NCBI GenBank assembly: GCA_023653785.1
Contig: JAMKCH010072049.1
Location: 1 to 64,000 of the forward strand
DNA length: 64,000 nt
Direction: 5' to 3'
Origin: Ophioderma brevispina
Taxonomy: Eukaryota; Echinodermata; Ophiuroidea; Amphilepidida; Ophiodermatidae
A program made the translations under genes and the position numbers. A model generated the notes under the pieces. It was not told the origin of the DNA. It did no database searches and saw only the letters and a program-made list of their open reading frames with translations. Each line of letters begins with the position of its first letter. Within the stretch, counting starts at the first letter, position 1. Shown here piece by piece: positions 1 to 64,000 of the stretch.

Positions 1-3000
1 TGAGAGCTATTGAGTATTGCAATTTTATATACTGTCGAAACGACCCGTAGGACTATACAATAAGAAGTGATTAACAAGGAGGGCTTACTTTTAACTCATC
101 AGTTAGTATTGGGTTATCAATTTACTTGATTTCTCAGCAGTATTGACTATCAATGTATTGATATCATGTACATCAACCTACCTAGCATTGATGTTAAGGG
201 TCCATACTAACTACCAAATGTGTCAAACTTTTCCTGTAGTGATGGGTAAACGAGGTATGTTTGCCCTTGGGCCCAGCTCCTCCTCTATGTCCCAATTACA
301 CACCATTAGTTCAGTTTAGCCTGCATTCTTTCACTTGCCATACGAACGCGTTTAGATGTAGCGTCATAATTACGAATACGACAACATTCCTATTATAGGG
401 TACACCCACGACTCACTTATACACAGTAGTCCTAATGGAAAATGGCAACGTTGAGCATGTTTTCTTCATCACATTTACAACTCTCACAGAGGAAAACAAC
501 AACAACGCACCCCAAGTACAAGCTGAAATCACCAAATAACCATTTTGACATATGATGACCCCCGAGAAATTTTTATTTACGAATCACAAACTTGCCGATG
601 TCAGAGAGACCGGCAACCCAAGGATTCCTCTATAGTCCGCAAGCTATAATTTGCAAATTCGATGTAAACTTGATGACCGCGGAGTAATTGTTCCTCAAAA
701 TCACTGTCACATGGTCCAAATGCCGCCTTAAGTTTTGAGAAAACTACCAGTCTCCATGTCAATCATAAATTCATCACTTTCTTCTTTAATATAACTAGTG
801 CATATTCAGACATTTGAAAGCACTTTTTCCAGATGCCAGCAAAAATTAGTCCACCCCACGCTTTTTGATCGTACGCAGCCAGGTTTAGTGTTTCTACCTA
901 AGGGGTGGGCATATGAACCACCTTGTTGTTTCAAAACGACGAAGATTCTGGCCCTTTTGGCTGCTCAAAACAAGATGGCATCATTCTGAGTGTTCAAAAT
1001 TACTTCCTTTCAAAAGTGACCCCCAGGTAACTAATTATCGAAATATATTTAAAAAGGCATTTGATACAAATGATTACGTTTTTTGGTGTCTCCCAACATG
1101 TGTTACAACGAGGTTTTGTAATGTTACAGTTTTTTACTACATGTGAGTATTGCTCTAAAGGTCAAGCGAGGAGATGTAATATTTATTCCCATTCTTGCCG
1201 GATTCCCACGGGAGCGGGACTTTCCGCGGGATCGGCACATTGCCAGTGGTAAGTACATAGTCCCCCTGGAGCCATAGTCAGGGCTCCATAGACGACAATG
1301 GAATAAAGCGTGAACCGAATATTGGTGAGAGTCCAACTGAATCGAAGTATTGCGATAATCCTTCACCATTGCACGTGGACTATCTGAGTCCGGAACACCC
1401 CCTAACTCCTGCCCAATTGCCTATTCCATGTTGGGAAGTAACAGACTCGCTGATGGAAGTGCTCAATCGCTTCGAAAGAAGATGGGGCACATCCGTTCCT
1501 GTAGAGAGAGGTCCCTTTTTCTTAACATTAAAACATTGATATAGATGCAATCCCAGCCTGGTACCCATAAGTTGGAACCTTGCGCCCGGGCGTATCAAAA
1601 TTGCCTACAAACATTGACGGAGATCATTTACACGAGGGGCCCCACATTTCCTACTCTAAAAAGCTTAAGCAAGTTACAAACTTCTGACATAGACATACTG
1701 TTCAACTTTCCCTTGTAAATAACCACGATAGTTTCTTCCTCTAAGTCCCCAATTTTTAACGTGCGACAAAAATTGGTGCCTTTGCCTGGAGCACAATGAA
1801 AATCGATACAGTTGCAGTCCAAAATAGATGAGCTCGATCATTCCATGCCCAAGGTCATACACCATGATGTGCCATGTCAATTCATTAGATGTGTGTGTAT
1901 GAACTGATCAAAAAGATCAAGGAGGTTTACTAAATGGGGTGGATGCCTTCACCTAGCTGAAGGATAGATATAAACGAAGTCTTAGGGTCATATTATGAAT
2001 GTATCAACACGACGCATGATCGATCATACACGTAAACTAACACTAAGTTTCCTGTTTACATTTGGAAATTGTAATGAATGTCTCGAAGGCATGCACGAGT
2101 CAGTAGCCTAATGAAAAGGTAAATCACCGATGTCTAAATAGTAATTTTGTAATCCATGGTAAGATAGCGACGAATAATGCCGATGATGATAAACCCTTTC
2201 CCAATTATGTGAGGTAATGGGTACCTAACTCAAATTGATTTTTAGTGTTTTCAAAGGGTTTAACTCTTAAGCAATTAGATCAACGGCTATACAGTAGTTG
2301 AAGTTATAACAAAATTTACAGGCTCATTATCTCGTCTATATATTTCGTAAGTTTGTCAAATACCTTGAGGTATATAGACCCGTAGCCAGAGGGGTGCACC
2401 GTAAGGGAGCTTCCACCTGCCCAAATCCCAAAAGGTTATAAGGTAACCGTTTTAAAATACTGCTTGTGAACGTAGCAAGCAAGTAAAACAGATATATTGT
2501 TTTTTTAAAGTTGACGTTTTTGTTAAAAAGAACTCTTTCGCTAAATCTGCCCCAATGGCAAAAATCATTTATATTTTGGGGAAAAGTTCAATTCAATTTC
2601 ACTCGCCTTGGCTGCTGATCCGGAAGAATAAATCATTGGACTTATTAGTTTCAGACCATATATTTAAATAATTCGTGACCACCATATCATGAATAATGGC
2701 ATAATGAACCAAATAAAATATTCGCTGTTGAAAACTAAAAATAACGTTCCAAAAATAAGCCACAATGCCGCAGCTTACTATATATTTCTTAGATTCGTTC
2801 TTCAAGCTAGATCGAACATTATATTGATGGGTATCTCAATTTCTCAGCATTTAATCAGTTTTACTCATGATATAATATGCTATACGGTAGAATCTAAATT
2901 ATTTTTGTAAATAATAGTTTAATTTTGTTCGTGAAGACTACACACACAACAACCTAAATGCTTCAGTTGAAAATATGCAGGCAAGTTTCGCGTTTCCTCA

Positions 3001-4071
3001 TTGGCGCTTTTCAGTGGTTTTGTACCATCCAATACTGGTGTACCGTGGTTTTAATATATTTCTATTGCTTTGAAAAAAAAATAAAATGTGGCTTCAAAAA
3101 TTATAGGACTTCAATATGTGGGTTTGGGGTTTTCGGTGCAACCCAACTTGGGATACCAAGAGGTGAATGACATGCATTCACTGCATAATATTCTTGTAAA
3201 ACTGAATTCACTTTGGTATGTATAGTTTCAAATTTACTTGGTTGACTTTCGAATTTACCTTTTCCTCTTGATAGTAGTACTTCGTATTCTGTGAGCTAAT
3301 TGGAATAGTTGGTATTGAATGCCGAACTTTTGAAAGTGAAAAATGCAAAAATAGGGCCCTTTCAAGAAACGTAAATTATGTTGGATGAAGTTTTATTTGC
3401 CCTCCAGATCATGCGAAAATACATACTGGTTCATTTCTGCAGGTTATTATTTTGTATTCTCTGCAAGCTTAGGTTGTTCTAGAGGATGAGTCTGGTCGGG
3501 TAAACTCATTGACTGCCCGTGAAAACGCCCTATACTGTAGCCAGAAATTGAGTTGTACCGAAATTCATTCCCTCATTGCAATGGGCGAGATGGAAATTCA
3601 AAATCCACGGTTTAAATCGTGTACCAATATACATTTGGCCCGCTGTACATTGACGTAAATTAACATTAATGCAAGTTTTGTAGTTGTTCTTTTACTTTGA
3701 AGAGCGTTTTACTGTTAACCTGCAGAGTGATTACTGAATTAATCATAATTATTACTCCCCATTTCACACCGTCGACTCGGATCGGTCTAAAACTATCCGA
3801 AAATGACAGTATCGCAGGGAACCAAGTATATAAGACGAATTTATCAATGTTTTGTCTTGGGTTTTGCATTAATGGGATATGTAACCTTTAGAAATGTATA
3901 TACTATATGCCTTACATTAATATTAAAGGTGTGTGTTACGTTCGTTAGACTTAGACTTATCTGGAAGTAACATCAATTTTGATATCAGATGGAAGGCCAC
4001 ATGTTTTTATTTGTCGTCCTTAAATGTCAGCCTTCAAATCCATTTCTTTTCCAGAAGATAGATACATCCAT
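1..4071. other. No gene recognised (about 4 kb)
   Basis: AT-rich sequence with only short open frames that show no family resemblance, no consistent splice pattern and no long repeats. The one thing worth noting is a segment at about 196-255 that recurs at 13.55 kb and is listed separately. I can support no exon here. Confidence 0.5.
196..255 (+). repeat. Short dispersed repeat, copy A
   Basis: The segment beginning AAGGGTCCATACTAACTACC and ending GGGTAAACGA recurs at about 13,548-13,608 with few differences. The second copy lies immediately outside the right end of a piggyBac-like element. This suggests that the pair belong to a longer, older dispersed repeat into which that element jumped. 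Confidence 0.6.
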
Positions 4072-4141
4072 CTGAGTTCAGTTGTAAGAGCGCCGTTATA
4101 GTAATGCGGAGGTCGCCGGTTCGGGTCCGGCTGGGCTTACA
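4072..4141 (+). repeat. tRNA-Thr-like SINE head or tRNA pseudogene
   Basis: It reads like the body of a tRNA: a D-arm-like TTCAGTTGTAAGAGCG, an anticodon arm whose seven-base loop ATAGTAA would place AGT (Thr) in the anticodon, then GGAGGTCGCCGGTTCGGGTC with a well-paired T arm and a B-box-like GGTTCGGGTCC. The 3' acceptor strand TGGGCTT has no partner on the 5' side, so the cloverleaf is incomplete. A T-rich run follows directly. A tRNA-derived SINE head or a decayed tRNA copy fits better than a working tRNA gene. Confidence 0.5.
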
Positions 4142-4290
4142 TGCATGTTTTTTTTTTTAAATATGTGTGCGCTGGCTATCTACAGGTGAAAGATAATAAA
4201 TAATAATAAATAAATATTCATTATTGTCTACCTGGAGAACTAAGTAGTTAAATTTCAATTACAAATTCTCCCATGAAACATTAACGTCTT

Positions 4291-5011
4291 TTAACCCTCG
4301 TGTTACGAATAAGGGGTCAGTACCCCCACTGAACTTTTTCCGTGCGGGGAACATGCCAAAAGCTTCGTAAAAAAACTTCCAGGTAATTGTTTTCTCATCT
4401 TTCCCGGTCATTTAACAAAAAAATTGGAAGGTAACACAGTCATCGAGATTAGGGTACTATGCCGTCAAAATTGAAGGGTACGGGGTGGTTGCCAACCAAC
4501 AGGATATGGTACATTTTTGAAAATATCCTCCACAGTATGTTAATTTTACCTGTATGGTATGGATCTAAAACTCTTATGTTATTTAAACTAGTGAATTTCC
4601 TTTATTTAGAGTTTAAACGGCAAAACACTCCCATATTCCTACCTTTTTCAGGGGTGGATCCAGGATTTGAAAAACGTCAAAATTACCGGGGGCTGAAAGG
4701 CTGAAAGTTTTCAAAATGGGCTGATTTTGCAAGATTTTGCAGAATTACCGGGAGGCGCGCGCCCTCTCCGCCCCCTCCCTAGATCCGCGCCTGTTTTAGC
4801 GCAAAATTGGATTTTCGCCTATTTTCTGTGGAAAATGTCAATTTTGCCGGCCCCGGCGCAGACTTGTTGACGTCATCGTGAATAGGTATACCTTTTTAGT
4901 ATCAATGAAAAGAGGAGGACGATTGCTATCCAATGGTATAAAAATCATAAACATAGGTGCTTTATAACGAAGTCCCCCGTGTTACAAAAAAGCTTGGTCA
5001 AACAAGGTTAA
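4291..5011. mobile_element. piggyBac-like non-autonomous element (degenerate)
   Basis: It starts TTAACCCTCGTGTTACG and ends about 720 bp later at CAAGGTTAA, with GTGTTAC again in inverted orientation near the right end. TTAA at both borders and a CCC-type terminus are hallmarks of piggyBac-like insertions. The segment around 4,340-4,415 (ATGCCAAAAGCTTCGTAAAA, then a TTCTCATC..TCCCGGTC stretch) recurs at 20.33-20.39 kb. No transposase frame is present. A separate MITE sits inside at 4,649-4,793. The right terminus is eroded, so the exact end is uncertain. Confidence 0.5.
4649..4793. mobile_element. hAT-like MITE, GGATCCAG-terminus family, copy 1
   Basis: Termini are CAGGGGTGGATCCAGG and AGATCCGCGCCTG, an imperfect inverted repeat of about 15 bp starting CAG. 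The interior contains TTACCGGGGGCTGAAAGGCT and GGGAGGCGCGCGCC, shared almost word for word with the copy at 8,117-8,272. CAG-starting short TIRs are typical of hAT MITEs. I could not find a clean 8-bp target duplication. It is nested in the surrounding TTAA-flanked element. Confidence 0.7.
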
Positions 5012-5395
5012 AGAAACACTTGCAAAAATGTTGTGCTGTAGATTACCTGGGTTTATTTGAATTATTGTTAGCCATTTAATTAAATAAAGATGCTAATTGA
5101 TGTCTTTCTTTACAATGCGCAAGAATGAAGATCTTGAGACAGGACACACTATTGCGTCTACCACTCGTCTATCGTACTACTACCTGTTTTAAAATACGGT
5201 CCTGTAGCGAATGCGCTTTGTTGTTGGGTAAATTAAGGTTCTTTTACTGTAACTATGATTTAATATACAAGCTTGACATTTGGCTGAACAGTATTTTCAA
5301 AATATGTATTTTCTTTTCATTTCTTTCTCTAATGTTAATTTTACAAATTACGGGAATCATTTTTGGGTTGTATCAAATTGTAACGTCATAAATAG

Positions 5396-5738
5396 TTAAA
5401 GCCACTATCAGCGATTCCTTCAAAATGTAAACAAATCGCGACACCTATTTTTTATCAGTCAATTTTTTACACTGTTGTATTGGAAATGGCTGTAGTAAAG
5501 ACCCCAGCAAGTGACTAAGCTTAATACGCCGTATTTGTCAAGAAATTACGATTTCCATTTCCGGATCCCGACTTTTATTAGTGAACAAAACAGTCGTAAA
5601 TGGCATCTTCGAGACCGCTTTAAAATGCATTAGTGTCTGTTTTCACAAAGAACAGTAACATAAGCCATTGATATGACCTAACATTAGCAATTTAGAGACA
5701 AAATGGGCATTTTGAATTTGGAAATATGGTGGCTTTAA
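5396..5738. mobile_element. Small TTAA-flanked MITE
   Basis: TTAAAGCCACTAT at the left end is matched in inverted orientation by ATGGTGGCTTTAA at the right end, giving TIRs of about 13 bp and an element of about 343 bp with no coding content. The outer TTAA may be the target duplication, which would make it piggyBac-like. A TA-duplicating Tc1/mariner-type element is an alternative reading. Confidence 0.5.
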
Positions 5739-6524
5739 GTGTCAATTACCTCGGGTTTTAATCTTTAGTCAGTGGTGAAGTTACTAGAGAGAGGCCTTTC
5801 AAACATCTATGCTATCTGAAATATTCAAGTGAACAAGCTGCACGCATTGCCTACTTGAATAATCTGAACGACAAACAAATGTCCATTCAAAATCATCTAC
5901 CTTCCATGAAAGGGCCCTACAGCTCATGATGAATAGCGCCCAAAATGCAAACACAATGTTTGTGTCATCTGCGCCAGACTGAACGCACCCGTGGCTGCGG
6001 AATGATTTTGGTCGTCACTCTCAAACCTAACCTATCCGTTAATGATCTAAAACATGTTATTGAATGCATTTGAATTTTTGCTTGTTTCCGTTAATTTCCC
6101 ACTTGATTTAAATTAGTTATTGTTCAAAGAATCGTATAAAAACATAATTGTTGGTGAATGTTTTCTCCCGATACGAGCTTTGTGCATTTACCACACTACT
6201 AGATATGTATTTCCTTTGAGATTTATCATATCCGAATCGCCTCAAGTTATGATTATTGTAGAGCAAACTTAGATTAGTTTCAAGTAAGAAGTTCATTGTC
6301 TCGCTGGCCAATTGCATATCACATATTAATCTGCTGAGTAGATCTCGGGATATGAGAACTTTTGAGGCCTTTCATTTGCATGGTAGGTAGGAGTTCACGC
6401 ATTAATCCTGGAATAGCGGTGTTTTGGTGACATACACGATACCTGTAATTGTACGTGAAACGTGATTTTTTGTCACTCCATGAACAAAAAAATTCAACCG
6501 GCCAAAAATAAGCGCAACCTCGCG

Positions 6525-6612
6525 CAATGCAGCTTGAGGGTCCAGTGGCTATGACGACCAGCTCATGATCTTAGAGTTATGGGTTCGAGCCCGGGGGGGT
6601 CTTACTGGAAAA
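6525..6612 (+). repeat. tRNA-Met-like SINE head
   Basis: CTCATGATCTTAGAGTTATG followed by GGTTCGAGCCC resembles the anticodon-to-T-arm stretch of an elongator tRNA-Met (CAT anticodon) with a good B box. TGGCTATGACG upstream is a weak A box. The acceptor does not close, so this is a tRNA-derived repeat head rather than a tRNA gene. A similar minus-strand relic is at 29.80-29.88 kb. Confidence 0.4.
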
Positions 6613-8045
6613 GGGGGTATGGGGATGTGCGGCCGAGAAGGGTTGCATTTTCAGCGATTTTGGCATATTGATCGGGCCCTTTTAATGGCAAATTGTTATA
6701 TATGAAAGGGTTGCATTTCTGTTGCAAGTGATTTTCCAATGATCAATCGGGTATGAAGAATGTTTACAAACCACAAATGTGAAAAATAGTGCTGGCAGAA
6801 TGGTTCAAAATACATTTTAGCAATTAGTTTTCTCTCAGCTTCTGGGCTTCACCCCAAAAACCTCCACCGTAGTAGGTATAAAGACGGGTAGCAAATCTGT
6901 CATTTTTGGTATTTTTTCGGGGTAGTGGTTCAAACACCCGGCCGCACATCCCTACCCAAACCAAAAGGGGTTCGAGCCGCTCTTGTGCGATTAATTTCGC
7001 TTCCCTCGTCATCCCAAGTAATATTCGGGTAGTTGTTATTGGGAATATCATCATCCAATTGCTGGAACAATTGTGCGCTTGGACAGCTGCCCTTGAAAAC
7101 TGATGTTAGGTATAGTTATATTTTGGGGGCTTATCACGATAGTGCCATTGATAACATCAAGGCAAATCTTTGAAGTGCGAGTATGACATGAAAACATATC
7201 TACATAATTTAATCACGTCACAAACTTTTAAAAAAATTAAATCCTATAAAAATTATATCCAACGTCTAATTTTACCTTATGTGGGCTATTATACTTTGGT
7301 GATTCAACATTTTCATCGACAACTGTATCTTGGCCTAGACATTCTCTGCATTAATCTGCCGCTAGATAGCTGAATCAAAGCTTCTTTGATTTCAGGGTTG
7401 CTTTCACCCATGTTAAAACACCAAATGTATTAATTGCGTACAAAATATAGCGGCTAATTCTTTATTTGAGGCGAAAATTATGTGAGGTCTTAAAGTCTAT
7501 AGTGTGTTTCTAGATATGAGGGGTTGGATTGTCCAGTATGTTTTTGATATATCCTCAATAGTTGTTCCTTACCATACGCCCTCCTTTAAGTCACATCAGG
7601 ATTCCGTTGCTCAATCCTGAGCAATTGTTATGCACGCGAGAGCTGATCCATGTCTGGGTGGGACACCTGTGTTTACATTTCTTTATTGATCCCTTTCAAA
7701 AGATAGTTGGCAACCAAATAACCAGAGATAGAAAACAGGATATCGCCTTTATACTAGGACTTAGACATGTACATGCCTGCAAGAAATTCACAACATTTTG
7801 CCAATGAACCTACAGAGCTCTACAGGAAATCCCGTCTGTGTTTACGTCCTTGGTGGGTCCTGGAGACTGTTTTAGCTTAAAGTTACAACAGTCAACAGTC
7901 ACACTGTGTGCTAAAAGGGTTAAAAACAACGAAGCACAGAGTCTTTTGTAAGATACATGATTACGTAAGTTTTACATCAGCTGTTACACAAGCCTGACAT
8001 GAGTATACTCATCTCAGCACAAGCCTCTAAAAATATTATCGATTT

Positions 8046-8322
8046 TTAATAGTTGCACACACCCACTCCAACACACATATACACAAACACGTGCGGGCAC
8101 GCACACACACGAGGAGCAATGGCGGATCCAGGATTTGAAAAATGTCAAAATTACCGGGGGCTGAAAGGCTGTAACTGGTCCAAAATAGCTCAAAATGGGC
8201 TTATTTTGCAAACATTTGCAGAAATACTGGGAGGCGCGCGCCCCCTCCACCCCCTCCCTGGATCCGCGCCTGCGCACACATACATAAACACACACACAAA
8301 CACACACATATAAACAAACAAA
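8046..8322. repeat. CA/AC microsatellite split by a MITE
   Basis: Imperfect (CA)n with ATACACAAACAC variants runs from about 8,055 to 8,112 and resumes from 8,273 to about 8,320. The break is filled by the 156-bp MITE listed separately. Open frames here on both strands (THTPTPTH-type and VCVCVYVC-type) are translations of the repeat, not genes. Confidence 0.85.
8117..8272. mobile_element. hAT-like MITE, GGATCCAG-terminus family, copy 2
   Basis: It begins CAATGGCGGATCCAGG and ends CTGGATCCGCGCCTG. The interior matches the 4,649-4,793 copy, including TTTGAAAAATGTCAAAATTA and GGCGCGCGCC. It has landed in a CA microsatellite. No exact target duplication is visible, perhaps because the microsatellite has since changed length. 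Confidence 0.75.
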
Positions 8323-8348
8323 GTTAGTACCCATGCAGAGACAGTGTC

Positions 8349-8902
8349 GCGTCGGCCACATAGTGACGTATTCGACATTTGGGAATTTTTGGAGAAATTT
8401 TGCTCATACGTTTGTTTTGTACTATACTACAAACTCATCAAATTTCACACCCCAAAGTGGCTAATTATGACGTATTTGCATCACATTACGACGTATTTGT
8501 CAAAAATCTATTCTGCGCAGGCCCATAACAGCGTATCTTCATTTGAAGTATTTTTTTCAGTTGCTATTTTGTCGTTTTCACATACTGACGTATTTGCGCA
8601 AACACGTCACATAACGACGTATTTGCACGCCGTATGTGTTATTTACACGTTGAAATTGTTATTTTGTCGTTTTCATGTAGTGACGTATTTTATTTAACAT
8701 CTTTTTTTCGCATATATAAATAAATTGGAAGTTGATTAGTTAAATATATTTCAAATTTAACTTATTTAAGCGATTTTCAAATAGGTTTTAATTGAAATAT
8801 ATGTTTTAACAGTATGGAGCAAATTAAAATCGCAAAATCTTCAAAGCCGTTTTTCTCGAAATGCGTATTTTGCAAATACGTCAGTATGTGACGCGGCCGA
8901 CG
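8349..8902. mobile_element. TIR element rich in TGACGTATTT words
   Basis: GTCGGCCACATAGTGACGTA at the left end pairs in inverted orientation with TACGTCAGTATGTGACGCGG plus CCGAC at the right end. The right version has a few extra bases. Inside, GACGTATTT or a close variant recurs at about 8,362, 8,468, 8,488, 8,585, 8,612 and 8,681, and inverted at about 8,873. TTTTGTCGTTTTCA also occurs twice. The 117-codon frame over part of this (8,344-8,697) encodes repeat-derived sequence and is not credible as a gene. The superfamily is undetermined. Confidence 0.55.
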
Positions 8903-9049
8903 GTGTATTGTGTTTCACTCGGTGAATGTACTACTAAATTCCAAGCAAAACTGAAGTTTGCTTCAGTCCCTAGTTCGGAACAATGATATCTCAAATATAA
9001 TTTACCTGAAATGGCAAAAGCACATTGCGTTTCAATCGATAGCAATTAT

Positions 9050-10610
9050 TATCTCCAATATCACTCCAGGTCATTTCTACATGTATAGAAGAAGTGTGCA
9101 GAGGTATTTCTGGAGTAGTTATATTAAACTGCTTTCACACGGAAAGTGTGAATGGTTGAATGCATTATGCACTTAAGAATAATTTAAACGTTTAGATTTC
9201 AACAGATCTTTGTGAAACCGGGAAAATTTGAAATGGATTCATAATCACCGTTTTGAATGTGTTATCTTATTAAATTCTATTAAAAAAAAATCGAATAAAT
9301 TATGGACACGTTTTAATAAAGCAACTTTTTTTTTTAAATCAGAATTCAACCCTCTCTGCAAACATCGACATGTGTCCCATTACGGTGGTAAGAAAGTAAA
9401 TGAACTCCCTGCTTTCTTCCTTTCACTTTGTTTGCCTTTAAGATTCTAACCAATAGCCATCGTTTATGGTATATTAATATCTTTCAATATGAACGGCATT
9501 CGTTTTGATATTTTACCTTTTTCCAAATACTTGCAGCGTATTTGGAATGTAAAAGCAAGATGCACAGAGACACTCTCTACTAAACATATTTTGGTGAATT
9601 TTCTTTTCCTTTAAAAGTTTCTACCGCTCTTAGAGTGCATTATTGAGGCTCTCTTTATAAGCACTAGTAACATACGTTTCTTAGTTGTAAGACTGATATA
9701 TATATATTTCTTCTTAGAGAAAGCAATGGTATTATCAAATTAAATTTCAATATGCGCTTATACATAATTTATAGTTTCTGCTTACAGCACCATTCCTGGT
9801 TATAATTTGAGCATTAAAACCTACAAAATCCACGAAATGTATGGAATGTTTTCCATAATCTCCCAACAAAAAACCCCCCGTTTTCCCGTATAAATAATTA
9901 AAATTCGCTATTATTAGATTCTTTTCAGCCACGCATGAGCATTCTATTTGTGGACAATCTCCTTGAACTCGGCAAAATAAAGCAAGGTTATTCAACGCCA
10001 GATTCAATGATGAAAAATTAGTGAATATCAAGACAGTAGATAGATTGCTGGAAGGTAACCTGAAATAAAAGTATGTGGCGTGCAATACACTGCACAAAAA
10101 GGTGCTAAAGTTGATTAGGGGGTTACACAACCAAAGGTCTTCTCTATTATAGATTAGACCTGGGGTAATTGTACCCCAATACTGCTCATGACGTTTGGAA
10201 TAGTTAGATGTAAAAAAGTGTGACAGTGGATGGTTAGCATAATAATCACAATACGACTTAATTCGCGCGAGTTTTGACAGACGGTTACAATATCAAACAA
10301 TAACCTTATATATTAAAACCTTGTCAAAAAATAACGTTATTAAACGTGTATGCATATTGAACTTTTATAAATTTAATAATATAATCCCTAAACCAGACCG
10401 CGATATAAAGCCATTTCAAAATTTTGTAGTTTTCAAAAGATCTCCTGAAACCTAAATTCACTAAGGATTCTTAAGTGCATAATGCATTCAAGCATTCCAC
10501 TTTCGTGTTGAAACAGTTAAGGAAACTACTTACTTACTCCAAAATACTCTGCACATTTTTCTCTATACCAATAGAAATGCTTGAAGTTTGCGGTCTATGG
10601 GAGATAATTG
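9050..10610. mobile_element. Element with about 250-bp terminal inverted arms
   Basis: The left arm (about 9,050-9,290) matches the right arm (about 10,360-10,610) in reverse complement over roughly 240 bp. The core is near-exact: GAATGCATTATGCACTTAAG at 9,157 against CTTAAGTGCATAATGCATTC at 10,470. Outside it, the segment around TGTGCAGAGGTATTTCTGGAGTAG pairs with a right-hand partner containing ACTCCAAAATACTCTGCACA. The roughly 1.07-kb interior holds a 127-codon minus-strand frame (9,747-10,130), including CRVQGDCPQIECSC, that I cannot assign. No transposase motif was recognised. A non-autonomous long-TIR element is the best description. Confidence 0.6.
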
Positions 10611-10625
10611 AGATTGCCGTGCAAA

Positions 10626-12068
10626 GAAAGCAGGTTTAGACATGCACGAGGTATGTGTCTGTACCTGAAATATGAAATTGGTTTTGTTCCATGGTGCCGA
10701 TGAATAAGATAAATCCTGGTCTCACGTGCAAGTTACAGCATCGTTTACGGTATGCAAACCTCACTAACTAGAAGCGTACTATTAGAAATCATGTGTAACG
10801 GAGAGGCCGTGAGCTTTGAAAACACAAACCACTTTTACTTTGAAGGATAAATATAGAGTTTAAGAAATGATTGGTTAGTGGTGAAACCATTTGGTGCAGG
10901 GATGAGTTCTAGGGCAAAAAAAAACGCATTTTGGGCTGCAAATTGAGCGAACTGGTTATATTTAATTCATTTTTTAAGTACAAAATATTACCAATCTTAT
11001 TTTAATGGTATCATTTTTGTTATTGATATAGGATTTATTCATAAGGGTCGGGTTACTCGTTGTGGTGACGTGTGATAAAAAGGAAGGAAAAAACGGTTAT
11101 TCTGGGGCTAAAATTCTAGACCCTTATATATTGTATAAAAACGGAATCTTATATAAATGTCAGAGATTGATCGTATTGCATCATGATAAAATTTGTTTTG
11201 CTAAGAAATTAATCATCTGATTTGCTTAATTTTTCAGCTCAAAACGTGATTTTTTTTGACACCAAACATCACCCTTTGCGACCAAAGTTGTTGACCACAA
11301 CCATTCATTTTTTAAAATTAAATTATTACTATAGATGACTGCGCTATATTCCGTTGACTACAAAGACGCTTACCAAAACGAGAAAAGCAAGACTCGTCTG
11401 TGCTTTTTTGGGTCCACTATAATTCATATGACAATCAGTGCAAAAATTGTATGTGTAATTGTATCTGCAAATTGTGGGAAGAACCCATATCTTCCTCTTA
11501 TCTACCACCACTAGGGCTTGTCCAACCGAAAAATTATTTTAAAACACTTCCAGACGTTCGAAAATCATCTCATGAGTAATGGGCTGGAGTTCCAAACACT
11601 TACGACTATCATCTCCGGTTATGTATGCATTAACGAACTGACATATGGATTTGATATTTGTTTGGCATCTTCGGGTGTACCATGAAAATATAGTAAATGA
11701 GAAAGAAAAGGAATGACATCGATGGTGTAATCTTAAACCCCCTTTGTAATTCAGTCACAAGGGACTCCTGCAAGCGTGTTTTGCAAGCTAAACCATAGTC
11801 TTGTGAAAACACCTCTAAGTTGTGTCCATAAACTGTGACAGAATCAGTGATGGCGCGTGTCGAGGACGAGGCCTCGGCGAGCGGGGCGCGGCAGGAGACC
11901 CTCATGCGCTATAGCACATCCTTGACAGGGACTGTCCAAACTTAAAAAATAACGCACACGCCTTGATGAAAGGCAGCCAACCATTACCCTTTGGGGTCCT
12001 TTCACGGAGTGTTGAATGGAATATTGTTGCCTCCTGATCACTCAAGCATGCTAAGAATACAATGCACA
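10626..12068. other. No gene recognised
   Basis: AT-rich sequence without recognisable motifs. A GC-rich patch with several CpGs lies at about 11,850-11,905, covered by a short minus-strand frame (RVSCRAPLAEASSSTRA) that I cannot match to a family. Confidence 0.4.
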
Positions 12069-12731
12069 TATGGGCCAATTTGAGTTTAACCAGGGTCCAA
12101 CTTTTTAAATCCTCCAACATGTTGTGAAATTAGCCCAATGTCCTCTCGTCATAAGGATCCAAAAGGTATAGTTTGTACCATCTATGACCATTGGTTTGGG
12201 AGTTTAGGGAAAATGGCTAAAATGGTAAAAAAAGGTCAATTCTATTTGTACAAGGGTCAAAATCAGAAGTTTGCGCCCAATTTTGTTTAAAAAAATAACA
12301 GAACTTGTTCATCTAGCTTAAACTTGTCAATAGGAAAGTTTTGGACCATCTGCATGTATAGTTTCATGTTATGCACAGATATGTCATAGGGCAACATATT
12401 AATCCAATTGGTGTTGAGCTTCTTTGACCCTTATCTCCGTAAATAACCTTTAACATAACAAAACTATACTTGTGGGAGTCATCTACCTCGCAATATTTTG
12501 CAGTATTGTTAAATAATCAGATTAACGTTTAATGTTGACCCCTGTACAATAGAGATTTACCTTTTTTACATTTTAGTCATTTTACTCCAAAACCAATGGT
12601 CGTAGGTGGTACAAATTATATTTTAGAATTCTTATGATTAGATGGACAATAGGCTACATTTCAACACGATTGGGCATTCAACTTAAAAAATTTGACCCTG
12701 TGTTAAACTTAAATTGACCCATTTTGAGAAG
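12069..12731. repeat. Foldback repeat with about 200-bp arms
   Basis: The left arm (about 12,069-12,262) and right arm (about 12,532-12,731) are reverse complements with many small differences. ACCATTGGTTTGGGAGT at 12,189 pairs with ACTCCAAAACCAATGGT at 12,583. GGGCCAATTTGAGTTTAACC pairs with the segment ending TTAAACTTAAATTGACCC. About 270 bp of spacer separates them. The right arm ends within about 15 bp of a TTAA-flanked element at 12,744. No coding content is evident. Confidence 0.65.
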
Positions 12732-12743
12732 TATAACCGGAAG

Positions 12744-13538
12744 TTAACCCTCGTCTCCGAAGGGGGGGGGTGGTTACCACCCCCCCCCCTTCAGGTTCTT
12801 TTCCCCGGCTTGCTAAAACCAAGCCCCCTTTTTTGTGCCAAATTATTTAATGACTTGTTCAATTGACTGTTCCCCTCAATTTTACAAAAACAACATCCCC
12901 AGGGATAGGTAAGATACAGGGTTGTCCAAAAGTGATCGATAGGGGGGGTGAACCACCCCCCCCCCTCCGGAAAGAAGTACCACATGCCTAACACAACACG
13001 GAACTCACAGACACTTGATTTGGTACCAATAGATACTATCGGTCCTCCTCTTTCCATTGATACCAAAATGAGTACACTGCCTAGCATACGTCACAGTTTC
13101 CGTCATAAAGTTCGCTGTCCAGGCAAAACTGCCATTTCCTCCATAGACCACACATTGAAAAATTCAATTTTTCGCAAAAAGTTAGTAAAATCAGATTTTT
13201 AAAAGCTGGTTTTTGACTCTACTTGATGGTAAATGACTAGTTTTAATATAAATGACAATCATTTTAGAGCTATAATATGGTTTTTGAGTCGCTAAATATT
13301 GCGAACTATCAATTTTCCACCCTATATTTCAGTATTTTCGTTCGTACTTTCCCTCCGTCAACATAGGACGTCCATGGTGACGTCCATAATGGGGATGTTA
13401 TCCTTCTTTTGGTACCAATGGCAAGAAGAAACTCTAAGCTAATCCTTTGGTACCAAATTTACAGGAATCGGGCGGGGTGTTCAGTAACGAAATCACAGGA
13501 GTTTTTGTTACAAAAATGCTAGGTAGACGAGTGGCTAA
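12744..13538 (-). mobile_element. piggyBac-like MITE, CCCTCGTCT family, copy 1
   Basis: The left border is TTAACCCTCGTCTCC and the right border AGGTAGACGAGTGGCTAA, a degenerate inverse of TTAACCCTCGTCTACCT. The interior shares landmarks with the copies at 18.85 and 29.23 kb: GGTGGTTACCACCCCC, TTCAGG..CCCCGGCTTGCTAA, CAATTGACTGTTCCCCTC, TTGGTACCAATGGCAAGAAG. The strand given is relative to the 18.85-kb copy. The 98-codon frame on its minus strand mirrors a 114-codon frame in that copy because the DNA is homologous. Neither looks like a transposase. Confidence 0.75.
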
Positions 13539-13547
13539 TGCTAATGT

Positions 13548-13608
13548 AGAGGGTCCATACTAACTGCCAAATGTGTTAAACCTTTTCTGTAGACTAAGAG
13601 GTAAACGA
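13548..13608 (+). repeat. Short dispersed repeat, copy B
   Basis: GAGGGTCCATACTAACTGCC through GGTAAACGA matches the copy at 196-255. It begins just outside the piggyBac-like element to its left. Confidence 0.6.
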
Positions 13609-14478
13609 ATTCCTTAAATAACGCCCCTATGATATTCTGCTCCTGCTCTACTGATTATCTGTATGCTTGTCAATGGCCACTTTGACCTCCTATTGGCCTC
13701 CTGTGCAATCACGCTATAGTTCTGTGATCATATTCAGAATGAAAATTGCTTTCAAATGACTTCAAACAAGCCTAGTATAATCTTAGGTTAGTAATTTTGA
13801 GAAATACACCTTAAAAAATCTCGTTTATTGCAATATAAAGAATCTACCAGGATCGAAATGGTTAAAAGAACACCACGGTAATTTGACCTTGATATTATTG
13901 AAAGTATTAATCACCAATTACCATTAAGCATGAAGTGTGATTCTTGTATACAAACTACAAACACCCTATTCCAATGACAAATCCAATATTTTTTAACCTT
14001 TCAGCCATTGGCTGATTCACTTTATTTTTCTTAATTTTTATCAACTATAATAATCAATATTCCTCTTATAGGCCAAAATGTTCTTGAGTTTAAAAAGTCG
14101 GGGCTGGGGGAACATAATTATTTTGTTTTGGATGAAGTCTATATCTTACTTTAAAAGATTGCTTTTACTTTTAAGACGCCAAACATTTGTCATTTCTAGT
14201 GATTTTGACATCCGCGGTAGTTTACCATGACCTTCAAGATGGCAGAAGATATAGCTTGAGACTGTTTACGTAAAAGCTAATGCGTGCTATTATAGCTATG
14301 ATACGTTTTACCTAATGTAAAATACAAAATAAGAGCCCGGGGAAATTTGACTTTGATAATTTAATTGTCTTTCTTTACCTTCAGTGCTACAAAGACTCCT
14401 ACATGGTGATGTATATACCGTATTTTCTAAGAACTATCAAACTTTCAGCAAGGTTATTTTCCATTTTCTAAAGAAATG

Positions 14479-15345
14479 CCGATCGTAAATAGATTGCAAA
14501 TTATTCTGCTACAAAATTGCCCCAAACCGATGCACAGAGATCTGTTTGCGCTTTACTTCAACTATTACATTACTGACTGACATGTATTACGCATATAACT
14601 TACAATGAACGGTGTTATGGAGTGTTCAGAACTCTTTAAAAGAACGGCGAATAGTTCTGACCTCTCGACACTAATAGATACATCATTGCATGCCGGTTAT
14701 TATTCCTCAACTTAAGGGTGAGTACACCTGCTCACATTTGAAGTGCCATTTTAGACTATTTCTAAAAATTTAAGAGCACATTTTGCTCTTCAATACTTTT
14801 TATCCCATTCATCGGACATTCGGTTCGAAAGTCATCGTCATTCTAGTTCGCCACTGATTTCACAAAAGCTCCTCAAACCACGAAAAACAAAGAAGGTATG
14901 CGCATCGGTAAATATATTGCAATTATTCTGCTACAAAATTGCCCCAAAGCCGATGCCGAGACTGTTTTCGCTTTACTTCAACATTACCATTACTGACTTA
15001 CATATTATAGACCGCCCCCCCATACAAGCTTACCATGAACGCTTGTTATGGAGTGTTCAGACCTCTTTAGGCGAATAGTGGCTGACCTTCGCGAACACGC
15101 AATATGATACAACATCATTGCATGCGGTACTTATTCTCAACTTAAGGGGAGAGTAACACCTGAGTCCCTTGACGTGCCTTATTTGATAGACTATTTCTAA
15201 AAATTAAAGAGCACATTGTTGCTCTTCAAAATTCTTTTTATCCCATTCAAAAGCGGGGCATTCGTTTGGAAAGTTAGCCTCATTCTATTTCGCCGACTGA
15301 TTCAAAAGCTTGCCTCAAAACATAAAAACAAAAGAAATGTGTGCG
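14479..15345 (+). repeat. Tandem duplication, about 425-bp unit, two copies
   Basis: Copy 1 (about 14,479-14,902) and copy 2 (about 14,903-15,345) run in the same orientation. Shared landmarks in order are ATTCTGCTACAAAATTGCCC, CGCTTTACTTCAAC, TTATGGAGTGTTCAGA, CATCATTGCATGC, CTCAACTTAAGGG, GACTATTTCTAAAAATT and TTTTTATCCCATTC. The copies differ by many one- to few-base indels. The 98-codon frame at 15,216-15,512 starts inside copy 2 and I see no family signal in it. Confidence 0.75.
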
Positions 15346-17078
15346 TCCAATTCTTTTGTTTTATATGTTTTCACCCAGCTTTTTATCATTTTTCCTTTAA
15401 ATTCCGTAAGCTTCTAATGGAAGATAGCTTTAAAGTCCTGCAATGGTATCATTTTTTTGAAAAAAATGCATGTACTTCTAAATCTGCTCTCAAAATTTGC
15501 AATTTATTATAACCTAATTTGCATAATGGTAAGAAGTGTGTTTTAGACCATAAGTCGATATCCTGAATGCGCTTTTTTTACACCGTTCCCGGGTTTTTCT
15601 CAGCACGGAAAGTGCTATAAGCTCAAACTTTCAATGTTTATCAACCATACATTCTGTGCTGTCGCCTCGAGCCTTTTTTGACATTTGTCTTATTATTGAA
15701 ACATATATTTAAAATTCAAAACTCCTCCAAACATATGATAAACTTAACAAATTATATTTGCTGCATACAAATTTTGATTTATATTATAAATTCAAAAATG
15801 GCATCTGTCGCGCACGCAGTATCTATGTAGATTAACATAGTTCCAAATTTCAACAAATCCCTACTACATTGGTTACGAGAAAAACCTGGGATTTACTGTA
15901 CCCCCAATCCAAGATGACCGCCCATTATTATGCGAAAGAGGTTGACCTTTGACATTGACCTTTTTTTTTCCGAATATTCTTCACCCCCGTACTAATGACC
16001 TAACGGATCAAAATAGGATGCAAAATGTAATTTTTTATTTTTGGTTCCTGTCCCCTTAACCTAACGTTGACCTTAATCCTACAAGATTTGAAGGTGGATT
16101 CTAGAAGCTCAGATTCAAATTGTAAACAAAATTTCAAAATTTTGCATTTTAAGAGGTCATAGAGGTCACAGCTAGATGTTGTCATTGACTTTTTTATCAC
16201 CGTAGCTAAGGTAAGCCTTCAAGAACTCAGCCGACGGTTGCCGAGGTTTTGGTGGCTGATAAACCCTGGTCCCGTGTTTAAAAACCGGTTCCCACGATCG
16301 GTTGAATCGTCGAGTGTTGGTGGTTATGTTTTGAACCTGCCCATAGCTTGTTGTTTCGTTCGTCGCTTTTTTTTTTGGGTCAAATTGGTAAGGATCACTA
16401 CAATATTATATTCCCACATTTCTAATCATGGAGTTTAGTTGTGGACCATATTTTTCACAAGTCCTGAATTTTTAAATGGCGCATATGTTATCAAAACACA
16501 TATGAATGTTCTCTTTATGTATAATTTACTTTATAACTTTAAAACCAAAACCTCGATTTTTTTTAATTCAAAAAATGATCTCGGCCACCTGCCTATTCTT
16601 TTCGAATTTTTTCACCTGATAAACTTGATTGGATTGAGTAAAAAAGCCCATAACTCGATTGTGATATTCAACAGTGAACAAGACCGATAAATCCATCATA
16701 CTTTTTAATGTTTGCGATGAAATCACGAAATCAAGAAGCCCACCTTTGAAAATTCACTTAGTTTTAATTCATTGAGGATTCAAGAAAATTATTTTGAGTG
16801 ATGTTTTTGCAAATGGACGTATGACGCAATGTGTTTAGTTTATAAACACGGGAAGGGAAATGATGTTTCTGCTACCATCTATACAGTTCACGTTTTGAGT
16901 TATGTGGAGGGTTTCGATGTCATAACGCTTTTTATGGTTTGTTTTAAAAATAAAATGGTGGTTGAATTTGGATACTTCATCGATTGATCGATGAACAAAA
17001 AGTCCACATTCTCGGTCTAAGTATACACAGTTCTCGAATCGTGTATTATTGATTTAGAGGGATACAGAGTCGTGACCG
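15346..17078. other. No gene recognised
   Basis: AT-rich sequence with several short open frames (for example 16,238-16,690) that show no conserved motif, and no repeat pairing with the rest of the window that I could find. Confidence 0.4.
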
Positions 17079-17081
17079 TTA

Positions 17082-17731
17082 CCCAGATAGCACGCATTTA
17101 TTGGCCCAACAATGGTTCCCCATCGGTAAATCTTGGCATCGGCATCTACGGCTCAACGTATATTGGGGGCCACTATTGGTTTTCCATGGACAATGTGAAT
17201 CGGCTTCAAATTCGGCATCCTTTATGGCTAATATTGGCGCATCATATTGGCAATCGGACCAACAGCATATAGAGCCAATTATTGGGAAACGTTGGCCCCA
17301 AGATTGGTAAGCTAATGTTGCCTAAAAATAGCAGGTTGAGAAAACAATAAAAACAGACAGAAATACGCTAAAATCTCTCAAGGACGAGTGTTGTGATCAG
17401 GAACACATATTTCAAAAATATGATACTATATATACCAATTTCAATAAAAAAATAAACTATTTGGACTAGTCAAATATTTAATTAATTTATTTAAATAAAA
17501 GCAGGTTGAAAATATAGGTATTGCCAATAAAAAAATTGAATATTCCCAATATTGGGTCAATATCTATTACCAAGTATTGGCCCAATATTGTGCAAACATT
17601 GGCCGGGCCCAATATTGGTCAAATTTTGGGCCGGGAGAACAAATAATATTGGACCGAAACCTGTAGCCAATACTGGTCCGATATTGAGTATATATTGGGC
17701 CTTCTTGGCCAATTTCTCCATGTTATCTGGG
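17082..17731. mobile_element. Harbinger-like MITE with TTA target duplication
   Basis: It is flanked by TTA on both sides (17,079-17,081 and 17,732-17,734). Termini CCCAGATAGCA and TGTTATCTGGG are near-perfect inverted repeats. A 3-bp TTA/TAA duplication with short TIRs is the classical PIF/Harbinger signature. The interior is dominated by variants of AATATTGGCCC and CCAATATTGG in both orientations, split by an AT-rich section of about 190 bp bounded by a direct repeat of GCAGGTTGA (about 17,331 and 17,501). It has no transposase frame. The three open frames across it are translations of the repeat. Confidence 0.8.
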
Positions 17732-17734
17732 TTA

Positions 17735-18851
17735 TTTTCAGTAGATTATGATATTAAAAATGGGATGTCAATAAGGCAAAATGTAGAAACATGAGCTGAT
17801 TCTAATATTCATGGCGAACCTTAAGGGGGGTATGGGGTCTTAAGGCATTGAACTTCGAAATGATTTTTCTTAATTTTCCTAAATAGTGGTAGATACATGT
17901 TATATATCATATTGTCGCCCGTGTCACAAGTTTTATAATCCATGAAATTTTTGCTCTGGTGCCCCCATGGGAACCCGTAAGGCCTCTGATGGTAAACCTA
18001 GAACGAATGGAATAAATTAACCAAACAGGATACTGGCGAAGAAACTTGGGTGACATATGCAGGAGGTAAATACGCAGTGCACCATGAAGCCGATTTTAAT
18101 ACCATTGCCATGGCCACGGTAAGCGACCAATCGAATAATTCATGCGTAATATTGAATGTATCATATTCAGACCCCATACCCCCCCCCCCTTAATGGCTTT
18201 AAGCGAAAATACATCTACTGAAAAGAAGATCAATAAGTAAACTCGAGAATACAATCACGCATTGTTTCATCAATCTGGTAAATTGTCTTACTTCCTTGGA
18301 GGGCATTGTTGTAAATAATTATGTCTGAGTTACGTCGAGTGTAATCATTTTACCTAGAACAGTTAACCCTTTGGCGATAATCTATTTCGATACAAAATTT
18401 GTTCCAGAGATTTTTGAACCATCTGTATTTATTTTTTTCTTTTCTTTTTCCAAAAACGTTCAGCAAATATACTGGGAAGATCTACGAAATTAAAAGTCCG
18501 ACGTATGCTGCTTAAGGAAATTAGAAAATAACGTTTTTTCTATAATTTTACCCGCCGATAAGAGATTATTGGAGAATATAACGTGAGCGGGTCGACAAGA
18601 AATGTAAACGTCACAAAATCTACATTGCTGCAAAGAATTTGAAGTTGTTATGTTAAATATAAGGATTTCAAATAAAGTATGAAGCCAGTTTTGACATAAA
18701 AAAGCGGATATTTATATTATGATAAACACTTTTCCTCACATCATTTTCATTACTTTTGACGGCATTATCATATTTGGTTACTACCAGCTAAATCGTCTGA
18801 ATTAAAGTCGACAGCCGCACGCATATATTATGTATTAGGGCCCATGCAAGA
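17735..18851. other. No gene recognised
   Basis: Apart from a short C-run at about 18,180 there is no recognisable gene, RNA or repeat pairing. Confidence 0.4.
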
Positions 18852-19620
18852 TTAACCCTCGTCTACCTGGAAGCCATTTTGGTAACAAAATTCCCCTGTT
18901 GATCTGTGATTTTCGTTACTGAACACCCGGAGTAAGGTAAAGGTCATGGTACCAAAGGATGGCTGAGAGTTTCTTCTTTACATGGTTCCTAAAAAGTACC
19001 AACATTCCATTATGACGTCACCATGCATGTTGAGGAAAGTACTTAAATACTGAATATAGGGTGGAAAGAAAAAATGATCTTCGCAATTTTAGCGACTCAA
19101 ATACCTTATTATAGCTCTTAAATGTCATTATATAACATATATAAACTAGGTATTTCCCAGCAAGTAGAGTCAAAAACCGCATGAAAATCTGATTTTCCTC
19201 AACTTTTGGGGAAAAATGAATTTTTTCACTGGTGTGTCTATGGAAATTGGCAGTTGTTTGCTGAAATGCGAACTTTTGATGTATTGTGACGTAATAGATA
19301 GCATGTTGGTACATTTTGTATCAATGCGAAAGAGGAAGACCTTAGCTATCTATTGGTACCAATCAAGTGGTCTGTGATGTTCAGTGTTGTGGTAGGCAGG
19401 TTGGTAATTCTTTCCGAAGGGGGAGGGTTCGCAAACCCTACTCACTTTTGGATCACCATTGATATACCTATACCCCGGGGATGTTGTTTGGAAAAGAGGA
19501 GGGGAACATGTCAATTGACAATTACATTAAATATTTGGCCACAAAAAAAAAGGGTTTTTTTAGTAAGCCTGGGGAGGAAAAAAACTGAAGGGGGATGTCC
19601 CCCTTCGGAGACGGGGTTAA
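18852..19620 (+). mobile_element. piggyBac-like MITE, CCCTCGTCT family, copy 2
   Basis: Exact TTAA lies at both borders (18,852-18,855 and 19,617-19,620). Termini are CCCTCGTCTACC and GGAGACGGGG. The order of shared landmarks is inverted relative to the copies at 12.74 and 29.23 kb, for example GGTACCAAAGGATGGCTGAG near the left end and GGATGTTGTTTGG then GTCAATTGACAATTACA near the right. There is no transposase. The 114-codon frame at 19,353-19,697 runs out through the right terminus and is not a gene. Confidence 0.8.
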
Positions 19621-19900
19621 ATCGCGGGTTTATGCGCAAAACGCCTTACCAATTGCTCAACTGCTTGATTTTTTTTTTCCGTTTACGCTTCGAGTAGACG
19701 CTCGTAACGCAGGCGCGATACTCAATTTTTGCTTGTGACAGCGACGGTAACAGAAATCCTTGATTCTCTTATATCTATTTTTGCTGCTGTCAAAAATTAA
19801 AGCCAATACACTATTTCATTTGAGTCCGCCCATGCAGTTCTGTAATTTATATAGATTTTTTTTAAACTTCATTTTCATTATGTTGATTCCTGATTAAGTT

Positions 19901-19927
19901 TCAAGGTCAAGGTCCAGGTCAAGGTCC
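19901..19927 (+). repeat. Direct repeat of TCAAGGTC
   Basis: Three overlapping or adjacent AAGGTC/AGGTC words lie within 27 bp. TCAAGGTCA is the extended half-site bound by monomeric nuclear receptors of the ERR/SF-1 type. That makes this a possible site, but the words are short and there is no neighbouring gene to support a regulatory role. Confidence 0.3.
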
Positions 19928-20287
19928 ATTAAACGTTTTATTGCACAAAATGTTACAACACACTCACTAACAAATTAAGTAAATTTGTTTTAAAAATCAT
20001 CTTGAAAAAAAACTGTTATAGCAATTTAGCAAACTATTATCAACCCGTGCGCGTAGTCTATAAAATATAGTAAGGGCCTACATTAAGTTTAATTTTTCAC
20101 AAAATATTACAAAATTCCAATATATTTAAAGAATATTAAATTAAAATATATTAAAAATATTTAAATATTCATATTTGAAGCGAGTATAAAACTGCATTAA
20201 ATGAAAATACGGGAGTGGAGATCACGACCTCCAGGAAACGACTATCAAATTGATAATGTCATGTGAGAATTATGTAAATGATTAGTA

Positions 20288-20405
20288 TTAACCGCCGTCT
20301 TATCCTTAGTGAACTTTCTTCTGGTGCGCAAAAATGCCAAAAGCTTTCGTAAAAAGCTTCAAGGTGGTCATTTTCTCATCCTTTCCGGTCCGGGGTGAAT
20401 TTTGG
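20288..20405 (+). mobile_element. Fragment related to the 4.29-kb TTAA element
   Basis: It starts TTAACCGCCGTCTTA and contains ATGCCAAAAGCTTTCGTAAA followed by a TTTTCTCATCCTTTCCGGTCC-like stretch that matches 4,340-4,415. Similarity fades after about 20,405, and a LINE tail begins about 140 bp further on. It is best read as the left end of a truncated member of that family. Confidence 0.5.
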
Positions 20406-20545
20406 GGGAAAATGACTGATTGTGGCTTTAATCCAATAAATCCTTTAATTACAGGGTTTTTATTTTTCAGAATGGCTGATATTGTTCATTTTTCCATCGC
20501 AACCTTATTTACACCGGACGCAATAATATGTTGCTTAAGACGGAC

Positions 20546-21260
20546 AAGAATTAGGTCAATTATATTTATTTTTATTATTTTTATTAAAACTTCTTTATAG
20601 AGGGTAACCTCAATCAGTGATCCAGCACTGCTTTCCATAAGGGCCCTCTTTCTTAAAAGTACATACAGAATCATAATATTATATACATACTAAATAATTT
20701 TAAATACATACTATAAATCATTAGAACATATAAATAAATTATAAATCATTAACTTAATGCTCAAAATTACAACAAAAGCATACAAAATATTACATAGAAG
20801 GCGAATTAAATTACAAGATTAAAAAAATGAAAAACCTATCATAATGACACCCAAAAGTAATACATGCCCCTAAAGGCATGTGTTAAAGGCCTACAGAACA
20901 TTAAACAAAATAATATTACATACCAGAGCCTAAATATTTTTTAAAATTCTTCTTGAAACTAGAGATGCTTATTGAATTTCTGACATAGTTTGGTAGGTTG
21001 TTCCACAATCTGGCCCCGGAGTTCAAAAATGTACGCTTACCCCATTCTGTTTTGATACGTGGATAGCCAAGATAATTAGCACTTTGTAAACGTGTATTGT
21101 AGCAATGAATATTACGATTTTGGATTTTACTAACAAGATATTCCGGTGCCATGTTGTGGACACACTTATACATTAGAATAGATTTGAAATAGTTAGCACG
21201 TTCACATACATTCATCCAATTTAGCTCCTTATAAATTTCTCGACATGTTTTTCCCTAACT
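20546..21260 (-). mobile_element. 5'-truncated LINE (CR1/L2-type), 3' end of the RT ORF plus tail
   Basis: The minus-strand frame (stop near 20,916) encodes the conserved C-terminus of CR1/L2-type non-LTR reverse transcriptases: KELNWMNVCERANYFKSILM, then PEYL, then SGARLWNNLPNYVRNS and FKKNFKKYL. After the stop comes a 3' region with GGGCCCTTATGGAAAGCAGT, GGTTACCCTCTATAAAGAAG and an A-rich tail with AATAAAAATAAATA. This matches in style the tail at 31.86-31.95 kb. Everything upstream of the last roughly 120 residues of RT is missing, as is usual after incomplete target-primed reverse transcription. Confidence 0.8.
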
Positions 21261-23894
21261 TGTATCCAAGAGTTGAGGCTGGTGCATGATTTTATTACCG
21301 GCAGATGTAATCGCCGAATTTAGAGTGGCGAATTTGATTGATCATTAACATGAAGTCTTGTTAAAGAATGTATGAAAGAACGACAAAAAAAGTTATCTAT
21401 TTTGATCTCTTAAACGAAGCCTTGTAAGCCTGATGAAATGTCACCAATTTAATTTTACAGTAAAAAAAAGTCCAAAAGAAATTCTTGCTGTGAAAAAACC
21501 ATTAATTCGTCCACTTAAAATAATGTAGCGTATACCGGTTTGAATTCTTCGCAAAGAGCGAGAGACTGGTTCCAAAAATAACCCCTGTTTCTTCGCAATA
21601 AGTATTATTATTAAATATCACGCAGACAGAGGTGCAAGTGTCGTTATTGAGCCGTAAAAGTGAATAGAGGCTTTATTGTAGAACGTAATAAAAGGCAGTG
21701 TGAGGCTACTTGATGTTCAGCGTTAGCGACTGCAAGCTTCACAAACTATAGGCAATCTTTTTGACAATCTCTGTTTAATGGTGGATCATAATGGGGCAAC
21801 CCACTGAGTGGATTCAAACTATTTTACATTTTGTTAGAGCCTTGTATATAAAACCGAAGTACAAAATTTTATAATCGTAAATTAGGAACGAATTGAGAGA
21901 TAATGGTTCAAATATTTTTATCCTTCTTTATATTTAAAAAATATTCCACGCTTTTGTGAAATTTAACAACATTCATTTATAATTTGATGAATCCCTATAC
22001 CATTTTCCTTATTCCAAAATGATCACAAAAATTCCGGGGTAGGCATCCTACCTAAAGGTCGATCAGGATTTGAAACTTTGAACTGCTTTTGTGCAAAAAA
22101 TTCATCTATTTTCAGAATTCCCATGACATTCATACTGTGCTTCTTTATCAGCAAATTCTTCGGATGTTTCGACTTACTCTCTAAATGACAAAAGAGTGAA
22201 TTCATTCTTTAAGAGTGACGACAGGCTCCACCCTGAAAAGAGTGGAGGAAATTCACACCTGTAATAGAATATCTTTTAAGTCAAATTTACATTTTCAAAT
22301 GATTTTTTTTCAACATTTTGTCAATTATCCCCAAGGGAAAAATGTACCTAAAAAATATTCATCTTAAGATGTTAAATTTCACCTTTTCGAAAGTGGGTCA
22401 GTCACTCTAAAACAGTTAAATTGACTCTTTCGTATTTAGAGAGTACCTAACCGTTAATTTTCCTTCATTCGCTTCAAGTTGGGATTTTGTATTTATTGAG
22501 ACAGACTCAGTTTCTACACAAAAGGTAGCTCAGAAAAAGGTGTTTGCAGGAAACGTATTGGCCAACAATGAAATCTTCGAATGTCTTATATGGTATTTAT
22601 TTTGATACAGGACAAAAAAAAACCTTTTGCAAACGTGCCAAGTGTTAAACAAAAGAATTTTACCAAGCTAAAATGACCATCAGAACAAATATTATATAGT
22701 CCAAGTGGTATTAACAAATGAATTAGAGTGTGTGAAGTAATCCACTATGTGGTTTTATATAAAATGGAATTAGACTATCTGGTTATTAGACCAAAAAATT
22801 TATTAGTGTCATTTCCGAGAAGATGAGCTCTTATGTGACATACTTAACCTATTGGTCTTCAATTCGTTAAATTGAAATTTATTCTTGTTTCGTCCAAGGA
22901 TAGATCTTAATTCAATAACCTTCCTCAAAGCATTTTATTATTAACCTAGTGACTGCTCCTTTCGTTACCTGTTCAAGTGTTTTTCAGTTCGCTCTTTAAT
23001 AGTTGATTTGGTTGTTGTACACCATTGTCCATTCCACTTCAATATCTGCTCTTCACATTTTGTTTTTGCTCCTATCGATTACATCCTTTTTTATTATCTA
23101 GAATTGTAATGCATAAAATTCCGAAATAAATGTGACCTAATTCTGACTTTTCGTGAATTGCAATGACATTGCATTATGATCTAGTTTTACTGCATGTCTA
23201 ATATCACTATTCCAACATAAATTTCCTTCCAATTCAGCCAATAATCTAATCTCAAGGCTATGTCAGGAAAATTGACGGCCCAAGTAAAATGTCTTTTCTC
23301 AGGCTATCTCTATCTCCAAATAACAACAGATCAACAAATTAATTAATTCCGTAGATATTACAGTTTTATAATATCTGTTATCTCTAAATAGAAAATGTGT
23401 TAAACATTGTATGCGATGTGCAAATTAACGTGTGCTATAACAATCGCATTTTCTACTATTGGGAAAATCCTAATTCTGATAAAGGTTACGAGGTGCTTTC
23501 AGAGGAAGTCAATGGGTTAACGTATCTGCAGATACGTTGACGTTATTCCACCCAGATGTTCTATTGTTACGTATTCCACACAGATGTTCTATGTATACAA
23601 AATGCCTTAACTTTTAAAAGGTGTATGCATTGTTTCCCGCCATATTACCAAGGTAGAAAAAGAACTTCCTGTTGTGACACTCGGCGACTCAGACCCGCTA
23701 TCATGTGTAAAAGTCAGTGCTCTACCTGAAAGAATATTGGAAACGCATTATGGAATTCAATGGCCCTAATGAACCTAATGAAATGTTGTGGGTTTGTGTG
23801 GATGTGGGGGATGTTGAAAAAAAATGGTTGGGTGTGTTGTGGTTGTGTAAAAATAAAACGGTCACAAAGAGTGACGCGTAAAGCAGGTGCTAAA
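21261..23894. other. No gene recognised
   Basis: AT-rich. The only notable item is a perfect 20-bp palindrome at 23,519-23,538 (AACGTATCTGCAGATACGTT), followed by two near copies of a CACAGATGTTCTAT-type segment at 23,548-23,592. No exon or RNA was recognised. Confidence 0.4.
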
Positions 23895-23991
23895 CATAGG
23901 CGTCAATCACGGGGGATTTGGTATATACCCCAATATTTTAATGAAGGGGTGTCAATACGACACAGCCACCCCCTTCATGCTGACACCTGTG
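23895..23991. mobile_element. Very short hAT-like MITE
   Basis: Left end CATAGGCGTCAATC and right end GCTGACACCTGTG are imperfect inverted repeats starting CA. The 97-bp body contains a GGGGGATTTGG..CCCCAATATT hairpin. Many invertebrate hAT MITEs share a GGCGTCAAT-type terminus. No target duplication could be verified. Confidence 0.4.
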
Positions 23992-26900
23992 CATGTATGT
24001 TTTTTTGACCTAAATACCGCAATATGTTCCACATAATAGTTTAATACTGGTAAATTCCGCGAGCTTTGCGTGATTTTGTTCTCAGTACAATATTTTAACG
24101 ATTTTAGTTCTTAAATGGCAAGTTTTAGCGAGCTTTACATCTGCTAGTAACGGATGTCCTTGTCAGCAAAACCGTTTCATTCATTAATTTCATCAACCAC
24201 ATCCCTCAGTCAAAAAAGAAATTTACGCATGGTCGGTAACCAAGCTAACTAAACTTTGCTCCACGCGTTTCTGAAATAAACCTCGTTATCACAGAACGGT
24301 CAGGAGCTCCTTATTCCGGTAAGCACTTCCTTTTTTTGATCCAATATCCATGAGGTTTCAACAAATTCGCAGTGGTATGGGAGAAAAGAAATTAAGTGAA
24401 CCATAAGCTCCTAACATCTCGCAATCACTTTAGGACCCTTGACCCGCCATTTTCAATTGATTCAAAATAACCTGCATGCGCCCTACTTATCATCAGGAAA
24501 CCATTTCAATGTTTTATACATGTTATTGACGTTCTAATACACAACCGCTTGAACTTACTTTATAGCCATTAGGTAGTGGGTATTCAATGACCCGAACAAC
24601 TGAAGTGAATTTCACCCTCGCTCTCAGAATCTCACCTGTCGAGGAATTCAACAATGGTTTTAAAGGAAGCAGGTGGCGTTTGATATTCTTGGTATTTTAA
24701 AGGAACAGAATCTGACATAAGGTTTCGTTCAATGTAATCGTGGGCTTATCATTGCATATCGGCATCAATTTACTAATTTGACGCATGTTTAATAGCTTCT
24801 TATTTTTTGAAACTTAAACGTACTTTTCTCTTTGAATCTATTCACACGTTGATTTGGATTTGGTTAAAACCTTTTATTGACATAATCTATCGGTAAATAA
24901 TAAAATATCCCAATAAATCAACGTACCAGATGATTTTGATAGTCATTGGGAGTATTTGGGTGTTTTTTGCAGTGTTTGAAACAGATTTCCCCACGGGAAA
25001 TGTACTTTGTTTTATTTAGGGAGGGAAATGGAATTCCCCTAGTGCTATATTTTAGATCCCTCCCTTAGTGTTGTTTATGCTTTAGAGACCGTGCTAGATG
25101 AGCGATAAATAGCTTGGTATTTCCAAGTATTGTGCAAGATTGCAAAATAGATATTTTCCAATGATGTAATACGATGCTATGCATATTGATGTAATTTGTT
25201 GCGTGATCCCATTGGTCATATTATTGCTATGTTTATTCATGTTGATGTGTGAATGGTTATTATTATTAGCAGGATTAGGGAAAACTAACTACAGGATCTC
25301 CATTAAGAATTCTTTTCTCTCAGGTAATGGCCAGTATTAAATTGTCCAGTTGTGAATATCCAGTAATTATAAGAGTAGATAGTGCATTAATTGTTCACTT
25401 GGTGATAAAGCATGAATTTGCACACAGTTTGGGCATGCTCTAAGAAGGATTTTTTTGGCTATAGGGGCAATAGCATATTTTTCGTGAACAAAAATGGCGG
25501 CTATTTTTCAAAATTGCTGCCATTTCTGGTATTTTGCTCTTTTGATGGACTAAATTTGTTTTGTTTGCTTGTTTCGGGCTAACCAAAAACATGATTTTTT
25601 TAAGGGGGGCCCCAAAGGCAATGCCTTAAAATATAAATTTATTTAGGGGTATAAGTATTTGTACAGCAAATTGTGGCAATGTTTCCAAAATGGAGTTTTC
25701 TTTTTCCAAAAGGCTGCCAATTCCCATTTTACAAATTTTCATCGACTGAATTGCATATTTTTTTCTACCAAAGCATAGTTTTACACACAGCAATGCTGAA
25801 AAAATAAAAACCTGTAAATAGGCAACAAGTACCAATTTGTTTGATGTTACTAAGTGCAGACATTTTATGTTACAAAGCAATGCCAAATACAACCTGTAAA
25901 TAGTTAATCAATACAAGTGACAGACATTTAAAAATAGTCACCATTGCTTGTTTTATCGTTAGCTTTGCAGACTGAATAAACTCAAAACATATTTACAATG
26001 GCCTTTTGTTAGTTTGTTTGATAAAAAAGATTTTGAATATATTCCAAAATGGGGAGGGTCTGGTCTAATGATACGAGCATACATTATTGCACAAGTACAG
26101 GTATCCCGTTGAAAGGGCTGCCACAATGAAAACAATGGCAGGCAATTATTCTCTTTACCAAGTGTTTTTACTAAATCATCGCACTGGGGAGTCCCTTGTT
26201 GTGGGTGACGTTTTTATCCATTTACCAGTATTATTAATTATGTTTTTTTGCAATTAGGTTTATATGTCGAAAATTGTATTGCTAATGCCAACAAGCATTG
26301 AATATTTTTGTTGTAAAGCACCAAAGATATGATATCATGCGTGATGTCTGTACCGTACCCAAAGAGTTATCATATTCTTCAAGGAAGGAGTTAACCAAAA
26401 TCAGGTGCATGCACACTTTTTGGGTGAATTCAATCAGGCGGCCAGTGTTGTAAAGTCAATCAGTGGCCCTGTCAATGTGGAACTCATTTTAAGATGGACA
26501 AACAGAGCAAATCTTCTAATGTGGGCCGTAATAAAAGGTCTTTCAGAAACAAGATTATTAGTCAAAAGCATGAATATCGGGGTAATTAATAAAATTGATT
26601 ATCGTTCATGTTCTTTCTGTAGTGCTGTATATGATCTTCATAATTTGGAGCTAGTTATATTATAATAGTACCGGGTAATAACCCAATCTTGATATAGGGC
26701 CTAGAGGCCTCTATAGACACGTCATATAGTTAAAAGGAGTAATATATTCATTATCAATTATCAAACGACAAATGCCAAATTCAATAGATAAAACTTCTAT
26801 GTGAAAACAACTATGTTATACAACAATTACCAACTATTAGAATAAACTTAAGAGAATAATTAAGTAGAATTTCAAACATTATACTGTGACAATAGATAGA

Positions 26901-29232
26901 AGGGAAAAGACACCCTTGTCTTCCATACTAATACAAACATAAGTGGGGATACAATCTGGAATCAATAAGCTGTGGGAGGATCTGGGTGTATGTACCCCAC
27001 AGTGATATGGGAAATCTTGAGCTTTCCTGGATGCAGATGCCCTCACCCTACCTAATCTGGTGCAAAAAAACCGATCCTAGACAGGCCGGAGTGGAGGAAA
27101 AAGAATAAGGAAAGAAAAGAAAAAAGTTCCCAATACATATTAAGAGGTATGTTGAATTGGAAGCCAATGCAGTTGGTAGATTCGTCACCGAATCTTCCAA
27201 ACAGGGGCCAATCGACCAAAAGTCACCATTTTCGAGATATGGCGATTGAAGTTTTAGAGAATTATGAACTGGGCAGATTAAAAATTGAACATTTTAGGAA
27301 ATGATTTCATGTGGACATTGTGGCATTGAAACGTTCTTCATTTTGAGCACGCTTTCCATTCAAGTATCCTTTGGTTTCCTTGTTAAATTTAATTACAACC
27401 AAGGATTGGTCTGTTTGCAAAAGACTTAAAAAACGTCATCTGTTTCTATGTCAAAGGAGACGAAATGCACATTGAGATGTTTGGCGTACTCAAAAAAGAG
27501 TCGATCGATCGACATCAGGCGGTGGTTATTCAACCGTTGAAACATACTTTGCCTGCGGAGGGCGATAGAAATGACGATGCTTTTGTTACGGTTTCTAAGG
27601 TGTCCTTGTCTCTTACAGGCAAATAATGTGCCAGTGAAGATAGAAAAGAGGAATGATGAGGTTCTACAATTTTATTTTGTATTTGATGGCTTTTAATCAA
27701 ATATTTAATACTCAATGTAAAAATCTAATACATCAAGCTATAACATATACAGTTAATTTATAAATATACAGTTAATTTGAATGGAAACCTGTAAATATGG
27801 ATTTTTACAGGGGTTTGTATTGTTGGAAAGAATTGCGGCCAGAATTTTCTTGTTAAAATTTTATAGCCATTTTCTGGTAAACTTAGTAATTAATCGTATA
27901 ATTCAAAATTCATAATACTGAATGTACGATAAGGTTGATTCTCGAAAAAAGTCGAAAAAAGCTCCAGTTGTAGTCGTTTATACGGCTGGTAAAATTGGAC
28001 CATAAATTATTTACAGATTCCAAATTAAATTGTAGCATCGGCCCACCCCACCATGTGTAAGTGCACTACTAAGGACACGCCAAGCGTATGTCTTAAGCGT
28101 GTGAAAACCCGGGATTATCTATTTATGCTTGAAGGTGTATATTTTGATACTTTTTTTTAGAGAGTAAAAGGAATCAAAGATCATAGTTTATTCAAGAAGA
28201 AAGCTTTATCTTTACTATCAAGTCATTTATATTTGTATTAAATTTACGAGGCGCGTTCGAACGCGCAAAATTCCACGTTAATTCTAATGATCGACACAAA
28301 CACGTGTTTATAATGAATGTACTGTTATTTTTCAGTACAATTAAACTAAAAAAACAACGCTTTAATCATATGGTATCTTTTACATTATAGTTAGTTATTA
28401 AATTTCAGTAGTTCCAAACTGTCACTGAAAATAAATACAATGTTCATGTAGGCTTACTACTTTCAGTAACCGACAAACCCTAGGAAGAGTTATATTAGCA
28501 ATAGTGTCAAATGACGTTTCAAAAAACTCGTAAAAATAAACCACTTCGGAGTGTATTATCAGAACAATTTAAATGAAATTGATCATCCAATGGATATTAT
28601 TTACAAGCTTTGTTCATCAAACAGATCATTGCGTATATGTTTCACCTTTGGAGTCCTAGCACTCTTTATAGGAGTAGTTATTCTTATACGTTCTGTTGTT
28701 GAAAACTTTATATGAAAAAAAAAACGAACCATTTTGAAGTTAAGATCGCAGTTTGCAAGTCAAGACCCTTCTGACGTTGATTCAATTTCAAAATTGCCTA
28801 TTTCTGGTTATTCAAAGGGGGTTATTTGGTGAAATGAGACAGAATGAGATTTCTTCATCTAAAACATTTTGTATTGGAATTGAAAGGAAAATAATTTCCT
28901 GTATCTACCCAATAAGCGTAATCGGGTTGAATTCAATTTTATTGAATTAATGTTAATGATTAATCTTTTCATTAAGTTCCATTAATCATGTATTTTAATT
29001 GAGATTGGCTGAAAAATGTGAATGATAATTTGTTCTACATGTATTCAAAAACCCTATTACTTTATTGCGCTTATTTCGTAAACACAGATAAATGATCAAG
29101 TTGAAATTATTATTCAACTAAGTTGCTGGGAACTCAAAATAAATATCGTAGGTAGGTTGGGGAAAATAGAGGAAAGAAAGAGGAAAAACGAAAAAGATTT
29201 TGAGTTCTTTGTTTTACTTTGCATTATTGATC
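23992..29232. other. No gene recognised (about 5.2 kb)
   Basis: I see no coding family, tRNA or long repeat. Two small items are worth recording. At 25,490-25,535 there is an AAAATGGCGGC / GCTGCCATTT hairpin-like pair, related to the ATGGCGGC units at 34-35.7, 48-50 and 54-56 kb. At 28,251-28,266 there is a perfect 16-bp GC-rich palindrome, GCGCGTTCGAACGCGC. Confidence 0.4.
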
Positions 29233-29751
29233 TTAACCCTCTTCTACCTGGGGGGTGGTTAGCACCCCTTCAGGTTTTCCCCGGCTAGCTAAAGCCCCCG
29301 TTTTTTGCTTGCCAATGATTTATGTAATTGTCAATTGACATCTTTCGCTCCCCTTTTTTCAAAACAACATCCACCGGGCTATAGGAATAAAAGGTTATCC
29401 CAAAGAAAAGGTTAGGAATATAACATTTTCATGATGGGCAATGAACTATTTTATATGAGAGCATTTTAGTGCTATAATAAGGTGTTTGGGTCGCTAAACG
29501 TGCGAAATATCATTTCCACCCGATAATTCAGTAGTTTCGGAACTTTCCTCAACCTATGACGTCATAGTGCTCGTCATAATGGGATGTTGGTACTTATTTT
29601 GGTACAATTGGAAATAAGAAACGCTATCTATCCTTTGGTACCATTTACAGGAATCGGATGTTCATTAACGGACAATCACAAGGGAGTGGTAACCACCCAC
29701 CCCCTTCGTGGAGTTTTGTTTAAAAAATGGCTCGGGTGAGACGAGGGTTAA
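29233..29751 (-). mobile_element. piggyBac-like MITE, CCCTCGTCT family, copy 3
   Basis: Exact TTAA borders lie at 29,233-29,236 and 29,748-29,751. Termini CCCTCTTCTACC and GAGACGAGGG are inverted. Interior landmarks GGGTGGTTAGCACCCC, CAGGTTTTCCCCGGCTAGCT, GTCAATTGACATC and CTTTGGTACCATTTACAGG match the 12.74-kb copy in order, but with deletions. It is the shortest copy of the three and has no coding capacity. Confidence 0.8.
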
Positions 29752-29799
29752 TTTGGCTGTAAATTAATCATGTAAGTAACTTTTAAACAGGTAAGCCTA

Positions 29800-29879
29800 T
29801 CTACTGTGAACTAGGAATCAAACCTGGGACCCTCTGATTATGACCCAATACCTAATAACCACGATTACTATCTACCCAT
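29800..29879 (-). repeat. tRNA-Met-like SINE head
   Basis: On the minus strand, TTGGGTCATAATCAGAGGGT is followed by CCCAGGTTTGATTCC. The first resembles the anticodon loop of an elongator tRNA-Met (CAT in TCATAATC). The second is a good B box. An A-box-like TAGTAATCGTGG precedes it. The acceptor stem is not intact, so this is a tRNA-derived repeat. Confidence 0.5.
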
Positions 29880-31207
29880 AAAGGGAATATATCAAAATTG
29901 AATTTAATGTATATACATTATTTGTCCTTTCAAATAATATATTGAAATTAAATGGACAAATATCCATACAAAAACCGGGGGGGGAAAGGGTTTCACAAGA
30001 GGTTTTTGAACTACTAAATAAAAAAATTGAAGTGAAAATAGGGCTACGACATTAGTGATTTTTTATGTCCTTTCTGGGGTTAAAATTATCTTGTTTTATA
30101 AACTTTGAATTCCAACTTAGCTGATTTGATTCTTTTACTTTATTACAACTTCAGCAATCAATTAATTTGCAGGTGTACTGAGTATAATGTTACTATTTTT
30201 GCCCACAATTTACGTTAACTTAATACATGTATTTTTTTTCTCACTTCTCAAATGAAAAGAGAGTATTTTGTGAATTATTCTCATGAAAAACGTATAGTGG
30301 CATCTTACAAAATAAAAGATCCTTTAACAATTATGTCCAAAAACAATAAAAAATAATAATAAAATAAAACTGGCGCGATTCAAAATGAATAAAAGTATAG
30401 GCTCCTTTTTGCCGGGTCATCGCCCGGGTCGTCGCTTAGACAGTCAAACAACTTACAATCTACGTCTGGTAAAGAACACATGCAGCTAAAATGATATTTT
30501 TTGTTTAACCACTACTCTATATGCATCGTGTATTTACCGACAAAAGTGCGCTTCACAGTAACAAAAAAAGGATCAGAAAAAGGCAATACTGACATAATTA
30601 AAAATATATAAATACTTTTTTTGTCCAATTTTCGAGGCCTATTACGACTAATTTATCAGAGAGGATCGTTATCTGACTTGGAATATTCAACATTGTTATT
30701 ACACTATTATGGATTCTCAATTATAAGTTATATACAGGAAAAATTTACCTGTAAATCTTATAGGAAAAATATGGGAGCAATTCTGCCAACAAATCCTATA
30801 AACCACAGCTTTATAGTTTCCATTCAAAATCACTTTATATTTTACGGTTTAATGCATATGTTTTACCAAAATTAACTGAACTTTACAGTTATATGCACCG
30901 TAACATTATGGTTGACATTTGTGGATAGGCCTACTAAGTTAGGATGTTCGCCAGTGCTTTTTGATTTCTCTAACACATTCACCAATCTCTGTAATAACTC
31001 GCCAAATATATATTTTTTTCAGTGTTTTGATTGAATCAGCTTTTACAGTATAGGCCCTTACGTAATTTCTACAGTAATTAATTCGGCAGAATTTGTCAGT
31101 ATAAAATACTGGAAAAAATTATAATTATTTTTGGAGTGTGGCAAAATCGTCTCAGATTACAGCTACACACATTGTACTAATATAAACTTCGACCAGCACT
31201 TCTATAG
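29880..31207. other. No gene recognised
   Basis: AT-rich sequence with short frames only. No repeat pairing was found. Confidence 0.4.
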
Positions 31208-31232
31208 CCCCCCCCCCCCCCCCCCCCCCCCC
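31208..31232 (+). repeat. Poly-C run (25 C)
   Basis: An uninterrupted run of 25 C. It creates an artificial polyproline stretch in the 92-codon frame across it (31,131-31,409), so that frame should not be annotated. The true run length is likely to be unreliable in an assembly. Confidence 0.95.
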
Positions 31233-31699
31233 GTGTTGATCAATCGAGGAGATGAAGCTCGCAGTATCCCAATGATCGATAGCTCACTTAATAAGCAGCC
31301 GTGGGGTGGTTTTCAGATGCCAGCAAACAAACGAATGCAGATTGGTCTGTTTGGAAACCTTTCATTTGGCGTTTGGTCTGATCCCCAAAGTGCAAATCTT
31401 TATATCTAAAAATTGGAATGTTGATTTTTGCTCAATCTTTGGCTATATGAAAAGAGCTTGTGATATATATCATAAATGAAAAAACTCAATTTCGGCCAAA
31501 ATGGTCGATTGGCCCGTTTTGGAAAGAACTCATGACGATATGTTATGTTCTTGTGACAACAGATTTTTAAAGGGCAAACGAGCAGCTCCAAGTTGAACTC
31601 ACTGACATTGTCCATTCTCTCTTTCCAAAATAGGGAACAGTCTTCCCCTCAAATATCCACTTGTAACTATAACACAGATAGATCTTCTCTTCAACTTAA

Positions 31700-31950
31700 A
31701 GCATCTACATTTGTAAATCCCACATAAGCATATTTTGTACCACTGTAGATGTCTATAGTTTCATTATACTCATTGCTTTTTTATTTTATTCTGTTTTTAT
31801 GTGTGTTTAGTAAATTGTTTACCTTATGTTAATGTCTGTATAAGTTCATTCTGTACATGTTATAATCCAAGGGCCTCCTTGGAAATCAGTGGCTCTTGTC
31901 ACTGAAAGGGGCTACCCTGCCTAAAGAAAGGTTTAAATAAATAAATAAAT
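31700..31950 (+). mobile_element. LINE 3' tail (CR1/L2-type)
   Basis: It contains GGGCCTCCTTGGAAATCAGT, GGCTCTTGTCACTGAAAGGG, CTACCCTGCC and a terminal (TAAA)n run ending at 31,950. This is the typical 3' end of CR1/L2-like LINEs, and the same blocks in diverged form end the minus-strand LINE at 20.55-20.66 kb. No RT coding sequence is attached. The upstream border is arbitrary. Confidence 0.7.
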
Positions 31951-32344
31951 TTCTGGGAGAGCCGTAGGGCAGTGGGACTTTTTTGTGCAGGATCCAGCCT
32001 TGAAACAAAGTCATGCCAGACCAATCCAATGGTGCATTTTTCATCATGGTACTGTCAAAATTACCCATTTTCGTTTCCAGTGCCAGCAGCCTTGCATAAG
32101 TTTTTAACATGATTGTTCTTCTTTCTTAGTGATGAATCTAAGATGCACCAAGGTTCTGTGCTTTAGCTTTCAGATGAAAACGAATTGCCAATGATGGATT
32201 GCTGAGAGTTACTAGTCGCTCTGTAAAAGAATGAGAACGAAAGCACAACATTCTCTGTCTTGTATATAATAAATATCAGCTTGATTGGATTTACATCAGA
32301 TCTTATGGCTGCAATGCATCAAATTCAATATTATTTTGGCTGCC

Positions 32345-33170
32345 ATCACAATCGCAATGGTTGGAAAGGCATAGGCCCTTCATCGGTGTAAACGAAGATT
32401 TGAACACCATGGGCAGTAATTATATCCTGTTATTAGGGCAGAGAACAAGATGAAAAGTCAATACATCCATTAACAGACCTTGTGGAACCTCCACCAATCT
32501 AACCATGCCACAGAATCTGATGAAGCAAATTTGATCGATCTAGATTGAGTTCGGTTCATCTAGGTAGGAAAAGAACCAACTTAATGCTTTTTCCAGTTTT
32601 CTATACTTAAAAGGCTGGCGTGTTAAGAGCTGTTTATGGTCAACAGTGTCAAAAGTGGCACTGAAGTCCAATAACACTAACACAGTGCTCTTTTTGTTTG
32701 TCAAGACCAAATCACGATGGCAGTCTGGCGCCTGTAACAATACAGTCCCGCCTGGTGAAAATTGACGGTACGCTGACTGCATCGGAACATGGAGATCATT
32801 ATCGCCTGAGATCAAATTGCTTCAACCTGAATTTACTATCTGTGTTTCAATCACCTTTCAAGAATGGATATAGGGAGGGGTCGAAATCATTATAGAGGAT
32901 GGTGGTGTCCGAGTGGGATTTCTTCAGCAAGCCGCGGGATCACAGATGAAATGCATGCGTGAGAGCTTGAGGAAAATACATCGATCGCATAGGGAAAAGT
33001 TGGTAACTGGTAAAAGGTCTCTAGACAAAGTTTTAAGAGACGGCAGTATAGCATCATGGTAGACTTTATGTAGCGTCTGAATCTTGTTTTGTAAACATTA
33101 TGCAAAAACTTTTCAAGATCTTGTTGGACTTCATGGGTACGTAATGTAAGTTTCACTCTAAATTAAATTA
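32345..33170 (-). pseudogene. Decayed LINE reverse transcriptase domain (CR1/L2-type)
   Basis: Minus-strand frames give, in order and across frameshifts, QSAYRQFSPGGTVLLQ (the usual QSAYR..HSTETALL block), LVLLDFSATFDTVDH (RT motif A with the first catalytic Asp), ALSWFFSYLDE, a degenerate VPQGS..LFILFSA block, and near 32,380 VYTDEGP where YADD-type motif C is expected. The motif C change (DD to DE) and several stops show that it is dead. Sequence upstream of about 32,890 is tentatively part of the same element (PRLAEEIPLG). It lies on the strand opposite the 31.95-kb LINE tail, so they are separate insertions or rearranged. Confidence 0.7.
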
Positions 33171-34029
33171 CGGACTACATGGAAAGGTCACTTTGGTTAC
33201 AATGTAGTACCTGATGTTGCAAATTATTCAAATCTGCATATACAGGCTGCACCGAAGAGATGCTTTCAAGCATTTTTCCTGTTATCTGCAATCCTCCTTT
33301 TTTTGCACCACTTGGATTTTTTGGACGTGGTCCAGAAGATTTCCCATACCCTCTTTTCTTGATAGTCCATCCTCATTCACTTGACATGGAAGCTCGTGAG
33401 ATGCAATCATCATTTGAGCCCAGCAGTAATCACCGACTTATAGTTTGCTCTCTTGATATTTTCAGTGAGTGCTGCCTTAATTGGAGGAAGAGCACCTGAT
33501 TATACATCAGAACCATAAAGCGCTCTAGTTTATTTTTTGTACCGCCGATGGACTAGTAAATTGTCCTGCCGAAAATGCCATATGCCCTGACATATAGCTT
33601 AAGTTGGTTTGTAGTCAGAATGGTGGCCCTCAAGTTTGGAGCGCTTTTATAGAGGGGAATACGGGGGGGGGGGTGTGGGCTAAAGGACAAAGAATAAATG
33701 GGGTCAGTTTTGAAAACAAACACATGTGCTCTTTAATGAAGTCTGGGCAACCACTTGGTATGGTTTTGCTTTTGTTGAGTTTTTATTGTGGGTATTAACA
33801 CAAATACCTCCTTTGTCAATCACTAATGTAGTAGGATGATGAACATTATTTCTATACGGTAAACCGATGCATACATCAGTGGTAGCTATTTGTAAGTGAA
33901 AACCACGCTAAATCAGAATAACCCAATAGTTGACTTTAATTAAAACCACAACCTATTTCTTAAGGCACCCCTGTGAGAAGACTTTTGTGATCTATAACCA
34001 AGGTACAGTTTACAACAACAGACTATAAA
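33171..34029. other. No gene recognised
   Basis: Contains an 11-G run at 33,663-33,673 but no recognisable gene. Confidence 0.4.
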
Positions 34030-34430
34030 AGAGTAAGTAATGGCGGCCATCTTGGGAAAATGGCCGCCACTGTTTTCAATGCAACCAAGTTTGAAATGCT
34101 CAAATAAAAACTTGTTTTCACTTTATGGATTGTATTAAAAAAGACGTTATGCATATTTATATTTCATGCAATATGTAAAATAGCTTGTTTAATGGCGGGC
34201 ATTTTGGAAAATGGCCGTCATTACTGCCATGGGATAAACCCCCTGCAAGGCCAGTTTGATCGACGTCTTTATAAAACATCCAATGTGCAGCAAATGTCAT
34301 GCTTGAATAGCCTAAAAGCCCTGTATTTATCAACTCAATCTCAACTCTAGAGGATAAATAGCACGTAATGGCAAGCCATTTTGAAAAATGGCCGCCATTT
34401 TAAATCAGAGACAAATCTGCGATGGCCCTA
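34030..34430 (+). repeat. Tandem units with an ATGGCCGCC hairpin
   Basis: AATGGC..CATTTTGGAAAATGGCCGCC-like hairpins recur near 34,040, 34,190 and 34,370, separated by about 150-180 bp of AT-rich sequence. They appear to continue into the inverted repeat that begins at 34,543 and to belong to the same dispersed unit family seen at 47.9-48.1, 49.9-50.35, 54.6-54.9 and 55.6-55.9 kb. Confidence 0.6.
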
Positions 34431-34542
34431 TAGCTAAAAGTCCTTTTTATGACATGCCCTAGATATGTGCCAAATTTCAATGCTTGTATCACCAGTGCAC
34501 AATTTCCTCCCCCCAAAATCTTGCACATATCTACTCTACGTA

Positions 34543-35872
34543 AATCAGAAAAAATGCGTAGAAAACGAATTAGCTATGTTAAAAAAATTCAAAAAATTGT
34601 CCCCCGTGCCATTTTTAGGTAAAAATTTGATCAAATTAGGATCGCCATTACAGAAAAATATAGTTTATCCGAATCTCAACACAAGAAAACAAAAATGGTG
34701 GTTCTTCTGGAGCCATTAAGACCGCTTGCCCATGCATAATTGTATTGTTGTTTTGCTTCGGATCCAAAGATGGCAGCCAACATGTCCGCCTCAAGGATAT
34801 ACAAATATTAAGTGCTAAATACATGTTTTATTTAAGTCGTATAGTCATTAAAATGAGAAAATAATTAAAGGAATATATTCCTTCGACCATTAGAAACTCA
34901 TATCTGCCTGCTTTGCTTAGTGAGTATATTTAACATTCAATATGGCGGCCAATTTGTCTGCCTTCAAAATGTGTTAAAACTTAGAAATCACCTTATATTG
35001 TCCCCAAATTAGGATGAAAATTTAAATTAAAGTATGAGATGCGTTTGACCAGTATAAACACACAGCTGGCAATTCTGTTTGTTAAAATTTAAGATGGCGG
35101 TCAATATGACCACATTCAAAGAATTTAAACCTTAAAAATTACCCTATTTTTGTCATATATCTAGACATAGCACCCAGAAAGAATAATAAAGTGCAAATTA
35201 AAATATGTCTAATATCATTAGTAACTCATAACTGCTATTTTTGTTCCAGTAGTATTTCTTAAATTCAAGATGTCGGCTAATAAAGCCGCTTTCAAGATTT
35301 TTGAACTCGGTGATATTAGCTACCATCTTCATTTTCAAATAAGTTAACCTAACAAAAATACCAGCTTTGGGTTTTAATTGGTCAAACGCACATTTCTCAT
35401 ACTTTAATTCACATTTTCATCCTAATTTGGGGAAAGTATAAGGTAACTTCTAAGTTCTAACACATTTTGAAGGCTGACAAATTGGCCGCCATATTGAATG
35501 TTAAATATACTCACTAAGACAACAGGCAGATATGATTTCTAATGTCGAAGACATTTTCCTTATTTAATTTTTCTCATTTGTACGACTCTACGACTAAATA
35601 AACGGCATTTAGCACTTTTATACTTGTATTAGATCTTTTAGGCGGGCCATGTTGGCTGAACATCTTGGATCCGAAGCACAACAACATACAAATATGCTGG
35701 CAAGCGGTCTTAATGGCTCTAGAAGAACAAATTTTTATTTTTCTTGCATACGGTGAAAACTTATTTTCGGTAATGGCGATCCTAATTTGCATAATTTACC
35801 TAAAAATGTCACGTGGGACAATTTTTGAATTTTTTAACCTAGTAATCGTGTTCTACGCATTTGTTCTGATAT
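34543..35872. repeat. Large imperfect palindrome of ATGGCGGC units
   Basis: The left arm (about 34,543-35,135) pairs with the right arm (about 35,285-35,872) in reverse complement. Examples are ATGCGTAGAAAACG against CGTGTTCTACGCAT, AGCCATTAAGACCGCTTGCC against GGCAAGCGGTCTTAATGGCT, and TTAGTGAGTATATTTAACAT against ATGTTAAATATACTCACTAA. The spacer is only about 150 bp. Within each arm a word like AAGATGGCGGCC or AATATGGCGGCC recurs roughly every 160 bp. Three open frames lie on the arms (84, 72 and 69 codons) but none has family signal. Confidence 0.75.
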
Positions 35873-36058
35873 AGAGAAACTCGATTAGAATTTGTCAAGG
35901 AGGTTCACGAGACCCCCTTCTCACCCGCTACCCCCACTAAACTATAGCGTGGAATTTTAATTTCCACCCACTTGCAGAATGCCCTCCATTCAATGCCCAT
36001 ACCTTCAGGAAAGTACTAGAGGTGACATATGGGTTGAATCTACTATACCATATGTGAG

Positions 36059-37868
36059 AATCTATCATGGGCCATAATGAGTCATAACTACCAGAAACAA
36101 AATGTTTCCCTAGGAGAATCCAGCCAATTAATAGCGCTCTTTAAATCTCTTTTCTCTTAGGTAAAATAAATAGCCATCACAGCTCCCGTTTTTAAGATGG
36201 TTAATCAATTTTTTCTTGAGTAAATAATATAAGGTTTTTCCCAGTTCGTTTTTAAAACATTTTCGTAATTTCATATCTCGTAACTTGTTTTTTCTCCCAA
36301 GAAAACCGAAAATTGCATTTTGTTTAAAACATTTCCGGTCTTTGGGTCAATTTATATTAAACATTTGATCATAAATTAACCTCATTTTCATGCAATTTCG
36401 GTTCAATATCAACTTAATTTCGTCGTACCCATGGCTCATCATCTGATGTACAAGCAATGTATTTTTCGCTCTTTGTTCATATATTTCACTTTTAGTCTCA
36501 GTATATGTCGTCGCTTTTGCAGTATGTATATAGGCGTGACTAAAAGGTAGGCCGGTAACTCATCAAATTTATCATAATTTTTCTGTCTTTTCTTTTGTTT
36601 ATATACCAAGCACAACAGAACAAGACAATGAACGTAAAACAAAAAGTGAAAAAAACATGAGGTTAAAAGAAAAATGAGATAAAGGAAAAAAATGAGAAAG
36701 AAAAACAAAATGAGGCGAAAGAAAAATCAGTGAAAGAAAAAACAAAATGAGGCGAAAGAGAGAAAAAATAGGTGAAAGAAAGTAAGTAGTCGGTAGATGA
36801 TAAAGTTTGCTGATTTTTATAGGCCTACTCCTTAGCCATGGCCTATATATACACCACACGCGAAGAAATATACTGAGCTAATGTGAAATTAAATGACTCA
36901 AAGAGGAAATGCTTTGCACCTCAGATGGGCCATGGTTGCGACCAAATTAAATTTGGTCGCACCCAAAATGTACATAGTTCCAAAACCCTTTGGGTATCAT
37001 CAACACACACTCCCTTTTTTTCCAAAATAGATGTTGGTCTCAGAAAAAAAATTGGCATTTACCGTATTCAAGGTCCAAAGAGTCACGAAATCACTTACAA
37101 CAACGACTTCATTTCCTTCTTTATAGTCATTGCGGTCTGAAGTAAATCAGCTTAAAACGTGAACCATAGGCAAACAAGTGAACAACAAGACAATATGCAA
37201 ATAAGCAAAATTTGGTAAACAGCATGTGTAACACTAAAATGATGTGCAATGCAGGAGGAGGAAACATTGACTATGGAGTCTCGAATGACAAAACAATTAT
37301 TTTGATTTGACACAGGCAATTTCAAAAATTACCGTCTTTCTTTTCTTTCATAAAAAATAAGCAATTAGCAATGAAACAATGTACTATTTAAAGCTTACAC
37401 CTCATTCTTTATTTTCCTGAATATTTCTTGTTTATTTGTTTGTTTGTTTAGCTTATTTACCGTCAATCGCATGAATATTGAAATTAATCTGTTGTTGTAA
37501 TTTGATAATTTCTTCAGTTTAGACATTTGAATACGATACAGTGCCACTTTTTTTTCTGACAACATCATTTTTGGAAAAAGAGGTGTGTGTGAGTCAAAGG
37601 TGTTGTTTGAAAAGCAACGACTTTTGTGGCAGAGCAAATGTTTCTTTTCTTTCAAAATGTTAAAAACATTTCCAATCCTCCCGTTTCAAGCGGATTATGC
37701 AACGAAATGTCCTTGAATTTAAAGGGTGAAACTTATTTTGGGAACCGTGTATTTATCCAATCATATTTAATCTGTTAGAAATTAGATCTATAAAGAGCAT
37801 TGGCCATTGGCTATATTTCTCCTAGGAGAAAGTCTGGTAGTTATGACTCGTTAGGGCCAATGATAGAT
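36059..37868. repeat. Inverted repeat with arms of unequal length
   Basis: The outer arm 36,059-36,150 (ATGAGTCATAACTACCAG) pairs with 37,775-37,868 (CTGGTAGTTATGACTCG). The inner arm, about 36,940-37,140 (TTCCAAAATAGATGTTGGTC, CCGTATTCAAGG), pairs with about 37,410-37,650. The left arm holds about 670 bp more than the right between these blocks. That stretch includes a purine-rich GAGGCGAAAGAAAAA-type low-complexity tract at about 36,650-36,785. The 89- and 86-codon frames on the minus strand there are translations of that tract. Confidence 0.65.
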
Positions 37869-39059
37869 ATAATCTGAAAGTTTAGTTCATTATCGTTAAT
37901 TTGTTTCCAAGATCGTTTCACAACATCAGTTTAGGTATAGACCGACTGCAGTCGTTAATCAGGCAGTCCGTTTTGTGTTCTGTCCAGGGATTCACATTTA
38001 AAATGAACGGCTTCAGCGAAGCAAGCCAGTTTCCAGAAATAAATCTGGCTCTCATTGACCAAATTAAAAGTGGAAGTTATTAGAGAATCTCCCCCAAAAT
38101 CAGTCACAATTTACCTCGACGCCCTCTTAACTCTGTACTTCCTCATCAACTCATAAAAATGATATTAATGACATTTTAGACCAAAATATTCCACATCTTG
38201 AAAAAAGTTGTCCAAATATAACTTACCATTAGCACCGGCTTTTTTACACTTTGTAGATACCACTTTATTTGACATAAACGTACACTATCCCTAACCATCG
38301 TGGGGGGGGTGGTGGGGGTCATTTGCTTAGTTGGCCGCCGACATTCACATTTGAATCCGTGGATGGGGAAGATATTTTTAAATTGTGTTTATTATTTAAT
38401 TTTTGTCCACTCTGCAAATTTAGGTTTGGCTTGAAATCACGATGGACGTACATTCACCAAACAAAGTTTAAAAGTGATGTCTGAAAGTTTCCATTGGCGT
38501 TATCACGGCTGACCAACCAATCGATCTGATTCAACAGCACCAACTGCACGGTACTTACTGCATCGTCGCCGATTGAAGTAATGGTAAACGCCTGATTGCA
38601 ACATGTTCTGCTAAAATTCTGAAAGAATAGCAAACCTTTAGATCTAGCTAGGCATAGAGAGGGCGCTGATCTTTAAATTTTCGTTCTAAAGGGGCGTTAT
38701 AATGGGGCAAGTGGTCTTAGCTGTTTTAACAGTTCCAGAACGTTTAATTACCCATATCAGTAGCTCTTACATTTCCCTAACCATGTAATTATTGACGCCT
38801 GGTCTGGCCTATTTATAATTGGCATTATACATAGATTTACTATCAGTTGGTATTGTACTCTCTATTAGATCTATGCATCTGGTGCAATTGCCACGGAATT
38901 AAAGTCCGAAATATACACGGAATTATATCCACCTAACATAAAAGGACTATTGTTTTTTTCAAACATGCCCATGGATATGTAGTTTTGCTTTAAAATTGTC
39001 TTTATTTTTTCAGTTCTTCTTTACAACCATATCATTACATTGGATGGACTGGTTGGCGC
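37869..39059. other. No gene recognised
   Basis: Nothing could be supported here. I looked for a promoter of the receptor relic downstream and saw no convincing TATA or initiator context. Confidence 0.4.
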
Positions 39060-39430
39060 TCGCCTATGGTAGAACCATTGGGAATGTGACCAGCAACTCT
39101 AACAATCGTGGCACGATTGGCAGCAGAAATACTAGCGAGCCAATTGTCACCCTGCAAGGTAACACTCATTACACATGCACTATTCGTTTTATTGCTTTAT
39201 CCGAATTACATGCATATCTGCAAGTCCCGAGGCCAAATGTCTTCGGCCGAGAACATTTTCCTCTATGTCGAAAAAGAAGATGACTTTTATCTTTCAAGTG
39301 GTCCATACAAGTATGTGTGATCGAAGGACAAAATGAACACAGCGGTTTTGTTTTCATGCGCCAACTTTTCCAATGCTGGTGGCATCGTCAAGGTAATGTC
39401 ACTAGGGGTTGTGAGATGTTGGCATCAGGA
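39060..39430 (+). pseudogene. Possible CUB-like ectodomain remnant
   Basis: Pieces in different frames are faintly CUB-like: THYTCTIRFIAL, then ENIFLYVEKEDDFYLSSGPY, then TAVLFSCANFSNAGG. Some invertebrate LRR receptors carry CUB or LDLa modules before the LRRs, and this sits on the same strand about 350 bp upstream of the first LRR-like codons. The similarity is weak and needs frame changes, so it could equally be chance. Confidence 0.25.
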
Positions 39431-39779
39431 TTGCTTAGCGAGTGCGCAGAATCGGTAACAATAACAGTCCTAATTCGAATTCCACCTCTCGGTCCCTGCA
39501 AACTTGAAAGGATACATTGAAAATAACCCCATGTATTTAAACAATGGTGATTTTCATGACATGTGCCGCCCGCTGCATTTTTCATCAAACTGTTGAGCCA
39601 CTCTTTGCTTACATAGAATTATGTTTGTATTCAAGTATTGATTCACTTCAAAGTCAACACTTTATGATTATTAGCCCCCTTTGTGACTGTATTAGAACCT
39701 GCTTATAATATCTAGCAAAATTGTCATGAAAATCAGTTGAAGTCTGTCCCCTTTACAAGTATGATCTCGCAAGGTAACC

Positions 39780-41455
39780 AGTTGACTAAACCAACTCCGG
39801 TGTATTTCCACGGTCTGTTTGACCTAAGGGAGCTTCATTTAAACAATAACAAACTGGAGCAGTTGAGAAGGAATATGTAATAGTTTGTTCATCGTAGGGC
39901 ACGTTTACTTCAGAACCTCGTTTCCAAGTTAGACGTTGGTACATTTAAGATTTGGGTAACTTTTAGCCTTGATCGTTGCCAACAACAAGTTGGTTTCATT
40001 GCCAGAGTATTTTCTTTGGGCCTGGCAAGTTTAAATGATTATATTTGGATGGAAATAAATGTAGTTTATTGAATTCAAGCGTCTTTCATGGTTTAGGGTG
40101 GCTAAGTATCTTGATCTGGAAAACAATAGTTAATGGAATTACCAGTGGAATGTTTTAGCGATTATCTGGTCTATTTTTGCTTACACTTGACAAAACGATC
40201 TAGTATCTATGCCATAAGGTCGGTTTGAGGATTAAAAATATTAATGAATTATATCTAGTCATAACCAGTTTACATATATGATTCTGGGTTGTTTTTACAA
40301 TTATCTGGTCGATCGTGGCTTACACTTGACAACAATGAGCTGAGTACCTTGCCAGAAGATTGTTTGATGTGTCAAAATCTCATTGCAGCTGACCTTAAGT
40401 ACATCACTTGACAACATTGAATGCCGGTATTTTTTGTACAATTTGACAAATTAACTCATGCTTTTTATTCTCGTAATAATTACTTACAGTGGTGTCGTTG
40501 GGGTTGTTTCAGGAAGTAAAAATTTACATACACTGTTTTTTATGGAAACAATTGCCATCGCTGTGAATGTTGAGTCTTTCAAGGTTTGAACAGGTTATTC
40601 CTTGGAATTCAAAACAACAGGCTGAAAACATGCCGGTGGGATTATTTTGGGGATTAGAATTCTTAGTGAATTATATCTTGGTCATACCAGTTAAATATAT
40701 TGGATTCTAGATTGTTTACGGGTTGTCTGGTCTATCGTTGCTTACACTTACCATCATGAACTGAAGTACAACCCGAATCTCTGTTGAGGGATTAGGTAAC
40801 TCCCTGGAACCTAACATATCTTTAATTATAATCATTTGACAACTTTGAATGCCGGCTTGTTTTGACATATGAACCAAATGAGCTCTATACACATAGATCT
40901 TGGCAATAATAGTTGGTAGCGGATATCATTGAATTGTTAAGCCGTACAACCGTACACTGTTTGTGAAAGGTTGTATACCCTTGTCTTGAAAGCAATGAGC
41001 TGAAGACTCTGCCAGCGGGATTGTTTGCGGGTTTGTGAAAATCTTCATGAATTATATCTTTTGATAATCATTTAGGACACATTGGATGCTACTTTGTTTC
41101 ACGAATTGTCAAAACTAGCCGTGCTTGCTATTAACATCAATTTCCTTACGTCCTTTACAGGTTGATCTGTTTTGGTGTTTAGATAATCTACATACACTGT
41201 CTATGGCTGAAAATCAATTAGCTACATTGAATGTTAATACCTTTAATGGCTGACAGTTATACATCCTTAGACTTGAACGCAACAAGCTGACTACACTGCC
41301 GGTAGAATTGTTTTTGGGCTTAGAAAATCTTCATGAACTACATCTTCATGGTAATCAGTTAGCTATATTAGATGCTGGTTGTTTCACGGATTGTCTAAGC
41401 TAGCTGTACTTGATATTGGCATCAATTTCTTTGCTGCTTTAAATGATCAACATTT
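39780..41455 (+). pseudogene. Eroded 5' part of the LRR ectodomain
   Basis: LRR consensus fragments appear in all three forward frames, interrupted by stops and indels. At 39,775 there is a readable GNQLTKPTPVYFHGLFDLRE followed by LHLNNNKLEQLRR. Further echoes occur near 40,100, 40,350, 40,620, 40,980 and 41,280 (GLENLHELHLHGNQLAILDA). The repeat rhythm of about 72 bp continues into the intact array. It has decayed much more than the 3' part, which suggests either old inactivation or heavy local consensus error. No start codon or signal peptide could be located. Confidence 0.7.
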
Positions 41456-43419
41456 TTGGGTTTAGAAAATCTACATACACTTATAATGTTGGGAAATCAA
41501 TTACCTGCATTGGATATTGGTATATTTCATGGCCTCAACAAGTTAGTTACCCTTGATCTTGAAAACATCATGCTGACTAAACTGCCAGTAGGATTGTTTT
41601 CGGATTTAGAAAATCTTAATGAACTATATCTTAGTTATAATCAGTTAGTTACATTAAATGTTGGTTTGTTTTAAAAACGGATTGCCTAGGCTTACTAAAC
41701 TTCATATTGCCAACAATTCATTGACAGCTTTACAAGGTAAATTATTTTTGGGTTTAGACAATCTACATGAACTATATCTTTATAATAATCAGTTACATAC
41801 ATTGGATACTGATATCTTTCATGGCCTGATTAAGTTAGTTATCCTTGTACTTGAAAATAACATGCTGACAACCCTACCAATAGGATTATTTTGGGGTTTA
41901 GACAATCTACATAAACTATATCTTAATGATAATCAGTTACATACATGGATACTGATTATCTTTCATGGCCTGATTAAGTTATTTAGCCTTTCACTTGAAA
42001 CCAACATGCTGACAACACTACCAATAGGATTATTTTGGGGTTTAGACAATCTACATGAACTTTATCTTAATGGTAATCAGTTACATACATTGGATACTGA
42101 TATCTTTCATGGCCTGATTAAGTTAGTTATCCTTGAACTTGAAACCAACATGCTGACAACACTACCAATAGGATTATTTTGGGGTTTAGACAATCTACAT
42201 GAACTATATCTTAATGGTAATCAGTTACATACATTGGATACTGATATCTTTCATGACCTGATTAAGTTAGTTATCCTTGCACTCGAAACCAACATGCTGA
42301 CAACACTGCCAGCAGGATTATTTTGGGGTTTAGACAATCTACATGTACTATCTCTTAATGGTAATGAATTAGATACATTAAATGTTAGTTTGTTTTACGG
42401 ATTGTCTAAGTTAACACTACTTTATATTAACAACAATTCATTAACGGCTGTACATGTTCAATTATTTTCGGGTTTAGGAAATCTACATAGACTATTTATG
42501 TGTGGAAATAAATTGGCTCTATTAAATATTGGTATTTTCGACAATTTAAGAAGCCTAACTATACTTCATCTTTGTAATAATAACTTGAAAGAATTACCTG
42601 GTACACTGTTTCGGAAATTAAGAAAATCTAAACCAAGTAGATCTTAGTACAAATCAATTGGTAACATTGAATGCGGACTTGTTTAATGGCTTGTCTAGGC
42701 TGACTTTGCTTAGTCTGGGGTACAATTTCTTGATTTCATTGCCAGTAAAATTGTTTCGGGATTTACACAATCTTAATCAACTGCACTTGGAGGGAAACCG
42801 ATATGTTACATTGAACGTTAGGATGTTCCATGTATTGAGCAGGCTAACTCACCTAAATCTTAATCAAAACGAATTAAATACATTGCCAATTGAGTTATTT
42901 AGATCATTGCGAAATCTTAAAATGCTGTCCATTGCGTACAACCAACTGAGCATGCTGCACTCGGATATGTTTCATGGTTGGAAGAAATTACGATTTTGCT
43001 TACTGAATGGCAATAAATTGACCATATTGCCAGGTGTTTTATTTCATGGTTTAAGCAATTTGAAAGTTATAGACCTAGGCCACAACCAAATACGACGGAT
43101 AGCCTCTGATACATTTCGTGGATTGATAAGTTTAGAAATAGTTATATTATTGCACAATGAAATAACATGGCTGGGATTTGCTCTCTTTAATGAAACTCTC
43201 AAACTGTCTGTGATAGATCTATCTCACAACAAGCTAAACAATATTCCTTCTGTGGCAAATTTGACTTTTTTAAACCAACTTACAATAGACCACAATACAC
43301 TGATAGAAATAACATCCGATTCTTTTCTGGGTCTGCCAAGAAACGTAAAGTTGCATGCAAGTCAACATGAAATATGTGAGTGTTATGCACCTTCTGGTAT
43401 AAAACTGCAGTGCGTCTAA
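41456..43419 (+). pseudogene. LRR ectodomain of an LRR-containing GPCR
   Basis: Three consecutive forward frames join into one array of 24-residue LRRs: 41,456-41,674, 41,658-42,647 and 42,658-43,419. The repeat consensus is LxxLxLxxNxLxxLxxxxFxGL. The first break is a 4-base A-rich insertion at about 41,672 (compare TTTTACGGATTG at 42,390). The second is one extra A at about 42,625; reading past it restores NLNQVDLSTNQL. The last LRRs lead to a cysteine-bearing cap (HEICECYAPSG) at 43,366-43,400, as expected just before the hinge of relaxin-receptor/GRL101-like proteins. There are no introns, although vertebrate relatives usually encode each LRR in its own exon. An array of this length resembles type C LGR-like receptors more than LGR4-6 or the glycoprotein hormone receptors. 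It is placed in the family by the 7TM part. Confidence 0.85.
41753..42400 (+). repeat. 144-bp tandem units inside the LRR array
   Basis: GACAATCTACATG/A recurs at 41,757, 41,901, 42,045, 42,189 and 42,333, a period of exactly 144 bp (48 codons, two LRRs). Successive units are almost identical in DNA (GTAATCAGTTACATACATTG, then GATATCTTTCATGGCCTGAT), unlike the diverged LRRs on either side. This indicates a recent tandem amplification or ongoing gene conversion within the ectodomain. Confidence 0.9.
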
Positions 43420-44455
43420 CAACAGATCGCCTTATCTTACATGCGATAGACTTCTATCAGATCGTTTTCTAGGAGGAATAATGTGGGTCATTGGTTTTAA
43501 TGCGATTGGGGGAAATGCGTTTGTTTTACTTTGGAAAATGAAGAAAAGAAAATTGAAAAAGGTGCAGGATACATTACTTTGCAATCTTGCTTTGTCTGAT
43601 TTACTAATGGGCGTATATCTGATTGCCATTTCATCAGCTGATATTTACTTCGGAGAGAACTTCCCCATGCAATCTCAAAACTGGAGAACTGGTATTACCT
43701 GCAGAATATCTGGTGCCATATCAATAACATCCAGTGAAGCTTCGGTTTTCTTTGTGACCTTGGTTAGCATTGACAGGTTTATTTCAATCAGGTTTCCGTA
43801 CTCTACTAAAAGAATAGGCAGTAAATTAGTGATAATAATCTCTATACTGATATGGACTATTTCACTAGCTCTAGGAATTATTCCATCTATCTTAGCTGGA
43901 GTGAACTTTAAATTTATGATAACTCCCATGTATGTATTGGCCTCCCACTGGCTTTAACTAAAACATTTTCCACTGAGCTTGTAATGCATGACCAAGAAAT
44001 GCTGAACCTTTCGGAAGGTATTACGTTCATCAATTATCATTATAATGTGCAATTCGAGGGTTTTAAAACAGGTTTGTATTTCTCATCTGCATTGTTCCTT
44101 GGCTTGAACTTTGAATTATACTGTGTAATACTCCTTTGCTATATTGAGATGGTACGAGCTATAAAGAAGTCATCAAAACAGTCTGGACGCACCCGCGACT
44201 TGAAAGAGCAGATCACGCTCACTACAAAAGTACACCCATAATAGCCAAGACTTCTGTCTCTGGTTCCAATTATGTCCTTGGTGCCCTTGTCCAATTGAAG
44301 TAATTAGCCTGCCTCCATCATTTTATGCCTGTTAGTTACATTTTTTGCCTATTAATTCTGCCATCAATCCATTTCTTTACCCGATTGCAGAGCTTATTTC
44401 AATTTACGTAAGAAATAACGTTATTAATCTCTCAAGCAGTACCCAAATATGCTAA
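43420..44455 (+). pseudogene. Seven-helix domain of the LRR-GPCR (relaxin receptor/GRL101-like)
   Basis: A one-base shift at about 43,410 joins the LRR cap to NNRSPYLTCDRLLSDRFLGG and TM1 (MWVIGFNAIGGNAFVLLW, with the conserved GN). The 158-codon frame 43,481-43,957 then gives TM2 (NLALSDLLMGVYLIAISSAD), the ECL1 Cys (WRTGITC), TM3 (TSSEASVFFVTLVSIDRFIS; DRF in place of DRY) and TM4. SDLLMGVYL and SSE.S are the marks of relaxin receptors and snail GRL101. A missing T at about 43,915 shifts frame; past it, FYDNSHVCIGLPLAL supplies the ECL2 Cys. TM5 is in 43,984-44,241 (YFSSALFLGLNFELYCVILL), followed by a basic third loop. Two more small shifts between about 44,235 and 44,300 break TM6. TM7 reads LPINSAINPFLYPIAELIS at about 44,360-44,410 with the NPxxY motif, and the frame ends at a stop at 44,453-44,455. 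The order and motifs are complete, but five or so indels prevent translation. Confidence 0.85.
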
Positions 44456-45409
44456 AGGAGAAAATACTTTCGACTAAAGTATAATGTGCAATTTATAGTT
44501 CTATTAATTTCTCTGTAACACTGCATGTGCAGAAATTAGAATGTTATATATAGAACAGAGGAAGAGCTGGGGAGGAGAGGGCCCCTTTGTACAATGATAA
44601 AAAAATACAAATGATTTGCATATTTTAAGAATTAGAATGCTGTAAATGATCTACGGCTATTTTGGTATCCTACTTGAAAAACCCGTTGGCAATTTTTCAC
44701 CTATTAACATCCTACAATGGATTTTGGAAACCCCCTATGCTTAAACCCTTCCCCAGTGAGATTAACATGTAAACAATTATAAGAAGATACAGAATTAGCC
44801 TGTGACTCTCCAAGTAAGACGATATTTCTCTGTAAGAGTTGATGTCATACGCATGGGTATGCTAAGATAATTATTAGAGTTAAGGCTTCCATTATAATTG
44901 GTCAGCTGTACGTTTTCGCCAAGGGGTTGGTGGGAAACACCTCGCTTAAAGACATGTATGGTCCTACGTATTGGTATATAAAACAATGATTATAGTTACG
45001 GCTTCAACACTACGTTAATCATGACCAGCTGAATGTTTTCGCTAATGGACTAATAGGTCGTAAGCAACGGGGTGCTGGAATCTTGCTGTCTACGACGGGA
45101 TCATGATGTCAAGGAGAATGCTACATTTCGGGACTCAAGCTGTGACGAGCGAGCACGGCTCCCAAGCGCTGGACGAGCCGAGCAAAATGGTGTGACCTGT
45201 ACGAGCAACTGCCATTGATGACGTGGGAAGGGCTCATCCCGCACGAGTCCACGGAGATAACATTTTTTGTCTGGCGAGTTAATTGATGCCCCGACTTCAG
45301 ACTCGAGTGGCGTAATTATGTTCGTTGCCTCGATTATATTGAAATTGCGAATTTGTTTCTTTTCTATTACAACTTTGCCATCCAATCAGCAGGTCGGGCC
45401 TATCGTTCT
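44456..45409. other. No gene recognised
   Basis: This is sequence 3' of the receptor relic. I see no clear polyadenylation context immediately after the stop. A CpG-containing patch at 45,095-45,260 carries a 94-codon minus-strand frame without family signal. Confidence 0.4.
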
Positions 45410-46990
45410 TATAAGTAAAAAATATGGTAAGAGAAAGTGTAAACTCCCCGTAAATATCTAAATTGTTTTAAACATTTACCATATTTTCTTCAACCTTCTG
45501 AAAACTGAAAAAGTGCAAAGTCATTCAAGAAGTAAATGGAAGTTTATTTATGTGTCTTTGCAAAAAAAAATCAAAACAAAACACAAAAAACAAAAACATG
45601 GAGACTACATACACTTCACCGGCAAAATCGATGTCTGTCATTCACCATGCTATCGGGATTCCTGAATTGGGTCCCTATCGCTTTTTGTACTTAATAACAT
45701 AAAATTAAAAACACTTGCATAAACTAAAATAAGTTGAAATACTCATCCTTGTAAAATAATAACAGGTGATCCCAACATGTACAATAACCTAAAATAATCT
45801 GGCAGACGCTATATACACGCACGCACGATACATAACAGATAACATATTAACAGATTACCATAAAAATGAAAACAAGTTAAAGACACTATATTATTAGTAT
45901 TACTTTAAGCGAATTTAAAAAATTTTGAATTTTTTTTCTTACAGAGCGCTGTACAAATAACCGTAATGGGAATTAACAATAATTGCGGAAAGAAAAATAC
46001 GGAAAACCGTGAATTTGTGGAAAATCCCGGTTAAATTGTTTTTATATATTCACTGACAATTGTGACCGTTATTTAGAATTTCCTGTAAAATCACAGTAAA
46101 CTCCCCGTAAATTATAAATTGTTAAACTTTAGAAAAACAATTTAGAATTTACTGGGATTTTAAGGGTTCTCTTACCATATTTTCTTCAACCTCTGAAGAT
46201 GAAAAATGCAAATCAATACACGAAGTATGTAGTTTATTTATGGACTGTGTCTATCAAACAAAAAAAAACAACCTGGAGACTACATAAACTTTCACAACGC
46301 AAAATCAATTCTTTCATTATTAACATAGGGCCTATCCGGGATTCCTGATTTTGGTCCCCGATCGCTTTTTGTAATTAATAACATATAAATTAACCTTGCA
46401 TAATAACAATAAGTTTAAGAATAATCAATCCTTGTAAAATAATAAGTGATCCGAACCATGTACAATAACCTATATACTTCCTGGCATACGATTATACAAT
46501 ACCAAACACGCACGGCCCACGATTATATATAGTCTGCAAGCTTCATGCTGCCTGCGCTGGTGGCATCGTCCGAATGGTGTGCTGCGAGGTTGGTGTTCAC
46601 CCCTCATTGCGTGTCAATGTTACCTGCTCCTTGTTCGTTATAACGGTGACCTTGGTTATTGTTATTATGTGGTTACAAACGCTATTGGCAATTAAGTATA
46701 ACAGATATCAATCATAATTAAAACCATTGTATATAATACACTTTATTATTATTATACCTTTAAGCTAATTTAAATATTAGTTTGTTTTCTTAATTGCCTG
46801 TAAAAATACCGTAATGGAAATTAACAATAATTCGGAAAGAAAATACGGGAAATCGTGAATTTGGTGGGAAAAAAATTCCCGGGAAACAAATTGTTTTTAT
46901 ATATGCACGGACAAATGACCGTTTTTTTAAGAATTTCCTGTAAAATCACCGGCAATTTACCGTTATGTTACGGGATTTTCGGCATTTAAC
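45410..46990 (+). repeat. Tandem duplication, about 650-850-bp unit, two copies
   Basis: The second copy starts near 46,085. Shared landmarks in order are AAACTCCCCGTAAAT, CATATTTTCTTCAACCT, GTAGTTTATTTATG-like, TGGAGACTACATA, CGCTTTTTGTA, AATAACATA, CATGTACAATAACCTA, ACCGTAATGG then AATTAACAATAATT, and AATTTCCTGTAAAATCAC. Copy 2 has an extra section of about 165 bp at about 46,525-46,690. There is no coding content. Confidence 0.7.
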
Positions 46991-48699
46991 CGACAATGTG
47001 CTGGCTTGGTAAATGCCCGTGTTTTAAAATTGCCCCCCATTTCCTCTTCCTAACGTATGATGCGATTTCGATTCAAACAAAACTAATGAGTTTTGTTAAT
47101 ACAATTGTAGCAAATATCTCTGCTTGAAAGAACAGGCATATCGCAATGACCTTAAAAATACATGCAATTAACGGCATTGTATATATTTTTCAACACGCTG
47201 TTAAATCCTTTATAATGTTCATGGTGGTCTGTGTTTGCTATTATCATTCTATATTTTCTTTCTCAAGAAACAATGTGAAATAAATGACTTTGGGAAAAAA
47301 AAGAGATGTTTTCTTTTTCAGGAAGTTGTTAATATATTTTTAAAGTTAAGACTATATGGTGCAATATTACTCCACACCCACACTACAAAACGCGTTGTTT
47401 TTTAAGTTGTAAACAATTGTTTAACGGGCGAACTAACAACTGTGTAAACGTGTTTAAACTTTTCAAACCACTATTAAACTTTTTAAACAACGCGTTTTTG
47501 CATACACATACACGTACGTGCCGATAGAATTTTGAAATGATCAGTTTCCCGTAGCCGTTCCTCCCTCTCACTTTTTTGGAATAGGTAAAACTATTTTTTT
47601 TTTATATTTTTCAATTTTCTTAATGTTTTAATCCTGAAATTTTGATGGATGAAAGCCTAATTGTGTTATTAATTACCGCAGTCACCTTTCATGTGGATTT
47701 TTCTAATCCTCGGACGGGAAGGGTGTCATATTTTTTCCCGTAAACTTAAAAATGCATTAGTACGGTATTATAGGTGAAACAAAGTGCATTTGGGGTACCA
47801 ATTACCAGCCAATTTGGCACATATGCGAGAATGCCCATGAACAATTTTGGATATAGTACCCAAAATATTTTTTTTCCAAAATGGCCTGCCAAATTAAAAT
47901 GGGCCGCAATAGGCAAAAAAATTCCAAATCAAATTCCAGTATACTGGTTCGCACAATATGGTTTGTCCTTGTAGTTCTTGATCATGCTTATTCTTCATTC
48001 CCGTTAACAATATACATTGGTAGGGACTTTGAGGTTTTTCAATGGCCGTCAAATACAAAATGGCCGCCATAAACGCTCAAAATACCAATAAAATGGGATA
48101 TCAGCTGTAGCATAACAACGTCAACCATCGGTTTACCCTGAAATGTTATATTTCCAAGGTGCACGAGGATTTCAAAAGAAGGTGCCCGAAATAAATGTGA
48201 AAATTCCTGATTTTGCACTGGTGTAAATCTTTAATATCAAAAGTATCACCACAGTAATGATTAGCTGAGAACTGTTTCTTTGGTACTAAAATTGTAAACA
48301 TTTTCTAATTTTTGTATAGGAGCAAATACGATTCAGCCTATTTTTTTCTATTGAAATCTACCTACAAAGGTTATCACTTTTTAATACATGCTGTACCAAA
48401 ATACAAGGCAGAAATTCTTTGAGTGTCTAACATTATGAAATCACTAAATATGACAGCTTACATGGATGTCTCAAATCTCTCGTTGCACCTTTAACGAATT
48501 AAACACTTTGGTGATCGGGAGACCTTGGATACGATCCCAAATCCATACCATCACACAAATTAGTAATGGTAATCACTAAAACTGTAACATTGCTCTAAAT
48601 GAGTAAAAACATGTGTAATGAATAAAACACGCATCTGCTGTACATTTATTTTGGATATATTGCTGCACTGTTTGTATGACATGATTCAAAGTGTATACT
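46991..48699. other. No gene; ATGGCC-type units at 47.88-48.07 kb
   Basis: No recognisable gene. AAAATGGCCTGCC at 47,879 and CAATGGCCGTC..AAAATGGCCGCCAT at 48,041-48,070 are two further diverged copies, about 165 bp apart, of the dispersed unit family at 34-35.7 and 49.9-50.35 kb. Confidence 0.5.
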
Positions 48700-49210
48700 A
48701 GAATGTGGGCCTGACATTTCGATCCTAGCAGGATCTTCATCAAAGGCAAACTGACAAGACAACAGATATGACAAACCATATATACAGACATAGAACAAAA
48801 GACAGGAACCTAGCAAAAGAAAACAAAGGGGGAGCTGCTGCCTCATACGCAAGAAGAAGTGGGGCATGGAAAAGTGGAGGACGGATGAGTGGTGGGCAAA
48901 GGGACTTGGAGAGCATGCTGAAAATAGAACAATAAAGTTAATGAACAAGCTACGGGATGTGTGATAATGACCAGAAAATCAGTGGGGCATGGACAGGGTG
49001 TAGCAGAAAGAAGACAATAGGATGATGAGTAGCTATACGACGTCGTGTTACCAATACGACGCAAGGGAGGAAGACTGGGATGAAATGTAACGACAAGTGG
49101 AGTTTGGGTGTAATACACTGGTATGTCAATAGCTGTTATAAGGATTAGAAAAAGTAATATTTGTCTAGGTTCCGACCGCGCTATAGCCCCATAATGGTTC
49201 AAGGTCATCC
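48700..49210 (-). pseudogene. Penelope-like element, downstream part
   Basis: On the minus strand a frame contains PLVVTFHPSLPPLRRI, the signature (R.P.V.TYHP.LP.L..IL) found between the RT core and the GIY-YIG endonuclease of Penelope-like elements. A conserved-looking hairpin motif lies further downstream at 48,713-48,744. A fragment of Penelope-type RT lies on the same strand at 55,025-55,410, on the far side of the large inverted repeat. This suggests one element split by later insertions. The rest of the endonuclease is not readable. A MITE interrupts the region at 49,136. Confidence 0.55.
48713..48744 (-). ncRNA. Possible hammerhead-like core of a Penelope-like element
   Basis: On the minus strand the order is TTTGATGAA, a perfect 5-bp stem GATCC/GGATC with loop TGCTA, then GAAATGTC. 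Hammerhead ribozymes have CUGAUGA, stem II, GAAA, and Penelope-like elements carry minimal hammerheads in their flanks. Here the first C is T and one extra A precedes the stem, so activity is doubtful. The GIY-YIG and RT remnants nearby make the context suitable. This is an inference from the motif, not a fold calculation. Confidence 0.3.
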
Positions 49211-49497
49211 TGGGGTAAAAATTTGCCCATGTTCCAAAAATGTATTATTTTACAGTGTGTGACATTTGGTTGGCTAATTATATAGCAAAATGTAGAAAGG
49301 GTCTACATGATCTACGGGGTCACCAAAACTTTCCCTGGATGTCGCAATAGTGATATCACCAAATCAGTTAAAATGCATTTTCTGTTTCAGTATGACACAA
49401 GGAATAATTTGGCACCACTTTCAACAACATCGGAGCATATACCGCTTTAACTGAAGGTTGGAACCAAGGCAATATATAGTTTTTCTAATCCTTATAA
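49136..49497. mobile_element. MITE with TTATAAGGATTAG termini
   Basis: TTATAAGGATTAGAAAAA at the left end and TTTTTCTAATCCTTATAA at the right end are exact inverted repeats of 18 bp. Similarity continues to about 45 bp (left ..GGTTCCGACC, right GGTTGGAACC..). The element is about 362 bp and non-coding. The target duplication is ambiguous because the end itself is palindromic (TTATAA). The superfamily is not assigned. Confidence 0.75.
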
Positions 49498-49869
49498 GGA
49501 GACGAACGCGTTAGTGTACATTAAAACTCAATTTGACTCGATTTTAAATATTTCCCTGTACTAACATTTCCCCCTTGAAGAAGGGGAATCATGCAGTCCG
49601 GAAATTTTGCATCCCATCATTTTCTGACAGTTTAGGCCCTATTGAAATCCAAACAGCAACAAAATAAATTTTAGCATGAGGAATATACACCAAACCACAC
49701 CATTTCTCTGCAAAAAGCTGTAGTCCTGGGTTGTGAGTAGTAGTCCAGCACTTGCTTAGAACCCCGCTTACAATTCATCCGCCAGAAATTCTGAGACTTG
49801 ATTTGAGTTGTTGGACCATTTACCTTTAAGAATCACACATGTGCTTTTTCGAAACCGGCTGCGAATTCC

Positions 49870-50365
49870 GAAAATCCAAGATGGGCGCCGGTAGTCATTT
49901 CAAAAATATAAATTTTGATTTTGATACCTAAAAGTATGTGTAATACCTCGTTTTAGGGGTTTTGGGTGCTGGGAATTCATTTCTGACATCGTTTTTAGCA
50001 TTAGAGGACCATGTTACATGGTATGGATTTGGAATTCCAAGATGGCCGCCGGCAGTCATATGAAAAGTACACATTTTGAATGACTTAACCTAGTATTATG
50101 TTTAATACATCGTTTAAGGGGTTTTGGTGTTCTGGGAATTCATTTCTGACATCGTTTTTATCATTAGAGGTCCGTGTTACATGGTATGGATTTGGAATTC
50201 CAAGATGGCTGCCGGCAGTCTTACGAAAAGTACACATTTTGAATGGCATATCCTAGTATTATGTAATACGTCGTTTAATGAGGTTGTGGGTGTCGTCAAT
50301 TCATTTTTGACACCATTGACATAATTGGAGGTTCAGATTACTCAAAGGGGTAAAAATCCAAGATA
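49870..50365 (+). repeat. Tandem units of about 160 bp in the left arm
   Basis: TCCAAGATGGGCGCC, TCCAAGATGGCCGCC, TCCAAGATGGCTGCC and TCCAAGATAGCTGTC occur at about 49,876, 50,036, 50,198 and 50,348, a period of about 160 bp. Each is preceded by blocks such as GGGAATTCATTTCTGACATC and GTTACATGGTATGGATTTGG. The right arm carries three such units inverted at about 54,595-54,905. Confidence 0.85.
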
Positions 50366-50459
50366 GCTGTCAGTTGACCTAGTGATTTCATATACACTGA
50401 ACAACTCATAAAAGTGGAAAATGTGGTAGGCCTACCTGTTTATTTGTTCTCACAGTTGG

Positions 50460-51677
50460 GCTCAACAACCTTCTTATGGCAGAAGATCACACACACCTGA
50501 TCAGTTACTCTAGTCTCTACAAGAACAGCGCTTCGAGTTACACTTTCCACTACAGCCGCACAGGGTCACACGTTTGGCGGGAATTGGCAATGAATGGGGT
50601 CCAGCTGTCTGGCATCGGCTAACAAGGTCAAGGCATTTCGAATCACGTAGAATGCCCTCCTCAAGTGTTCCCGGATGACGCTTGACGTGGGTGGTAGTTC
50701 TTCTAGCCCCAATGCTGAATGCAAGTGTATGTCAAGTCTGAGCTGGTCAAATGAAGTTGCAGTGGGCTTGCTTCTCACACCGGCCCATACATTGACTAAG
50801 TGTTGTTCAGTCTGATCTAGGTCGGCTTCAGAGAGCACAGAAGACTCTGCAAAGCTTGAGAGAAATCTTACAGGTCTGCATGCAAGTGATGCAAGTTTTG
50901 TTCCCACCTTACTGAGTGCATCGTACCCAGTCGTAACATGCACCTTAATAATGAGTACTCGGCATAATTCATCTCCTAGCTTGTGAAGTGGAATCAAACG
51001 TCGCTTCTCTCCTGTCCCGAACTGAACCCAAAGCTCGTGTAAGCCACACTCTTTGAACAAACCAATTTAGTGTAGGAGAAGGATAATAGTGTCTGTGTCA
51101 TAGACACCACAACAACTCTCTGACAGCCCCTTCTAAATGCCCAATACACATGAGATATTACGCGACAGTCAGCCTCCTGCCAGTTGCTGAGGAGTGACAG
51201 GTCATCCGCAGATGATTCAGTCAGCTTCAGAGTTGGAGGTACCAGCTCTTAATTGACCACAATTCCACTCAGAACCACGTCTTTCAGATCTCTTTCCCCG
51301 ACGTCCCGTGCTAGCAACTGTAGGTTCTGTTTGTTGACACTAGATGTCCAGAACTTGTCCAGTCCATGATGGCTAATTCAACAGCGCTTGTCTCCCCAGC
51401 TCTATGGATCCGCTCACCTTCTTTGATGCTCAACTCAGTAGCTGTCAAATACTATGTGGATCATTTCCAGTGATGGACAAACTCGATAGGTACTCTGAAA
51501 AAACTTCTTGAATGACTCCACCAAAGTTTGTAAATATAGACCGAAGATTGGGGAATTGACGTACTTTTGACATGAAGTCAAGCTCAACGTGTATTGTCTG
51601 GGGGTTGTTCTGATTAAATTGGTAATCGGCTTGGGTAAGATTGGTTTCCAGCTGAGCAACCAATTGTGCTTTGTCAT
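50460..51677 (-). pseudogene. TSO1-like CXC-domain gene, left copy (broken)
   Basis: It reads from about 51,677 downward. N-terminal pieces in two frames lie in the unrepeated centre (HVELDFMSKVRQFPNLRSIF, VIQEVFSEYLSS). Next comes the stretch shared with the right arm, including SSADDLSLLSNWQEEADCRV, and then the 164-codon frame 50,566-51,060 with HVTTGYDALSKVGTKLASLA (the family's H..TGCD..SK.G.K block with Cys changed to Tyr) and LGLEELPPTSSVIREHLRRA. A 49-bp deletion at about 50,590 shifts frame. Past it, 50,516-50,560 encodes CGCSGKCNSKRCSCR, the first half of a TSO1/tesmin-like CXC zinc-binding domain, followed by a stop. Proteins of this kind are multicopy in marine invertebrate genomes and behave like mobile-element genes. 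Their biochemical role is not established, and I assign none. Confidence 0.75.
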
Positions 51678-51741
51678 GCTTTATCGTCCTATCCCCAGTG
51701 GGCTATACTGCAGAAGGTCATGTGCATATAGCTCTTCCGGT

Positions 51742-52860
51742 GAGCTGGTACCTCCAACTCTGAAGCTGACTGAATCATCTGCGGATGACCTGTCACTCCT
51801 CAGCAACTGGCAGGAGGAGGCTGACTGTCGCGTAATATCTCATGTGTATTGGGCAGTTAGAAAGGCTGTCAGAGAGTTGTTGTGGTGTCTAATGACACAG
51901 ACACCCTTATCCTTCTCCTACACTATATTGGTTTGTTCAAAGAGTGTGGTTTACACGAGCTTTGGGTTCAGTTCGGGACAGGAGAGAAGCGACGTATGAT
52001 TCCACTTCATATACTGCACCTCAAGCTAGGAGATTAATTATGCCGAGTACTCATTAAGGCGCATGTTACGACTGGGGACTATGCACTCAGTTAGGTAGGA
52101 ACAAAACTTGCAGCACTTGCATGCAGACCTGCAGGCCCGTACGCAGGGGGGGAGGGGCCCAAAAGGTCCACTTTTTGCTGATTTTTTTTAATACAAATGT
52201 TAAAAATTTAGAGAAATTTTGACAAGAAAGTCCACTTTTTGTTCATATGTTCAAAAAGTCCCCAAAAGGACGTTTTTCGGGGGGTTAGGTCCACTTTTAG
52301 CAAAAAGGTCCACTTTTTCGAAGTCCCGCACCCCCCCAAAAAAAATCCTGCGTACGGCCCTGTAGACCTGTAAGATTTCTCTCAAGCTTTGCAGAGTCTT
52401 CTGTGCTCTCTGAAGTTGACCTAGATCAGGTTGAACAATACATGTATGTATGTATGTGCCGGTGCGAGAAGCAAGCCCACTGCAACTTCATTTGATCAGC
52501 TCAGACTTGACATACACTTGCATTCAGCATTGGGGCTAGAAGAACTACCACCCACGTCAAGCGTCATCCGGGAACACTTGAGGAGGGCATTCTACGTGGT
52601 TCGGATTGCCTTGACCTTGTTTGCCGATGCCAGTCAGCTGGACCCCATTCATTACGGGTGGATCAACCAAGACGGCATCCTCTTGCCCCGTAAGTCTCTG
52701 AAGCCAATTCCCGCCAAACTTGTGACCCTATATGCGGCTGTAGTGGAAAGTATAACTCAAAGCGCTGTTTTTGTAGAGCAGCTGATCAGGTGTGTGTGAT
52801 CTTCTGCCATAAGAAGGTTGTTGAGCCCATCTGTGAGAACAAGTAAACAGGTAGGCCTAT
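51742..52860 (+). pseudogene. TSO1-like CXC-domain gene, right copy (broken)
   Basis: It repeats the 3' part of the left copy in opposite orientation, reading outward. The order is SSADDLSLLSNWQEEADCRV (51,770 on), then a region disrupted by indels and by the 231-bp hAT-like MITE, then the frame 52,431-52,799 with ARSKPTATSFDQLRLDIHLH, GLEELPPTSSVIREHLRRA and YGWINQDGILLPRKSLKPIP. The last block is missing from the left copy. A 2-bp insertion before 52,733 shifts frame. In the shifted frame 52,733-52,828 encodes the CXC domain (CGCSGKYNSKRCFCR, then CVIFCHKK), with one zinc-ligand Cys changed to Tyr. The N-terminal portion is absent. Between them the two copies retain the C-terminal region, but neither can be translated. 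Confidence 0.75.
52132..52362. mobile_element. hAT-like MITE, GTACGCAGG-terminus family
   Basis: Termini CAGGCCCGTACGCAGG and CCTGCGTACGGCCCTG are 16-bp inverted repeats with one mismatch. The element is 231 bp and is flanked by an 8-bp target duplication, CAGACCTG at 52,124-52,131 and TAGACCTG at 52,363-52,370. The inverted left arm at 50,871-50,878 has a single copy of the site (CAGGTCTG), which is the empty site. An 8-bp duplication and CAGGG-type ends define a hAT non-autonomous element. The interior holds AAAAAGTCCACTTTTTG-type repeats. Confidence 0.92.
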
Positions 52861-53419
52861 CACATTTTCCACTTTATGAGTTGTTCAGTGTATATGACAC
52901 AACCTACCGCCGCCTGCGTGACTCCTAGCTGAGACTAATAAAAATGTTGTCGTTTATTAATTTCGCCTTGCCAAACTACCCATAATCCCTCACGAGTTTG
53001 ATCATCGCAATGCAAAAATGCGAAATTTGCTGCAACTTTTTTTTACAAAAATTCTAGAGGGTGTCCTCTAAAGATTGTCACCATTTGATGTAGAAATATG
53101 TTCTATAGAGATGACAGTTTTGTTTTGAGGTGGACACCCCTAGGTTTTAATGGCATTTAAATTTTGCTTGCATCATTTTAGTCACGCTTTCAATGTGTAA
53201 GCATGTGGTGCATATTGGCGCTGCCGATTTCAAGTAACCCTAGGCCTGTTGCCAAGTTGAATCGTTGTTACACATTGTAAACATGTACACTGTGACATGG
53301 TGTATCGTTCAGTTTTGTGTTGTAACACCATTCCTACTAATTACGCCACGCGACGTACCGTATACAAGGGGCGGGATCACATAATGAAATGGTATGGGTG
53401 CCGGGTATGTGTGTAAGGC

Positions 53420-53790
53420 TGGCGCTTCCAAACCCGGGGGCATTCGGTGACAGAGGACTCAAACAAATAGGAGTATTTGGGTGAGAGACAGCCAAAATGT
53501 CCTAAAATATGGGTTTTTCGGGTGACAAATTTGTATGCAAATTTTCCAAAACATGTGGTCTTTATAGAAAATTTCGAAAAATTCACCAAAAATAGGGATC
53601 TTTGGGTGAAAATTTTCAAAATATTCCCCCCAAAAAGGGTTTTAGGTGACAGTGGTAAAACTCTCCAAACAATGTGGTCAGTTTTGGTGACATTTTCAAA
53701 ATATATGGGGTCTTTGGGTGACAGCGGTGCTGAAAATTGGGGTCTTAACAGCTTTACATACCCGTCACCTCCAAGATGGGAGTGCCCCCC
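53420..53790 (+). repeat. Degenerate minisatellite, TTTGGGTGACA-type
   Basis: Variants of GGGTCTTTGGGTGACA followed by ATTTTCAAAATAT recur about every 45-65 bp: 53,445, 53,476, 53,519, 53,600, 53,643, 53,688 and 53,713. The 80- and 119-codon frames over this region are translations of the array. Confidence 0.7.
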
Positions 53791-54256
53791 GTATATTAGT
53801 TATTATGCAGCAATATGGTGCATCCCATGCCCCTAGTGTCAATCAATTTTCTTGTCCCTATGGTCTTAAAGTGTGCAACTTGTCAAAATAATAACCTCCA
53901 CCAAATTAAAATTTATTCGGATGTCGGCAAGGGGAACCTCCATGAGCTTAAAGTTTTGTACACGAAATCAATAGGATGTTTGTTGTTGTTTTTTTGACAA
54001 AACACAAAAATGTGATGATTGTCATTAATGTGATTTGGTCAGCAATTCTCCGTGAGGTACTTCAAAAGGCAAAAAGTACCAATCAAAGACGTCTTCATTG
54101 GCAGGCAATACACAATAGCTAAACATGACCCATATACTAAAGGGAGTCTAGCTAGAACAGGCGACCAACATGCCAAAATTGTCGTTAATCAGCCTGACTA
54201 ATTCTGTTTCACTGACCAGTCCTGTTTCAGTGACCGCTCCCGTTTACTCAGCTAGC

Positions 54257-54284
54257 GGGAGACCGCGCGAAGCGCGGGCCTCCC
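54257..54284. repeat. GC-rich hairpin
   Basis: GGGAG-A-CCGCGC, loop GAA, GCGCGG-GC-CTCCC. This forms a stem of 11 pairs in very AT-rich surroundings, inside the 1.67-kb insertion. It is probably a structural element of that insertion. Confidence 0.7.
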
Positions 54285-54594
54285 ACAAGTTAACATAGCA
54301 GGCAACTCTTTTGTCCTCTTTCAATTCATGCCAGGTGGCATTTCTTTTCAGTAGTAGTTAACTCTTTGTAAGTAAAGTATTGACATGTTATGTAACCACG
54401 GATTCAGGTCAATATATTTATAAAAGAGACTTTAAACTCAGGAACTGGCAACCATACATTACATTGTTATACGTTCTCGACATACAGTGCAAAATACCAT
54501 CGTACTGCAAATGTTACGTGTTTTGTGTCATGTGACTGAGTCTAGGCATAATGAGTCACGCAGCCCCCATATGACATCACTATGTCAACTGAGA

Positions 54595-54905
54595 GCCATC
54601 TTGGATTTTTACCCCTTTGAGTAATCAAAAATGGATTGCCGACACCCACAACCTCATTAAACGATGTATTACATAAAATACTAGGACATGCCATTCAAAA
54701 TGTGTACTTTTCGTAAGAGTGCCGGTGACCATCTTGGAATTCCAAATTCATACCATGTAACATGGACCTATAATGATGAAACCGATGTCAGAAATGAATT
54801 CCCAGCACCCAAAACCCCTAAAACTATGTATTACACATACTTTTAGGTATCAAAATCGAAATTTATATTTTTAAAATGGCTACCGGCGGCCATCTTGGAA
54901 TTCGC
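54595..54905 (-). repeat. Tandem units of about 160 bp in the right arm
   Basis: GCCATCTTGGA, ACCATCTTGGAATTCC and GGCCATCTTGGAATTCG occur at about 54,596, 54,729 and 54,889, inverse to the left-arm units. They share blocks such as GATGTCAGAAATGAATTCCC and CCATGTAACATGGACC. There are three units here against four on the left. Confidence 0.85.
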
Positions 54906-55024
54906 AGCCGGTTTCGAAAACGCACCTGCGTGATTCTTAAAGGTAAATGGTCCAACAACTCAAATCAAGTTTCAGAATCTCTGGCGGATGAATTGTAAGC
55001 GGGGTTCTAAGCAGGTCCTGGACT

Positions 55025-55410
55025 ATAGGCGCTCTGGATGGCTTGCTGAACTCTGCTGGAGCTGTGCCCTCTGGCCACTAGGTGTTTCTTCAAATTCTGT
55101 GAATGGCACCGGTACAGAAATCTAGAATCATTAGAACATAATGCGCCGAAGGCGAAGAGCCTGACTGTAAGCAATGCCAGTCTTACAGTGGCGAGGGTGG
55201 CAACTGGAGGAATGGAGATACTGTCTGTAGGCTAATAATCCGTGAAGAGGATGCCTTCCGCTTTCTTAATGGTGACATCAAGGAAATGTACCTATTGGTG
55301 AGAATATTCAGAAGTGAATTCATTGGTTCTGTGGAAGGAATTGATGTGGTTAGTAAATGTGATGAGGCCCTCCTCATCACTGGTCTAGATGAAAATTGTA
55401 AATGCTGTCA
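55025..55410 (-). pseudogene. Penelope-like reverse transcriptase fragment
   Basis: Minus strand, reading from 55,410 down across frameshifts: TSDEEGLITFTNHINSFHRT, NEFTSEYSHQ, VHFLDVTIKKAEG, PTDS, HCKTGIAYSQALRLRRI, FLYRCHSQNLKKHLVARGHS and VQQAIQSA. This order (HINSFH..I.FT.E......FLDV......PTDS....HP.H....I.YSQALRLRRI) is the post-motif-C part of Penelope-type RTs. Internal stops show that it is dead. It ends exactly where the large inverted repeat begins. Confidence 0.8.
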
Positions 55411-57439
55411 GGCAGATTTGTAATGTACATAATATTGTAAATGTCGTGGAAACTGCGAGCGTATATAAGCAGCTAGTAGATTGTAATGGTAAGATCAGTA
55501 AAATATAATATTACGTTGCGGCGTATCAAACACAAGCACATTGGCAGACGCTAGTTTCCATTAAAATGGCGGCCATTTTTAATTATTAGTGGTCACATTG
55601 GATAGATTTGGTCTTAATTTGTATTGATAAAGGCAAGTGTTACACACATATAAGAATTTAAAACAATTGTATATCTCTACCTGTACAATCTTACATTTTA
55701 CAGAATTTATGGCAGCCATTCTGATTTTGGCAAAACACTTGAAGAGGCCATCTTGAGAAATGTCCAATACACCAAATTCCACCTTCTTAGGTAAAACAGA
55801 GGTAAATTATTTGTACTAGATATTTTTTTATTAGGTGATATTTAGTCATTTCAGCATTTTTGGCGGCCATTTTGAATTTGGCGGCCATCTTGGAAAAAAT
55901 AATTTTGGGTCTATATCCCAAAATGTTCAGTAGGTTTAACTTGACATCTCTGCCAATTTTCACGCTTGTACCCCAAAAATGCAGATTCCATTTGATATTA
56001 TTCACCAATCTGCATCACTACATCGCCATTTTTCTGATGCGGCCGACCCCGAACGCCGAACGAAAGTTTGGTATATTCAATTTCAAAATAAAAACCACCC
56101 TCCCCCTCACTTTTCAGACGCTAACGTTAGAGAAGCTAATAAAATAATTCAAAGGGGCTTCACAAGAAACCTATTATGCGAAACGTTTTTCATCTGGACA
56201 ATTGTTTACAGGAAAACGAACTTTCAAAATTTTTGTGATATTGTAACGATCGATAAGAAAAAGTGTGCCAGAAGGATTAGACGTAGAAGGATATAATATA
56301 TTTTGACCACACGGCTTATGGAAATGGAAGAAAGGCCTACCAAAATTATTTTTTTAAAGATTTCAAAAACAACAGAGGGCTGAATGTCAATTTTTCAAGT
56401 TTGGCGATGTTCCATGGGCCTACATGTTTTTATCATTCTGAAACATAATGAAAAAGTTACTTGAATACCAAAACAAGGCGATCGCGAAAAACGTTTTTTT
56501 AAAAACAAATAACGCACGGCACTTTCAAACATGACTATTTACGCGCCACAAGCATAGGCCTACAGCGGGATTAGCGTAGATAAAGAACGGGAAGGAAAAT
56601 TTCCCATTCGGGAGTTTCCCCATGGATCTAAAAACTGTAGTCGCCCCTGCGAAAATATCTTCATGCAAATATAATCCAACATTGCACCAAAGCACACCAG
56701 AGAAGTGTTTTTACTGTTTTACTCTGATCGATTACTCTATGAGTTAAGCACTTTCACGATATATCATTCTATTGTGCCCTCGTTAAGTGGTTATGAGAGC
56801 TAACAACAAGGCCGGGGTCATATTTTACAGCGTCCGCTGTGTGACTGAGTGTCCTAATACCCATCTGTCTATTGTGTTTCCATTTAGTGCTGTATGCATC
56901 ATTTGTTCAGCACTGTATCCAATGCAACTATGAGCTTGTAAAATTCTCAATTCCCTTGGCACAGTTCTGTACCTTCCATTCGCCCAGTGTATTTAGAAAA
57001 TCCACCCATGCTTTTTGGGTATTGATATTATGATACCCAGGATCAAACAAGGTCAGTTCATGTCATGTATACAAATACAACCTACTGAACTGTCTCCTTG
57101 GTGGATGAGCATATTGTAACTCATGGATGGCCTCCTCTACAAGGTCACGGTTTATTCCGTACATGTTTGCTATGGTAGCTAGGACACTCTCTCATGCATA
57201 GGGACACTAAGTTTCTTTACACCGGCTGCAAACGTTCGTCTCTAATTGTATAAGTCCACAAACACGTAATGGGATGACGTCATAAACGATAAACTATTGC
57301 TTATATGGCACAATGAAAACATCTTGTGAAGCCACGCAGATGCTTCGTTCACTGATTGAGCCTGCGCAGTTCAAAGGTCACAGCTCAGACAAACATTGGC
57401 ATAATAATAGTATTATGCACCGTGACGTGTAAAGACGGG
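55411..57439. other. No gene; ATGGCGGCC units at 55.56-55.90 kb
   Basis: AAAATGGCGGCCATTTTT at 55,563, a decayed unit near 55,745 (AGAGGCCATCTTGAG) and TTGGCGGCCATTTTGAATTT followed by GGCGGCCATCTTGG at 55,860-55,893 are spaced about 150-180 bp apart. The 105-codon frame at 55,979-56,296 ends in a basic KKKCARRIRRRRI, but I cannot assign it. Nothing is recognised from 56.3 to 57.4 kb. Confidence 0.5.
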
Positions 57440-57835
57440 GTCTACGCATTTATCCGAAGGTTCGTTTATCCGAAGTTTCATTATTCCGAAGGTTAGTTTA
57501 TCCGAAAACTCGTTTTCCGAGGTTCGTTATCCTGAAGAGTTTCATTATCGAGGATTCATTACTCCGAAGGTGCGTTAATCCGAAGGTTCGTTTATCCGAA
57601 AGGAAAATAAGGTTCGTTTATCGGAAAAAGAAAAGTGTTCGATAATGGGTTAGTTTATCCGAAAAAGAAATAACGTTCGTTTATCCGAAAAGAAAGTGTT
57701 CGTAATCCGAAGGTTCGTTTATTCCGAAAAAAAATAAGGTTCGTTTACCAAAAATGGAATAGGTTTGTGTAATCCGAAGGTCGTTTATCCGAAAAAAAAA
57801 TGATTGTTTATCCGAAAATGAAAGCGTTGAAATTA
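57440..57835 (+). repeat. TTCGTTTATCCGAA tandem array, left
   Basis: About 20 variants of GGTTCGTTTATCCGAA, spaced from about 16 to 30 bp, some with an added AAAAAGAAATAA spacer. The same repeat occurs inverted at about 62,545-62,995, so the two arrays form the arms of a foldback structure. Unit spacing is irregular and the units lack the constant repeat and unique spacers of a CRISPR array. Confidence 0.9.
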
Positions 57836-58009
57836 GGATCGTTAGTCGAGCAAACTGGCAAAATGTAGTTGCGGTTTCCCTAGGAACCCCATCCTTATCC
57901 CCACTTAAGTGTTAAGTGTTGTTTTTAATTTAAGGGAAACTCTGAAGTTAAGTTGGTATTTTTAAAAACCTTAAGGGAGCTCATGAAACTACGACTTGTA
58001 CATGTTAGT

Positions 58010-58400
58010 AATAATTTCCCGTAATGTACGCGTAATGTAATAGACCTTGCCTAACACTTTATGCAACGCTAATATCCGACGCGTAATGTAATAATTTTGC
58101 CTGTGAGGTAAATAAAATAGGAATGTAATCAAAATTGTGGTGGAATGTAATAAAATTTTATTACATTACGCGACATTTTTTATCACATACATGTTTTATT
58201 ACATTACGCGGCAATTTTTATTACCTTACAATTTACAACGGTTGTTATTACATTACGCGGCAATTTTTTATTACATTACCTGTTTTATTACATAACCACG
58301 GCAGAATTTATTACTTTACGCGGTTGCTTATTACACGAAATTATTACAAACACGGTGTTGTATTTCGTGATAATGTAATAACCGACGCGGAAGAATACAT
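58010..58400 (+). repeat. TTATTACATTACGCGG tandem array
   Basis: TTATTACATTACGCGGCAAT and variants repeat about every 25-45 bp, first as the complement (GCGTAATGTAATA at 58,028 and 58,081), then forward from 58,157. The switch is a perfect 24-bp palindrome at 58,144-58,167 (core TAAAATTTTA). The 108-codon frame over this is a translation of the array. Confidence 0.85.
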
Positions 58401-60150
58401 TTTGCCGTGTTATGTAAAAGTTTATTTTATTTTTTACTTTTATATATTTTGTTATTTGTAATATTCATAAATAATGCTAATGAAATAAATGCAGATTTTG
58501 ATTCAATGATAGAAATGGTTTATCTAGCTAACGCGTGCAAGAGGTATTCTTTTACCAAACCACTTTATTTATAAGGTTATGGTCAGCTCATCATGCGTGT
58601 TATTTATGTCTCATGTACATAATCAGATTAATGAAAATGCGCTTAATTGCATATTGGTTTTAAAATGTTAAGCCTGCGAAAACGTTACTGTTACTCAATG
58701 CATCACCCAATTAACTTAAACTGTATGACCTAATAGTGTATGATTGGCTCTATAAGCGATGTGCAGTGTGTATCATTAGCATAGTCAGAATTATGGTAAT
58801 GCAACTAATTTGAATTTTTGGTCTAATGATAGTATTGACTATATTAGCTAAGACGTGGTATTTTTTAGGAGTGTGGATTACTCTAAAACTGTGTGCAATG
58901 ATGTTCTCATTTCAATATAAATACTTATGAAATGAGCTTAATTGGCATAAATTTAGTATTATTATTATTATACTATTTTATTTATGTAGAAGCACCATTT
59001 CAGATGTTTAAAAACCCAAGATCTGCCCAGGTAAAGAGTTCAGCCCAATTAAAGCCGATCCTAGAAGTGCAAATTCTGTGTTCCCATAGGCCTATCTATC
59101 GCACTCCAAACGGACCAGAGGAGTACCCAAGACACATCCCAACCCCAATGAATTTGAAAAGTTAAGGTACATTAAGAAAAGACACTAGCGAGTTTGAAGA
59201 CTAGCAAGGCCAAACTTTATACGGGGTTTGAGGAGGTATGAGAGAAAAAAGATTGCGGATATTAATAGGAAATACGGGTTAGCACGCAGCTACATACGGG
59301 GAGTTAAACTTAAGGTTACAACCACTGAGTACACGGAATGAAACACTAGAGATCTGGGATGAAATTATGAAATATGGGTTCAATATTGACGTTTTATTAT
59401 TAGAAAATGGAACTACGTGAGCTACAGGATACAAATGGTCAATACCACGTCATGTTATTCGCTTTGGTTCTGGTATGACGCGAAAAATACCAGGTTAGAA
59501 CACGGGAGTAGTTTTGAGCAAATTTGAAAAAAAAAAAATAAAAAAAAATATAGGAAAGTTATAAGGGATTAAATATTGACGTGTCCTTAGTCAGAAATGG
59601 TAACTACATGATGCCTACAGGATATGCGGGAACTTGGTAATTAAACTTAAGAATACCGAAATGTTGTGATCGGGGGGAGTCTAAAACTTCAGGATAACGT
59701 GTAATTTATAATGGCGTGTTTGAGGAGTGTCACAATTACGGTGTGTGATTCACAATGGTGTGTGAAAAATGGAGTTCAAAATGGAGTATAATGTGCCCTT
59801 TTTAAGACAAGTGATAGCTGATAGCAATTTATAAATCGATTAATCAACTAAGATATTTTCTTCTACTACTTTTCTCTCTGATATATCTTTGGATGATCGG
59901 GCACACCCGATATTATATCCCCATTCTTATTCTATAATTCAAGAAAACCAATGTTGTGTGTTGTATGTATGTATGTATTTATGATGTAGTTAAAATCATA
60001 TACATTAGAGGACATGTTTATGAAATTGCTATCTATTAGAGGACCTTTTGGAAATGTGAGGACAACTTTAGTGTCCTCACATTTTTTTAATTCTATATGA
60101 TATTGCACATTGAGAAACTCCTATACTGTTTTAAAATGTCATCACATTTT
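58401..60150. other. No gene recognised
   Basis: This is the interior of the foldback structure. AT-rich, with a short TGTATGTATG run at 59,961. No transposase or other coding motif was found. Confidence 0.4.
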
Positions 60151-60154
60151 TGAG

Positions 60155-60275
60155 TTTAGGGTTAGGTTTAGGGTAGGATTAGGGTTAGGGTTTAGGGGTT
60201 AGGCGTTTAGGTTAGGGTTTATGGTTGGGTTAGAGTTAATTAACACCCTAAACTTAAACCATAACCCTAACCGTA
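60155..60275 (+). repeat. Inverted interstitial telomere-like repeat
   Basis: Degenerate TTAGGG/TTTAGGG units from about 60,155 to 60,232 are followed, after GTTAGAGTTAATTAACACCC, by CCCTAA-type units to about 60,275. The orientation therefore flips at about 60,240. TTAGGG is the telomere repeat of most metazoans. Here it is short and internal. Confidence 0.8.
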
Positions 60276-60505
60276 AAGTCATGGAGCGCGTAAGATCACT
60301 CGCTTCGGGGGGGCCCTAACCCTAAGTCACTGGGGCAAGTAGGATCACTTCGGCTTCGCCGAACCTAAATACTGTAGCGAGTAGATCCTCGGCTTTCCGC
60401 CCTAACCCTAAGTCATGGGGGCGAGTAGATCACTGGGATTTCGCCCTAACCCTAAATCCTGGGGCAGTAGATCACTGGGCTTCGCTTAACCATAAATCAC
60501 TGGGG
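60262..60505 (+). repeat. CCCTAAGTCATGGGGCGAG-type tandem array
   Basis: About five units of roughly 45-60 bp: CCCTAACC(G/C)TAA, GTCA(C)TGGGGC(A)AGTAG, ATCACT, CGGCTTCGCC. The array starts within the CCCTAA half of the telomere-like block, so it probably grew from it. Confidence 0.75.
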
Positions 60506-60529
60506 CGACGAGCTGTTTTAATTTAGCGC

Positions 60530-61320
60530 TTATTCCGTAAAAACAGCCCGTCACCCAAATTTATAGTTAGCTTCAGCGACTTTACAGGCCTGCGGCGCAA
60601 GCTAGTTGACACTTTACCCCATAATTTCCCTCATTTTCAAGCCCTGCCTTTAGGGGCTATCGGTCTGCGACGCCTAGCGCGTTATATAAATAATATTAGA
60701 TAGTAAATTTATAGGCCTCGGCGCCAAACAACAGTTGGCTAAGCGTTTTTTATAGGCCTGCGGCGCAAAACAGTTGGCTAAGCGCTCTTTATAGGCCTGC
60801 GGCGCCAAGCCTAGTTGGCTAAGCGATCTTTATAGGCCTTCGGCGCAAAAACAGTTTAGCTAAGCGACCTTTATAGGCCTGCGGCGCAACCTTGTTAAAC
60901 TTTTACCCCATAATTTCCCTCCTTCTTCCCCACCTGCCCTCTTCAGGGGCTATCGGTCTGCGACGCATGCGAGGAGGTTAATAAATAAAATATTAGAGTA
61001 GAAATTTATAGGCCTGCGGCCCAAAACAGTTGGCTAAGAGTTCTGTTAGAGGCTGCGGCGCAAAAACAGTTGGCTAACTGATATGTATAGGCCTGCCGCG
61101 CAAGCTAGTTGGCTAAGCGATTTTTTATGGGCCTGCGGCGCAAAACAGTTAGCAAGCGACTTGATAGGCCTGCGGCGCAACCTTGTTAAAAATTTCACCC
61201 CATTAATTTCCCTCCTTCTTCAAGCCCTTGCCTCTTAGGGGGGGGCTATCGGTCTGCGACGGTAGCGAGTTATATAAAAAAAAATATTAGATTAGTAAAT
61301 GTATGGGCACTGCGGAGCCA
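60530..61320 (+). repeat. GGCCTGCGGCGC array with higher-order structure
   Basis: A unit of about 36-40 bp, TATAGGCCTGCGGCGCAA plus AACAGTTGGCTAAGCG, repeats more than a dozen times. It is embedded in a larger period of about 290 bp marked by ACCCCATAATTTCCCTCC (60,613; 60,904; 61,196), followed each time by GGGGCTATCGGTCTGCGACG. This is two-level satellite organisation, much GC-richer than its surroundings. Confidence 0.85.
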
Positions 61321-62519
61321 AGAAAGTTATCTAATCAAATGAGTCCCAGCTTCCAGTCAAAACCCTGTTTTTTAACGTGTACCTTTCCCAAACTCTACCT
61401 AAGTAAACTTGAAACTTGGTTCGGGTATATATCCCCAAACTTATTCCAACCAATGCGGCCCCCACGTATTGATTGGACTGCCTTCTTTCAATACTGGTCA
61501 GGTTAACAGTAATTACATTACACCACTAAAATTTCTATATTCAACTAAAAAAGGCGAAACATTATGACCGCAAAGCAAAATATGACAAATAACACCAACT
61601 AGGTTCCAAACTCTACATTAGAGTTGTGTGGCCCGAAATCGGGAATGGGCCGGGACTCGGGATTGCACCTGAGCCGAGTTGGCTGTAGAATGGGGGGCCG
61701 AAATTAAATAAGGGTCGAATTGACTGAAATAGGCTATTGAGCTTGTGATGTGTATAAAACCAACGGGATATATTCACGTGTATTCAATACGGAATAAGCC
61801 CATATCTTGTTGTAACATTATCAAATGGTACAATTATTATTTTCCTACTAAAAGGCTTATTCCCACGAATTTCCCCATCCCATCCTATTGTTACGCTGCA
61901 TATATTTGGACACTTCTCCAAACTTCATTAACCTTCGGTTATCATCAGCAGTTCAACGTGTTTATCTATCTTATTCCATGTCTTCGCTGTTTTCCTGCCC
62001 AGTGGGGAGCAATTCCTTAATTTGACCACCGTATTGGGCTCTACAGTAGTCCTTGGGCGCTTCTACTCGAATAAACGGGACCTCACACTTCACAACTACA
62101 ATCCAATGCACGAAAAATTGGAACGTTCAAAGGTTAAAGAGGGGTCACGTTTCGCTACCGTGGATTAGGACTATATTGAGCACGCCGCAACATAATTGGT
62201 GAAATTGGAAGGTTCCATTTTTACCTAGAGACCTTCCAAGGAATTATATTGGCAGAGTAGACAGAAAAGAAACGGCGGCCCCGCCGCTATCGCGCCATGT
62301 AATCGGGTTCATTCCTTACTGTTTTAAGGTTCGAAAATCGACAGGGTAAGGATGCTGCTTACATCCAACCACCCTTGCATCAAATTATCTTTTGGCTTCA
62401 AAATTCTTAATCTTTCTTAATTTAAATTCTTTGGAAAACGAACTGGGTTTTAAAGAATTTGTTCTGGTTGGCAGAAATATGACTTTCAAAAACATTTTTG
62501 GATATTAACTAACACAATT
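61321..62519. other. No gene recognised
   Basis: The interior of the foldback structure between the satellite array and the right-hand TTCGGAT array. No motif was recognised. Confidence 0.4.
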
Positions 62520-62544
62520 TCATTTTCGGCATTCACGAAAACAG

Positions 62545-62995
62545 TATTTATTTCGGATTAATGAACTTTTTTCATTTGGATTCAACAAACCTTATTTTCA
62601 TTGCGGATCAACGAAACATTATTTCATTTTCGGATCAACGAACTCATTTCATTTTCGGAATAACGAACCTCATTTCATTTTCGGATCAATGAACCTTATT
62701 TCATTTTCGGATCAACGAACCTTATTTCATTTTCGGATCAACAAACCTTATTTCATTTTCGGATCACACGTAAACTTCGGAAGAAAAAAAACGAACGTCG
62801 GAGAGGAAAAACGCAACTTCGGATAAACGACACATTCGGAATAACAAAACTTCGGAAAATAAAAGAAAAAATGTTCGGATTAACGAACCTTCGGAATAAC
62901 GCCCACGTAGGTATAGGAAATTTCCGTGGTCGGATTAACGACCTTCGGAAATAACGAACCTTCGGAAGAACGAACGTCGGAATAATGAACAGCCA
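62545..62995 (-). repeat. TTCGGATAAACGAA tandem array, right
   Basis: TTTCATTTTCGGATCAACGA and, nearer the outer end, CTTCGGATTAACGAACC variants repeat about every 17-33 bp, inverted relative to the 57.44-57.84-kb array. As on the left, the outer part has short spacing and the inner part has a longer AT-rich spacer, so the two arms mirror each other. Confidence 0.9.
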
Positions 62996-64000
62996 ACCTA
63001 CAAGACATCTCCTGATCGGCTGCTTCAATCAGGGCGGACATGCAAAACAGTTCCAAAGTGGTATTAAAGGGTGATTGAATCTATGCATAATGAAAACGCC
63101 ATACGTTATTACACTCCGAGGCGGTCAAATGGTACCAATACAAAGGATAGACCCCCGGGATAGACCTTCAGGATTTGCCATAAAAATATTGTCCTCGTGA
63201 TTATATTAAAAGTTGAGAGATTAGAGATTAGAAGGAAGAAAGTTCGAATAGTACTCGCCAAACTGTAGTGAATCAAAGACCATAAGAGAGAAGAAGAAAA
63301 TCCTTCAGAAGCTTCAATCATAATTCCTGATTTTGACGGGAGGGAAAAGTGCCTGATGATAGATGGTTTATTTGCTACACCTATCGTTATACAATTGACA
63401 CGATGGAGACATTTCTTGCAGCCTTCAAAAACTGTAAAAACGAATTGCGACAATGAATCAAATAACATGGCCGTTTCCCAAAATATTCTGACATCACGTA
63501 TCGTTCTTTAAAGGCGCAGCCCTTTATCATATACGGGCTAATGATCATAATCTATGTTCGGCGAATATTCCTACACAGTTTTGTAAGTGTATGGCGTATG
63601 GTACGAAACATTGCCTTAAGATCGGTACCTCCACGTTTGGTTACGATACCTCAATGTAAGGCCTGCCTGTTGTCATAAAATCCGATTGACGACAGAGTAA
63701 CAATTCAGGCAACACATAAATAATTCAAACACAAATATACCAGCTGAGAGGAGGAGGATGGATAACGGCAACGCCCTTTCTTTAAACTTTGGGTGCGCCT
63801 TGATGATGGAACCCACAAAGTTGCAGGAAACCCCACACACGCAGGTGTTATAATAACCTCATATTTTGACTACACGAATAATATTTTGTAACTGTTAATT
63901 TTAGAAGATTCAAACGGGAAAGCACTTGCGGACTTGCATGTTTATAAACATGCAAAAGAAAAATAGAATTTCCCTAATTGCTTTTTTTTCTAATTAGAAA
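62996..64000. other. No gene recognised
   Basis: The 119-codon minus-strand frame at 63,109-63,468 has no family signal I can recognise. Confidence 0.4.

Follow-up and report, generated by a model that had tools for sequence, protein, structure and literature searches.

Introduction

An inverted repeat of more than 5 kb with two broken genes that read outward is found in the genome of the brittle star Ophioderma brevispina, and it raises the question of whether such a structure is a mobile element with ends of its own or an accident of the locus, and of how one gene came to stand in both arms. The window, that is, the whole stretch of 64,000 nucleotides analysed here, had been described in an earlier note as holding at 49,741-55,024 a 5.3-kb inverted repeat with two CXC-domain genes, which was taken either for a little-described class of long-TIR element or for an inverted duplication of one element end. 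This paper describes the mirrored element, its recurrence in the host assembly (2.51 Gb in 65,844 contigs), its encoded protein and its probable origin.

Architecture of the mirrored element

The inverted repeat was confirmed by alignment of its arms, with its right end corrected to 55,025; the arms are 94.6% identical over 1,298 columns of a global alignment (Table 1). The right arm carries two insertions of 239 bp and 1,677 bp which are absent from the left and is short of about one 163-bp tandem unit relative to it, and without its two nested insertions the element has a length of 3,369 bp. The broken outward frames in both arms encode one and the same protein, and, because the gene remnants are truncated and broken, the window element is a dead, non-autonomous transposon copy. 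The single-copy centre with extra N-terminal coding of the left copy was found as earlier described. Tandem units of about 160 bp are also present near the outer ends; they sit about 130 bp inward of the element ends and are not the termini themselves, a possibility that the earlier note had raised.

Table 1. Features of the window element and positions of arm-arm junctions (junction rows on the common arm scale)
Feature	Position	Strand	Remarks
Inverted arms	49,741-51,248 and 51,742-55,025		Sequence comparison of the window
Left arm, terminus to junction	49,741-51,741	+	
Right arm, inverted copy	51,742-55,025	-	Terminus at 55,025
Left target duplication, 3 bp	49,738-49,740		TAG, bases outside left terminus
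Right target duplication, 3 bp	55,026-55,028		TAG, bases outside right terminus
Terminal region, about 577 bp	49,741-50,317	+	Common to a second element set with another interior (L031 type)
Tandem repeat, left end	49,875-50,312	+	2.7 copies of 163-bp unit
Tandem units, right end	54,695-54,903	-	Two units, spacing 161 bp
Left gene remnant	50,443-51,741	-	Broken frames, outward; predicted FEN/XPG-like nuclease with CXC-like tail
Right gene remnant	51,742-52,843	+	Broken frames, outward; split by 239-bp insertion
Single-copy centre, 493 bp	51,249-51,741	-	Extra N-terminal coding, left gene only
Arm-arm junction	51,741/51,742		Abrupt; about 2 bp (GA) common to both joined sequences, by eye
Nested small element	52,132-52,370		Ends CAGGCCCGTACGCAGG/CCTGCGTACGGCCCTG; 8-bp flanking repeat, 7/8 bases matching, by eye
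Nested 1.68-kb insertion	52,900-54,576		Flanked by 8-bp repeat ATATGACA, by eye
Junction, window	2002 and 1508		
Junction, L032	1192 and 1784		
Junction, L033	1039 and 1735		
Junction, L034 (C59751)	943 and beyond 2002		Further N-terminal piece after 943
Junction, L035	beyond 2002 and 968		
Junction, L037	1791 and 1392		
Junction, L038	1303 and 672		
Junction, L043	1788 and 1710		

Termini and target duplications

The left arm as query gave at least 62 matches in the host assembly (40 of 569 candidates scored). Among the 35 listed ends of the window copy and related copies, 26 have TAGTCCAGG at the edge and the other nine, to which the left end of the window element belongs, have variants of it. 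The sequences outside the listed termini differ between copies, except in L045 and L046, which have a common flank and therefore represent one insertion. The 3-bp flanks match in 8 of the 11 copies of which both ends were available (the window copy, L032, L033, L035, L037, L038, L043 and C17427), compared with 4 of 110 mispaired flank combinations as a control; the count becomes 6 of 9 without L037 and L038, whose boundary was set after a gap. No 3-bp match was found at the flanks of L036, L040 and L051. L034 was excluded from this count because its right end lies beyond the contig. Also left out were the L031-type copies L031, at which the flanks do not match, and L048, whose left end is unclear. 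The two outer ends of the window element are genuine transposon termini, flanked by a 3-bp duplication. The termini are shared, and none of the other copies extends past the ends of the window element. The element is multi-copy with common termini and target duplications, that is, it does not behave as a single-copy host gene.

Recurrence of the mirrored plan

With the gene-bearing part of the left arm as query, at least 65 matches on 36 contigs were obtained (40 of 42 candidates scored), and 12 of these contigs contain outward-reading copies of the gene on both strands: C59429 (the window), C54622, C32877, C59751, C1147, C50182, C28618, C25743, C9455, C1506, C17427 and C42087. Nine of the 12 were verified on fetched sequence and the last three were read from match coordinates, with additional support from junction reads for C1506 and C17427 and from end reads for C17427. 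At a 13th locus (L038 on C21382) the second arm runs about 95 bp past the common 577-bp end and has no gene coding. In all, 13 loci share the mirrored plan, and 12 of them have the gene in both arms.

As for the other 23 contigs, the second end is too short to assign in three (C36, C64716 and C9569), three end inside an arm or no more than 80 bp away from one (C12868, C8522 and C27773), the arm of C57399 is interrupted by a reverse-transcriptase-like stretch, and 16 have gene matches on one strand only. C64716 and C9569 hold one and the same insertion. Among the 16 one-strand contigs a second arm was sought in C7145 only, and none was seen in the part inspected. Some of the 16 may be single-gene copies, and the palindromic form is not claimed for all copies. 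The number of genes per copy, left by the earlier note at one or two, is accordingly given here as two for 12 of the 36 contigs, with matches on one strand for 16. Among the copies found in the host assembly, none is a complete palindrome with two full-length genes, and scans of prokaryote and viral contigs gave no relatives of the element.

Arm-arm junctions and arm divergence

When the inner arm ends were placed on a common arm scale, the junctions proved to be diverse, with 12 kinds among the 13 loci. L051 joins unequal arms, as other copies do, L036 has almost no spacer and stays palindromic across its centre, and the junction of C42087 is known from match coordinates only. One junction is common to C1506 and C17427, in mirrored orientation, so the palindrome can probably spread as such. 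The fetched stretches adjoining these two junctions are dissimilar, the termini of C1506 were not found in four fetched stretches, and a segmental duplication may lie behind the common junction. At the three spacer-free junctions inspected (the window, L032 and L033), 1-2 bp of microhomology, such as end joining leaves, was seen by eye.

The arms within one copy differ by about 5 to 26% (BLAST), with 5.4% in the window copy; misaligned tandem units inflate some arm distances. In eight of the nine copies compared, the nearest arms of other copies are at least as similar to a given arm as its partner arm is; the exception is L034, whose own arms are closer (391 columns). Arm trees are star-like and poorly resolved, and arms group by copy for L038 only (92/90), plus weakly for L035 (69/67). 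In cleanly aligned segments, arm divergence is similar in most copies and dissimilar in L035 and L036. Descent from one ancestral palindrome whose left and right arms had diverged was also considered; the trees, which are poorly resolved and in which "left" and "right" are arbitrary labels, contain no such split, and this argues weakly against it. The arm relationships fit one identical-armed master and repeated formation alike.

The encoded protein

The arm genes are outward and broken, as the earlier note had it, but CXC makes up only a short tail: each arm encodes the nuclease end of a larger protein. The nuclease identity is supported by homology and by the fold of relatives, which have a modelled nuclease fold with conserved acidic residues; the assignment for the left gene remnant is taken from the structural model of such a relative. 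The best matches in a viral structure library are mostly XRN/FEN-like nucleases, and a sequence profile gave no meaningful match against the PDB. The C-terminal cysteine pattern CxC...CxC...C...CH is seen in 8 of the 13 rows of alignment A1, the remaining five ending early or frameshifting in this region, and Pfam CXC gave no match at E up to 1 among the proteins scanned. This pattern presumably resembles that of the TSO1/tesmin CXC proteins, whereas the main body here consists of a predicted nuclease and a possible transposase.

The N-terminal half of the larger protein is possibly a transposase. The N-terminal model has Hermes among its structural matches, the other matches being unrelated proteins; the missing of a clearer structure match for this half is no evidence for a new fold. 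The part of L034 that reaches residue ~101 of P0001 matches only itself and C9455 (2 of 2 candidates). The N-terminal relative P0035 gave at least 82 matches in the genome (89 of 160 candidates scored), the strongest of which, at 45-46% identity, lie in other families, and among the matches listed ten loci have open frames of more than 1,000 amino acids. Only two pieces of at least 60% identity to P0035 are among the matches listed, namely those at the L034 locus (50 residues, 60%) and in C6447 (48 residues, 69%). The copies of the palindromic subfamily lack this putative transposase half, and the transposase would have to come from elsewhere.

Ten contigs were matched by both protein searches, and in seven of them (C16502, C4813, C27424, C5206, C1289, C19687 and C23264) the halves lie in order on one strand within about 2 kb. 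C6447 has the two gene halves on one strand, 4.4 kb apart, the two matches in C9455 are about 29 kb apart, and C59751 is the palindrome L034. Other families of this genome are thus built with a single-orientation gene, which makes the palindromic arrangement look derived. The earlier note had counted a single-orientation gene in a conventional, intron-containing locus against its element; single-orientation genes are found in the more distant families, outside the present subfamily, the 16 one-strand matches of the query aside.

In L045/L046 a middle stretch lies between the left arm and the right terminal repeat. A reading of this locus as a conventional element, with the gene at one end and a helicase (Pif1 2B domain) at the other, was rejected because the supposed end is itself dispersed: the last 851 bp of the middle stretch have at least 45 matches on other contigs (40 of 77 candidates scored), so the stretch more likely represents a separate element that entered by insertion or recombination. 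None of the copies with both ends resolved joins the arm to a different subterminal sequence.

Relationship to known elements

The nuclease of AcademX elements is of the XPG type, and the element described here resembles them in the FEN/XPG-type nuclease of its predicted protein, the 3-bp duplication and the inverted terminal repeats; an XPG-type nuclease with a 3-bp duplication leads to the AcademX lineage. Academ is named as a superfamily in the literature (PMC4455052), and another paper gives duplications of 3 or 4 bp for AcademX and of 9 or 10 for AcademH and ties these lengths to the nuclease and helicase which they encode (PMC10045372). The nuclease, the duplication length and this published sentence point to AcademX-like membership, by these features rather than by comparison with a reference element. 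What differs is the outward-facing inverted gene pair in a palindrome and the copies lacking the transposase half. A literature search, which did not extend to most subscription journals or to Repbase, gave no account of an AcademX palindrome whose two arms both carry the gene.

Foldback elements such as FB of Drosophila and TU of the sea urchin have long, internally repetitive inverted arms. The present element also has long inverted arms, internal tandem repeats and target duplications outside them, but its arms themselves contain gene sequence. The inverted repeats of Galileo, as described in PMC3573991, grow by recruiting internal sequence, one terminal repeat serving as the template for repair of the other to give TIR1-F1-F1-TIR2. 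Galileo (Drosophila) and the present element have in common long inverted repeats with internal tandem repeats, the recruitment of internal sequence and copies without a functional transposase, whereas Galileo belongs with the P superfamily transposase and its duplicated inner piece is 441 bp of F1, compared with much of a nuclease gene here. The long-TIR element with a gene proposed earlier stands with respect to mobile ends, target duplications and recurrence, but "little-described class" was overstated, the AcademX lineage being known.

Probable origin and fate of the palindrome

The window probably holds a member of a palindromic (foldback) subfamily of AcademX-like DNA transposons, derived from a palindromic master by loss of the centre, a reading that we prefer with some reserve. 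We infer that in a single-gene AcademX element one end was copied over the other via the long terminal repeats to give a two-gene palindrome, a step which would transfer the Galileo mechanism to an AcademX-like element by analogy. The palindromic master would then have spread, mobilised by transposase from complete relatives, and each copy would have lost its centre, that is, promoters, the transposase domain and differing amounts of the two genes, owing to the instability of long palindromes and to the breaks that excision leaves; the ends would have been rejoined by end joining with 1-2 bp of microhomology. The two other insertions would have entered the right arm of the window copy later. 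Points against this explanation are the one-strand contigs (16 of 36), the lack of a full two-gene palindrome, the three copies L036, L040 and L051 without a duplication, and the unequal divergence of the arms of L035 and L036.

A single-gene master with one ordinary end could also have given rise to each palindrome separately, the broken right end invading the left terminal repeat during gap repair, copying inward and being joined to the left half. This is possible yet rather doubtful: the 12 junction kinds among 13 loci, the microhomology at three junctions, the ~577-bp ends that could mediate invasion, the single-orientation genes of other families and the Galileo precedent of TIR extension agree with it, but copies that pair a gene end with another kind of end should then be numerous, and none is present among the copies with both ends resolved, the 16 one-strand contigs aside; the junction common to two loci also suggests that the palindrome can spread as such. 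Independent head-to-head insertion of two family members, or inverted duplication confined to this locus, would account for the dissimilar arm divergence of L035 and L036 and for the lack of matching flanks in L036, but the outer 3-bp duplications match in 8 of 11 copies, and the same plan at 13 loci and the spacer-free junctions inside the gene make such an origin very improbable. "Inverted duplication of one element end" fits the appearance of the structure, which is nevertheless repeated and mobile and no accident at the locus. A false inverted duplication made by assembly is hardly credible; C12868, C8522 and C27773 stop in or within 80 bp of an arm, as palindromes cause, but arm divergence reaches about 26% in other copies and the nested insertions differ between arms, and the window arms, with their 5.4% difference and different insertions, are not a duplicated contig end.

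Under the preferred reading of a palindromic master, a more speculative and on balance unlikely version is that the functional master was a near-perfect palindrome with two complete divergent transposase-nuclease genes and a shared central promoter; it would spread as a palindrome, and its own flap-type nuclease would attack the extruded hairpin, so that centre loss would be built into the cycle.

Significance

At about a dozen loci of one genome, this family records transposon inverted repeats that swallowed part of their own gene. The target duplications show mobility, and the range of centre deletions records how the cell resolves long palindromes. In addition, the Galileo kind of inverted-repeat expansion is extended to an AcademX-like element, and there is a warning that what is read as a "CXC-domain gene" can be left over from a transposase-nuclease gene.

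Insertions and Tandem Repeats in the Window

A short way beyond the left terminus of the main element lies a small element with inverted ends of about 42 bp, beginning TTATAAGGATTAGAAAAA, and a similar sequence is present near the right side of another palindromic copy, that on contig C1506 (L060). The right arm contains a nested insertion of 1.68 kb, the two ends of which have CTGCGTGACTC in common; because it is flanked by an 8-bp duplication, it is probably hAT-like. Elsewhere, 144-bp units are arranged in tandem (with multiples at 288 bp) and read like leucine-rich repeats. There are also several dense minisatellite arrays, whose repeat units measure roughly 16, 40-80 and 26 bp; TTCGG/CCGAA cores occur in some of them.

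Features of the window and of related host-genome stretches
Feature	Stretch	Position
Tandem 144-bp units	Window	41,263-42,495
Small element	Window	49,136-49,497
Nested insertion	Window	52,900-54,576
Dense minisatellite arrays	Window	57,449-57,828; 60,154-61,321; 62,517-62,990
L031-type element	L031	1,553-8,033
L031-type element	L048	4,140-8,382
Palindromic centre	L036	1,780-2,080 (of the element)
Helicase- and endonuclease-like stretch	L046	2,215-5,150

Related Elements in the Host Genome

The 577-bp end of the main-element subfamily is common to the L031-type elements, whose inverted arms (about 1.4 to 1.6 kb) are unlike the main-element arms in sequence and which also hold single-copy fragments resembling, on visual inspection, a further gene of this nuclease/CXC type. 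The centre of L036, a copy of the palindromic subfamily, is a near-perfect palindrome with almost no spacer, and its two sides are almost identical although the whole arms differ by about 20%, suggesting local conversion or hairpin closure. Within L046, a copy of the main-element family, lies a Pif1-helicase and endonuclease-like stretch, possibly a Helitron relative, which has a very abundant piece of about 190 bp at its end.

Among the matches listed in the host assembly, ORFs of about 1,200-1,550 aa from other transposase-nuclease families are found on contigs C16502, C36344, C14899, C33095, C20300, C4582 and C7478, and these loci may be intact autonomous elements.
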